Made by a program: the position numbers and the translations under genes
Part shown: piece by piece, positions 1 through 64,000 of the stretch
How positions within the stretch are numbered: position 1 is the first letter of the stretch
Layout: every line of letters starts with the position of its first letter
The notes under the pieces: generated by a model
Seen by the model: only the letters and a program-made list of their open reading frames with translations
The model's database searches: none
Told to the model about the DNA's origin: nothing
Assembly: GCF_002105155.1 (NCBI RefSeq)
Contig: NW_019029013.1
Coordinates: forward strand, 372,001-436,000
Direction: 5' to 3'
Length of the DNA stretch: 64,000 nt
From: Lobosporangium transversale
Lineage: Eukaryota > Mortierellomycota > Mortierellomycetes > Mortierellales > Mortierellaceae

Positions 1-2313
1 CTATCACCCGTACCCTCATTTTTTTCCCTGCTTCATATTCCTTTTTAAATCTCGAAACAAAGTAAGTTGCTCCCCTATTGAAATAAATTATTTCGTGTGA
101 ATGGACCTGCAGAGTCAAAAAGAGAAAAAAGTCAAGGGTTCAGGGTCTCATTTAGTACAACCTTTTTCAACATGGGATAAAATCCGAGGCCATTGCATCC
201 TCGTTTTCATCCTCCCTCCACAAGCTTGATTTAAGAGCCTTAATTCAAAGCACATTCAATTTCTTATTAAGCACAAGTCCAACAACACCTTTTTTTTTTT
301 TTTTTTTTTTTTTTTTGGAATCTGTTTATATGGCAGTGCAATTTTTCTTCTTTTTTTGGATGTCTGTGTTATTTCTTGTCCTACCAAGAAATAACAAAAG
401 AAAAGCTTGATGTAGTAGAAAAGCCTGTGTTGAAGAAAAGGATAACGCGTTTTTTTTCATCAGATCATGGAATAGGGGGGAGTGAGACAATACATTCATA
501 TTAATATTCTTTCATTCCCAAACATTCATTATGTTTGAAATGAATAAAAAAAAAGGAGCCATAAGTTGGAGAGCGGAATCTTGTCTCAAGAAGTTCCTGA
601 ACAAATAATCATCATGCAGCTGGGAACAGGCCGCCACTTATTCAATAGCTGTAGTTGTATATTCAAGTTTGGGAGGCTTTTTCACTTTTTCTTAAATGCT
701 GTCTATTTTTGACAAAGAATGACCGAACACGAACCATTCATATTCCTTAATTTATCATGGAGTAAATCTAGGAGATAAAAAGCACGATCCTCTTGTAAGA
801 GGTTTGAACTGGCCGTACAATTCACGTCATGTCTGTTCCCTTGTTCCCCCTATTTTTGTTTCTGTTCCTGATGCCACGTTTTTTAATAACATCAATTGAC
901 TTTTTTAACTGTCGTGAGGTTATTAGAGGCCCTCTGAGCTTTTTTTTTTCCTTGGCTCAATCGTTATACCTTATGCTTCTTGATGAAATCAAAACATCAA
1001 ACATGATCTCCTAATCGCTATCACTTTATGTATCATTAATATTAATATTTTGTGTTTCTTTTATACAGTAGTAATTGAATTCAAGGCTTCATCTCCCCTC
1101 TCCTTATTTTTATACTTTTCTTTGCCGTACGTCTACGTCAATAAGACGAACCCTCAAGGTAGGACTATAACCACGTGCTATCTAGATTTATAGATCTAGA
1201 TCGATTTCCTTTTTCCATCATCAAAATCCTAGTGCATTCTTAATGCACCAAGGTTTAGCGCCGGCTCTAGTGGTATCACATATTTTCCTAGTGCAAATCT
1301 ACGTCATTTTTTTTTTTTTGATTATTTTCAACATTTTTTTTTTTATTTTTTTTTTATGAAAGATGTAGAGGGAGTAAAGATAAAGAGATGATTCCACTGC
1401 AGATGAATGAAGTGGTGGTGTGGTGCTGTCATGATGTAGAATAGTTTCTCTGAACCACATTAAGGGATGTTGCATGGTCTCAATGTCTGGAACTGCTTTG
1501 CGTAAAGCTAGGATCCCCATACAACGTTAAAAAACGTGTAATCTTAAAGATAATGAAGGGATTGATGCATCATTGCCTTCAGACCTCTTGACCACTTTCT
1601 CAAGATTCTACTGCTAATGTGTCCAAGCTCGGTTCATTATGCGATTGTGATACACATAGTACTAAAATGGTCTGAGCTGGAGAGGAAGAGGGCTAAAAAA
1701 GGGGTACGTTAAATGCATATACCTGTCTATCTATCCACCCTATTGGCACATGTGAGGGACTTCAGCGGTTAGAAACAGAAGAGGTCACCATTTCTCCAGT
1801 TTTTTTTAGTCCATCTGCATACATGTACCCTTTTCTTTTTTTATCATTTCTTTGCATTATATTGCGATTTCAGACATATGAATCTGACCTCAGCTGCACA
1901 TCATCGAGGCCTTAACGCAATTTCCTCTCGTTTTGGAGGCAACAGGGGTTGCATACAAATACCTACCGGGAACCTCCTTTTCTCTCCTTTTTCCTGCAAA
2001 CTATGCGGGTCAACCGTTCTGATTTGACATCAAAAGAATCTTCAACTCGCGGGAAATTTATTCCCATCTGTCTTTCCAGTTGATTAATCTATTTTTGAAT
2101 GTTTTTTTTTTTTATTTTTTATTTTATTTTTTACTTCTCTCTCTTTATTTCTCGCGTTCATACCCTGATCCTCCCTTTTTTTCCTTTCTTTTTCAGCTAC
2201 CTCACGCGACCATTTTCCGTTGGTTACAACTACACTACACATTAAAAGCGCAGCAACCGCAACAGCAGCAATAACCGCATCAACACACTGCATACTAGAC
2301 ACCTATAAACGAA
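1..2313. other. Gene-free leader region
   Basis: No convincing coding sequence is visible on either strand. The stretch holds a T-run at 290-316, several shorter A/T runs, a small palindrome around 1170-1195 built on AGATCTAGAT, and a pyrimidine-rich zone at 2100-2200 just before the RhoGAP-like gene, which probably contains its promoter and 5' UTR. I found no tRNA A/B boxes. Confidence 0.6.
290..316. repeat. Poly-T run, 27 bases
   Basis: An uninterrupted T-run in intergenic DNA, one of the longer examples of the homopolymer tracts that recur through the window. Confidence 0.9.
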
Positions 2314-5079
2314 ATGCCATCCTTTCTTAAACGGTTCGCAACCATCTCTCATGGTTCAGGTCAATCTAAAAAAGACCGGATCAACAAAAAAGCCAACAGC
2401 AATCACAAAAACGCCAGCAGCAGCAACGTGCTTTCAATAGCATTAGGGCATCATCCACGAAGGCAAACACATACAGGCACATGTGGGACTAGTTCTGCAC
2501 ATGAGTTAGATCAAGAGTTGGTCAAGAGGAATAGCTCCATGAGCACCGATAGCAGTGTTTCCTCTTCATCTTACACATCCTCACCCTCCAACGTCTCCAC
2601 TGCAATGACATCCAATTCTTCATTACCCTTTGATCTGAAAAATAGTTCGTCGCAAGAAAATACCTATTGTTATCATCAGCAACAGCAGATTAGTACCACT
2701 TCCACAAATGCTGTAGAGCCACCAAAAAAGAAAACACCAACTAACCATAATCAACAAGAGCCCTCACATTCCTTGCCATCAACATCAACAACATTATCGT
2801 CCTCACATTCTTTTCAACAGACTCCTAATATCCCCATCCCCTCTTCTGGCTCAAGGCATGACAGAGCAGCATCAGAAAGCCTAGAAGACGGGGAGCAGAG
2901 GCAGAAGAGTGGTTCCCTTTCATTAACCTTAGATCCTCGCGCGAGCTCCATGCCCACACTTCAACATTCCTCTACTTCGCATTCTACTTCTTTGAGGGAT
3001 CAACATCATCAACCTATCCAACCGAGTCCTTATCATTCAGCGGCTTTTACCCCTATTGTAACCAATGTCACTACTGCTTCATCACCCATGTCATCGTTAA
3101 GTCCCACTTCTGGACTAAGATTGAGTAATATCAGGGGTGGCAGTGTGGAGCAGCGCTCACGTCCATTATCTGAACACTTCAACTTGGATCCTCCTCCTAG
3201 GGCCACTTTGAAAAAGTCCCAAACTCTAAGCAGCAAAAAGAAAATCGTAAATAAATCATTGCCGAGCTTTTTACCTCAGCATGAGCAACAGCAGGAACAG
3301 GAACAACAGGAGGAAGTTCATGAGCAGTCATTGTATGGTAGTGGCACGATTAATCCTCGCTTGGCGTATCAGCCCAAGATCGGCCGATGGGGAAGTAAGA
3401 GTGGAGTTGGGATCAACGAGATGATGATCGATCTGGAGACGGCAGGTGTTTTTGGTAAGAAAGCTTATTTGTTGTCGCGCCAAGGTCATTTAAATGAGAT
3501 ATGTATCAACCAATCCCAGACAGCATATTGCTCAAATTCCTAGCGAAACGCATTGTTGATTGATCCATTGGGTTTTGTATTTTTATAAATCTCCCACGCT
3601 TAGTCCCTTCTAATGGCCAACGTCTTCGCGCAGAATTTGTCTATCGGACAGTGATTCAATGTGCGGACGAGATCCGTCGTCGAGGTATGCCGCACACGCA
3701 TACACAAAAAGAGCGAAATAATCCAAACGCAGCCAATTAATTTTATTCTTTCTGCCGGACTAATTGCAATAGGCCTTGACCATGAAAATATCCTCCTCAA
3801 TCCTTCACCTAAAAAAGTCATTTTATCTATGATCGCGCTCATGACAGACCAAGAGCGTTGTGACTTATACTCGATCCAATGTCTCAGGATCGATACAGTT
3901 GCAGGCTTGATGTTGAACTTGCTTTCACAAATGTCGAACCCCGTGATCCCTTATGCAGTGATGGAGCATTATTTCAAGCAAGGTGGATATTCGACCACAC
4001 GATCACCTGCATTGGAAGCCGTGATCAGCAATGCTAAGACGCCAATTTTGCCAGTATCAAAAGCATCAACGACCTTACGGAGTCGGCATCGAAAGTCATT
4101 GTCTGTTCCAGCGATGATATCGACGCGCACAGCTGAATCATCCACAGCCACAGCTTCCACAGTAACTCCGGACAGTAGTGAGGGAAGTGCACCTGTGCCA
4201 TCGAGCTCACCAAGATCTCCAGCGTCTATTGACGTTCTGTTATCTTTACCTGCCATTCCTGCACTACCCCCAAAAGGAAGCCCACAAGCAACCAATGTTG
4301 CATGGGCACGCGAGCACTTTGATTTGGCTATGTTCTTGGCTGTACTGCCTGAGATGAATCGAGTCATTCTATTGGAGGTATTGCATCTCTGCCAAGAACT
4401 CCTGGATCACCAACTCTGGAACCATTTGACGATCAGTCGATTGGTCCAACAGATCTCACCGGCCTTGTTCTCAACCGTATTTGATCGAAGGATCTTGGAG
4501 AGCATGGCAGGAGGGCCGGTGAGCTGTTCGATCCATGGAGAAACTATTTCTTCAGAAGAAGGAGCAAGAGCTGAGAGTCACTTGTTTATGGTGATCCTAG
4601 TGCGGTTCCTACACCTTACAGCTGGGGCTAATGCAGTCAATCCTCTGATGAATAATATAAACCTGACTGTTAGCGGAGCTGAAGGCGTCTATGGCCCCAA
4701 TGGTGCTGGAATTACGTTCCGAAAGAGTCAAGAACGTCTTATGGAAGATCAGCAAGAGTACCATAAGAGAATGGCTCATGCGTATCATCAGATGGAGATC
4801 CAAAAGCAACCATCTCAGCATTTCGGTGTATACAGTGCTAGCCAGAAGCAACAGCAACAAAAGGAAAGATCAGGTTCAAATCTTTCACTTCCAGCCAACC
4901 CTCAGGACATCATCGCTGGAAGTAGCGCCGCAGGGACGACAACTATGCTTAGTCCATGCCAATCATTGAGCGAAATAATGATGCCAGAGGCATCATCTTC
5001 ACTAAGGAAGAAGGCTTCACAACATGATCATTTCAAGCCTATCCGTTCTCACCCCCTGGGGAAAGCCATTGCTGCGTAA
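2314..5079 (+). CDS. RhoGAP-like domain protein, arginine finger apparently missing
   Basis: Three exons, 2314-3454, 3604-3684 and 3773-5079, joined by GT-AG introns that keep frame, give 842 residues. Residues 1-360 are Ser/Thr/Gln-rich and look disordered. From about residue 365 a RhoGAP-type helical fold is recognisable: the VYRTVIQCADEIRRRGL helix, the DTVAGLMLNLLSQMSNPVIPY segment's core (VAGLMLNLL, PVIPY) and, after a roughly 105-residue Ser/Pro linker, LPEMNRVILLEVLHLCQELL with NHLTISRLVQQISPALF near residues 583-650. In active RhoGAPs the first helix is followed by GIFRxSG, whose Arg is the catalytic finger; here the equivalent reads ENILLNPSPKK with no Arg. So a Rho-binding or scaffold role, as in the OCRL GAP-like domain, is more likely than GAP catalysis. 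Start chosen at the first in-frame ATG, with a purine at -3. The TAA stop runs straight into 12 A residues. Confidence 0.8.
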
Positions 5080-5423
5080 AAAAAAAAAAGACACCGTTTA
5101 TCTAAAAAGCATGACCAGTTTAATAGACTTAGAAAGTGAAATGATTTTAATAATATTAATGATTAATGAGCATCTTAAAAAGTCTGAGAGTATTCCGTGT
5201 GGGACTGCTCTTTCGTATGTCCAATGTTTTTTTTTTTTTTTTTTTTTTTGTTGTTGTTGTTATTGTTCATTCTTTGTCTTGCTCGTTTTCATTGCAGGAC
5301 ATTGCTAATCCTGCTACCAACTCATTGTTCAAAAGAAGGAATTTTTATTTTCCCTTTTTTTTTGTGAGGGTATCCCTAATTATTTAGCCATTATCACGAC
5401 GAAAAAGAAAAGAAAACAAAGAA
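5080..5423. other. Intergenic spacer
   Basis: Spacer between two genes on the same strand. It holds a T-run at 5227-5249 followed by TTG repeats and an A-rich stretch directly before the RIX1-like start. No gene is seen. Confidence 0.6.
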
Positions 5424-6137
5424 ATGGCGACCGTTGTACAGGCAACACCAGGAGATCTTCTCGATACAATTATCCGGCGGTATCTCAAGGATGATGTCAC
5501 AGTCAAGGACTATGTACCCTTTGTGCTCGACACTATCACTTGTCATCGCCTTCTAAACGATCGTTTTATTAACCATGATCAATCAATATCAATAGCCAAA
5601 GGAACAACGGTTCAGCAGCAATCATTATCTTCCTCTTCCTCATCATCATTAGCAACTCAACAACGTATTTGGGCACAACGCGTGAGAGCATTACTGGAGT
5701 CACCGCAACCGGGTGCTCGATGGGCTGGAGTTTGTTTTGTCAGGATCACAGCTCAACAAAGCGTATTCATGTTTACAGAGCACGTCAAGACCTGGGCCAC
5801 ACTTCTTGTTGGCATGTTGAATGTATGTGTGGCCAATTTTTCTCTTAGATTGGATTCAGAGTATCCATTTTCATTGACAAAGACAAAAAAAAAAAAAAGA
5901 GGGAGAGAAAGAAAAAGACTCCCGATGTCTTGTTAACTTAGCGTCTCTCTATTTATTAATTAACTTAACATTAGAAATACGAAAGTACCGCCAGTTTGGA
6001 GATGATCATAGCTACATTGACAGAGTTATTCGCAAAGACTGCTAAAAGACCTGATCTGAAGAGCGATGTTGCATCAAAATATCTTCCTGATTTTCATAAC
6101 AATATCTTGAATCATAAAGATAAACAGGAGCTCTTGG

Positions 6138-6172
<35 letters not shown>

Positions 6173-8411
6173 TAATTCATGTCATTCCATTTTACTTTTT
6201 GTAGTTCTTAGTAAAGTACCATCATTAACACTTTCCGTATGTGTTGATTTTAGCCCACTATTTATAAAGCATTAGCACAATCTGTGACATTATTCCCGAC
6301 AACGTTCCGTTTAGTAGTGGACAAAGCTGAGGCTCTTTGTGTCGCCTATATGGACGGACGATTCGATTTAGATCAAATACTAGTTCAAGAGGCAGCGAAC
6401 TGTTTTGCAGCATTGCATTATGCAGGAGGCAAGAACCCCAATCATCCAACTGAGCGAATCTTACCTTCAGAACAATGGCGTATCAATGTCCAAGAACTGG
6501 TGAAGGCCTTACACAGGTGTCTGAACGTCCTTTTCGAGACTATCGACGAAGGTAAAATGGTTTATTCTTATTGCGAAATTAACTCTGGCAATAAATATAT
6601 GCTGTATCATATTGGTTACTGAATTTGTCAGCGGTTATTTAATTAAACATTTAGATAAAGTTGACCAAAATGAAGTGGCAGGAAAGAACAAATATTTGAC
6701 AGCCATGCCGAGACCTGCTGGAGATCCTATTCAAAAATATCCTCAGATGATTGCTCGATTTACTAGTCTTTCCAAGGGTTTGATGGCCTGTTTAACTTGC
6801 CCTACCAAAGAAGCTGTCCATCTACCTCTCAACAGTCTCGTTGCACTCTTGACTCGTGTCTATAACGTCAATACAAAGACACCCATGTCGGAAGCACGAG
6901 GAGTTGATCCACAGGATTATTATCTTTTAATCTCAGGGATTTTATCCCTTCATATGGTCTCCCATCAAATTCTAACCACCTTGCTCGCATCTTTTCAGGA
7001 TCATTTGGTCCGCTATATGTCTCATCTCGCCACAATTGCTATTAAATCTATCCGCCAAAGTTCAAGTCCAAGAAATTCTAGTTCGAATAGTTCGACTCTT
7101 TTTCGGATTTCAACTTATTCGGTTATAGAGACATGCATTCAGGCGTTCGGGATTCCTTTCGTGAATATGGTTCAGGTGCCTCTGATGGCAGCACTTCTGG
7201 AGGATCTTCGTATGCCGTCAGCCAGGACTATCAATCCGCTCGAAATAGGTGCCGGAGGCTCAAACACCACTAATACAATCAAACATAAGGGCGGTGCTGG
7301 AAAGAATCGTCGTGGTGGCGCTGCAGGTAACAACAGCAGCATCAGCGGCTTAGGCTCGCCGGAGGAGATCGTCCCTTCCCAGGTTTTTATTGCTGCATTG
7401 AGTGTCTTGTCGTTGGTGTTGACAACTGCTGGACCTAACTTGGCGCCTCATGCACGTGCAGCCGCAGATACATTGGTGGTCACCCATCTGTTGAACTCTC
7501 AACATCATGTTAATATGATCGAACAATCTGAGACACTATTTTATACCGCTGCGATTCGGACAGAGCTCTACAAGGTCCTTGTAGCTTCTATCTCTTCACC
7601 TGCTGAGACCCAATCGAGTCTAGTGCCATTGAGTGTTGGGATCTTTAAGGCTGGATTGAATGATGCAGAAAAGTCTGTTCGAGATAGCTGCTCCATGGCG
7701 TTGACGATTTGTGATCTGGTAATACATGCAAGGTTGCCACCAATGCAGCGAGCACGTACAACTGCAGTTCAACCTCAAAAGCGTCTAGGAGAGAAGCCCG
7801 TGAAGGAAGCTGCCGAGACATTATTTGGAGAATTTCAAGTTCCACAGAATAATTTCAATGATCAAAACAAACCCAAGAATGAGAGTAGTGAAGAAGACGA
7901 AGGAGAGGAGGTTGAGGAAGACGAGGAAGAGGAAGAGGAAGGGAAGGATGTTGAGATGAAGGAAGAGGATATGGACAGGGCTGCCTCTTCAAGTGCATCC
8001 ATGGCAGCATTCAAAGCTGCGGGTGATCTTGGTTTCAAGCAACCTCAGCCTCCAGCAACCACCGTCACCACTACCACCATCACCACTAATATCTCATCTG
8101 CATCCGTACACAATAAGAATGAAGGCGATCATCAGGATAAGGCTACTGTTGTTGGTTCCAGTATAAAGGCAACCAGAAACGTTATCGAATCTCAATCCTC
8201 TACCTCACTAGAAGATGTTGCTTCTGTTACAAAAACATCTTTTACTTCTACCACTGACGCTACGGCTACGACTATGACAGCAAGCTCTATGTTGCAATCC
8301 CAAGCGCCGGAAAGTGTAATAGGAGTAGATGGGGATGAAGATGAAGACTTTGCCATTCCAGAAATCAATATGGAAGACGACGATGACGATGATGACATGG
8401 GTAGCGAGTAA
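5424..8411 (+). CDS. RIX1: Pre-rRNA-processing protein RIX1 (PELP1 family)
   Basis: Exons 5424-5822, 5975-6136, 6254-6551 and 6655-8411 give 871 residues. The N-terminal third is helical repeat sequence of the RIX1/PELP1 type: an N-terminal conserved block (LLDTIIRRYLKDD, then WAQRVRALLESPQPGARWAGVCFV), then HVKTWATLLVGMLN and the exon-3 block ALHYAGGKNP. In the family this protein is the scaffold of the Rix1-Ipi1-Ipi3 complex, which acts in the nucleus on pre-60S particles in ITS2 processing and Rea1 recruitment. The C-terminal 200 residues are low complexity with a Glu/Asp-rich block (coding about 7885-7975) and a terminal Asp run, typical for RIX1/PELP1 tails. The intron at 6137-6253 holds a T-run of over 20 bases. 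It converges on the Ca2+ ATPase gene, 250 bases apart. Confidence 0.85.
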
Positions 8412-8661
8412 AATGTCATGATAGTTACTAGAAAAATAATAAAAAATGATAAAAAAAATAATAGTATCCAAATATTATCAAATTGCAGCAGACTCTGTCA
8501 TTCCATTCATAAAAAAAAAAAAATGCTTTTAATCGAAAAATAATCTCCCTCGTTCTATATACATAATGATATATATACACGTTGGAATGCTCAGAGTTTT
8601 TTTTTTTACTTCGCTTTGTGCAGTTCAGTTCAGTTTTTGTTTCCAAATTGCAATTTCCTCC

Positions 8662-11600
8662 TTAGTTGCTTCCTTGCCCCAAAGGTCTGAAAGCTTTCTT
8701 CCAAAGGTCTCGTTTGCGCTCCTCGCCATTATTTTCACCATGGACATGATTGTGCTTGTTCTTGCGGATAGAGTCAAAGAAGGCGCTCTGGCTGGACATA
8801 TGGCTGGTGGCACCCTCCCATCGGAGCTTGCCACGACCAACCAGAGGATCACGGGACTCACTCTTGTGTGAAATCACAGCCTCTGGAATCATGTACGAAG
8901 GCAAAAGACGAAGGATCACGCCCACAGGCAAGGACAAAGAACCAATTGCGAGAGTGATCAACCATTGTTTAGGCGTCAATGGTACGGTCTTGAAGGCTCG
9001 ACCACCAAACTGGACAATCACATATTGACCGCCAATCACAATCAACTGGATCAAAATAAAGAGCTTATTGTTGTGCAGGTTCTTGAAGACGTTGAGGGAG
9101 TCATCAATGCGACGGCAGTTGAGTTCGTTGAAGACTTGAAGGAACACAAAAGTATTAAAGATCATGGTTCGGAGTATGGCCAAATTTTCGGGTGAGACAG
9201 AACCATCGGGCGACTGGAGATGGAAAATCTTAGCACCGAATTCGAGCAGAGCCAAGTTAATGGCGATTTGGAAAATAGCCTGACCGATAATCATCTTCCA
9301 CATCGTAAAGTTGATTAATGAAGCGGTCTTGGAAATGGGCTGGCGAGAGAGCACCTCTTGACTTGGGGGTTCAGTTGCAAGGGCAAGTGCAGCAAGTGTA
9401 TCCATGATCAAGTTGACCCAGAGCAGCTGGACAGCAGAGAGAACCGATTGATTGTCACTCGAAGTAATGGCGGAGATAAAGGAGAGGATCACGGCTGTGA
9501 TGTTGACCGTGAGCTGGAATTGCAAGAACTTGCGAACAGAGTCATTAACTGCACGTCCCCACATCAATGCCTTAAGAATACTACTAAAGTTGTCATCCAT
9601 CAGTACAATAGCGGAAGCCTCCTTGGCAACCTCAGTTCCGGTAATGCCCATTGAGAATCCAACATCTGCCATTTTGAGTGCTGGTCCATCATTTGTTCCA
9701 TCACCTGTCACAGCAACGACTTCTCCAAGCTCCTGAAGACGGCGCACAACAATAGTCTTGTCCGTGGGACTGCTACGAGCAAGCACCTGAAGACGCTTGA
9801 CAGCCTCAGTCTGCTCCTCCTTTGACATAGCTCTGAACTCGGGTCCAGTTAAGGCCAATCCTCCTGGAATCAAAATTCCTGCATTCTTAGCAATCGCACG
9901 GGCAGTCTGAATGTTGTCTCCAGTAATCATGCGAACCGTCACACCAGCACGAGCGAAATCACGGACACTTTCAACAACACCGGGACGGAGAGGATCCTGA
10001 ATACCGACAACACCGAGACAAATGAGCTTGGAGTTAGGGGCCTCCTCATCATTGAAGTTCTTGTACTCGGACGTGCTAACATCACGGTAGCTGAGAGCAA
10101 TGGTACGAAGGGCTTTGTCTGCATACGAGCTAATAATCTGGTCAAATTTGGCACGAGAATCTTCATCCAACTTTTTGATATCGCCATCTGAATCGACATA
10201 GTGCGTGCAGGCCCTGATAACGATTTCAGAGGCTCCCTTGACATAAAGACGGTACTTTTCATTGTCGTTGGGGGTGTGGACAACACAGGACATAGTTTTC
10301 TTGGCAGAACTGAAAGGGTACATCTTCGCAATTTCACGATCTCCACGGATGTCACTGTAAGAAGCACCCAAGAACTTGATGAAACCCAAAAGTGCAGACT
10401 CGGTCTTAGAACCCACAAAGACCATGTTGCCCCTCTCATCCTTGTCCTCGAAGGCAGATGAGTTGAGAGCAATACCTTCAATGACAGCTTGAGCAATATC
10501 AGGACGGACTTCTTGCTTCCAATTCTTGGCATCGTCCAAGTTGGTGAATGGGTAGAGTGAAAGCGTACCCTCTACAACTGTCATCTTATTTTGAGTCAAA
10601 GTTCCGGTCTTGTCAGAACAGACGGTCGTGGCGTTACCCATGGTCTCACAAGCAGAGAGAACACGGACCAAGTTGTTATCTTTCAACATCTGGGTAGTGG
10701 CATAGGCCAAGGCCAAGGTGACAGCCATGGGTAGACCTTCGGGAACGGCAACGACGACAATGGTGATGGCCTGAATGACGATGCGGACCATATCGGAGAA
10801 GATCTGTGATCCAGAAGGCATTGGGTCATCGGACAATGCTTGTTGGACAAAGTACTTGACAATAAGGGTAAGAAGCATAGCAATAGCAGCAGCCATACCA
10901 AGCTTGGCAATCGATTCTGCCAAGAAGTCCAGTTTGACCTGCAAGGGCGTCTCCTCTTGAGTGGTACCACGCATGGCCATCATGGTCTTTCCATAGAATG
11001 AGTTAGGTCCAACAGCTGTGACAAGCATAGCACCAGATCCGTCAAGGACTTTGGATCCCGAGATGACATAGCAATTTTGTTCGGTATCCTTCTTCATCGC
11101 ATCAGATTCACCCGTGGCCGAGGACTCATCGCAGGTGATGTTGTGACTCTTTAGGATGATACCATCAACAGCCAAGAGATCACCAGGCTCCATGAGTAAG
11201 ACGTCTCCAACCACGACTTCCTTGATATTGATCTCTTGTTCGCGAGCGTCGCGCAAGACTTTAACAGAGCGATCATCCTTCTTGGCATTTAGTTTTTGGA
11301 ACTGGCGCTCCTTCTGATAGTCATTAATGGCGTTTGTAAAGACAACAGCAGCAACAGCAGCGAGAATGGCAGTACCCTCAATCCAGCCAACACGAGGTTC
11401 ACCGGGAGTGTGATGAGGACCATAGTCTTCATAGATGCTCACACCGAGCGAAACCACGGCAGCAATGGACAACAGGACTAAAGATAGTGAACGGTATCAA
11501 ATAACGTCATTAATTGAGGAATAAAACAATAGAGTTGACTTGTTTTAGATTCATATAAACAAATACTCAAACAAACTGAAAGAAGTAAAGAGAACAAAAA

Positions 11601-13021
11601 AGCAAGAGAGCAAGAGAGAGCAAGACTATTTTTTTCCTTAAACATAGTCCAAGTATATATTGACAAAAACGAAGGAGACTTACTGAGGGTGCGGTCGTTG
11701 TAGGCCTCCAGGAGCAGCTCCCAGAAGCTCGCACTCTTGACTGTGGGGAGAATCTACAAAAGATAGAAGATTCCAAGATTCGATTAGTGACAGTGTTGTT
11801 TTAGTGCCGAAATTAGATTGTATTAAAAATACAGTTCCAATTGCAGTTTGCATTGTATGCAAAAAAAAAAAGAACATCAATACACCCACCCACGCAACAC
11901 ACACAATAAAAAACCACTGACCTAATACTCTTTTCTTTTTTTTTTTTCTTTCTTCAGAAAAGAAACACTTCAGAGAGATAAGTATTAAAAATAAGGAGAA
12001 AAGGGGACGAGAAATAGCCCATGCATGCATAATCTTGTAAAAAAAAAAAAAAAAAAAAAAGCGCGGGTATTCTTCCAATGATAAACATTTTTCAGCCCAT
12101 GGGTAAGGGTGAAGTCATGATCTAGAAGCTCAATTGTTTCAACACCCTTTATGCTTCTGGCTGACAATGGTCATAGTTGTCTCCATCACAACTATTGTTA
12201 TCAGTTTCACCATCAATGATATTTAAAAACTTCAGTCTGATTGATAGACTAATGAATGAGACGCCATGTTTCGTACCCATCCAGCACATGCTCCTTCCCA
12301 CACTGCTTGCTTGTTACTTTTTTTTTTTTTTTTTTTGAGTTCACGTCATTAGCCCCAAAGTCCATTCATGCAACATCTTTCCCTCTCATGTATTCGTATT
12401 TTAACAGCGGGTAATTTTCTTTTTAAAAAAAGACGCGCTTAGAAAAAATTAAAAAATGAGCCATTCAATCAATGGGAAGTATCTGAAACCTTTGTTTGTT
12501 TTGGTACTTAAAATTTCCCAAAGGTCCAAAGTAACGGCAGAGCAACGGTCAAAAAAAAAAAGAAAAAAAAGATGATAATGATTATGATAGTAGCCATTCT
12601 CATTCTCTTTTGAATCTCTTTGTATGTAATTCCTCTCACTCTCTCTCACCATCTGATGGTATTGATGTAGTTATTGCTGTGGTAGATACATGCACTTGTA
12701 ATCGTTATTCCTTTTTTTTTTCTTATAAATGCTTACATTGCGACCAAAGGCTTGAGTACGAGCTTCGAACTTGGGGGCGTCTGAATGGCCGAGGGAGCTT
12801 TCATCAGCCTCATCAGATCTCAGTCCGACCTTGGGGTCGACTTTGAGGTCCTTACAGATCTTGTCGATACCACCGAGATCACTAGGGAGCGTTGGGTTGG
12901 TGGGATCAGTCAAAGGAGCCAACTGCTCGACAGTGATACCAAACTTGCTGGAAGTATTGTTGCTGTTGTTTTGGCGATGCTGGCCCAGCAGGGGCTCGCC
13001 CGAAGACGAGTCTCGAGGCAT
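8662..13021 (-). CDS. Plasma-membrane-type Ca2+-transporting P-type ATPase (P2B)
   Basis: Exons on the minus strand: 12737-13021, 11684-11753 and 8662-11477; 1056 residues. The splice reconstruction restores the family signature FGRN...KSASFWELLLEAYNDRTLILL across both introns, which strongly supports it. Visible motifs: the actuator TGES loop, the PEGLP motif in M4, the phosphorylation site CSDKTGTLT (Asp near residue 407), the nucleotide-binding KGASE, the hinge TGDGTNDGPALK and the M5-M6 region with NLIMDT. It pumps Ca2+ out of the cytosol, either at the vacuole (as yeast Pmc1) or the plasma membrane. A long calmodulin-binding tail is not obvious; the C-terminus is short and basic. Intron 1 (11754-12736) is unusually long at 983 bases and contains a 22-base A-run. 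The start ATG has a weak context (T at -3). Confidence 0.93.
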
Positions 13022-13807
13022 TAAAAAAAAGGTTTAATAAAGGACGCGAGGAGTGAGAGGAAAAAAAAGAGAGGGTGGAATAGAAGGAAGAGGAAGGGGG
13101 AATGAGTCTACTCTTCTCACGCTTCTGTAGGGAACAAAAGAGAAAGAAAGAAGAAAAAAAAAAGAGAGAAAGAAGAATGAATGCGGAAAGAGAATGTTAA
13201 AACACAACAGTGGCCAGGGACTCCAAGGTGTGTGGTGTGGCGGAGATGTTTTTTTTGTTTTTTGGAGTGAGGCAAGGCGGAGTAAACTGATTATTGCAAT
13301 TGGTTAATGCTTCCCAATCTCTGCTTCGCTAATCTCTAACCTTACAAATAACATAAAGTGGAGGCAGTGTTGAATGGATTGCTCGCTTTAGCCTTCGACT
13401 TTTATTCTTTATTCACATTTTCATTGTTTAAAATACGATATGATGTGGTACAAGCCTATCTTCCATTGCATTTGTAAAACAATACCTCAACCTGCATGTT
13501 TTACACGCGTTTTGTCTCCTTTTCACTTGGGACGCTTTTATGCACACATGTTACAAGTGTGTGAATATGACGATAAGAAGTAAAGAAGATGATGGGACAC
13601 GTGATATAGACTGTTAATTAGCATAGGAGACAGGACTAGATGTCAAAGAAAGTGAACACATGGTCCAATTTTCATCATGACCTACGCATAGCATAGTAGC
13701 ATAGACAAATTCACTCTAGTTGTTTATTTTATCCCCATTCATCCTACAGGAAGTACCGTAACACAACTACAAAGTGTATTAGCGGACAGGACGCGTAAAC
13801 GAAGCAA
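13022..13807. other. Divergent intergenic region
   Basis: Shared upstream region of the Ca2+ ATPase (minus) and CASP (plus) genes. It is purine-rich on the plus strand at 13040-13200, then AT-rich; no ORF, RNA gene or clear TATA element is seen. Confidence 0.6.
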
Positions 13808-16800
13808 ATGGCTGATGCATCATTTGACCTCCTGGGTGAGGTTGCTGGCATACCTGTTGCTCAAAGTACAAATATCACAAACAACGCCATAGATACTGTC
13901 AACGGGGCCCCTAAGGAAGAAGATGCATTTTCAGCTGCTGTCTCTGTCTGGAGGGGTAATCTTCAATTGATATCTGTTCGTATTGGCCTTTTACAATAAG
14001 GGAAAAAAGTCATCCTAAAGAATGATCTATCTATACTAGATCTTATACGATTGCTAAATCGTCCTCATTTCCGTTTTTTGAACAGGCATCCAGCTTCCTG
14101 TTATCCAATACGATATGGATAAACAGTCAATAGAACTTCTAGAACAACAACAACAAACTTCAGCTGGACGTAAACGACTTGCCGAACTGACTCGAGGTAT
14201 TGAATGCATTTTTTTTTGTCTCTCATGCACTCTTCACCCTTGATATGCAGTTACCCAATGCCTTGCCTGCATAGGGCCTGTATAAAGCGAGCAATGCATG
14301 GTACCATTTTTTTCTAATCGAGAAGCTGTCGAAATCTTCATTCAAATCCGACAATATCAGAATTCAAAAAGGTTCCTGATCAAGAGAAGATGCAACAATT
14401 CAAACAGCTTCTTAAAGCATATCAAGCCGAAATTGATGCCATCACCAAGCGAGAGAAGGCAACTGCACAGGCATTTCTGAGTGTCTACAATGTATTAGGC
14501 CAGGCACCTGATCCGGCAAAACTACTACAAGTCGCTGCAGTAAGTTTTTTTGTCATTTCTTTCTTTCTGAGGACTCTTATAAACTTTCGAGTAATTAAGT
14601 GAAATCAGTATACAACTAAGGCGCCAGCGGACGGCATTCTTTTTTTTTTTATGCTGTTATAACTGTAGGATCAAACTTCACAACTGGACGAAATCAGCAC
14701 ATTGGAGGCAGAGAATTTAAGGTTGCGGGAAGAAAATGCCAGTCTGAATAAACAGGTTACCAATTTACGATCCATGTCCAACAACGCGACCAAGTTGCAG
14801 CAACGACTTGTACGGCTAGAGACCAAACAAGAGGAGACCATCCAGGAACGTGTCCGGGAGAAAGAGCAAGCGTTTAGAGAAGAATGGGAGGAAAAGATCA
14901 GGACCGCAAAAGAGACGTAATAAGGGATTCTTTATATATATACATATATGTCCCGTGATGTAGCCTATATCATTATTTGGTTTACTGAGACCTTTATATA
15001 CTGACTGAGAGATATTTATGTATCATACTGATAGTGAACACGATTTACAAAGACAGCTGAATCAGGCCAAGGACCAGCTCAGGGCCCTGAAACTTACGAA
15101 TGACTCGACACAGGCAACGCTGGTGGATCACTCCCAAAAGTACGAAGAGGAGGTCGTAGCAAAGCTTGCGGAGCTGGACATCGTCTTGATGGATTATGAA
15201 CGCGCCAATAGCAGAATCTCAGAATTGGAGGGTCAAAACGAGATACTCCGTAACCAAATGGATAGCATGCAAGGCAATGGAATGATCGATCAGGAGAGAG
15301 CGGCATCACTGGTTCAGACGATTGAACACCAGGATGCTGAATTGCAGTCGCTTACCACTACTCTGGAGAATTTGAAGGCTTCAAGCAAGGTAACAGCTAA
15401 AAAAAGTCATGTCGGGACCCTCGATATCAACATTTTTTCTTTTTGTTGTCTTTATTTCCGGCGTTGTTAACTGAGGCAGCCACTTATACCTATTTCTCTT
15501 TCCTTTCGATAGAAACAATTAACGACATTGGAACGGAAGGTATCCACTCTACAGCGCGAGGTTCAGGAAAAGACAGGCGAAATAGAGGCAACCAAGCGTA
15601 AGCTTGAACAATACAGTGATTATGATTCTGTCAAGAGCGAACTTGAGATTCTGAAGGTAAAAACTTGATAAATGCTTCTTTAGAACATTGATTTATTGTA
15701 AAATGGTTTTTGATATGGGCGGGTTTTTTCTCATCTCGCATTATTGTTGTTTTAGTACATCGAGTTCTCAGGATCAAGAGGGGGCAGTGGGGACGATGAT
15801 GATTGGGACGAACGTATCTTGACTCTGGCGAGCAAGAATTTAGAGAAGCCGCTTGAGGTGCTGTTGATGGAGAAGAGCCGGAAACTGGAGAATGAACTAA
15901 CAGAACTCAAGGTGGCTCATGAATCTGTCACTACGCAATTCAATGATCTCCAGAGCCGTCATGAGGTCGCCACCAAACGATTGGATTCTCAAACACAACT
16001 CATCCATCGTCTAGAAGAAGATATTACTCAGCTAAATCAATCCAGTGGAGGATCAAGTACAGGTCAAAATGCTGTCAATGGATACTATGTTGGTCCTGGC
16101 AGTGGTAGCAATGTTACCAATGCAGTCCTTGGATATCAGGGACCAACTTCACCACCATTTGGAAAAGCTTCTTTCCTAGGGGAAGTCGTTGGAGGTGTAG
16201 CATTAGGACCAGTACTTCCAACAGCACCGCGAACACCAGGATTCCCCCCAACAGGGCCCCTCAACCCAGATAATGCTACGAGTTTAACGTCGGGTGGCGC
16301 TCCTAGTGCTGGTGGTCCACAGAGTGCAGCTGTTGAGCCAAGTAGCAGTATCCTATCGATTGTCACCAGCCAGCGCGATCGGTTCCGTCAGAGGAATGGT
16401 GAACTGGAGGAGCAGCTCCGTCAGCAGTCGGAGCAAATCTCGAATCTCAGAAATGAGAATAGTCAGCTTCAAAGAGATAATCTAAAACTGTATGAGAAAG
16501 TGAAATACATGCAATCTTATCGGAACGAGTCTTCTTCTGTCGGCTTTACTGCAGCAGAATCTGCAGCACCCAGTGCTATGGTTGACTATACTTCGCCATT
16601 CCGGAGCACTACTGGAGTAGTAGGGCGTTCAACAACAGGAGGTAGTAGTAGTGGATACAAGAAGCATGATGGGGACTTTGAGACGACTGTACAAATGCAA
16701 TCGCTTTCGGATCCGACAGATCGGTACAGGAGCATGTACGAGGAGAGCATGAACCCGTTTGAGGCATTCCACAAGAAAGAAGAATCCAGGAGGTTTAATA

Positions 16801-17006
16801 GTATGACGCCGACAGATAAGGTGATGTTGACAATGAGTCGGTTAGTGTTGACGAATAAGTGGACGAGGAGTATGTTGGTAGCCTATACGATGGGACTCCA
16901 CTTCTTAATGGTTGTAATGTTATACAAGATGAGTGCCTGGGAAGAATGTCGACATGATCACGAGACACCGAATGATGCCAATCCCATGCTGCCTTCAGAT
17001 GACTAG
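13808..17006 (+). CDS. Golgi coiled-coil membrane protein CASP (Coy1 family)
   Basis: Seven exons: 13808-13955, 14086-14196, 14361-14539, 14669-14916, 15035-15389, 15513-15656 and 15756-17006; 811 residues with phases consistent throughout. The start region matches the family: VSVWRGIQLPVIQYD, then RKRLAELTREFKK after splicing. Nearly the whole protein to about residue 690 is heptad-rich coiled coil, broken by a Gly/Pro linker (coding 16050-16340). The C-terminus has the diagnostic CASP block: RYRSMYEESMNPFEAF, then MLTMSRLVLTNKW and a single membrane span (SMLVAYTMGLHFLMVVMLY) about 25 residues from the end, giving a tail-anchored Golgi protein involved in intra-Golgi retrograde transport and tethering. 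It converges on NOP14, 252 bases apart. Confidence 0.9.
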
Positions 17007-17065
17007 ACTAAGATTGGTGTGATGTTAGTTATTACAGCACCTGTAGCTTTCAGTAATAATAATAA

Positions 17066-17094
17066 TTTTTTTTTAAAAAAAAAAAAAAAAAAAA
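17066..17094. repeat. T-run joined to A-run between convergent genes
   Basis: A short T-run runs directly into an A-run of about 21 bases in the 3' region shared by CASP and NOP14. The palindromic T(n)A(n) form occurs at several gene ends and introns here and could serve as a bidirectional terminator; that role is inferred. Confidence 0.6.
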
Positions 17095-17258
17095 ATCAAT
17101 CAGTTGGTTCACAGATATAATTGCCAAAGTGTTTTATTCAAAGATGGTTTTATTATAATATAAAAATGTGTAGTGTATGCGTGATAATAAATGAAAATTA
17201 AAAAAAAAGCTAAAACTAACCCGACTAGGGGCTGCAATGCTTGTTTTCTTAATTGCTT

Positions 17259-20200
17259 TTAATTGCGTTTGCCCTTTAACTTCTGTACTTTCTTCATCCT
17301 GGACTCCGCGTTCTTCTCTCCCTGATCTGCTTCGAGTCCACTCATGATGCCCTTGATCTTTGCATTGTATGCCTGATCTTTCTCTCTCTGGTCTTTCAGC
17401 TTCTCTCTGGCCACGAACTGTGCATCCTTTCTCAACTCGCGAATTGCTCCCTTCTTTTCCTTCTTTACCTGCATTTGCAGCTTGTGGGCCTGAGCACGTT
17501 CCACGTCTGGATCGTAATGCTTATCTAACGAGTAGCCTTCCTCGAATTTGGGCACATATGATGCAATTGGTACAGGTTTGTGCGCTTGCAGCTGTAATGG
17601 TGCACGGCTGTCTGTTGAGAATGACTCTAGCTTCTGAATACGATCCAATGATGCAGAAAGACGGTCTTTGAGAGAAGATGAAAAGTTGAGGTTCTGGTTG
17701 TCGATGCTTTTAGATGATGAGAGTATTTTAAGGAGTCCGATGGGTCCTTCGAACATCTCTTTATAGGCACTGGTAGATGCGTAAAGAAGCGCATACTTCA
17801 TTAATAGGTCCGCGGCTGCTGACATAGCCGATACCTTGTATTTGTTGTTCTCAAGAACATTGCCATTCTTCTTGAACAGGCCAATTGACAGACGCTCAAC
17901 TTCAATAGAGCCCAGCCCTGAGATGGTCATCTGCAAGGAAGCAATGTCTAATTCCTGAATCGGAAATAGACCTGGTAGTTTGTCCAGATCATCACCAAAC
18001 GTGCCCTTGGGAGCCAAGTAAACCAATGCTGAGGATAAAAAGTTGATAGCCTCAGGGATCACGCGCTTAGACAACTTTTGGTAATCCAAAAACAAGTTGC
18101 AAAGCATCAAGCCCGATGCTAAGTCCTTGAAAGACTTGATCTGGCATTGACCTAAATACTGACTCATTAAGAGCTGAGCTGGTGTGATGACCTGGTGTTG
18201 AAAATCTGAAGTAGAGTATATTTCGCCCAAGATACGGAAAAAGGTTAGCTTATCGATAGTAGGGAAGCCGGACTTGGTCTCCGAAGCAAGATCTTTGATG
18301 AGCTCAGCTTCAAAGGATTCTAAGAAACCGAGTATACATTCTGTAGCATGGTCGCCCAACTGTGATGTCATGGCATAGATATGGCGAGTGAGTTTGTTGA
18401 GAACTGCAATAGGAAAGCTAGCTTCAGAGGCAGAGATCTGGAAAACATAGTCAAGTAGGACAGGGTAAAATATCTGCATCTTAGCCTTATTCTGAGGTGA
18501 GAGCTTGGGATGGTGGAGCGCACGGATGCGATGCACTACTGTAGGTACATGCTCAAGTTCAATGTTTTCAATGATTGACAGGAAATGCTCTAGAGATGTC
18601 GGACTAGGGAAAGTGTAAGGCAATTCAGCAGCGGCAGCAGCAGCATCAGGATTGACATCGATCTTGGCCTTCTTTGCCGTAGACTTAGTGGAAGTAACAG
18701 GTTTCTTGGTCTTGGCTGCTGAGCTCAAGTCGTTAATGTCGTCTTCGTCGTCATCGTCTTCACCGCCTTTGCTCATTGGCCGCTCCATTTCCATATCAAG
18801 ATCCGAAAAGTCATCCTCTGAATCTTCTTCCTCATCGCCATCCTCTTCATCATCATCTTCCGCTTCGCTTTCTTCCTCTTCCTCTATGTCTTCTTCTTCT
18901 TCTTCTTCACCCTCAGAGTCACTATCATCGACCTTGACAGTTCTATGCTTCTTGCTGGGCATTCTACCGGGTTTGGTTGCTCTGAATGTTGACTCATCCG
19001 CATCCATACCCGCACCGAGGCCAAACTCGTCATTTTCATCAGGAGCAAAGTCATCATCTAGATCATCAGCAGCTGGCGCAGCTTTTCTCCTCTTTTTGTA
19101 TCCCCCCTGTTCATCTTCTATCTCTTCTGAAGGGAGACCCTCCATACGACGCTTGCGAGCTCTCTCTGACTTCTCTAACTTTTCGACCTCCTCCTGTGCA
19201 ATCTCCTCCTCACTCTTCATACGATCCTGAGGTTTAGCACGTCTGTCAAAGGCTAGTTCCCGAATATGCTTATCATAGTCATCATCGAAGCCCTTATCCA
19301 AGGCGCCGCCCTCTCTGTCGGCCTTCATCCTTTCTTTTTCCTCATCTGCGAGACGATCTAAAGCGCGGGCAACTGTGCTACTTTGTGATGGCAAGGGTGC
19401 ACGTTTAGGACGACGTTCTTCTGCATCTGGGTTTGAAAAGCCGAGTAATCCACGAATATCCTCCAGTTCATCATCTAGTTCCTTGGTGATATCATCAATC
19501 TCTTCCTTTTCCTTTTGACGTTCATGCTTATGGAATTTGGATTTCGCAATGATTTCCTTCATGACCTCAGCTTTAGTTTTGGGTCGTCCATCCTCATGTG
19601 TGTCAGATGGAAGAGTCTCATCATCGAATCCTCCGAAGTGAGTATGGGATACAATGTCCCTACCGATTTGGCCTCTGTTGTCATCATCATCATCATTAAA
19701 TCCAAGTTCTGTTTCATCGAAATCATCGAGTCCTGCAAGCGATTGACCGTAATGTGTGAGATCTGCTTCATCTTCTAAATTGAACATGGCTCCTCCTTTA
19801 GCACGGCTCTGTTTTTCGCGTGTGAAACGTTCAAGCATCTTTTCTTCCGGTGTCATGTTGGGATTCTCTTCTCCGAAACGTTTATCGATCAATCCTCCAG
19901 CTTTGTTCTTCTTTTGCATTTCTTTCAACAGAGTTTTGCGACGCTAATTAAGAACAAGCAGTCAAGAGACAATTGTAACAGAGTCAATTTACATGGAAAT
20001 GAATAGTGGGTCATGAGAAGTATTAAGATAAAATCATAGTGAATACAAAGTTCCATGACATACGTTCTCCTCGCCGATTTGCTTAGATAGTGTGGGTTTG
20101 CCCTGGACGCCTTTGATCTTGCGACCCAGAACATCGTATTTTTGACGAGTGGTCTTGATCTCAAACTGGTTCATAGCTTCTTTAATGTGGGCTAGCTTTT

Positions 20201-20342
20201 TATTGAGGTCATTCTTTACGCTGCCAGCAGTAGGGCGGCCCTTTTTGCGGTCTTTCTTGCTGAGAGAAGCACGCGAGTTAGGACCAATGGCGCCTGCTTC
20301 CTTGAGCGAGGACTTGAGACGGTACAGTGCAGACTTTGCCAT
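17259..20342 (-). CDS. NOP14: Nucleolar protein NOP14 (SSU processome)
   Basis: Two minus-strand exons, 20064-20342 and 17259-19943, in phase 0; 987 residues. The junction reads IGEEN/RRKTLLKEMQ, the conserved NOP14 N-terminal block, followed by KAGGLIDKRFGE and TPEEKMLERFTREKQ. The middle is highly acidic (coding about 18750-18950) and the C-terminal half holds the helical NOP14 core ending in a Lys-rich tail (KKVQKLKGKRN). In yeast Nop14 binds Emg1 and Noc4 within the U3/SSU processome and is needed for 18S rRNA maturation and 40S export. The acidic region yields long open frames of poly-Ser on the opposite strand, which are shadows. The start ATG at 20342 is the first Met. Confidence 0.95.
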
Positions 20343-21331
20343 TTTTCTTTTTTATGTCGTAAAGGTTAACGTTTATCTATTTTCTCTATTCCTTCGCTTT
20401 TTAAAAAAAGAATAATAATAAGAAAATGTGAAGGGCCAGAGACAAGGATAAAAAGCGAGGAATGTTGGCAGGAAGTAAGAATGAAAGGAGGTACTTTTTG
20501 GCCTCTGCAATGGACACAGACACACCATTAACATAAAAAAAAGAAAAAGAAATAAAAACAAATAATATCACATGATATGACTGCTAAGTAACTAATATTT
20601 CTGGACCAAAATCGCATTGAGGAATCCGCCTCACCCAGCATTTCTAGTTGTGGAATATGTGGAGAAGATTTATTAAGGTGATTTAAATGACTGCATGAAT
20701 ACATAGTTGAGAAAGATGGCATGTCTGATTAAAATGAATATCTTGGTCTTTGGCTTCCTCTTAGAAGCGCCATATTCGTTTTGTCCAATCACAGTCCAAA
20801 TAATACAATTATAGAGCGCATATTTGATATTCAAGCATCCTTACACAAGGTTATTTCTCTCCCTTCTTTTCTTTTCTATTAATTTTCCTATTCTCTTAAT
20901 TTTCCTATTCTCTCGAATTTGCTTTACCTAATTTTGCGTCTACAAGGTCAGAAAAAGAAACAGTTTAATTGCTCTTTTTCCCACGTATGAACTGAACCGA
21001 GAAAGTGTCTTGAATAGTCTAGTTTGGTAGTCTAGTGTTTTAAAACATTCACAATGGACAAAGTTGTGTGAACTGACATTTCCCATCTGGGGGGCTTTTT
21101 TTATTCAATTAACCTTCATTCGCAGATCATTTGAGAATTTGAAAACCAGTAATAGCGACAGCAACAGTGAACATCAACAAAGTAGACCATCAGCGGGCAT
21201 TCAGGGAGCCAACCATAGGAAGGAACAAATCCCAGTTTGTGACGTAAAAGTGCCTTTTCCTTGCAGGAAGAAAAAAGAAAAAGAAAGGAAAGTGAAGAGC
21301 GAAAAACGGAGAACTAAAACTACAGGAACGG
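20343..21331. other. Divergent intergenic region with possible uORF
   Basis: Upstream region of NOP14 (minus) and the CDK10-like gene (plus). A five-codon open frame, ATG at 21054 to TGA at 21071, lies in the probable 5' leader of the kinase gene and could act as an upstream ORF. A possible acceptor ending at 21126 (TTCGCAG) hints at a leader intron, but no good donor was found. No other gene is seen. Confidence 0.4.
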
Positions 21332-24285
21332 ATGACATCCTCGTCGATCGCCATTACAACTACAGAAACTGGTGCTAGTGTTCCCGCCATGATATCAGAG
21401 GCTGCTGCTCCATCGTCACTATACACTAAGCCTGACGACGTAGTACCTAATATTAGTTCACAGTCCTCTACTGTAAACGGCGGTAGTAGCGATAGTACAG
21501 CTGACAAAGAAGGGAATGGAGGCACTCAGTTTACGCATAATGATCCAGACAGGGGCTTATTTAACATGATCATGACAAACATACAGAACTCAGATACTGA
21601 AACCAGTCATAAAAGCATAGATTCAGGATCTGGTCCCCGAAATAACCATGTTTTAGAAGCTAAAGCTCAATCTTCGGCGGTAACAGCGGCTACATCCACT
21701 CTTCCGTTATCATCGCCATCATCATTGTTAAAGCGGGAAGCTGATGGTGCTCGATCTGATAGTCGAGCCTCAAAAAATCACACTAACGCATCGACAGTAT
21801 CAATAGGAGTGGGTGAAACTAATCGACCTAAAAATGATCATCACCCCCCATCCTCGTTAACACCAGCAATCACAGCGGCAACGACATTAGCTCGGAATCA
21901 AGATCGCTCCAGTCAGAGTAGTGATCATCGGGAAGATCGGTTTCAACGATCTCAGCAGTCAAAATCCAGCAACAGTGATAGTAGGGATAAATCAGAAAAT
22001 TCCCACGATAGCAGCGGTAAATATCAGTCCAACACTTCAGAACGGCCCACTATGACAGCTGGAGATCGTGACCGAGGAGGAGGAGCTGGCGGAAGTGGAA
22101 ATAGAGAGAAGGATGGTAATATGCGGAATAAAGAGAACAACATGAATAGTACAAGAGATAAGGATAGTCACCCACATGGTCAAGACCAGAAAAATAGGGA
22201 CGATCGCTACCAATCTCAAACATCCTTCCGACAAAACAATCAACAAGGCAAAGATCAAGCAAAAGATCGTGGCCGCAAAGACAAAGATTTTAGTCAACAC
22301 AAAGGCAACAATCATAATAGCAAGAACAACAGCAGGAGTGTGAACAATAAAAACAGTAACAATCATGAGCAGGGTAATAGCGGTGCAGGAGGTGGCAATA
22401 TTGAAGATACCCGGCCTGATCCATTAAGTCTACTCTCGATCACAGGACGATTGGGATCATTAACACCTCATAAACCCTTTTTTGGGAACTCACGTGTTGT
22501 TGACGACTTTGAAAAGCTTAACAAAGTGGGCGAAGGAACTTATGGCGTTGTATAGTAAGTGACGTTATCAAAAACATGCAGTGCCCTTGCATAGCTAAAA
22601 AAAAAAAAAAAAAAAACTAATTTATTTTTATTTTTATTTTATTTATTTTTATTTTTTTATTTTTATAGCCGTGCACGAGACAAAAAGACGAACGAGGTTG
22701 TGGCGCTCAAACGGATTAGAATGGAGCGTGAGAACGATGGGCTCCCAATATCATCACTTCGAGAAATTAAGTTGCTCAAAACTCTTCGGCACGATAATAT
22801 TGTACTAGTCAAGGATGTTGTTGTTGGATCAGACCTCGATCAAATTTTCCTCGTGATGGAGTATTGTGAACATGTAAGAATGATCTTGTTATTTCCTACA
22901 TGAATAAACTATACAGTTAGCGGAATGAAAAGAAATATCTAATTCTTTTTTTTTTTTTTTTTTCTAAAAAAAAAAAAAAAAGGACATGGCAGCACTTATG
23001 GATAATGTCAAGAAACCATATACGCCAGCAGAAGGTATCTCATGGAGACCACGTGAGTGTTGCCATTACCAACTTCATCAAACTTGGCCTCTAACTATAT
23101 ACTTGCGGCAATTTATTTTCTTCAGTTAAATGTTTAATGTACCAGCTGTTAAAAGGTATTGAATATTGTCACGATCATTTTGTTGTTCATCGAGATCTCA
23201 AGCTGTCAAATCTGCTTCTCAATAGCCAGGGCATCCTAAAGATCGGTATGTACTTTTTTACAAGTCTATTTATTCCGATATCTTTCATTCTGATGGAAGA
23301 CAAAGGCGTCCGCAATATTTTAACATGACGCTTCTGCTACTCATCATCTTGGTTTTTACTCTTCTTTCAGCCGATTTCGGCCTTGCGCGCTCATTTGGAC
23401 TACCTTCAAGACCTATGACACCCAAGGTTGTAACACTATGGTATCGTGCACCAGAACTACTATTCGGAGACTCTAATTACACAACTGCAGTGGATATGTG
23501 GTCTGCAGGATGTATCTTTGGAGAGCTCTTGAAGCATGCGCCACTCTTGCCAGGGAAGGTCGAAAAACAGCAGGTTGATTTGATTATCGAGTTATTAGGC
23601 ACGCCACACGAGAAGATCTGGCAAGGGTTTAACAAATTACCCATGTCGAGTATCAAGCTCCCAGAACAAAGGTAAAAAAAATGGCTATGATGATATTGAG
23701 ATGCACCTTCTACTGTTACGTACGAACGCCTGAATGGTCACTACCCCACAGGAGCCTGACTTCGTGTATATTTTCTTCTTTGCAATACTAACTACTTCTC
23801 TATTTACTATACTCACCTTTGACGAACGTTTTATAGATTTAATAATCTCAGAAACAAATTTCCAAATATTACGGATGCAGCGCGATCTTTGCTCAGTGGA
23901 TTATTGACGTATGATCCAAAGAAGCGCCTATCTGTGAAGCAAGCATTAGCACATCCATATTTTATCGAATCACCGCCTGCAAAACATCCTTCCCTACTAC
24001 CTACCCATCCAGAAATGAGGAATCTCTTGAGCACAAGGTAATGTATTAAAGATGTAAAAAAAAAAAAAAAAAAAAAAGACTTTATTTGGAAATCATGCCA
24101 CATCACGTCAACCCAGAACAATGGTCGTTTTTTAAAAACTTCGTAAAAAATATTGATTAAGATGGTGCCTCATCTTGAAATTTACTTTTTTTTGTAGACA
24201 TGAGGAGAATGCAAAACTGAAACGACAGGCAGCAGGAGATGAGACGGAGAATAACATAGGAGGAAACAGGAAGAGGATGAGGTGA
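21332..24285 (+). CDS. Cyclin-dependent kinase, CDK10 (PISSLRE) type, with long N-terminal extension
   Basis: Exons 21332-22554, 22669-22873, 22983-23034, 23126-23245, 23371-23671, 23837-24037 and 24198-24285; 729 residues. The kinase domain begins near residue 390: glycine loop GEGTYGVVY (400-408), catalytic Lys422 (VALKR), PISSLRE helix at 434-440, HRDLKLSN with Asp517, DFG at 535-537, activation segment [22 protein letters not shown] and the DFGLAR..G.P...MTPKVVT pattern match CDK10 rather than CDK11 (PITSLRE), though the two are close. CDK10 pairs with cyclin M in animals. The first 390 residues are low complexity, rich in Ser, Asn, Asp and Arg with RD/RS-like dipeptides, absent from the 360-residue animal CDK10 and reminiscent of Ctk1/CDK12 extensions. 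Intron 1 carries a 20-base A-run and (TTTTA)n repeats. An alternative start is the Met 19 codons downstream, which has a better context. Confidence 0.88.
22617..22668. repeat. (TTTTA)n repeat inside intron 1 of the kinase gene
   Basis: Irregular pentanucleotide array of T-runs spaced by A, lying just before the 3' splice site where it doubles as the polypyrimidine tract. Confidence 0.8.
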
Positions 24286-24789
24286 GATCTCGAGTATGAT
24301 ACAACCACTCATTTCGCTCGCAAGCATTATTGTTTTTTCTTCATTAAGCTTAAATAAAGAAATAAAAAAAAGTATAAAAGAAGATAAAGAGGTATATCAG
24401 ACATCCCAGATGTCCCTAAGGAGCCATGGACTTGCGTTTCTTTGAGTCACCATTTAAGACTACTGAGAGAAGAACGGATTAAGTTCATATGATGAGACAC
24501 CGAAATGGCTGAGATGAGTTAGATCTGACCGTTGCACAAGATGATCTTTATTATTTACACACGTGCAGTACAGTGGCTCGATCTGATAAGCAATAAAATG
24601 ATAACTTAATATATACATTTTATCTTTTACCTCAAAAAGAAAAAGGGCGATCAAGAGATCATCCTCTCAGTCATTGGAATCGCACTCTAACATTCTGACA
24701 TCCTCACATCCTTATTCCCTTTTCCTTCAACCTTAGTTCTTTTCTCATTTGACCTTCCTCTTCTTCACTCTACTATTCAAATATATACA
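24286..24789. other. Intergenic spacer
   Basis: 3' flank of the kinase gene and promoter of Tah18. The last 120 bases are pyrimidine-rich with TATATA immediately before the start codon. No gene is visible. Confidence 0.6.
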
Positions 24790-27612
24790 ATGAGCCAGGA
24801 ACCAGATGCAGGTTTGCATGCGCAGCCAGCACCTGAGCAATCGTCAACACCCCGACAGCACCAGCAACAACAGCTCGCTCTAGAAGAGCCTATAGATGCA
24901 AAGCATTTGGAGCATATTGCGATCCACAACCCACGTAGAATCCTCTTCCTATACGGATCGCAGACAGGCTGCGCTCAGGATGTGGCCGAGAATGCGGCAA
25001 GAGAAGCCAGGCGGATGCACTTTAGCGCCACAGTCTCTGCCATGGATGATTATGATCGGGTAAAGATAATATAAGCTTTTTATGGAAAGGAAAGCGCCAA
25101 GTGCTACTATACTCTCTTTTTTTTTTTCCGAAAATTTGACAATAGAAAGGTATAATATTATTATTATTATTGTTATTTCTAACTAGAGCCTTTTAATCCG
25201 AGAACACTTTGTTGTGTTCGTTGCGTCAACGACAGGTCAAGGAGAGGAACCAGATAACATGAAGAAGTTCTGGAAGTTCTTGTTAAGAAAGTCTCATCCG
25301 AATGATGCATTAGATCATATGGAGTTCACCGTCTTTGGGCTTGGAGACTCATCGTACATCAAGTATGTTTATATAGCGCACTTTTTTTTTTGACTCTTTT
25401 ACCAGAAAACTTATTGATTCATGTGCTGACATACTATCTATCTATGCTAAACAGGTTCAATTGGCCTGCTAAGAAGCTATATAAGCGACTACTCCAGCTT
25501 GGAGCGACTTGCTTTTATGAGCCAGCCTACGCTGACGATCAGCATTATCTAGGGTAAGTCTAGCGACTTTTCTTTCTTTCTTTTTTTTTTTACTATAAGT
25601 GAGAATGATCGCAATATATCCATATTTACTTTACACTCATACATTTGTCTGGGTATTGCTTCAAGTGTCGACGGAACGCTTACGCCATGGTTGGAAGGTC
25701 TCTGGAAAGTGGCGCTAGAGAAGTACCCCCTCCCTGCGCATCTCGAGATAATTCCAAGGGACGTTATTTTCCAGAATAGCTTCAGTCTCAAATTTGATCC
25801 ACAGGAAAATGGGTCCTCAATGACTACCCTTGCAGACCCTAATCCACAACCCCAATGTCAGCAATCTATTCAAAGCTTCAACAAAGAGCCAGGTAGCTAT
25901 TTGGCAACTCTCATAAAGAACAAGCGCATTACAGACCCTAACCATACACAGGATGTGAGACACATCGAATTATTGATCAAGGACCCTGTTTTCCCTGGAT
26001 ATCACCCTGGCGATGTGTTGACAATGCGCCCCTGTAACCTAAAGACGGACGTGGATGAGTTTCTAGAGTACAATGGCTGGACCGCTATTGCGGATGATCC
26101 ATTTACAATTGTTGAGAATTTTTCAGGTATTTAATTTCTTACAGCCGTGAAGCAAATTTCGAGAAGTCTGTGCGCCATTTACACATACGATTGACTTTTT
26201 TTTTCTAAAAAAAAAAAAAAAAAAAAAAATCTAGATCGCCCTCTGCCGAAGCATATTCCTCATCGGCAGACAATTCGTTCATTGCTAATGAACCACTTGA
26301 ATGTATTTTCAACGCCCAGGACCAGTTTCTTCCAGCTTTTAATATATTTTACAGCAAATGAAGATGAAAAAGAGAAGCTTCGAGAGTTTGTTTCTCCAGC
26401 AGGTCAGGATGAACTCTATTCATACTGTCATCGCATGCGCAGGACCATTTTTGAAGTCCTTAAGGACTTTAGAGACGTCAAGGTTCCGTTAGACTATATC
26501 TTGGATCTATTTCCTATCATCATGCCTCGAAGTTTTTCGATCGCTTCAGCTCCTCTTGTGTCCGTCCAGGAACAGCATCAACAACGCCGGCATGATTCAG
26601 TGCGCAGCAATGTTGCGAGTAATGGTGTCAGTAAAATAAACCATACAAGCAATGGAGATGTCATCACTTCTGATGAAGATACAAGGGGTGAATTGGAATG
26701 GAAGGTGGATTTATGTATAGCAATAGTTCATTATAAAACAAAATTGTTCAAGTGGCGTACTGGTGTATGTACACGATGGCTCAAAGCTCTTCAAGCAGCG
26801 GTGAATGAGCAAGATGGCCCTGTTAATGAAGAAGCTGCAAATACTGCTAGCTCTGCAGAGTCATCGGAGGAAATAGCAACATCAACAATACCATCCAAGG
26901 AGCCTCCAGCACAATTCTGGGTCCGTATTCAACGTGGGACTTTGAAGCTGCCAAAAGACCCGGCTGTACCTGTTATTTGTATCGGACCAGGTAATAATCA
27001 GCAGGTTATAAAGGGCAGGTCTTTTTTTTCTTGCAAACACGAACAAAATAGCCTGTCATACCAACTCCTTTTTTATTATACATTTGGATTCTTAGGGACG
27101 GGAGTAGCGCCAATGAGAAGTTTTTTGCACCATAGAATCTATGCTCAAGGGGCCACTGAGAACGTGTTGTTCTTTGGATGTAGAAAGCGGAAGATGGATT
27201 ATCATTACCGTGAAGAATGGGAACAATTGGAACGGGAGGGGTACCTTAAGCTCTTTACCGCGTGTTCACGAGATCAGGTCAGTTTAGTCAACAGTTTTTC
27301 TTTTTTTAGCTTTGTTTCTGCGGACCAATTGCTCTACTCACTCGTATATTGGTTTTGTTGCTTTCGAAATAGGAGGAGAAAATATATGTGCAGCATCTGA
27401 TTGAGCAACAAGCCCCTTTGGTGTGGGATTATCTACATGAGAAGCAAGGCATGATCCTGTTATCGGGTAGCTCTAGCCGAATGCCAACGGATGTTACACA
27501 AGCATTGCATAAAGTGATTGCCGCGCAGGGTCAGATGTCGGTGGAGCAAGCAACTACATATTTGGCTCGAGTTGAGAAGGAAGGTCGTTTCCAGCAGGAA
27601 TGTTGGTCTTAA
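24790..27612 (+). CDS. TAH18: NADPH-dependent diflavin oxidoreductase Tah18/NDOR1
   Basis: Seven exons: 24790-25059, 25187-25362, 25455-25553, 25666-26126, 26235-26990, 27096-27277 and 27373-27612; 727 residues. Flavodoxin (FMN) domain: phosphate loop YGSQTGCAQ at 55-63, STTGQGE, then FGLGDSSY and the NWPAKKL and GVDGTL blocks. FAD domain: PRSFSIAS and the pyrophosphate motif GVCTRWL. NADPH domain: GPGTGVAPMRS restored by splicing exon 5 to exon 6, then FFGCR and GSSSRMP. The C-terminus Y..RVEKEGRFQQECW is the family's terminal Trp signature. It passes electrons from NADPH to Dre2 (anamorsin) in cytosolic Fe-S cluster assembly. The FAD domain carries an Asn/Ser/Gln insertion after SIASAPL (coding about 26560-26690) and a Glu/Ser-rich one at about 26800-26900. 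Confidence 0.95.
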
Positions 27613-27725
27613 AAAGAAAGAGCACTAATAGAAATACCACAATAAAAATAAAAATCGCACGCAACTTTTGTAGAGACGCCACCAATTTCTTTTTCAGAAT
27701 CTTTCCCTGCAAATCAAACCAGCAA

Positions 27726-29511
27726 ATGCATGTGCCACGTAACATTGAATTAATCTTGAGATCCTTCACAAGAATGAACCGCCTAAAATCAAGACGATGG
27801 CACTCAGCTTACATTCCTCAAGATCGTCTTATTCGGCTCAGAAGTTGCTTGAATTTTAGATACAAGCAAAGAAATATTATTTTGGAACTGGTCGTGTTGA
27901 CAAACAATAAAAACAACATCAGCAGCAAGGAGAAATGGATACACGAAGTGCTCCAGAGCGATACTATGTACTTTAATTACAGCACCAGACGTTTGAGTGC
28001 TATCAAAGCTCCCTTAGTTGGGACTGTTACAAGTTATGCCCCACATACAAATCGCAGGATAAAGGCTATGCAATATTCAACATCTGCTGCTCAGAAGACA
28101 TCAGGGCCAGAATCAGGAGATGGCTCGTTTTACTCTCTTTCACCTTATCCAGATACAGAGGATTTCGGGTTTGGACGATGTAAGAACCCAACTCAGCTTG
28201 AAAAGAGCATTGAGTCCTACCTCAAGAGCCATCCAGAACCGACAGAGCGCGTCCTAGTTACTATGTTGACTGTATGCAGGGATCTAGCTGAGGTAGCAGT
28301 TCCAGTATTCCCAGCAACAAGATCAAAACAGGATTTGGCGTGCACTGGTCTAAAAGGACATGGAGACCCAGGAGGAAGAACCAAGGGAAAAGAGAAAGTA
28401 CAGAAACAGCAAGGGCCAAGGACACACGATATAAAGGCAACTCTTTTGAAGACAATCCTGGACTCCTCTAGATTCACTTCGGACGATGTATTCAGAGTCG
28501 CACGCGCAATCTATTACAGCTTGGCTATGGGTAAATTCTATCATGCCGCGGGCGCCAGCAATTGGAAAATTAGTGGTGATGGCGATGACAATTGTGATGG
28601 CTCTAATACTGGGTCACAGTTCCCATCGTCATCGTCATCGTCATCGTCATCAGATACCTTGAAGAGTAAGGATCGACCAAGCCCATCAAACCAAATCACT
28701 AATGCTTTCTTGGATGTCTGTGCGGTTACAGGCAACTTTGACGAGGCATATGCAGTCGTCAAGGAGATGATGCAAAGTCCACAAGGGAATATCAAACCTG
28801 ATCTCATGACTTATCGATATGTTCTGAAAGCAGCCACGACGGCAGGCCGTTCCTATTCTAAGGCCAACAATGTGATAGCAGAGAAAGAGATTGAAGTTAA
28901 AGTCAATATCGTAATTGATGAAGCTAGCGAGGCGCTATACCGACAGTCAAGGATGGCATTCTGGATGAAAATAGGCCTTGGAGGTCTCGCTGGTGCCGCT
29001 GTTGGGAAGTTCACGATGCTGGGGATTATGGCTCTACCATCTTCTAGAGCTCTAATTCAGGATACTAATGCCGGTGTAGGTATCAGTACTGTTGATCACG
29101 CAGGATCGGATGTACTAGCTGAAAACAGAATAGATATAGTAGGTTCGCCACAGTCCGTAGATGGAATTCTTGAGCTTTTGGCAAGTCAAGAGGTAGCTAT
29201 GGGGGTAGGCCTTGTAGCTGGTCTATTAACAGCAGGGTATGTCATCCGGTCTAGTACTAGTCAGTCAGTGGCAACAACGGCAGTAACAACAGAAGCAGCA
29301 GCGACGGTCCCGATCTCTACTTCGAAAGCTGTTCTTACGGAGACTGTGCCTTCCAATAAAAGCAAGGCACAGCGTCCTTATCGGCAACACCATCATCCTA
29401 ATGATAGAGAGCCTTCTATTTCCCTTCCTCGTGCAAAATTATTTGGCCTTTACTTTCCAGATCTGGCCACGACTAACAAGAATGAGATTCGAGATTACTT
29501 GAAAAGTCTGC

Positions 29512-29516
<5 letters not shown>
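27726..29516 (+). CDS. PPR-like mitochondrial protein with two C-terminal hydrophobic segments
   Basis: Single exon. The frame is open from an ATG at 27600, which would overlap Tah18 by 13 bases; the Met at 27726 (596 residues) or 27774 is a likelier start. The N-terminus is rich in Arg, Ser and hydrophobics with few acids, as in mitochondrial presequences. A helical-hairpin repeat of pentatricopeptide type is visible (AFLDVCAVTGNFDEAYAVVKEM, then IKPDLMTYRYVLKAA; coding about 28695-28840). Two glycine-rich hydrophobic stretches follow (MKIGLGGLAGAAVGKFTMLG and VAMGVGLVAGLLTAGYVI), suggesting a membrane-anchored organellar RNA-binding protein. A (TCATCG)n tract at 28623-28650 encodes poly-Ser. 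I do not recognise the precise family. The TAA stop begins an A-run of 30 bases. Confidence 0.72.

Positions 29517-29544
<28 letters not shown>
29515..29544. repeat. A-run of 30 bases starting in a stop codon
   Basis: The run begins with the second base of the TAA stop of the PPR-like gene. Four other genes in the window show the same arrangement with shorter runs. Confidence 0.95.
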
Positions 29545-29545
<1 letters not shown>

Positions 29546-29917
29546 AGAAATAGCAACGGCAATATCCCTAAAATTTAATTGATATAATTGATGCCGATGT
29601 TCTTCCAACGGTTATGACATGCAGTTTTTCAGCACAAAAAACTTTAAAAAGATAGAAGATCTTGCTATTTATGCTCCTGTTCATCTGTACATCACGCGAT
29701 GGAGAACCGGAAATAGTGCTTTTTATTTTATTTTATTCTTATTTTCTTTTTTGTGTGACATGAAATTGATGGATATCAATGGGAGAATTTATGCAGGGGC
29801 GAGATTCCCGTTACATCTCTTTTTGTTGTTGTCTTAATCATCTTCATCTTCAGTCCTCTTCTTTCTTTTTCTTTCCCTTCTTTCCTTCCTTCCTTTCTTC
29901 TTTCTTTATTCTTCATC
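29545..29917. other. Intergenic spacer
   Basis: Spacer between the PPR-like gene and the first helicase half-gene, with a CTTT-rich pyrimidine tract at 29840-29915. No remnant of a RecA1 helicase domain is seen upstream of the RecA2 half-gene. Confidence 0.6.
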
Positions 29918-30608
29918 ATGACAGTTGAGCTCAACAATGACAAGGTAGGAAAAAAAGAAAAAAAAAAAAAGTATGTTCAGCCTGTATATATCAGTTGCTA
30001 ATTGTTAATGCTCATTCTTTACCTTTTTTTTCCTCTCATCTTTCTCCCTTTATGTCTCCTCCTTTCTCCTTTTGTCCCAGCCATTGCCGTCTCTCGATGG
30101 TCTGCAACACTATTACATCCCCTTGGAAAAAGAGGAATGGAAACTGGATACACTTCAGGATCTGTTTGAAAGTGTCGTGATGACCTATGTAATCCTATAC
30201 TGTAACACAATTGAGAGTGCGAAGCAAGTTCAGGAAAAATTACAAGGCGGCATGAACGTCGATACAGGAATAGTGTACGCTGGAATGGATCAAGATGAAC
30301 GTCAAAATGTTTTGAGCGATTTCCGAAATGGGATGCATCGAGTCCTGGTTGTGGTAGACTTGCCCAGATCCAGTGTGGAGGTTGTAGCACAGATCGGAGT
30401 ATATATTAATTATGATCTGCCAGTTATTCCAGCAGACTATGCACATCGAGTTGGATCGAGCGACAGCCGGTTTGGACGTCGAGGCGCTGTGTTCAACTTT
30501 GTGGTCACAGAGGGAGAACATGCGCAATTGAAAGACATAAGAGAGTTGGAAGTGTATTATTCAGCTGAGATTACAGAAATGCCCATGAACATTACAGAGT
30601 TAGTATAA
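29918..30608 (+). CDS. Half-helicase: degenerate RecA2 domain of eIF4A type
   Basis: Exon 1 (29918-29944, MTVELNNDK) splices in phase 0 to 30081-30608; 184 residues. The product is collinear with only the C-terminal RecA domain of eIF4A/FAL1: LDGLQHYYIPLEKEEWKLDTL, motif IV VILYCNT, VYAGMDQDERQNVLSDFRNG, INYDLP, and the closing block EVYYSAEITEMPMNITELV. The catalytic motifs are altered: motif V, normally ARGIDV, reads PRSSVEV, and motif VI, normally HRIGRSGRFGRKG, reads HRVGSSDSRFGRRG with a lost Arg and one extra residue. No RecA1 domain is present in this gene; one sits 570 bases downstream as a separate gene. It has its own start and intron, so it may be an expressed pseudo-helicase module or a decaying duplicate. 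The TAA stop runs into 11 A residues. Confidence 0.72.
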
Positions 30609-31181
30609 AAAAAAAAAGGTTTACCAAAGTAATTATAAACAATAATATTCTAAAGCTAGGGGTTTTTGTGGACGGTTTATATCCATTAATGATGGCGAAA
30701 CACCAATCCATATTATGCCATATCACGCGTCTTTTATTCATACACTTCATACGCTGTTGCGGACCCAGCGCCATTACAATCCATTAATACAGAAGATAAT
30801 CATGTTATCACGTGCATCATATCATTCTTACATTGTTGGTGATGGTTCTGTTGTCAATGAACAACAAATTAAATAAGGTAGGAGAATCACATGTCTCATA
30901 ATTTTGACTTAGGGAATCAAAAGAAGGTTCTTCAGCCTTCCTCCATCTCCATTCATTTATTTCAATCATTGTCATGTTGAATCTTCTTTCTTCAACGCCA
31001 GCAACGCAAGAAACTTGTACTTACCGAAAATCTGCTCTTTTTGATTTTTCCTTTTTCAATTACAAGAATTTTATAAAGCAAACCATTTATATTTGAAAAG
31101 ATCTAAGCAAAAAGAGCGAACAGCACAGATCTCTGGCAGAAAACCATAGTAGAAACGTCTCTATGGTCTAACTTTTCGCAC
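30609..31181. other. Spacer between the two half-helicase genes
   Basis: AT-rich spacer with no ORF of note. I see no additional helicase fragments here. Confidence 0.6.
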
Positions 31182-32112
31182 ATGGCATCCGACAATGAAA
31201 CTCAGCTTAAAAGCCTTGAAGTCCTTGAATACAAGGAAGAGGTAAATACAGAGTTTTATAAATAAAATCATTCTTTCGTATTGAGCAACCTTGTACCTGT
31301 CTCTCATTCTCATTTACTCTACCTTCTCTTTCTGACGTCTTGATAGACTAGCTGGGAAGACTTGGGTCTCGATCTGGATCTACTACGTGGCATATATAAC
31401 TACGGGCATGTTGGAGAAAAGTCGATGATAAATTATAATTGAGACAATTGACAGCCTTTTGTTTCACTGACTTACTGACAAACTGGCTGATTGACTGAGT
31501 GGCAAAAAATATATTGGTTGATCCTAATATAGGCTGATAATCCCCAGGCACGTTCAACACCGCGCTATCCCAGCCATACTCCATGGCCACGATGTCATCA
31601 TCGATGCCCCTGACATGGCAGGCAAAACTATAGCTCTAATTCTTTCTGCACTTCAAGCTATTGATATTTCCAATCCGGAATGCCAAGTGTTGATTCTTGT
31701 ACCAGTCCCAGACATGGTGCCAAAGATCCATCACAAAATACAGGTGCTAACTCAGTTTATGATGCAACTGATTACGTTTGAATGTATGAGCGCCAGATCG
31801 GCTCTTCCTGTCCATGAGGTGATATCTCGGTTAAGACAAGGTACCCAATTGATCGTGAGCACACCAGGACGTGTATATCCTCATCTTCTTGGGCATAATT
31901 CACTCAGGTCTGATATGATCCGGATAGTTATGCTGGATGAGGTAGAAGAGATTTTATCAAGAGGGTTCGAGACTATAGTAACCGACATCTTGGCCCATCT
32001 TCAGCAAAATGTACAGCTGGTACTAGCTACACCTACGCTCAAAGGCGATCCTGCGATAGAGAGAATATTAGGGCGTTTAAAAGATCTAGTCCATATTACA
32101 CAGATATCTTAA
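31182..32112 (+). CDS. Half-helicase: degenerate RecA1 domain of eIF4A type (possible pseudogene)
   Basis: Exon 1 is 31182-31241, exon 2 about 31347-31405, exon 3 from 31533 (or 31548) to 32112; about 230 residues. The protein follows eIF4A from its N-terminus: WEDLGLDLDLLRGIYNYG, then VQHRAIPAILHGHDVI, motif I APDMAGKT (normally AQSGTGKT), LIVSTPGR retained, motif II LDEVEE in place of LDEADE, motif III ATPT in place of SAT, and it stops after the RecA1 domain. The exon 2/3 junction lacks a GT donor in the right phase; a GC donor at 31406 joined to the acceptor ending at 31532 restores exactly the eIF4A spacing (GLIIPRHVQHRA against GFEKPSAIQQRA). Otherwise a frameshift must be assumed. GKT and DE survive, so nucleotide binding is conceivable, but helicase action is unlikely. 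It converges on UAP1. Confidence 0.6.
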
Positions 32113-32239
32113 TAACGCGGCATGAATGTAATGGGTGCAGGCATTGCCGACCGCAATAGTTCCCGTTGTCTTCTAAAATCATATGCTACCCTTTTATGGG
32201 TCACAAAATGTCTTAAACAGCAGCGGAATATGCTAATCC

Positions 32240-33778
32240 TTAGTAATCTACAAAAGCTGCATCCTCTTGATTCTCCAATATCCCCGGAAGGATTGTCTTG
32301 CCCTTGACCCACTCAAGTCCTTCGCCAGCATAGCTTAGACGAGGTCCAATCTCAAAGCCTATCCTCATCTTTGTTGGCCCATCGGATTTAAATACGTCCC
32401 CGCCTTGTACATGCCCTCCTGCTTCTTCGATCCATCGGATATGTAGACGCTCTAGATCTCTCCTGGCAGTACTAGGTGAATCCAAGCCACTGGAGTTCTT
32501 GATGGGCGAGAATTCTCTAGATCGCTCCACCTCCAGACAGGCGAATCGCTCTGCTACTGGAAATACGTCAAAGATAAATAGCTCTAATTTGATGCCATTG
32601 GGTTTTTTGGGACTGATGAGGTGTCCGGATTCAAGATCAACGTATGGGATCTTTTTAGTTGCTTGATGATAAATAAGGACGCTTTGGTCCCTTGACTTTA
32701 AAATATTTGCTATCTTCTGCAAAAAATCCAATGAGCAGATCTGGTTGCAGATGTTGCCTGCTCTGTATACTAATTCACCCGTGGAGCGATCCTCTAACAC
32801 GGCGAGCTCCGGATCCATTTCTGAATACTCCACGACCTTGATCTTGCCCCCAAGTCGACAAATCACGCCTAAGGGTTCTGCAGCCACGGTCTTTGGCGCC
32901 GCCTTAGCGGTTACATCTGAACCTTCTTTTATTGCATGTCCAATCCCAACAGGATCACCAATTTTGATCAGGATATTGTCGACAGAGTAACAGTGTATGT
33001 ATCGAATGCCTCGCTCTTGTAGCTCTTCTAGGACTTTTTCACTGTGCAACGCCCAATAAAGGCCTCCGTTACCATTGGGAGAGGTTGCGATCAAGTTCTT
33101 ATGGTTCAACAGAAATTTGCCATCCATGCCAAAGCATGGGATTACACCCTGTTCAAAGATGATGATATTTTCGGGCGACAGTCCAAAGTACTCATGCTCC
33201 TTCAAAAATACCTCTGTTTGGTGTCGGGTGGGTCCCGAGGTCATGATGCACCACGGAACCACTACTTCTGGGATTGATTCGACAGCCTGATGTGTCCTTT
33301 TGGCTTTCTCTATCCTTGCAAGCTCCTGTAGTTTCAGAATTCGCTCTGCTTGAATTTGGAAGAGTGTTTTGTGGGATGGTAAACCAATATCGCGGTAGCA
33401 GCCCTTTGGTAGTAAAGTCCCCAGTCGAGTTCCTTGTCCACCAGCTAAGAGGACAACAGCCACATGATTATTGGCAATGGCTTCCATGCCCAGCAATCTC
33501 CACTCTTCTTTTTCCTCGGCAGAGCATGATAAGGTCGATTTGACTTCACTTTGTTCCAAAGGTGTAAGATCTGCAAAGATGGAGGAGGTGTTATTGGAGG
33601 CTGCAGTCGCCTGAGAAAAAATGACGTTGAGTGCTGCAGGATCAAAGGATTCAAGCTGGGCAAGAAAAGCCTCTTGTTCTTGTTCAGTGAGGTTATCCCA
33701 GAAAGTGAAAACGTGGCCCTGGCCCGCTGCTGTGTACTGACGTTGCACAGCCTCAACCCTTGGACGGTCCAGTACCAT
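32240..33778 (-). CDS. UAP1: UDP-N-acetylglucosamine pyrophosphorylase
   Basis: Single exon, 512 residues counted from the Met at 33778; the frame stays open further upstream to 33994, but that part is a hydrophobic read-through of the promoter. The uridyltransferase signature LAGGQGTRLG is at residues 111-120, followed by PKGCYRDIGLPS, then WCIMTSGPT, GVIPCFGMDGKFLL, SPNGNGGLYWAL, YSVDNILIKIGDP and KAAPKTVAAEPLGV. The length fits the family (about 480-520). It makes UDP-GlcNAc from UTP and GlcNAc-1-phosphate in the cytosol, the last step before chitin, N-glycan and GPI synthesis, and is essential in yeast as QRI1/UAP1. The gene lacks introns, unlike most neighbours. Confidence 0.95.
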   Translation of the reverse strand: MVLDRPRVEAVQRQYTAAGQGHVFTFWDNLTEQEQEAFLAQLESFDPAALNVIFSQATAASNNTSSIFADLTPLEQSEVKSTLSCSAEEKEEWRLLGMEAIANNHVAVVLLAGGQGTRLGTLLPKGCYRDIGLPSHKTLFQIQAERILKLQELARIEKAKRTHQAVESIPEVVVPWCIMTSGPTRHQTEVFLKEHEYFGLSPENIIIFEQGVIPCFGMDGKFLLNHKNLIATSPNGNGGLYWALHSEKVLEELQERGIRYIHCYSVDNILIKIGDPVGIGHAIKEGSDVTAKAAPKTVAAEPLGVICRLGGKIKVVEYSEMDPELAVLEDRSTGELVYRAGNICNQICSLDFLQKIANILKSRDQSVLIYHQATKKIPYVDLESGHLISPKKPNGIKLELFIFDVFPVAERFACLEVERSREFSPIKNSSGLDSPSTARRDLERLHIRWIEEAGGHVQGGDVFKSDGPTKMRIGFEIGPRLSYAGEGLEWVKGKTILPGILENQEDAAFVDY

Positions 33779-34955
33779 GAGAGAGGGGAGAAAAAAAAAA
33801 ACCAGGAGTGTGGCGATGAATTCGGGATCTACCAAACAGACAGCAAATAACAAACAATGAAGGCTCTGTGAGTAATGTTGAAAGTATGGCTTTTGGGGCG
33901 ATGTCAGTGATGAAAGTAATCTGAATAGTGTAAGTAATTTGCACAAAGTAATTGATGTGAGTAATGCTTGTTCCAAGTCGACCATGACTGTCAAGGTGAA
34001 TGAATGTGCTTTCCTCTAATTTCACTTTGTGAAGTATATTACATTGCGATGCTGTCATTGAGAGGTTTCATTTCCAATTGTGTGTTAAATCAATAACGCT
34101 TTCCTTTCTGGGTGTGCGCGACTACGTTGCATGAACTTTGCCAAATGCTCCTTTTGGCCTTGCTCTCGTAGTCTTGCAGTGATGAATACCAGTTTCTACG
34201 CAAACATGTCTTTGAACGGAGAAAGTACATCTATCTGTCTTCCTTTGGTTGCTGATACAAGGTGGTTTGATGGAGATAAAATGTAGCTGCTCAACACTTT
34301 CTGTTACGATCGCACAGCGTGTCTGTGCCTGCATGAACTAAATTCTGTCAAAATAGCACAAGATCGTGTTTTCCGCCTCGGAAACATTGACGTGAACACA
34401 AATAAGAACAATCTTTGTGTACTTCCATGTTGTCGTTGATGTAGGCAATGGTCCAAAAATATCTCTGCAATGTACAACAACAACAAACCTAGTCAGTTAA
34501 ACCAAAAGGCTTGACATATCTCGGAGAGGAAAGGTCCCTAATTGCCAGGTATCCAGGAAAGAAAGTAGAGAGCAGGAGCAAAACTGCTCTTCTCTCTTTT
34601 TCCTTTCTCTCTCTTTTGTAATTCAGCTCTCGGGCCTTTCTTTTTTACCCATCCGCGCTCTCTTTTTCTCTCTCTCTGTTAAGAGTCGTCAATCCTTCAA
34701 CAACAACATTATTTGAAGTTGTGGATTTTAATTAGTGAAAGGAAAAAAAAAAAAAAAAAAAGACCGGCCACCACTAGTCGACATAGGGCTCTCCACACCA
34801 CAAGGTTGCTCTTGTTCGTGTTCTCGTGCTCGTCAACCAGAACGAAGTTTACAAGAAAAAAAAAAAAGTTGTCTGCTCTCTCTCTTTTTCTTGTCCCATT
34901 ATTCCCATTCGAACGCTATTTTATAAACGACTTTTATTTTTTGTTTTTTTTTGCC
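33779..34955. other. Divergent intergenic region
   Basis: Upstream region of UAP1 (minus) and the coiled-coil gene (plus). Pyrimidine-rich blocks at 34590-34680, short A-runs at 34741-34760 and 34855-34867, no convincing ORF or RNA gene. Confidence 0.6.
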
Positions 34956-35161
34956 ATGACCTTTTCCACTCATGATGACCATGAAGAACAGGATGAAGTA
35001 AGAACCAACAGTTAATTTGCGAGAATGTCAATGCAGTGACAGTAGATGGGCGGGGGACAAAAAGAGCGAAACACAAGGAAAGAAAATTGAGGGTACAAAG
35101 GTCGCTTTTGAAGACTGTTCCTTGGGCACAAAATAAGCTGATACAAACCATTCCACATATT

Positions 35162-35193
<32 letters not shown>

Positions 35194-38100
35194 ACTCCAT
35201 ACCTCGTATTCCTTTAAGAACCTTCAACAGGCCATGCTATGATCAATTGATAGACTGACTGACTCAATGAATATTATGCTCATACGAATGTGCATGTGTT
35301 TTTGCCATGACTTAATTGTAGATCCTGAACTCAGTCATGCGATCGCTTGATTTAGCCAACAGAGTAAGTGTGATGTTTTTATTATAATCTTTCAGGGCAT
35401 TTTTCAACTTTGATATCATGCGCACATGAATGAGTTATGTTGTCCTGTCCACCTGGCCACCAGTCTGAAAAAAGGAGACAGGGGTAATGACAGCATCCAA
35501 CAACACAGGGGCAACACACATGGACACAGCACAAACTGAAGTGTAAAGGTTGTTCTACTTTAGTCATGATAATTATGACAATGATGTCGGTGTCATATCG
35601 GGCGCTGGTGTTGGTGCAGAGAGGGACAAGGGAATCCCTCTATTCCTTCACGCATGCACACACTATGCACACATACATAGACAAGCAACTCTCCTTCCTT
35701 CATACCTCTCCTTCCTGTACTTTTTTTTCTTCCCTTTCCCCTTTCTTTGCTTCATTTCGGCAATACAGCCATTCCGAAGCATAAGCAGAATCGTTGGTGC
35801 TTTTTCTATCATCCATTATCGTTTACTAGTTTATCATTTGATTGCGAAAGCTATAATAAGCGTGAAAGGATCGCCCATCTTCAACATTATACGAATCCAA
35901 CTTGCACAACTCCTTATTTAGCCCACCTCCACTTAATACTGCCCAAAAAATATAGCCAACTCTCCTCTTGTAATCAAAGACACCATTAGTCTTCGAAGTG
36001 TCATTCATTATCTTTCTTGGATGCCAACATGACCCCTCATCATTATTACAACGGCAGTAGCAGTAGCAGTAGCAACAACAGCAACAGCAGTAATAACAAC
36101 AACAGCCTCATCATCAACAAGCCCAGATATGAGAAAGCTGTTTTTTGCAACAACAACTCTGCGGAGTCTCTTCTAGAATATGATCATCAACAGCAACAAC
36201 AGCAACAGGCTGCGTCTATTGCAGAATTACTAAGAGAAAACCTTGCCCTTACTCAGAAAAACGTACTAGCACAGCAAGAAGTTAGCCAGGCCCAAAATAA
36301 TCAAGCCAGGCTCGAGAACCAGGTATATGAACTTGACCAAAAATTAGCAGAGAGTCGCAAGGAGATACAACGACTGCAACGAGCCAAGAAGGATAATGAC
36401 CGTCAACTGGATCAGAACAATGCAGCGTTTGAGAAGGAGCGCGCCATGTGGGCGCAGCGCGAGGCTGAACTGACACGGCGCCTTAAATTCGCAACACGTC
36501 CATTAATAGTTCAAGCACCAGCAAAAGGTATATATTTTAACTTTTTAATTAAAAAAAGCACAATAGCTTTAACCGCTGGCGGAATGCTTTAACGAACTGT
36601 ATTAATAATTTTCCTTTTTTTTTTTTTTTACGCAATGATATCATAGAGGAAGAAAGTAAAGACGGAAAAGAGCCATCTGATCTCCTACCGCCGCAGATTC
36701 AACAACAGATTACAGAAAACACAGCAGCTCAGGCAAGAGCTTTGAGAGCACAGGAAAAAATTGTAGCAGACCTTCGACAGCAAATCTTCGTGCTCAACCA
36801 GGAATTAATCGAACGCCAACATACGTCTAGCCTTCGAGAATCCGAGCTCCAGGCTCAGATTAGCCAAGCTCATGAATTGAATAAGAGCCTAATGGAGGAG
36901 AATGAAAGTTTCCAACTTCTTTTGCATGAAAAGTCTATGAATGGCGAGTTTATGCAGACAAGTATTATGAAGGTATGGAGAAAAGGGTCGGAAAGTGAAA
37001 TGACAAAAGCGCGGGAAAACTTTTTTTTTCCTATTGTTGCCCTGCTATGTGGTTAAAAATGAAATATTCAAGTTAGATGAAAGGAAAAAAGGACGTGTCG
37101 ACTCATTATGTATTTTATTTTAATTTCGTCCACTATCCTTTCTATTATGTGGAGTAGAGCACAGGGTATGATGATGATCATGGGACTTCATTATCTACGA
37201 GCAACAATGGCTCTCTCAACCTTGCAGATGAACTTGTCAAAGCAAATGAACTTGTTAAAGCAGAACGCCCTTACGAATCATTGGTCGCAGAACTCGAAAC
37301 TCTAAAGGATGAAAAGACAGCGCTTGTTTGTTACATTGCCAAGATCTTGACACGCATCATGGAAAAACCTGGATTCACATCGGTCCTTGCAGCGGATTAC
37401 AGCTCAAGTCAAAATACGCAAGCCGAACCATCTGCTACAGCCATTAAGGATAAGGATGAGACTATGAATTCTGATGGAAGCAACCTCAGCCCTGGACCCA
37501 GCAATGAAGCCAACAATGCAGATGGTCCTCAATCGCAAGAGAAGCTTACAAAACAAACTATTCCAAATCGCCCACGATCCCACTCGATCTTGCAATCTTT
37601 TTTTCCCCGATCAAAGCCAGCAGCAGCATCAGGATCTGTCTCCGGAAAGGGCTCCGACCGCAGCAGCTCCGATGACGATAGCTCAAGCGCGAGATCAGCA
37701 AGACTAGCGTCGTTTCAAGAAGGCCATGCAATCGAAGATTCACCTAGGGCTAGCCAGTCCTCTGCTGATTACCCAGTTGAACCTCCACCAGCACCCGAAT
37801 ACGAGCAGCTTACAACATTCCAAAATCCATACACTCGTCAGGAACTTCGCCGTCAGTCGTCTTTACATGTCACTTCGCGTGATCGTCAGCGTAGACAGAC
37901 GATTGGTGCCCCAAATGTATCCAACTCAAAGGGTGTCGGCCATGGGCGGTATGTGAGTGAGTATGGACGACCTGCTGTACCTCCATTACCGCCCATGCCT
38001 GAATCGATCCCAAGTGCCTCCAAGGAGAAGGAACGCGAAACGATAAAAACACCAGTGCTCTCGATTTCGACCTCGGAAACGAGCTCAATCAGTAGTCTCT

Positions 38101-38255
38101 CAACAGCTGTTGCTACGCCCGTAACCCCTGTTGTTCCCGAGGGGGGGATTTTTCGTGCTTTTAGGCGGATGAGCTTATTTGGAGCAAGTGCTCCAGGTGG
38201 GAATGTCAGTATAACATCTATTACTACTCAACCGATCGAAGATGTTCAAAAGTAG
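34956..38255 (+). CDS. Coiled-coil protein, possibly of the septation/cytoskeletal type
   Basis: Five exons: 34956-34997, 35322-35363, 35990-36527, 36647-36972 and 37158-38255, all joined in frame by GT-AG introns; 681 residues. The first two coding exons are only 42 bases each and the second intron is 626 bases. The N-terminus (MTFSTHDDHEEQDE, ILNSVMRSLDLANR) is followed by a Ser/Asn/Gln-rich linker, coiled coils (IAELLRENLALTQKN to about the end of exon 3, then ARALRAQEKIVADLRQQI in exon 4), and in exon 5 the segment LVAELETLKDEKTALVCYIAKILTRIMEKPGF, then a Ser/Pro-rich tail with PPLPPMPES. The TALVCYIAKIL block recalls fungal coiled-coil proteins annotated as up-regulated during septation or M-protein-repeat, but I cannot assign a family with confidence. 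The first two exons are supported only by phase and splice signals. Confidence 0.72.
35163..35192. repeat. A-run of 30 bases in intron 1
   Basis: Uninterrupted A-run inside the first intron of the coiled-coil gene. Confidence 0.9.
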
Positions 38256-40052
38256 GTCCCAAAGACTGTTGCCGAAGGGACTGTAGCAGAGACTGTTTAG
38301 GATTGTAATACCATTAAGAAAAAAAAGAAAGAAAAGAAAAATAAGTTTCTCTCGGTTTGTAATAAATAAATACCATTGTTCAATATCATCATAAGAATAC
38401 ATGTAATTTTTACCAAAGTCATTGATTAAAGGGATCATGCATGGAAGGAATGTATCATCCTCCACCAACGCCCAAACTTTAAACCAACGCACGGCCTTTT
38501 TTTTTTTTTTTTTTTTTTTTTTTGGTCAGCCACCAAATTCCACGTGGTTATTCAAAAAGGATGAATATTGACTTTATCTTTCACTATCCTGCTATTTCGC
38601 GGCGATCTTCACCACTATGCCTATTTTATTTGTCCTCCATATCATTAGTAGCCGATACCACCTAAAGCTACCTTAACAATCTTCGTCTAAGGAAACCTAG
38701 CATGTCTTGCTGCAGTAAGGCATCCGAACGGGACGATTTTCTAACGTCTACATGCAGATTCGCTAAGCAATCCCCTATCTCCTTTTAATGAGGTGATTAT
38801 ACAATGTTTTTTCTTTTCATATTGAGCCTCATAATCCATCGTAGACTGTCGTATGTATTGAAGACAAGGTCACACCACAAGATAACGTCTAATCTCGCTA
38901 TATGACACCTCCATCTAGTGGTCTTAGACCTGAATAGAAATGGCCAAAGAAATAAAACAAAGATATAATAGCAATAATAACGCTAGTGATGAGAGCGATC
39001 CTTAGATGAATAAATCAGAGGTATTGTATGTTTTGGTGATAAAAAAAAAGATGCCAAACTGTCTCGTACTGGTTGAGAGACACAAGGCTCTGGTTGATTT
39101 ATTATATATACTTCTTTACATGCTGCTTCCAAACTCAGAGCTGGCGCTTCCTTAGATTTACCCCCTGATAAACACCGAGTAGTAGTCGAGGTCTTGTGTC
39201 ATGGTCTCAGAACTGCTCCATATGCCTAGGCGCAGAGTCTATTCACATATCGTGTAAAACCCGTCATGAATGGCGTAGAGAAAGGTCAAGGGTCCACTAC
39301 TAAACATAAGATATAAGAGGTGCATCGCAGGTCTATGTCAAGCCAAAGTATTACAGCCTGTTTCCTGCAGCACTCACGAGCACGGATTGACACGTAAGAA
39401 ATCATCCGTCATCATATACATTGAACAAAGGAGCTCCGTCGACTCCAGTTCTCATTAATTACATGGCTCAAATGGAATCTATACCCCACTCTCAGTTTTT
39501 GTAGAAACAAAGCCCTGTGCATTAGCTCCTGACTGCTGTGACTAGTATGATACATTTATATATGAAGATATAGGTACAACAAGGGAAGGTGGAATCACAC
39601 TATCAAGATACAGATCAAAATGTCGATAGGAATACGGCTGGACATGTTTGCAATGAGCGACCAAAGTGCCCTATGCACTGTATCTTGAAGAATCTTAAAC
39701 TATTCACCCACTTCCGAAGAACGAGGTCCCAAGAGCTTTACAACCGAAAGGGAAAAAAAAAAAAAAAATGCAGCCTTGAGGACTCGGCTACCCACTCCAT
39801 TTACTCACTCACCCATTTACCCACTTACCCCGCGTTTTTTTGTCCCCGCAGAACTGCATTCAGTCTTTTAGCGCCATTTCCTTTTTTTTTTTTTTATGGA
39901 AGGAGTTGAGCACAAGGCCTCCCGTGCTCCATGGATTACGCAATTAAGTTCACCAATCGGAAGCAACTGTTTTGATGAATATTTCGAGTGTTGGCTGGAT
40001 ATACTCGAGCCTAAGCGAAGTAAATGACCTGAAGGCCACATAGTGCAACTCA

Positions 40053-40055
<3 letters not shown>

Positions 40056-40087
<32 letters not shown>
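40056..40087. repeat. A-run of 32 bases
   Basis: The longest single homopolymer found in the window; intergenic. Confidence 0.9.
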
Positions 40088-40091
<4 letters not shown>

Positions 40092-40270
40092 ATGGACCTT
40101 GATGGTACTAATGTCGCATGGCAAAAAAGACTGAGACACATGGATAGATGTCGTCAACTCGCGTTATCTTTTTACTGCGAGGATCATTACCAAATCTGGC
40201 CAAATCTGGCGCTTGGAAGGTTGTTTTATTGAGTCTTTGAGTGTCCATCTTTGTCATTTTTGTTATTAGG

Positions 40271-40300
<30 letters not shown>
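40271..40300. repeat. A-run of 30 bases
   Basis: Intergenic homopolymer 180 bases beyond the 32-base A-run, same orientation. Confidence 0.9.
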
Positions 40301-40301
<1 letters not shown>

Positions 40302-40795
40302 CGTACATGTTGTACATGAATATCACTTGGGCGCTTATTAAAAAAAATTCTCACACTATTCATTAGTCTACAAAAATGTTTGACTTCATATGATCCACTT
40401 TCTTTTCAACTACTTGTGGGGAAGGAGTTGGCTATTTTTCTAAACGGAATTGTGGGCCTGTTAATATGCTTTGGAGAACGAAGTAATTCTATTGCCTTTT
40501 AACTACTAGCGCCAGTATACATCTATTTTTTTTAATTTTCCGTTAAGTGATGAGGAATATACACTAAATGCGTCCTTGATGGCAAGTACTACTCTGAGGT
40601 ACTCGATGTGTAAGAAATTATGAACGCCATTAGTCTGACAACCTAACAACGACTGTCACCTGAATTTTATTTAAAAGCCGCCAGATGTTCAAAAACAATT
40701 TTTTTTTTCCTTTGTCTTGTCTCTGCGCCCATCTTTTCCTTTTTGCAAGATCAAGATCCTTTTTTTTTTCTTCTCCTCTTCCTCCCTTGCGCGTC

Positions 40796-42389
40796 ATGTC
40801 TCAAGTTCTCCCTACTTCACAGGATCAACACCAGGGGCAACAGCAACAGGGCTCAGGCCTCATGGGTTCCATCAAAACTGATCTCAAGGACAGAATGCGT
40901 TCCTTCAAATCTAATTTGCGATTGGGAGAGTTTAGTGGATCCCTTGGTGATCTGGGGACGCTCTTGCCTATCATGCTGTCGCTTTCACTCACGGGTCAGG
41001 TTGACCTCACTGCTAGTTTGATTTTTGGCGGTCTCTGGAACATTCTCACTGGCCTGACTTTCAGGATGCCCATGTGTGTCCAGCCTATGAAATGTAAACA
41101 TGACACTTTCCTGTTATCAGATGAAATTGAATTACATGGTGTCCTTTTTAATATTCTTTTTTTAATTTTATTTTTTTATTTTAGCGATTGCTGCAATTGC
41201 TCTTACGAACCACATGTCGATTGGATCGGTGATGAGTGCCGGTATGGGAGTGTCAGCAGTGGTCATGGTCCTTGGTTTGACCCGTACCATCCACTATGTT
41301 CAAAAGTATACCCCAATGTCGGTCATCCGCGGTATTCAGCTCGGTACTGCCATCTCATTTGGAACCAAGGCTGCAGATCTAGTCAAGCAGGCCAAGAGCT
41401 TTGGAGGGGAGAGTTGGACCTGGGATAATAACTATGAATGGGCTGTCTTTGCCTTTATTATTGTTTTCATCTTTTATTACCGATCCAAACGTATCCCGAC
41501 TGCAATGATCCTCTTCACTATTGGGCTGATCATCGCATTCATTAAATTATACACCAACCCTCCTCCCGAAGCTGTTTACCCCAAGATTGGCGTTTACACT
41601 GTTCGTGTAACAGTCCCAACTTGGGAGGAATTCAAACATGGTTTTGTCTCTGCATCTCTTGGTCAGATTCCATTGACCTCTTTAAACTCCGTGATTGCAT
41701 TAGCAGCCTTAGCTAAGGATCTGTTCCCTGAACGCCCTACGGGCACACCTACGATTGCAGTTTCTGTAGGGATGATGAACTTGGTTGGATGCTTCTTTGG
41801 ATCAATTCCTTTTTGTCATGGATCAGGTGGCCTTGCTGCGCAATATCGATTTGGAGCCCGCACGGAGGTTTCGATCATCATCCTTGGACTACTCAAAATC
41901 TTCTTTGGATTGTTTTTTGGCTCGTCGCTCTCGGGATTGATTGCGAGTTATCCTAGTGCCATCTTGGGAGTGATGTTGTTTGTCAGCGGTATCGAATTGG
42001 GTGCTGTCGCTCGAACGGTCAACGATGGTATCTACGATGACCGGAAGCGCCATGCCAACTTTATTGTTATGATTACGACTGCAAGCATGTTGGTAGGCTT
42101 TAAGAATGATGGTATTGGTTTCTTGGGAGGTTTGGTCGCAGCAGTTTGCTTTTACATTGGTTCAAAGTACATGGGTCGTATGGATGATGAGGATATCCAG
42201 ACCTTAACAGAAGCGCAGGGTCAGGGACAAGGTCAGGAACAAGGTCAGGAACAGCACCCAATTGGGGGACAACTGCAGCAGCAGCAACAGCAAGGCGAGG
42301 ATCCCTCGACTAGTAAGGCTTCTGTGAGTGGAAAAGCAAAGGACGCTGCACAGGAAGAGCCACAAGTGAACAAGACCATCAATGTCTAA
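40796..42389 (+). CDS. Molybdate transporter, MOT1 family (SulP-like)
   Basis: Exons 40796-41093 and 41185-42389; 500 residues. The splice restores the conserved MCVQPMKSIAAIAL block. Family features: GEFSGSLGDLGTLLPIMLSL in the first membrane region, RMPMCVQPMK, SVIRGIQLG, GQIPLTSLNSVIAL and the SIPFCHGSGGLAAQYRFGART stretch, which together define MOT1-type high-affinity molybdate carriers; about ten membrane spans are visible. The C-terminal tail is Gln/Gly-rich (QGQGQEQ repeats) and hydrophilic. It would bring molybdate in for molybdenum cofactor enzymes such as nitrate reductase; whether it sits in the plasma membrane or vacuole cannot be told. An ATG at 40685 is also open in frame, but lies in a T-rich leader and gives a non-conserved extension. 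Confidence 0.9.
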
Positions 42390-42506
42390 CCATGAGAAGA
42401 TAAAAAAGGAAGGCATTCTAGCTCCATGTAATATATAGTTGATCTCCAAGTAATAAATAATAAAAAAAAAAAAAAAAAAATCACCAGTCACTGTTGTTCC
42501 TTGTCA

Positions 42507-42530
42507 AAAAAAAAAAAAAAAAAAAAAAAA
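42507..42530. repeat. A-run of about 24 bases between MOT1 and the next gene
   Basis: Second of two A-runs (the first near 42463-42480) in the 197-base spacer that separates the MOT1 stop from the next start codon. Confidence 0.85.
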
Positions 42531-42586
42531 GTTGTCTTCAACTTTCTCATCTCTTGTTCAAAACCACATTGCTTAGCATAGTAGAC

Positions 42587-44141
42587 ATGGAGGTAAAAAC
42601 AATGCTTCCATTGACTCGTTACGGATACCTTCATATTACTATCCTCTTTACTTTTCGCAATTTGTCTTGTTACTATTACTATTATTATTACTATTATAAT
42701 TATACTGTTATTGTTATTATTTTTTATTCAGGAGCAATTTATCATTTTCAAACCAAGACTAAAGTGAATATTGCGACAATTTTAATTGACTTTTTATTCT
42801 CAATTGAAAAAACTGTATCGTTTTTTTTTTTTTGTTAGGACAAAGATATTCAATTGAATCGGCCTAAACAGCTGAGCAGTGGTCAGATGGCATCCTTGGT
42901 CTCCTTATGGCGTCTTTCTCACTATAAGCAAGCACCATGGAGCTCTTGGAGTATCCTCTTTAGCCCACCCCGCGTTCGTCGATCTAGACCTCGTATACTT
43001 GAGTAAGTTGAAAAAAATAAAAATAAAAATAAAAATAAAATAAAAAATAGAAATAAAAAAAATAAGATAATTTAAATCCATTGCAATCTATTTCATTTTT
43101 TTATTTTTTTATGGTGTCAATTGACTTTTTGTTATACTGCTTTTGTTGAACGTATTGCTAATCAAAACTAGGCTGGATTCAGAATTTTACGATGAAATTA
43201 TGGGACAACGGGAGGAAATACTTAAGCAGAAACAACTTCAACGACACCAGATCTGGAAACATGTTCAGGATCGTGTAGCGGAGCAAAACCGCATCTTGGA
43301 AGAGGAGAAGGCTCAAGAAAAACAACAGCCACAACAACCAGGGCAACAGCAACAACAACAGGGAGCACAGAAAAAGAAAGGGAAGAATAAACAGCCCAGA
43401 AATGACCCATTGACCACAGCATCTATAACAGCTATGGAGATTGACCCGTCTCTGCTTTCACCCACTTCGTCTTCTTCGACTGTAACATCTGGCTCTGGCT
43501 CGCCGGATTCGTCACCAAAGCGGTCTATTCGATGGGGACTTCATAATAACATGATTAAGAGTAAAGTCAAAGATGATGTTTGCACATTATTGCTTTGTCT
43601 AAGGTTTATGGAGAAAAAAAAAAAAAAAAAAAGTCGCTATGGTTCTGAATACTGATTCTTTTTGTTTTATTTATAATGAATAGAATTTGACAAAACCAGA
43701 CCGATCACATTGGTAGCGATCCCTGCACTAGATAAACGTCCCGTCAAGAGCGCACTTAAAGTCAGGACAGAACATACTATCCAAAAGACAACGATAACCT
43801 ATCAACCATCCAAGGCAAAGGATACAAAGGGTACAAAGGATACAAAGAACGCAAAGGGCATTACAGTCTCACAATCTACCAATACTAGTACTGCCGCTAC
43901 TACTTCTGCTGATGCCACTATCACTACCACCACAACCACTACTACTACTACAGCCACAACCACAGTAGCAACCACTACTTTACCTTCAACAACTGCTGTC
44001 AAGGATCCAGTTACGACTACAACGACACCAACCATGTTTGCCACTACTACTGCTACTATGACGAAGACCGGAGTCAATAATACCAATAGCAAACCTCTCA
44101 ATGGATATCCACCACGCAAACGCGCTGTTGACTTCTTTTGA
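42587..44141 (+). CDS. Protein with RRP1/NNP-1-type C-terminal tail, no Nop52 domain seen
   Basis: Exons 42587-42592 (only ATG GAG), 42839-43002, 43172-43560 and 43684-44141; 338 residues, phases consistent. Residues 3-56 are Trp/Arg-rich, 57-95 form a charged helix (ILELDSEFYDEIMGQREEILKQKQL-type sequence), followed by a Gln/Lys linker. The conserved block is KRSIRWGLHNNMIKKFDKTRPITLV, then RPVKSALKV, a Thr-rich stretch, and the terminal RKRAVDFF. This set parallels the C-terminus of animal RRP1/RRP1B (KVTFGLNRNM..EF, PLHGVLK, ..DFF), a nucleolar 60S assembly factor. RSIRW (174-178) fits the RVxF docking consensus for protein phosphatase 1, as KVTF does in RRP1B. The large Nop52 domain expected upstream is absent. 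The 6-base first exon is inferred from a GT donor right after ATG GAG; a start elsewhere is possible. Confidence 0.68.
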
Positions 44142-44200
44142 AATATATATTTATTCTTTTTCTTTCTTTCTTTATTACTTTATTCATTCCTTTCTTTTTT

Positions 44201-44232
44201 TTATTTTATTTTATTTTATTTTATTTTTTTTT
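44201..44232. repeat. (TTTTA)n microsatellite
   Basis: About five units of TTTTA followed by a T-run, just 3' of the RRP1-tail gene. Confidence 0.85.
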
Positions 44233-44531
44233 TGTACTTGGAAGTAGAGGAAAACAAATAAATGCATACAGCTCTGATGACTAGAGTAAAAGAAGCTTTT
44301 ACTTTTTAAATTTTGGCCAGATGCGGATCAAATTTTTTTTATTTTATTATTTTTTTTTTTAAAAAAAAGAAAAAAGAAAAAAAAAAAAAAATTAAAGAGA
44401 GTAAGATTGACGATCTTAATCCTTCATGTAAGGAAGGGGAGAAGGAGATATAAAAAGAAGATAATGTGGGCAAAAAGTTAGTGAAAAGCATGAAGAATCA
44501 CGTGTCATAGCACTATATATATACATTTGTT

Positions 44532-44585
44532 GTTGCTAGTGTTGCTAATGTTGCTAATGTTGCTGATGTTGCTGATGTTGCTGAT
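44532..44585. repeat. 9-bp tandem repeat, six copies
   Basis: Six head-to-tail copies of GTTGCT followed by AGT, AAT or GAT. The last three copies are identical, as in a recently expanding minisatellite. It is open in one frame but not part of any gene. Confidence 0.9.
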
Positions 44586-44652
44586 ATTGTTGTTTTGGCT
44601 GTTGTTGATATTTAGTCCTGTTGAGCGTTTGTTTGCTCTCTCTGTTTATCTA

Positions 44653-44744
44653 AACTAACTGCACATCATCCTGAGCGGAAACAGAAGCAGAAACAGAATA
44701 ACTAACTGCATATCACAATGAGCGAAAACAGAAGCAGAAACGAG
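44653..44744. repeat. 47-bp imperfect tandem duplication
   Basis: Two adjacent copies beginning AACTAACTGCA at 44653 and 44700, sharing GAGCG and AAACAGAAGCAGAAAC at the same offsets. Most positions agree. Confidence 0.85.
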
Positions 44745-45070
44745 AACAAGAGGAAAGGTGAGAAAGGATATTATATAATTGCGAATATTTTTGCCCTTGT
44801 TCTTTGCCACAAATCTCGTTTTTTCGATGCGCTTTTGTAGTTTTGGGCCACAAAAACTCTCCTTCTCTTAAAAGTCTGCGGAGGTTGAGTTGTTCTAACA
44901 ATACTAAAGAGGCTCTCTGGTCTGTACTGTTTCTAGACTAAGCTAATGATAATGAGTTGTCCTTTATAAAGGATCTAGATGTCTAAATGTTTATAGTGAA
45001 GTCCTGTTATAAACCATATTGCAAGAAACAAAAAAAAAACTTTACAGTGTAGGAAAAAGAGCCTTGCTTA

Positions 45071-45102
45071 CATACATGTATATATATATATATATACATT
45101 TG
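45071..45102. repeat. TA-rich palindrome
   Basis: ACATGTATATA...TATATACAT forms a nearly perfect inverted repeat; a similar TATATACATGTATATAT element occurs about 195 bases further on, near 45271-45290. Confidence 0.7.
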
Positions 45103-45527
45103 CATAATAAAAAGGATAAACGTAAAAAAGAAAGAGCTCTTTTTCGTGGATTTTGACTTTTTTATCTTTTTTTATTTTGTTCCGCCTCCTTAAATAGGGG
45201 CCTTCTATTATTGATAATGTTTATAATATACATATTGCAAGAGGGGAAATAACCTTCTACCAGACAATTTATATATATATACATGTATATATTATCACGA
45301 ACGAGCCTTTTTTTTTTCCTGCGCTTAACTCTTCTCTTTAAACCACTGCACTCGGATCTTTGTCTGTGGGTTTTCTTTTTTTACGTGAGAGATGTTTTTT
45401 GTGTTTACAAATCGCTTGAAACATTTGTTACTTTCCTGGCGCCTCTTGCTTATTTAAAAAAAAAAAAATAAAAAATATGAGCACAATGGGGCCTCCGCAT
45501 ACATACTCCTACGTACTCTACTTAAGC

Positions 45528-45554
45528 TTTTTTTTTTTTTTTTTTTTTTTTTTT
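45528..45554. repeat. T-run of 27 bases
   Basis: Intergenic homopolymer in the gene-poor region. Confidence 0.9.
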
Positions 45555-45943
45555 CCCTTGTTACACACTAATGTCCAGCTAGGTTAGCAGAGGCATGTCC
45601 GTCAAGCTTGGCTAACTGAGATGTGCCGGGCTATTATTTGTATATACACACTTTAATTAATGTCTGCATCTCATAGACATAGCAGTCCATAATGAAAACA
45701 ATGGAAAGGTTAGAGTTGCACAAACAAAAACATTCATAAGGAGCATGGCATGGTTGGCAGAGGTACATGAACATGCCGAAAACATTTAGAATAGAGTCTT
45801 TGTGTGACATGAAAAAAAGACCCTTCACAAAAAAAAAAGAAGTGTTTGGAAAATACTAGAAGTTCATCTTTTAGGTCCAACCCCCGCTTTGTCCTTCAAG
45901 CTTGTCCCCTTGAAATGACTATAATATCCTAGATGAGAGATTG

Positions 45944-45985
<42 letters not shown>

Positions 45986-47682
45986 TAGGGTAAGCATCTA
46001 TATTAGGGTAAAGAGAAAGGGAGATGGAAGGACGATTTATCAACAGGATCCTATCCAAGGAACCAAGAAAGTAAGAGTGTCAAGAGAGTTAAGAGCTTAG
46101 AAGGAGCCGAGCATAAAAAGTAAAGAAAAGAGAGAGCTGGCGCCAAATAGTCCGTTCGCCTTTTTTTTTTTATTTTATTTTATTTTTTTATTTTTTACTT
46201 TCTCCTGAAAATAGAATATGCTGAATGGAGCCGAAATAAAGTCTATAAAGTAAAGATAGAATTTTTTTTAGATCACCAGCCAGGTTGATGCAGCGAAATA
46301 GCTCGAACAGAGGTCTGCTCAGAGAAACAGAGCCATATCGGCTTCTCTATCTCTCTCGATCTCTCGCTTTGTTCGCTCTTTCATGCAATACACGAGCAAA
46401 AAAAGACGCACGATTGGTTTCTTACTGACTTGCTAGTAACCTTTAAGGCACCATCTTTCATTGTTCTCTGTAGATATACTCTATACATACATACACATGA
46501 TGTTCATTTTTGTAAATAAACGTAATCACAAGCTTTAGGCTTTTCAAAGAGATTTGAGCTAACAGTACTTTCAATCAAGGATAATCTAGGGAATAGAGAC
46601 GAGTCAAAGCCAAAAAAAACCTTGGGAATGTTGAATCTTCATCGGTTTCAAATGAATGCTCTCTCCTTTTTTTCCTCTTTCTTTCTTTCTTTCATTCCAT
46701 TGCTCAATGATTAGTTGGACTTTATAGACTCTATGTCTGTGCAGAAGAAACAAGTTGGTGTATAGTCAATGCCAGGTTTGTCGTTGAGCACTTTCTTTCT
46801 TTACTGTTACTGATAGAGCCACACATAAATAAGGGCCTGCATATAAATATATTTATCTTTTGTCTTGAATTAAAGCTACCAAGGTCTTGATGAGCAACCT
46901 TGCAGAGAGAGAGAGAGAAATTCCTTTGTTCTTTACGCTTGCTCGCAAAATGCTCCTTTTTTTTTTTTTTTTTTTTTTTTTCTACGCGCCAAAAATATGA
47001 CATGTACTGAAAAAACCAATGGGACAGTTGACGACATCAACTTGGCTGGTTGGCTGTTTTGGATTTTAACTGTAGCCGCCGTTAATCAATTTTTTTTTTT
47101 TTTTTTTTTTTGCTCTGTTGCATACATGAATTATTTCATGCAAGATAAAGAAACGAAACACGATAATAATAACAACAATAACCGCGAATAATAAAGCATC
47201 CTGATAATTTATTCTTTTCAGAAGATAAGGAAGGCTCAAGCCTGGATGAAGTAAAAAAGAGAGAAAGAAGACAAAGAGAGAGCGAGAATGTATAAAAGAG
47301 AGAACGGGGACGGAGCAATACTCAGACAAAAAGAATAAGAGATAAAAAAGAACGGAGTGGACAGACTACGGGAGATCAACTCTTTTTGAGTTCATGTGCG
47401 ACCATTCAAGCGAATGGACGACTAAGCTTACAATAATAAAGTTCTGATCGTGGCATGTCTGTGTGCTATTGTGAAGATGATCAGGGTTAATACAAATACG
47501 GATACAATCTCAAAAGTACACGATATAGGTTTCTAACACCCATTATAGTTCCCCTCCTTTTGTTTCAAAAGCATCCTTCGGATAAAGGAAAACCAGCAAT
47601 ATCTCCATGGGACCACTCGCTACAGATATATATATATATATAAGTATTTATATATTCTTACATACTATATAAATATATATAT

Positions 47683-47724
47683 ACAATACTTCCATTTAAT
47701 AACACAATACTTCCATTTAATAAC
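47683..47724. repeat. Perfect 21-bp tandem duplication
   Basis: Two exact adjacent copies of a 21-base unit beginning ACAATACTTCC and ending TTTAATAAC, next to TA microsatellites at 47620-47682. Confidence 0.95.
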
Positions 47725-49241
47725 AAAGGAGAAAAAGAATCCAGGGGCTCAAGAAAAAAAGTTTATTTCTTCGGAACTTGAAAAGGGTTGGATCAGGACA
47801 ATAAAAAAAAAAACACGGACTAGACTTAAAGACTCTTTTGCATAAAACAAAAAAAAAAAAAAAAAAAAAAAAAAACCAGCCAACTGTGGTATCCATCTTT
47901 TTTTTTTTTTTTTTTTTTTTCCTCTCTCTCTTTCTGTTACTGCCCAAAGCTTTTGAGGATGATGATGTCCTGCAGCTTAATAAGAGGGATCACCTGGGTA
48001 GAATCTTAAATTGCGCGTGCAGTTCATTTGTTCATAATACAATAACCATAAATGATGGTGCCCTGCTTTAAATGCATGAATAGAAATATAAATTTGTTTT
48101 TGGAAACCTGTCTAAGCAATCTAGCTTTATTGTTATCATTAACCTTTCAAAGACTCTAGGCTCCAATAGAAGGATATAGTTAAAGAATGTAAAAGTAGCA
48201 AAGAATGAGAAGGGAAAAAGACATCAAATAAAGAGATAAACATGTTTTATAACATCAACATCTTCATGTCCACCATGTTGGCACATGAGCGGGCGAACGG
48301 AGTGGAGAAAAATAGAGATGTTCATGTGTAAAGAAGGGTTGTCTGCGGCAGGCATGGCAGAAAAAAATATTCTTATCTCAATTTAGGTTGGATCGATGTT
48401 TTTTTTTACTTGCGCAGTGTGTCCATCTTACTGAATAGAAATGGAAGATGTGGTATGTGGACACTTGTGGTGATAATCCAGTAAATAGAAAGAGAAAGAA
48501 GCTTCCTTTGCAATAGAAAAAAAAAAAAAAAAAGACATCAACAATCAACAATAATGCAAGGCCAAGGGTATAATAACAATAACCACCCTTGATATATGAA
48601 GATGTAGGGGTCTGGAAGTGGGTTGCCGACATTAGTCATCCTTTGTGTTTCGACTATTTCGACGATGCGTTCCCTTCCTTGTGTTGATTGTGTACAAAAG
48701 ACGCTTTTTTAGGCGCTTTTTTTTTTTTTTTTTCCTTCTTTTTCCCTTGTGTTTTGATCTTCTGTTGGATCAGGGACGACGGAGAGATAAAAAGGTCATC
48801 CGACCAACCAACATATACACAAAAAAAAAAAAAAAAAGCGAAACCAAGGGCTGCGTTTACACGATGACACCACGCATGTGCCTTGGAGATCACAGGAGTG
48901 AAAAAAAAAAAAAAAAAAAAAATGCGCCCATTTTGGTTGTCATCGGTTGCGCCATTCTTTATTTTATTTTTTCTTCTTCCTTGTTCTAGAAAAGTACTGA
49001 ACAGTGAAATGTCGCATAATTTTTTTTTTTTTTGCTTCTAAATCTTTGTTTCCGTTGCGGTAACGAGGGTGATGATCTCGGGATAGTTCTTGAACCAGAA
49101 AGTAGTCCAATGCTTTCCCTTTCAAATGGACTCAAGGGATAAGAGTCATTTCCACAAGATCATCATATCAACAATAACTAGCAGTTGAACATTTGAAGCA
49201 AACGACTTTCACATTCATTTACAAATTGTATTTTGTATTCC

Positions 49242-49272
<31 letters not shown>

Positions 49273-50480
49273 AATGTTGAAGACTTTGATTTTTCGCGAG
49301 GAACGATGGATACAAAAAAAAATAAAAATAAAAGTATGCAAGGTTAAACACCATTTGGAATTGTGTCTTGTTTGAATATTATTGTAACGGCGACCAAATA
49401 AAAAAATGTTGGCTGGTTGCACGGACGGTTCAATCAAGCAAAATGGAATCCTCGGCAATGACAACGGATCATATTACAAAAACTTTTGACTAACTTTGTG
49501 TTTTCCCCTATCTGTCACTACGAATGTAGATACGCATTTGATCCTCCGAGTGGACTGTAACAGAGTTCAAGGCCCGCGTCAGGACCCATCAAGACCTGGG
49601 GGAACTGACCAAAGTGGCGCCGTGATATTCTATCCCCTTACAACGACGACGACGACAACTACCACTTGTTACTTTTTTCTGCCTACTGCAATCACTTCTG
49701 TTACCACGACTACTATCACAACTACCATTGCTTCTGATACTGTTATACATGATGAATACGACCGCTGCCTGAAGAGAGGAAAGAAATGATCGCTGAATTA
49801 CTCACAGTTTAGTCAGGGATTCAATAAATAAATAATAATTATGAACCTTGACAGACGGGGGGGGGGGAGTTTTGGTCTCATGCAGGTTGTTGATTATAGA
49901 CTATAGACATTTTGTGAATGTCGCCATGCACCATTGGGTGGTTACATGCTCTCAATATTTATTTCTGAGTGTGTGTATTTTAAACACAAATGTAGCCAGC
50001 TCACATATTGCATTGCATATTCATTCAATTCTGTCGCTCACACACATACTTTTTTAGTAGCCTTTTTATTTTTTTAAATATTTTTTTTCTGTCCATGTCC
50101 ACATCCATATAATTCATTCAAGAATAAATGACCGACAACAGTAATCATATGGGCAGTACTAAATAGACCAATTGAATGGCCATCTAAATGCTCTGAATAC
50201 AATAAATATCCTTTAACCATAAAAAAAGTTTTGAGTTATACTATTCAATAAGACTTTGGAATGGACGGACTGAAAATAAAAAATAAAAAAGAGCTGAGCT
50301 GCTGTCAAGCATGGTCATCAACTAATTATGTTGACAATAGGACTCATAGACCCAATTTTAGGGGATGGGGATTGGGGCCATTCTTTGACTTACTTGATCA
50401 TGGCTCACTCAATAGAAACCAAACATCCTTTTTATTTTATTTTTCTCCTCTCACTTGAACTCTCACACCAGCCCTCGCGC

Positions 50481-50488
50481 GTATATAT
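50481..50488 (+). promoter_or_regulatory. TATA-like element with pyrimidine-rich leader
   Basis: GTATATAT lies about 195 bases before the start codon of the 50679 gene, followed by a long CT-rich stretch (50490-50640). This arrangement is usual for strongly expressed fungal genes and agrees with the biased codon use of the gene. Confidence 0.5.
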
Positions 50489-50678
50489 CTTGGACCTCCT
50501 TTCCCTCATTTCACATTTTTTTTTTCTTCTTTCTTTTTCATTTCTCATTCCATCTATCACGCTTTGATATCTTTTCTCTCTCACTCTTCACGTCAACTTC
50601 ATCTTACGTTACCACCTACCAACTATCTACCACTACCTTACACGAATTCCCTTTTTATCACAAATATCCACATTCACC

Positions 50679-51584
50679 ATGTCTAGCACCACCGCACCCG
50701 TTATTGACGTTCCCGTCGCCACCCACGAGAAGGAGGCTGTTGAGGCCCCCGCTCCCGCTGTCGAGGCAAAGCAGGAAGAGACTGCTGCTGCTACCGAGCC
50801 TACTGTTGAGGCCGCTGTCGAGTCCTCTGATGCTCCTGTCGAGAATGCTGAGGAGACTACCCCCGCCGTCGTTGTTGAGGAGGCTGCTGAGACCGCTGCC
50901 ACCCCTGCTACTGAAGATGCTCCTGCTGCCAGCCCTTCCAAGGAGAAGAAGAAGTCTTGGATTGCAAAGTTGACCAACAACTTCAAGAAGTTGGCTGAGA
51001 AGAAGCCCAAGGCTGCCTCCCCTACTTCCTCCAACGTTTCTGAGGAGGCCGCTGCTGCCGATGCTGCAGAGACCTCTGCTGAAGCTCCCGCTGCTGAGGC
51101 TCCTGCTTCAGATGCTGCTGCAGAGCCCGCTGCAACCGCCGAGGAGGTCACTCCTGCTCCCGCTACTGAGGAGACCCCCGTTACCGTTACTATTGAAGAG
51201 CCTCAACAGGAGGCTGCCCCTGAGGAAAAGCCCGCTGCTGAAGAGAAGCAGGAGGAGAAGCCCGCTGTTGAGCACCTTGCTGCCCCCACCTTGGGCTCCA
51301 AGTTGAGCAAGCGCCTCTCTCTCGGATTCTTCAAGAGCAAGAAGGAGAAGAAGGAGAAGAAGGAGGAGGAGAAGACCGTTGCTCCTGTCCAGGAGGTCGC
51401 TGCTGAGAGCGAGACTGCCGAGGCTGAGGCCGAGGCCCCTGCTGCTAAGGAAGACAAGGCAGAGACCACTGAGACCGCTGAGGCCCCCGCTGCTGAAGCC
51501 GTTGAGCCTGCTACCACCGAGGTCACTACTGAGAAGCCAGTTGAGAAGCCAGCTGAGCAGCTCCCTGCCATTGCTGCCCACTAA
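50679..51584 (+). CDS. Abundant Ala/Glu/Pro-rich protein with two basic patches (MARCKS-like composition)
   Basis: Single exon, 301 residues. Composition is dominated by Ala, Glu, Pro, Val and Thr, so the chain is probably disordered and strongly acidic, but two short basic patches stand out: residues 87-110 (KEKKKSWIAKLTNNFKKL..KK) and 205-232 (LGSKLSKRLSLGFFKSKKEKKEKK). Both mix Lys, aromatic residues and Ser, the make-up of membrane-binding effector segments such as that of MARCKS; KRLS is a basophilic kinase site. No myristoylation signal (it starts MSS). Codon use is extremely biased (GCT/GCC, GAG, AAG, GTC), as in RPS15, so the protein is likely made in large amounts. Function unknown to me; MARCKS-like action is inference from composition only. 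Confidence 0.85.
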   Translation: MSSTTAPVIDVPVATHEKEAVEAPAPAVEAKQEETAAATEPTVEAAVESSDAPVENAEETTPAVVVEEAAETAATPATEDAPAASPSKEKKKSWIAKLTNNFKKLAEKKPKAASPTSSNVSEEAAAADAAETSAEAPAAEAPASDAAAEPAATAEEVTPAPATEETPVTVTIEEPQQEAAPEEKPAAEEKQEEKPAVEHLAAPTLGSKLSKRLSLGFFKSKKEKKEKKEEEKTVAPVQEVAAESETAEAEAEAPAAKEDKAETTETAEAPAAEAVEPATTEVTTEKPVEKPAEQLPAIAAH

Positions 51585-53849
51585 GTGAAGACATAGCAGA
51601 AAGAACAAAAAAAAAAAAAAAAAAAAAAAGAAAAAGAAAAGCTTGACATATCCCCAAGGGACTGATGGTGGTTTTACTTCAAGGTTGATCGTTTCAGAAC
51701 CTTTTTGGTAAGTCCGAAGCATATTTTAACGACTACGCCATTGATACCTACTCCCTTTTCCTCTTTGTCAATCTCTTTTCCACAAAGCTGGGAAAGCAAA
51801 AAGCAAAGGAAGCAATGTCAGTCCATCAACATTTCCCTTGATTTCCTCATGGCAAGCTCATTGTCACACGAAGAACAGATCATCAAGCATATGATATCGG
51901 ACAATAACACATTACACGGGAACCTTACTGTTGGCGTGACATGGATCGTGCATTTTTATTCTTTTTTTCCTTTTTTTTCTTGGATTTGGGCTCGGGGTAA
52001 CGGGACTGTTGTTGCACAACTGGATTTTAAAAAGTAAACGACTCTGTGCAACCAAATAACAAACAACAAGACACCGCACCACACATTGCTCTGGGAGAAT
52101 GGTTGAGACTAATGAACAAACAATTCAAACCCAACAACATCCATCATGCAACAGACATACATATTTTAACACAAACACATAATGCATGCCAAATGGCCAA
52201 GGTCCATCATTATATCATCCACATCGTTTGTGAAGCATATGCATGCAGCAATCATGTGTGCGGTGTACCTTTTCATCGTCCTCCCCATCCCCTATCATCC
52301 ACTGTTCCTCCCGCACCTACCATGTATCATCAACCCATATATACTTTTTACTAACATCAACTTTTTTTTATTTTTATTCATCTCCTTTAGTGTCGAGAAT
52401 CGATCATAATGACCATTGCACTATCATCATCCCTCCGCGGGATTTCCTCTACTTTCCCAATTTTTTATTTTTTTTTTTCTTTTTGTTTCTTTTTAGTTTC
52501 TTTACGTTTCTGTTTTCTTTTCTTTGCAAGCATAATCTTCTCCTTATAATATCATTAATTCTCTTTTTTTTGCTAAAAAAAAAAAATTACAAAAGAACAA
52601 AAAACAAAAAAAAAAAATCTGTTGTATCTTAAAAGCCATTTCTTCACTAATAGCCTTCCCTTCCCTTACCTCTCATGAGAGGATGCAACAACATACTGTC
52701 TTTTTAGTTTCTCCATACAACTCTACTAATAACTAATAGTACTTCCAAATAATAATAAAAAAATATATAAAAAAAAAAAAAAGTTGTTCATTTGTCTGTT
52801 GATTGGTTTATTCATGTTATGGAAGTATGAAGATGACATGTGTTTATGGTCGTGATTGTGTGTGCAACAGGATTACTTTTTAAAGGTCATCTGAAAAGCT
52901 TCCTTGCTTTATTTACTCATAAGATTTATTTGCAGTAACTTTTTTTTTTTTTTTACTCAGGGAAAAAAAAAAAAAAAAAAAAAAACGTATGGGCAAGATG
53001 TTTGCCAATCATGTCGGATGTTTTTATTATTTGTTCTATGGTTTTACATTATTTTACACCCCTAGGCTCCTAGCGCCACAAGGGCTGCACCATAGAAGAA
53101 ATCCACCACTCAATGGAAGGTAAAAGATGAAGGAAAAAAAAAAAAAAAAAAAAAAAAAAAACGCGTTTTTGAAAGCTTAGATACATGGGAATCCAAGAGT
53201 GTGCCTGTGATTTATAGAGTTAACCCCTTAATTAGACTAGGAGAGAGATTAAATTGAGCACTCAACTGCGGCTACTTTGAAAACTCCTTTCAAAACTTAA
53301 CAAAATGGTTCGTGACTGTCTGGATTATTGAATAACGCATTCACAGCGTGTGGAGGCGGAGAGAGAAAGAGGAAGTAATTCAGGATGGGGAAAATATCCA
53401 CAAAGGAGAGCAAGAAGAAAAGCAGCGCATCCATCGATCAAATGTATAGCAAAATTATCAATCAACATAGCTATGTTACATTGATATATTGGAAAAGGAA
53501 AAGGGAAAGAAAGCGAACAAGGAGCAGTAGAAGAAAAAAAAAAAAAAAAGCCCGATGATGGAGCATGTCTTTATAACGGCCAACCAACAATCATGGAGGA
53601 AATGAAAAGAGTTAATGAAACAGGAATCTAGAACGATTCATTTCCTTTCATATCATCAGAAGTGGAGTTCACAACCTCGACATTGTTTTGTTAAATCTGT
53701 TGGATTCGGTCTTTCCAGCGCAAATTCGTTTCACGAAGACCCACCCTCGAATCACAACTTTGTCTATTACAAGTCGGGAGGGGAGTTTTTTTATTCTCTC
53801 TTTCAACAGAGACCAGTGCTCTCGAGTTTGCAATAGGATTTCGATGAGG

Positions 53850-53884
<35 letters not shown>

Positions 53885-54082
53885 ATTCTTTTGGGAGACA
53901 GCTCTGGAGCTGAGGACCAATAATCCAATCATAAGGAAAGAATCGATGAATGGAGCTCGAAATAGTCAATTCGATGAAAGCTTTCATTAACTTGGAGAGC
54001 TTTTTTTACATCGGCTACAGACAACCTTTTTTTCGGCACTGGCTAAAAAAATACGCTCAAACACTCACAACTGTACATTTTT
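51585..54082. other. Gene-free region with homopolymers
   Basis: 3' flank of the 50679 gene, beginning with an A-run at about 51608-51629, then 2.4 kb with no supported gene. Contains T(n) followed closely by A(n) at 52938-52985, A-runs at 53134-53161 and about 53850-53878, and the presumed RPS15 promoter at the end. Confidence 0.55.
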
Positions 54083-54628
54083 ATGTCCATAAAAACAGTA
54101 ACTTATCGAAGTTTTTTTTTTTTTTTTTTTTTTTTAATTTTCTTTACTTTTGTTTAAATGGGACCTGATTAGGCTGACGAACACCACGATGACGCTGCCG
54201 TCGATGTGAAGAAGAAGAGAACGTTCCGCAAGTTCTCTTACCGCGGTATTGACCTCGATAAGCTCTTGGACCTGTCCTCTGAGCAGTTGATGGATTTGGT
54301 GAACGCCCGCCCTCGCAGACGTTTCCAACGCGGTCTTAAGCGCAAGCCCATGGGTTTGATCAAGAAGCTCCGTCAGGCCAAGAAGGATGCTCCAGCCTTG
54401 GAGAAGCCCGCTGTGGTCAAGACTCATCTTCGTAACATGATTGTTGTCCCTGAGATGATTGGCTCCATTGTGGGTGTCTACAACGGAAAGACTTTCAACC
54501 AGATTGAAATCAAGCCTGAGATGATCGGTCACTACTTGGGAGAGTTCTCCATCACCTACAAGCCCGTCAAGCACGGTCGTCCCGGTATTGGTGCTACTCA
54601 CTCATCTCGCTTCATCCCTCTCAAGTAA
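54083..54628 (+). CDS. RPS15: 40S ribosomal protein S15 (uS19)
   Basis: Exon 1 (54083-54097, MSIKT) and exon 2 (54173-54628) in phase 0; 156 residues, close to the yeast length of 142. The body is unmistakable: [39 protein letters not shown]-type segment ([16 protein letters not shown]), [35 protein letters not shown] and the C-terminal SSRFIPLK. It sits in the head of the 40S subunit with its tail reaching the decoding centre and is needed for pre-40S export. Codons are strongly biased to the optimal set. The 15-base first exon is inferred from ATG plus a phase-0 GTAACT donor; the T-run in the 75-base intron acts as polypyrimidine tract. The TAA stop runs into 15 A residues. Confidence 0.92.
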
Positions 54629-55397
54629 AAAAAAAAAAAAAGACAGATTTTTTTACTTGTTTTATTTCAATACATGACATTTTTTTTGAGAAAAAAACGA
54701 CATTACCGTTGAGGTGGATTTTGTTTCTTTTTGAGTGATACAGCCAAGTGTTCACTACAGAAATAAACACTTTTCCTTATGCTCCCAGAAGAGACACAGC
54801 AAGGTCGGCACAATAGGCTCCAAGCTTGTATGGACACTTTTTTTTTTTTGTTTACACAAGTCCTATTGAGTTTGTTAGATACATGATAGCGGCCTTTTTT
54901 TTTTTTTTTTTTTTTTTTACTTTCTTTTACAATGCCAACAATTATGAAGACATGAAATGTATTGCTTGGCCTTCAGCTTTACCTTGGAATGAATCTTTGC
55001 GGTCCTTTTTGTCAATGTTTAGAGGCAGGGTGGTAAAACAACCTTTAGAAGAGTGGGAGGAGATTAAGATATCGATGATAACATTAGCAGCTTCATTTCG
55101 CAGTTGACACGCGTTGATTTATTTGAGACAGTAGATCAGCCTTTGGAAAAAATTTTACTTTAACTACCTCCCCTTGCAAGGAGCCCTTGAATGACTAAGG
55201 AACCTGATTTTCTTGTGATGATCTGTTACTGAGCTAGATATGAGTGATGGTGGTGCCCAACAAAACTGGGAAGTGCTACTTCCACTTAGCCATAATCCAG
55301 TGACAACAAATGATTGGGTCTTGTGCGGGGTTGTATTATAAATGTTTAGTTTAATTCATGATCTCTATAGTCTACATACTCTATCATGATGTTATCA

Positions 55398-55427
<30 letters not shown>
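54629..55427. other. Convergent intergenic region
   Basis: 3' flanks of RPS15 and of the phosphatase-kinase-ligase gene. T-runs at about 54896-54918 and 55401-55429, the second being the complement of an A-run that starts in the stop codon of the minus-strand gene. A 93-codon open frame at 54826 is not credible. Confidence 0.6.

Positions 55428-55429
<2 letters not shown>
55401..55429. repeat. T-run of 29 bases (A-run on the minus strand, fused to a stop codon)
   Basis: On the minus strand this is an A-run that starts with the second base of the TAA stop of the RNA-repair gene. Confidence 0.95.
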
Positions 55430-55431
<2 letters not shown>

Positions 55432-58400
55432 CTTTCTTCATCATAACGTGGTAAAGTTTCTTCATGCCATAGTAACAGATTCGCAACCTGTTCTTTAGTG
55501 CCCCACCGCTCTTCTCCTGCAATGAAATCTGGACGGACTACCTTGGATCGCATCAGTAGCCGATCATTCTGATCGACCCGAAAGTACAACCCCTCAACAC
55601 GTTCCTGTTGCCTTTTTGCTTGTGTACACACCGAAGTTTGATCTACTTTTTTCTCTTCTTCCTCTTTCTCTTGTTCACTACGGCGCATCAATGCTGATCG
55701 GGATTGAAGCATTTCAATAGTCCATTGTAGCGTTTTTTTTACATCTCCATATACATCCTCTGGGATCTGAATGATCGGGTTGAGTGTCAACTGTGTCTTG
55801 GCTACTGCAGATCGGAAGAGCTTTCGAGATACGAATGTCCCTGTTTTAACATCGTATAGATCAAAAGGTACAAACCACGACTTAAGACCTGTGTACTCGA
55901 CTGAATGTTTTGCATAGAGCCATTCACCATAAAGGACATAGGGCGCCAGACCGTCTTGAAGAACTCTGTCCTCATCCACATATTCATTCTCATCCTCATC
56001 TTCTTCATCTTCCCAGGATCCATCATCATCGCCATTCGTAACGTCCCCAGCCGAAGCAGAACTGGTCCTGTCGTAAACATTACTATGCTCTGATGCTTCA
56101 TCTTCGCTCTCTGAGTCCTCTCTCTCCTCCTCTGCTTCTACTCCCTGTTCTTTGTTTCCCCTTGGGTCGTTATCATCAAATCGCCAACGGCCTTCACAGA
56201 GATACAGGATGTCCTCCCTATGTTTGTCTAACCAACTGTTCAGTTTCTTAAACTGCCAATGATCATCTGGATGTACAAAGTGGTTCCTGTTTTGGACTCG
56301 GATCTTGGGTGGTGGCCCAGGGGCTGTAATGCCTGCAAATCCGTTCATGGTTTTGAAATGCACTACACTGAACCCAATGTTAGCACCATCCATCTTTTCT
56401 TCTACCGTTAGGACCTGGTGCGGTTTAGGCACAAAGTATTGGTATAAGGCTGAGGGCGGTAGAAGTAAATCTGATCGACTAATGGCTGAATTCTTTTCTT
56501 CAGATGCAACAACGGATGGTGATAAAAACAGATCCGCGATATGATCAGTTTTTTGCGCCAGACTCTGTCGTATCGTTAGCGGATCGAATAGATGAGGCGT
56601 TCTCGGATATTTCTGCATGGGTCGGTCATAATTGATTAGTGGCGTCGCAAACGAGACGCCCCTGGGAGAGGCAGATTCCTGTCCTTGGCTTTGGATCTGA
56701 TTTGTGGACAATATTGTGGTATCAACAGAAGGGCTCTTCCAGTTACCCTTAATAGGTTTCTTGACCGCTGGTCGGTGCCCGGTTAAAGATGCAAATCGCA
56801 ATGCTTTGGAAGATGATAAATCCAAAAAAGATACATCTGGAAGTAAAATTTGAGATGAAAACTGTGGATTGCTGTCTTCCTTTTGATCATTAGCATCGCC
56901 ACCGGCTTTACCGGCCTCTCTTAAGTTATGGCTTTTACTCTCATGAGTAAAACCATCGTAACCACCGTTACCGTGATTATCGTCCTCTTCAACGTCTTCA
57001 TCCTCCTCTTCCACACTCTCCATGCTTACAGGTGATAATACTTTTGCATCGCCACTTTCTGGTGATGTTAAAGATGATATAGTAGAAAAAGTTGTCGCCA
57101 TGCTCACAACAGTAGCGGCAGTGCCATTAGACTTTCGCTGCAGCGCCTTGGTAGGAATAAAAGCTGGCCTAGTCTTGATGGCGAGTTTCGTTTCCACTCC
57201 ATTCGTTGACGTCCTAAGTTTAGCTGGGGCATCCGCTGCAAACTTTTTCATAATTTGCAACAATTGATCAATCCCTTCATCGTCCCCAACTTCTACTAGA
57301 GTCTTACACCAGTTCCCTTCCTTATTCAAATTCGGAAACTCAAATCCTTTTGCAAAACTACGAACGACCTTGTCCCCTTTTCCAGCTTCCACGGTTGGAT
57401 GGTTTTCTCTCGAGTCCACACGTTTAATACACTGCTCAATATTCCTCGAGAACCAGACCATGGCCGTCTCATCGGGCTGGAACGCGAGCTCATACCATTC
57501 CTTCCGTTCTGCCATGGTTGGGTTGCATCGATCGATAAAGACGGTCATCGGTAAAGCCTTGCCAGGCCCACGGACCGCAAGCGATTGCTGCTGACGTCTC
57601 ATATTCTGCGCCAGTAGCCTCTCACAGACTGCGCGTGACCCTAACTCATCCTGTGAAATACGCTCAAAATGCTCTGGAAACCCTTGCATCAAAGTTGTGA
57701 CTAGATGACTCTTACCACTTCCAGGTAATCCTACAAGGATAACCAATTTCGGTGCGGATACCAAGGGTGCTCCGGAAATATGGAATGAAGGGCGTTCCTT
57801 CGAGTTTTTTCCATGGCCACCGCTGCCACCGCCATTCTTTTTAGACTTTTGACCCCGCTGAAGCTGTCGAGCACGCATATTATGTTGGACAATCAAATGA
57901 TGCTGATGGTGTTGTGAACCAGGGATCTTTATGATCTTCTCTGGCGGGGGTGGCACAAATGTGTGTGCAGGTTCCAGAGATATTTTGCGAGGGCCCTTCT
58001 TGCCCTTCTTTCCAGGCTTTCTACCTCCCCTGGCATAGTCATCGTCTGATAATTCATCTCCTTCATCTTCTGCGCCAGCAGCGGCGTTTACAGGTGGAGT
58101 CGATGACGAAGAGGGTTTTGGTTTAGGTGGGTGATCTCTCTTTGCTTCTTTCTTAGCCTTGGTAGTGACGGAAGTAGTAGTGTTTGATTCAGATTTAGAA
58201 TCGAGTCCTCCTCCATCTCCCTGCCCTACTCCAGGGACATGGTCATGGTCAGATACGGTTATATCTGAAGAAGAGCTAATGTTAGTACCTCTCGATGAGC
58301 TCGATCGCGCAGATCTGGAGGAGGACTGCCTCCAAAGCCAATCACCATAAGCTTTGACTGCTTTCTCTTGTTCAACGCTCTCGATACTTCCCGGTCGCAA

Positions 58401-59888
58401 CTCTCTCAAATACGCTATCGCATCTTTAGCCGTCATCATAGGTTGAAATCGGTTCAGACATTCACTCCTCTGAACGGAGTATCCTACAAAAGTCCACTCC
58501 TTTAGTGACTCCAATTCATCATCATTTTCATCTTCCTCAAGCAAAAAAGAACAGCATTTCCCTGGAAGCGTTGCAGCAACTGTTTCCTGATTTCCAAGCC
58601 CCTTGCGGAAATAATCCAAATCATATGGATGCACATTATTGTGCTTGATGCATTCTGTACAGTATCCATGGGCCTCATGACCCAACGCTCCAAATCGGAT
58701 CAGGTAAGCCGCTAGAACAATACCCGCCCTGCCTTTTCCTCCTCCACAATGAATTAATGTCGCTCTCTGATGAGGGTATTCTGGCGGTGTCAATAGTTCT
58801 GGGTTGGGTATCTCAACACCGTCTGCCATATCTGCCGTTGTTGTTGTTGTTGTTGCACATCCAGTGCGTATGCACCATCCCATTAACACCTCAAAAACCT
58901 CTGGGAATCCAGGCGCTTTTCGATTCTCGACTGGTACAAATGCATTCCTGATCAGTTTCGGGACTGATGTTGGAGAAATTTGTTCATCTCGTTTCTGTTG
59001 TTGTTGTCCATGAGAAGACTGATGGTGGAACCATGTTGGCGATAAGGGTGATTCTCGGATAAGGGTGATCACCAATCGGAACCCTGCCTGTTCCAATGCA
59101 TCTATATCCTGCTCATTCCTCGGGATTGAACAACCTGCGACTGAACATGAGTGCGTCACGTTCAGATACGAAAAAAACCGAGGCATGTTATGAGGTGTTT
59201 TCTTTTGTGGCCACAGAGTTGCCTGCCAAGAGGATGATATGCTTGAATTGCCTAGAAGCGTAGTCTGCTGAATCTGAACCTGACGCTCCCACGCAAGTAG
59301 AGTCTCGTTTTTGTGAGACCTTTGTACAACAAGCGAACGGCGTGTATTGATAGCAATTGAGGCATTTGTCGCAAAAATAATGGCTAATATGTTATGATAG
59401 AGGTGTTTTTGAGGTGAATTGAGTGAGAGATAGTAACGCTGTGGAGGTCCTAAAGAGGTGAGTGTATCCTGACCGGATGGAAGGATGTCAATCCGGATAT
59501 TGATCTGTCGACTGAGGTAGCAGAGTGCTGTAATGATGTATGTTTGGATCGGAAGGATTGTCTCTGCATTAATGATGTTTGAACCCAAGTGATCTGGGGG
59601 AAAGACCAGATCGATAATAGGCTCGTCTGCCTGAACATCAAGATCCAATTCCTGTTCCAGGTCGAGACCATTTGCCAAAACGTCCAATGAAGCTCGGAGC
59701 TCCACATCTGGGGAAATTGAAGAAGAAGAAGGTGAAAGTAGAAATGAGGTTGTTTCCAATACTGCGGACCAGAAGAGAATAGAGGAGTCGAAGAAATCCG
59801 CATCCTTGAAAGCAGCAGCAGCGTTAGTGAGAGTCAGTTCCAATGAGCCATTCAGGGCGGCAGAGAGGCTTTGATTATTATTTGCCAT
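55428..59888 (-). CDS. Fusion protein: Cys-phosphatase, P-loop polynucleotide kinase and RNA ligase
   Basis: One exon, 1486 residues. Module 1 (about 235-525): a dual-specificity-type phosphatase with active site HCGGGKGRAG, Cys381 and Arg387, and the tail AIAYLRELRPGSIES. A Ser/Lys/Pro-rich linker follows. Module 2 (about 712-885): a kinase with Walker A GLPGSGKS (720-727) and the IDRCNP motif (about 795) typical of 5'-OH polynucleotide kinases. After another disordered, acidic linker comes module 3 (about 1140-1486): a covalent nucleotidyltransferase with motif I KMDG (Lys1165, the expected adenylylation site), LYGEWLYAKHSVEYTGL and FVPFDLYD (motif III region), EGLYFR (motif IV) and MRSKVVR (motif V). 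This is the RNA-ligase/ATP-grasp-like ligase superfamily. Together the parts suggest an RNA end-healing and sealing enzyme; what the phosphatase acts on is unknown. N-terminal 230 residues are unassigned. The start is the first ATG; the gene lies convergent to RPS15 and downstream of RRP12. Confidence 0.88.
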
Positions 59889-60811
59889 TTTACGATAGAT
59901 TTCTTTTTTTTTTTTTTTGCAATATCAAAAAGGCGCAATTGACTTGAACGGTTTGCTGTATCTTTGCGTTGTAACTTGTTCGAGATTTAGACAGAAGCAC
60001 ACATGAAGAAACATATACACAGTTATGCTATTGACATGTCATAAAAGACCATTCAAAGTCAAAGATAAGAAAGAAAAATATGACGCATTTCAAGATGAAT
60101 ACCACTTGTTATAATATTTAAAAGAATTGACAGTTTTTCCTACTTATGGGAATCTGACATACAAAAAAAGAAAGAATAGGGCTATTGCTAACAAGCTACA
60201 GTTTACCTACCAAATGGCTAGATAAAGTAAACAAGAATGGAAATTGCTCTGTAATCAGACGTAGGGGGAATCAAAGCACAGATGAAATATGATTCGGGAG
60301 GTGGGGCGAGAATGAGACGAGATTTGTTGATGAAGATGACTGAGATTCTTCTTTTCCCAGTCATTTTTAAAGTTGGATGGTGTCACCAGTGCGGCAGTAC
60401 AGTCACGCCTGCCCTTGAGAAGAGAGCAACAAAGACTTGTGTGTGTTTATCTTTCTTTTCACTTGTGCGACGTATTCAACTAGGGAAAAGCTTGGGATAT
60501 TTGAGCATGTTCTCCATCAAGCTTTTGAATCCAAGACCAAGATTATTTTTTTTTAGAAACATCTGTTAATATCTGTTATCAAGCTACACCATAGTTTGAT
60601 GTTTAAAGTAATATTTTAATTTGTTCGCAGTTACAAACAAATATATCAATGCAAACGACATGTCATGAAGGTTGTATGTAGGGAATAATGATAAAAAAAG
60701 AGATCAAAAAGGCAAAGTGAAAACAAATCTTCACTTGCTTACAATCAATATACTAAAAAATAATAAAAATATGCAAAAGAGATGCTACTATGATAAAGAA
60801 TTCCTGATCCT
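59889..60811. other. Intergenic spacer
   Basis: Promoter of the phosphatase-kinase-ligase gene and 3' flank of RRP12. An A-run on the minus strand (complement of 59904-59918) lies about 20 bases before its start codon. A 95-codon frame at 60282 (+) has no recognisable features and is not called. Confidence 0.6.
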
Positions 60812-63800
60812 TTAACGTCTGCTAGGCTTGCCTAGTTTGCGCTTATCGGACTTGCTCTTATTAGTCAGACTCAGTCCTTCTTTGGTTCCTTTACGCAACG
60901 AGGTCAGTGGTACGTATGCATAAGGATCTACACGTCCCTTCTTCTTCACATCTCCTCCTGCCTTCTTGGCCTTGAACTCTTGTCCAATCTTCTTGACTTG
61001 CTTTGGATCCTTTGCACCCTTTCGACGAATAGGTCCAACACCCCCTTGAATGTCCATGTCCATATCCTCATTTTCATTATTACCCAATGCTCCACGCTTA
61101 TTAGTCTTGTTGAACCTAATCTTTCCACCTTGACCACGTGTGAAACCATCTACAGATTTTAATGACTCCAGGTAATTGTTCTCTGCTTGATCCAACTCCA
61201 TCGTCTCTTGATCCATCTCTTCTTCCTCATCCACATTATTCTCGTTATCAGAGTCACTATCATCAATGACAAGCCTGCCATCCGACGATGTCTTAAAGGA
61301 CGATGCAAGGTCCTTAACCTTGCGTGTCGTCTGTGAGCTTGGGTGGGATGCCGTGACACGCGAGACCACAGTGCGGTCCAAGAAATCCAACGGAGTATCG
61401 CCTTCCTCCTTGATCCAGGCATCAGCTCCCTGCTTCTTCTTATTGGACTTCTTTGCAGTAGCCTTGTTACCCTTATTGCCACCTTCCTGATCATCATCCT
61501 CATCCTCATCCTCGTCATCACTGAGGTCACTCTCACTACCATATAAAGCATCTTCGTATGCATTTCCAAACTTCGCTTGTTGCTTGGCTGTCTTCTTGGT
61601 ATCATCCTCTGCTTCATTCTCTTCACCATCCATATCCATGCCTGAGGCGCTATTGTTCTTCTTATTACGCTTAGCACGCTCACGACGCTTCTTGATGTTG
61701 ATCAACAATTTCTTGTCAGCCTCTGGTACGTACGCGACTACTTCATCATATCCGAAACGACGGACTAGACGTTCCAAAATGTGACGCACTTTGACCTTAA
61801 AATGTCCCTTGTGTTCATGAGACCAACGGATCATACCACTGACAATCTCCTGCAAGTGCTGACGGACAACCGCGGCATCCAAGCTGACGGTCGTCACTTT
61901 GATAAAGCCCAGAGCAGACTTCACAATCTCACGATTGGATGAGTTCACGAATAGGTGCATGGTTCCAATCATCTCTGAAACCATAGCAGGCTCTAAATCC
62001 TTATGGAACTCAAATAGTAGGCGTGACAGTGATGTGATTGCAGCAGAAACCATGTGAGGGGTTGTACCAGCCAAACCAGCGGTCACCATGGTGAAATACT
62101 CACTGATGCTGGCTTGAGTCTCACTAGGTGCACCCTCCATATCGCCGACACGCTCTGTCGAGATGATTCCGCCAGCCTTCATTTTGTTTCCCATAGCTAC
62201 CAAGAGCGCATACGCAATATCTCGAGTCTTCTCATTCACTTCCTTAGTAGCCACAACAACCTCAGACAGAATTGAAGGAACGAAATACAAGTCGGTAGGA
62301 TCCAATAGAGAAACTACCTGCCCAATCAATGACAGACGAGCACGTTTAGCTGTAGCTGTAGCAGCAGCAGTGGTCTCGAGAATCGTGCGTATCAGCTCCT
62401 CAAGGTTTGATTTCAACACAGTGCGGCCAGTTTCGGTCTCTGTCATTGAGTTGACAATCTTGTAAGCCTTCTTCTGGAGAGCAGGATCGGCATCGTTGGC
62501 AAACAAGTTGACAACTGCCTCGTACAGGCTGATCAAGCTGGGTCCATCGACATATGCAACCATGATATCAGCAAGGTCCATCAAGTTGTGTGATGCAGGA
62601 GGTGCATCTCCTTGTTGAGCAGGACTCTGGACAGTCGTTAAAGCCGTATTAAGTTGAGCCAAGACAGCCAAGAAAGTCTCTTGCAAATCCTTAGGGGTTG
62701 AAATGCTTAAATACATTCTCATGACTTCTAACAGGTATCCACGGAACTGCGGCAGAGTAGCCTGGAAGATGTTGAAGAAAACCATGAGGTAAGGACGAGC
62801 ATACTGCTGCAATAATGTAATATTGTTCCTGGCCTCGTCCTTGCTCATCAAATACTTGCGTTCCAAGACTGCATCACTTTCTGAGCTGTCGATAATAGCC
62901 TGGTTGCGTACAACCAAGCTCGTCAAGGCTTGACAGAGGACTGCTCGAAGATCTGGGACAGAGTAGAGAACGTTGCTGAAGCGCTCCGCAAGCTCCTTCG
63001 TGAAAGCCATCTCCATATCCACGGGCAGGTCGCAGAATCCGCTTACAAGACTCCAGATCTGACCAATCAAAGTCTCGTAAACCTTTTTCATCATACCATT
63101 CTCAGTACATTCCTGAGCCTTGAGATTAAGACGATCAGCCAGAGGAATCAGTGTACTGGAAAAGTACTCTAACTCTGTGTTGGTGATCGAGTTTTTGAGA
63201 AGGGGCAACAGCCATGCGCGACCACGCTTACCCTCCCCAGGATTTTCAATGTTGAGAGGAAGAGTGTCGAGGAAGATACGGGGGCCAACAGTGCTGATTG
63301 CAGTTGACAAGACAACATCCAAATGGGCCTTTTGGGTGAATGCAGGAGTGAAGCGAAGCTCGTCAATGATGGGAAGGAATGAAACAAGCAAGGGGTTAGC
63401 GGCGTGGTTGAGCCGCTCGAATAGAGTCTTGAGGATATCCAAAATGCCCAACCAAGCGCTCTGAAAACGAATATCGAATCCGCCCTTAATAGTGGTTGAA
63501 ATAGTTTCAATAATGCTCCTTTTTTTCTTGTCAGATTGCAATCCACGGTTCTTCTTCATCTCTTGTACTGCAATATCGATCATCCTATCCGTGATACAAT
63601 GGGTGATGAGCTGCTTTAGACAGTCAACAGTTGAATTATGAACAGAGACGGGATTAGACGAATCCAGATTGGGAAAGATGGTTTTAAAGAGCTGGACAAG
63701 AGGGACTGCAGCTTCCTGAGGCACCTGTGCTCCATGGCCTGCCGCCCTCATAGAATCTTGTAATCTCGCCGACTCGACAAATCCTGCACGAACAACATCC

Positions 63801-64000
63801 AGCCATAGAGGCATCAGTGTAGCGTCGTTAGCATTAGGTTTAAGCTCCAGCACTGCACTCATCACATGGGTAATCTTTTCAAGTCTGGAGACAATCTGGT
63901 CCATAGTTTCTGCGGGAGTTTGGTTGGCGATGGTGGCATTCTCCTGATGAACTACTACAGGGGCATCGGGTGATTCTTTTGTTGAAAGCAATGATTCAAA
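60812..64000 (-). CDS. RRP12: Ribosomal RNA-processing protein 12 (RRP12), 5' end beyond the window
   Basis: The minus-strand frame is open from the window edge to a TAA at 60812-60814, about 1060 codons without an intron. No start codon is reached; family members have roughly 1200-1300 residues, so the first 150-250 are missing. Seen: long HEAT-like helical repeats, the NUC173-type region, the conserved stretch NREIVKSALGFIKVT...HLQEIVSGMIRWSHEHKGHFKVKVRHILERLVRRFGYDEV (coding about 61730-61960), then acidic blocks and a basic tail (RGTKEGLSLTNKSKSDKRKLGK). RRP12 is a nucleolar/nuclear HEAT protein bound to pre-40S and pre-60S particles and to Ran, required for subunit export. It lies upstream, on the same strand, of the RNA-repair fusion gene. 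Confidence 0.93.
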   Translation of the reverse strand, partial: FESLLSTKESPDAPVVVHQENATIANQTPAETMDQIVSRLEKITHVMSAVLELKPNANDATLMPLWLDVVRAGFVESARLQDSMRAAGHGAQVPQEAAVPLVQLFKTIFPNLDSSNPVSVHNSTVDCLKQLITHCITDRMIDIAVQEMKKNRGLQSDKKKRSIIETISTTIKGGFDIRFQSAWLGILDILKTLFERLNHAANPLLVSFLPIIDELRFTPAFTQKAHLDVVLSTAISTVGPRIFLDTLPLNIENPGEGKRGRAWLLPLLKNSITNTELEYFSSTLIPLADRLNLKAQECTENGMMKKVYETLIGQIWSLVSGFCDLPVDMEMAFTKELAERFSNVLYSVPDLRAVLCQALTSLVVRNQAIIDSSESDAVLERKYLMSKDEARNNITLLQQYARPYLMVFFNIFQATLPQFRGYLLEVMRMYLSISTPKDLQETFLAVLAQLNTALTTVQSPAQQGDAPPASHNLMDLADIMVAYVDGPSLISLYEAVVNLFANDADPALQKKAYKIVNSMTETETGRTVLKSNLEELIRTILETTAAATATAKRARLSLIGQVVSLLDPTDLYFVPSILSEVVVATKEVNEKTRDIAYALLVAMGNKMKAGGIISTERVGDMEGAPSETQASISEYFTMVTAGLAGTTPHMVSAAITSLSRLLFEFHKDLEPAMVSEMIGTMHLFVNSSNREIVKSALGFIKVTTVSLDAAVVRQHLQEIVSGMIRWSHEHKGHFKVKVRHILERLVRRFGYDEVVAYVPEADKKLLINIKKRRERAKRNKKNNSASGMDMDGEENEAEDDTKKTAKQQAKFGNAYEDALYGSESDLSDDEDEDEDDDQEGGNKGNKATAKKSNKKKQGADAWIKEEGDTPLDFLDRTVVSRVTASHPSSQTTRKVKDLASSFKTSSDGRLVIDDSDSDNENNVDEEEEMDQETMELDQAENNYLESLKSVDGFTRGQGGKIRFNKTNKRGALGNNENEDMDMDIQGGVGPIRRKGAKDPKQVKKIGQEFKAKKAGGDVKKKGRVDPYAYVPLTSLRKGTKEGLSLTNKSKSDKRKLGKPSRR

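Follow-up and report, generated by a model that had tools for sequence, protein, structure and literature searches.

Trl1, whose modules run in the order LIG-KIN-CPD, heals and seals RNA and holds a kinase and an ATP-type ligase in one chain. Another single-chain arrangement has been named in Pfam as that of the 'Swiss Army Knife' (SAK) proteins, in which a PTP-SAK phosphatase, a P-loop kinase and an RNA_ligase domain follow one another (PF22784/PF22547 with PF13671 and PF09414). The accessible part of a report on jumbo phages (PMC7824862) sets out the same logic for 2H, phosphatase and kinase together with an ATP-grasp ligase, and the accessible part of PMC11090510 has nothing on SAK proteins. 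In the open-licence literature searched, no bench work on RNA healing or sealing by SAK proteins was found. The gene described here encodes a protein with the domains, and the order of domains, of the SAK proteins; it has a SAK-type PTP-kinase-ligase core and is therefore not a new kind. The initial annotation, supported in part, knew of no characterised protein with the phosphatase-kinase-ligase order and a DSP-type phosphatase; the kind of protein already has a name in Pfam.

The gene lies in the window, the whole stretch of 64,000 nucleotides that was analysed, and is encoded on the minus strand, as are all features located below. It spans 55428..59888 and consists of a single open frame of 1486 codons, which starts with an ATG at 59888, ends in a stop at 55428, encodes 1486 aa and does not require an intron. 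From stop to stop the frame measures 1498 codons, the previous stop being 12 codons 5' of the ATG, and the chance that a random frame of the same GC content stays open for 1486 codons is approximately 7e-41. The earlier reading of one uninterrupted frame with a Cys-phosphatase, a P-loop kinase and an RNA ligase was borne out by HMM searches, as PTP-SAK (82.9 bits), AAA_33 (42.2 bits) and RNA_ligase (PF09414, 78.3 bits) all score above the Pfam curated cut-off of 27. The corresponding motifs are HCGGGKGR at residue 380, GLPGSGKS at residue 720, with IDRCNP also present, and EKMDG at residue 1164. Neighbouring genes in the window include the ribosome-biogenesis genes RRP12, Nop14 and uS19.

Together with 34 full-length homologs, 30 carrying genus or species names and 4 metagenomic, the protein forms a set that we refer to as Mortierella-type (1294–1548 aa, window protein included). 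The order HCx5R, P-loop, KxDG was found in 35/35 of these proteins. Local identity to the 34 others, some of which share a species, is 44–73%, and residues C381, R387, K726, D747, D786, K1165, D1167 and E1322 are identical in 34/34 homologs, while identity in the linkers is only 0.19–0.29. An exception is a basic/His box, HHQHH...RGQK (residues 641–684, 57837..57968), in the linker ahead of the kinase, with a mean identity of 0.80 versus 0.29 in the preceding linker.

The kinase is a polynucleotide kinase-like P-loop domain (residues 708–880, 57249..57767, the AAA_33 match), the predicted model of which is closest to the fungal kinases 9drz/9d8a and to the bacterial Pnkp kinase. It is followed in the same chain by the RNA ligase domain (residues 1135–1470, 55479..56486, the RNA_ligase match), which contains a poorly conserved insert at residues 1237–1300. 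Lysine K1165 of ligase motif I, EKMDG (56394..56396), identical in 34/34 homologs, is the predicted AMP attachment site, a role that we presume from known ligase families. No PDB RNA ligase was matched with confidence by sequence alone; in a comparison of predicted structure, the RNA ligases nearest to the model were the Naegleria RNA ligase, REL1 and T4 Rnl2. Pfam and the predicted model both point to an Rnl2/REL/NgrRnl-type nucleotidyltransferase fold with KxDG, in agreement with the first reading of the C-terminal module as a ligase. The structure comparison was made with VIA-align, with rows for kinase and ligase, and ten-residue pLDDT means of the predicted model are mostly 85–97 over the kinase and over the core of the ligase.

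The N-terminal region (residues 1–235, 59184..59888) is predicted to be helical, lacks an HxT pair and stands where most relatives have a 2H phosphodiesterase. The two 2H HxT motifs were found in 0/35 Mortierella-type proteins, and the motif pair is present in 169/195 relatives of at least 750 aa; the other 26/195 also lack it, 20 of them showing no PF22547 either among the matches listed, and these may include truncated gene models. Aligned to 2H with hhalign, the region gave probabilities of 0.3% and 0.1%, against 99.7% for the control. A PF13563 search gave no match, and neither did a PF07823 search, for which the control was also silent. We considered an upstream 2H exon and rejected it: a stop 12 codons 5' of the ATG closes the frame, 59800–60900 was also read by eye, a six-frame genome search with PF22547 matched C14 and C66 only, and the aligned homolog proteins begin at the same point. 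The AlphaFold model of residues 1–200 is helical but weak (ten-residue pLDDT means 49–91), and among 77 PDB matches with E up to 10 a fold search returned none with E up to 0.001, so that this model gives no evidence for a new fold. The Mortierella form is a 2H-less variant of SAK and not the full 2H-PTP-kinase-ligase set, which makes the 'self-contained' repair enzyme of the initial annotation doubtful.

The gene product is probably an RNA end-healing and end-sealing enzyme, 2H-less and built on the SAK PTP-kinase-ligase core, which would act on ends with the cyclic phosphate already opened and use a Q-loop Glu as acid/base. In the division of labour, catalysis and choice of substrate ends that we infer, one RNA end would lose its 2'- or 3'-monophosphate to the Cys-phosphatase and the other would gain a phosphate on its 5'-OH from the P-loop kinase. 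The Rnl2/Naegleria-type ligase, adenylylated at K1165, would then join 3'-OH to 5'-phosphate. Since a 2H domain is missing from the Mortierella form, another protein would have to open a 2',3'-cyclic end in trans; candidates are the CPD of Trl1 and the product of a separate 2H-SAK gene, of which an exon is present in the host genome.

As to its biological target, the protein could serve defence in microbial conflicts by repairing tRNA or rRNA damaged by ribotoxins, a reading that is quite possible although we stop short of favouring it. Two bdelloid proteins fall in the SAK family of the window gene, and the accessible part of PMC11258130 reports ligases in '... vaga' that respond to a fungal pathogen, for which its authors propose ribotoxin repair. 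However, the top BLAST matches of those ligases, as given there, are bacterial or phage tail-fibre-linked RNA ligases, and they may not be SAK genes. Other ligation in the host is already provided for by Trl1 and RtcB, which suits a repair role, but no toxin gene was found among the 10 window frames scanned with Pfam (9/15 of those of at least 250 aa, plus uS19).

A housekeeping factor that ligates natural processing ends rather than repairing breaks, for instance in the decay of mRNA, the handling of tRNA introns or the processing of rRNA, seems to us somewhat unlikely. The gene is single-copy in its genome and has homologs under all the Mortierella-type genus names listed, and it has RRP12, Nop14 and uS19 as neighbours in the window, an arrangement seen in one genome; fungal gene neighbours, however, seldom tell function, and a canonical Trl1 is present in the genome. 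Profile searches placed Trl1 LIG, KIN and CPD matches in a row on C74, where one LIG match crosses a TAG, perhaps an exon end; the families concerned (RNA_lig_T4_1, tRNA_lig_kinase and CPD) match C74 and not the window gene. Tpt1 and RtcB matches both lie on C95. With these genes in the genome, we rejected the idea that the host relies on SAK alone for tRNA ligation. A possible second RNA ligase of the PF09414 family, on C38, was also discarded, as it scores 24.3 bits, under the cut-off of 27, and reads as a DNA ligase.

The phosphatase is a DSP-type Cys-phosphatase (PTP-SAK, residues 236–520, 58329..59183; PF22784, E 3.3e-23), and the family profile of this module matches VHZ/DUSP23 (E 1.3e-26). 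Its active site is altered. By alignment, Asn322 (58923..58925) occupies the place of the general-acid Asp of the IPD loop, so that the canonical IPD/WPD-loop Asp is missing in 35/35 Mortierella-type proteins. The P-loop HCGGGKGR (58728..58751), with C381, K385 and R387, is followed by Ala388 in place of the usual Ser/Thr, in the window protein and in 34/34 homologs, and thus departs from canonical HCX5R(S/T). The Q loop carries Glu503 (58380..58382), the equivalent of VHZ E134, in 33/34 homologs (0.97), the sole exception presumably being P0027, in which the stretch was not found. In 245 aligned proteins, the IPD-loop/Q-loop pair is Asn with Glu in 186, Asp without Glu in 51, Asp with Glu in 4 and another combination in 4; Asn without Q-loop Glu occurs in 0/245. 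The residue after the P-loop Arg is Ala in 186/186 Asn-type and Thr in 52/55 Asp-type proteins. This exchange of Asn, Glu and Ala largely tracks lineage, and it therefore represents few independent events.

Glu503 would most likely serve as acid/base, replacing the lost IPD-loop Asp, as VHZ E134 and TkPTP E132 are Q-loop backup general acids according to the accessible part of PMC12848742. More tentatively, and short of calling it probable, we propose that in a large SAK group (fungi, bdelloids and some plants) the role of general acid left the IPD loop, where Asp became Asn, and passed to the Q loop, where Leu/Met became Glu, with the P-loop also changed (Lys gained, Thr to Ala). The VHZ-like backup would thus have become the main mechanism, tuned to RNA 2'/3'-phosphate ends, and the Mortierella lineage, without the 2H step, would have an enzyme that heals and seals non-cyclic RNA ends and carries an extra, metal-binding insert. 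The direction of the shift is our reading of an unrooted tree. The insert (residues 403–480, 58449..58682) contains H404, C410, C413, H420, C445 and C477, identical in 34/34 homologs, and judging from these residues is a candidate metal site.

The same exchange could mean that the domain senses phospho-ends or traps substrate rather than being an active enzyme, with Cys381, Arg387 and Lys385 gripping the phosphorylated RNA end during the action of kinase and ligase, or gating the ligase. Changes of Asp to Asn or Ala yield substrate-trapping mutants, PRL phosphatases, which have Ala where Ser/Thr is usual, are slow, and both Asn322 and Ala388 are invariant in the Mortierella-type set. We nevertheless regard a sensor or trap as unlikely, given that Asn-type proteins keep Lys385 (185/186), Glu503 (186/186) and, in those aligned outside Mortierella, Gln507 (58/58), a pattern that suits chemistry, and that a working Q-loop Glu acid has a precedent in the accessible part of PMC12848742. 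The residue exchange offers an exact and cheap test of how a Cys-phosphatase can work without the canonical acid; if our proposal is true, an acid known as a backup in VHZ-like enzymes becomes the main mechanism.

Similar fusions had been thought possible in other fungi, and we found the phosphatase-kinase-ligase order of motifs in 244/251 homologs examined, many beyond Mortierella. Their sources are Basidiomycota, chytrids, Aureobasidium, bdelloids, ferns, a liverwort and metagenomes, and some family members are annotated as DNA ligase or DUSP23. That the three modules are separate genes joined by assembly or reading frame has a negligible probability and is already contradicted, because 34 further full-length proteins show the same fusion, as do homologs from fungi, chytrids, animals and plants. 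In prokaryotes, HMMs detected the ligase only in 80/80 of the best of at least 429 confirmed loci; in viruses, a phosphatase or 2H was detected in 0/80 of the best of 102 loci, and a kinase frame inside the locus, in addition to the ligase, in 30/80 of these. Two single-protein scans for a full SAK in prokaryotes and viruses gave no match. The patterns used derive from Asp-type proteins and lie in the ligase, one phosphatase motif being added for genomes, and the outcome hints weakly that the full SAK may be absent from prokaryotes and viruses.

The family, which occurs in fungi, protists, bdelloids and some plants, would bring all RNA end-repair steps into one chain, and the 2H-less Mortierella form is a natural deletion that could show which RNA ends the core accepts. 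Compared with other SAK proteins, Mortierella-type proteins lack the 2H motifs and have a helical N-terminus, a Cys/His insert and long, poorly conserved linkers. The window protein differs from Trl1 in ligase family and order and in having no CPD. T4 Pnkp with Rnl1/Rnl2 uses a HAD phosphatase and two chains, whereas the window protein has a Cys-phosphatase and one chain: no HAD-type phosphatase was found among its Pfam matches with E up to 1, so that the HAD phosphatase beside the kinase of T4-type and mammalian Pnkp is lacking, and NCBIfam PNK-3'Pase matches the kinase part only (23.6 bits; cut-off 502.8). The Naegleria gruberi RNA ligase and T. brucei REL1 are solved chains without healing modules, with approximately 15% identity to the window ligase. 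Among named relatives with a solved structure, VHZ/DUSP23 comes nearest to the phosphatase module and shares its Q-loop Glu, but has the IPD-loop Asp and a Thr after the P-loop Arg where the window protein has Asn and Ala.

The initial annotation read a phosphatase, a kinase and an RNA ligase in one uninterrupted frame, and this reading holds. The frame runs for 1486 codons on the minus strand (59888 to 55428), with the nearest upstream in-frame stop 12 codons ahead of its ATG, and the Pfam search that had been suggested recovered all three domains: PTP-SAK at residues 246–407, AAA_33 at residues 715–852 and RNA_ligase in two stretches, the best at residues 1312–1441. Kinase and ligase folds also appear in the predicted structure. 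In a protein search of the 42.7-Mb host genome, the window gene was accompanied by a single weak hit in a separate kinase gene (31% identity over query residues 720–853). This solo kinase at G000:C1:589782–590165 (L002) carries NQDDLG and DRCN motifs, and visual comparison also shows a resemblance to 9drz/9d8a, solved kinases from fungi. The window gene is intronless, and a run of about 29 A lies directly past the T of its stop codon (window 55398–55427), perhaps a sign that the copy was retroposed, or else a chance feature of AT-rich DNA. Its neighbours in the window are the ribosome-biogenesis genes Nop14 (17259–19928), uS19 (54206–54628) and RRP12 (60812–63991).

Searching with residues 240–1486 of the window protein yielded 36 proteins, namely the window's own, 34 other full-length homologs and the shorter P0036. 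Local identity of the 34 to the window protein is 44–73%, the two highest values covering just a quarter of the query; 30 are named Mortierella, Linnemannia, Haplosporangium, Entomortierella, Dissophora, Gryganskiella, Podila or Actinomortierella, some sharing one species, and the other four are metagenome proteins. Judged from these homologs, the host very likely belongs to Mortierellomycota. The order HCx5R, P-loop, KxDG is kept in 35/35 of these Mortierella-type proteins (the window protein included). Averaged over the homologs, identity to the window protein reaches 0.84–0.86 in three ligase blocks, 0.76 in the kinase and 0.59 in the phosphatase core, and drops to 0.19–0.29 in the ligase insert and two of the linkers. 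The phosphatase of the Mortierella-type proteins contains a Cys/His-rich insert (residues 403–480 of the window protein); in the chytrid protein P0103 this position is taken by an unlike insert of 31 residues, 5 of them Cys. Two rather different homologs, P0021 and P0035 (56% and 46% local identity), are both named Entomortierella beljakovae; either a second gene copy in that species or a mistaken name would explain this.

The initial annotation did not know this domain order as a characterised one; the architecture is of a known kind, since Pfam's own descriptions of PTP-SAK and 2H-SAK call them "Swiss Army Knife" domains and many relatives carry the same order. P0036 reads, from N- to C-terminus, 2H-SAK, PTP-SAK, kinase and RNA_ligase. 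We pooled the matches listed for P0036 (120 of 136) and for Polychytrium P0103 (120 of 284) with the window-protein search, giving 251 proteins. The three motifs follow one another in the same order in 244 of them; in the remaining seven a motif is absent or, in P0105, rearranged. The similar fusions foreseen as possible annotations in other fungi are present among the matches listed, in Aureobasidium, Tuber, Morchella, Tilletia, many Agaricomycetes, Kwoniella and chytrids, alongside Rotaria and Adineta, Adiantum, the liverwort Calypogeia and the haptophyte Diacronema. Database names mislead: "ATP dependent DNA ligase" and "dna ligase iii" are attached to several basidiomycete members, including Agaricomycetes, and "Dual specificity protein phosphatase 23" is the label of some members from Mortierella. 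Two EukProt relatives, P0105 and P0088, have two KxDG ligase motifs each, and P0105 has its HCx5R motif near the C-terminus. The SAK domains reportedly trace back to Burroughs and Aravind in 2016 (NAR). Text searches of open-licence literature met SAK terms in one paper, in a phage annotation table, and found no biochemistry of the architecture.

The Mortierella-type proteins differ in their N-terminus. Two H-x-T/S-like motifs, present in 174/216 proteins outside the Mortierella set (169/195 of those of 750 aa or more), occur in 0/35 within it. When the pre-phosphatase region was compared, profile to profile, with each of two sets of N-termini that carry 2H, the probabilities were 0.3% and 0.1%; the control comparison between these sets gave 99.7%. 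The region is predicted, at moderate confidence from 30 sequences, to be helical, and it had no significant match in the PDB. As the nearest tree rows include Polychytrium, which carries 2H, the domain was likely lost in the Mortierella lineage, with weak deep tree support (84/30 and 89/60). Such absence is not unique to this lineage: the 26 longer relatives without the motif pair include 3/3 Kwoniella proteins, Diacronema and Calypogeia, and, as six of them still carry PF22547 among the matches listed, about 20 may lack 2H too. The activity may be supplied in trans, because a standalone 2H-SAK exon, putatively a gene, lies elsewhere in the host genome, on two contigs (G000:C14:20740–20970 and C66:96900–97130; L014, L015) that share 98.7% identity across the 9.25 kb around the exon, probably as a duplicate or haplotig. 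Two HAD_SAK_1 genes, encoding the HAD domain of SAK proteins, also lie apart from the window gene (G000:C1:1584170 and C106:459002).

The phosphatase active site is also altered. According to PMC12848742, the P-loop motif is (H/V)CX5R(S/T), the general acid is the IPD-loop Asp, and in VHZ and TkPTP the Q-loop Glu acts as backup (E134 and E132). N322 of the window protein aligns with the IPD-loop Asp of VHZ/DUSP23, and E503 with VHZ residue 134 (485–512 against 116–143 of 4erc, equal lengths). Among the 245/251 alignable proteins (P0027, P0076, P0088, P0105, P0152 and P0236 dropped), 186 pair Asn with Glu (34 Mortierella-type, 152 others), 51 have Asp without Glu, four Asp with Glu and four other pairs; Asn without Glu occurs in none. 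A smaller alignment (150/155 proteins) gave the same picture. P-loop position 385 is Lys in 185/186 Asn-type and 5/55 Asp-type proteins, and the residue following the P-loop Arg is Ala in 186/186 of the former and Thr in 52/55 of the latter. Mapped onto a 92-protein tree, the two states call for 4 label changes (29.6 when the labels are shuffled), which we read as one main change with the Asp+Glu rows (P0064 with P0073, P0118 and P0145, the last missing the loop in the 245-protein alignment) nested in Asn+Glu groups; P0181, a further Asp+Glu row of that alignment, is outside the tree. The rule that Asn comes only with Glu is thus exceptionless in 186 proteins, yet stands for few independent exchanges, perhaps one.

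Trl1 pieces (ligase, kinase, CPD) on contig C74, Tpt1 and an RtcB gene piece (G000:C95:181451–182254; L009, L020; PF01139, E 1.7e-52) are encoded in the same genome, so the window protein is unlikely to be a general tRNA ligase. RtcB and Trl1 are RNA ligase systems unrelated to each other, and this fungal genome has both. PF09414 exceeded the cut-off there in the window gene only.

The main reading of the initial annotation, RNA end repair, is likely. Taking over the chemistry of the known phosphatase, kinase and ligase families, the protein would heal and then seal ends of damaged RNA in the order of steps given in PMC7824862; E503 would be the working acid, and cyclic ends would need another enzyme. 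The bdelloid study (PMC11258130) makes repair of ribotoxin damage a lead at most, because its ligases match those of bacteria or phages best. Novelty thus narrows from a new architecture to a variant of the known SAK family, whose new points are the missing 2H domain, as in some relatives, and the exchanged catalytic residues.
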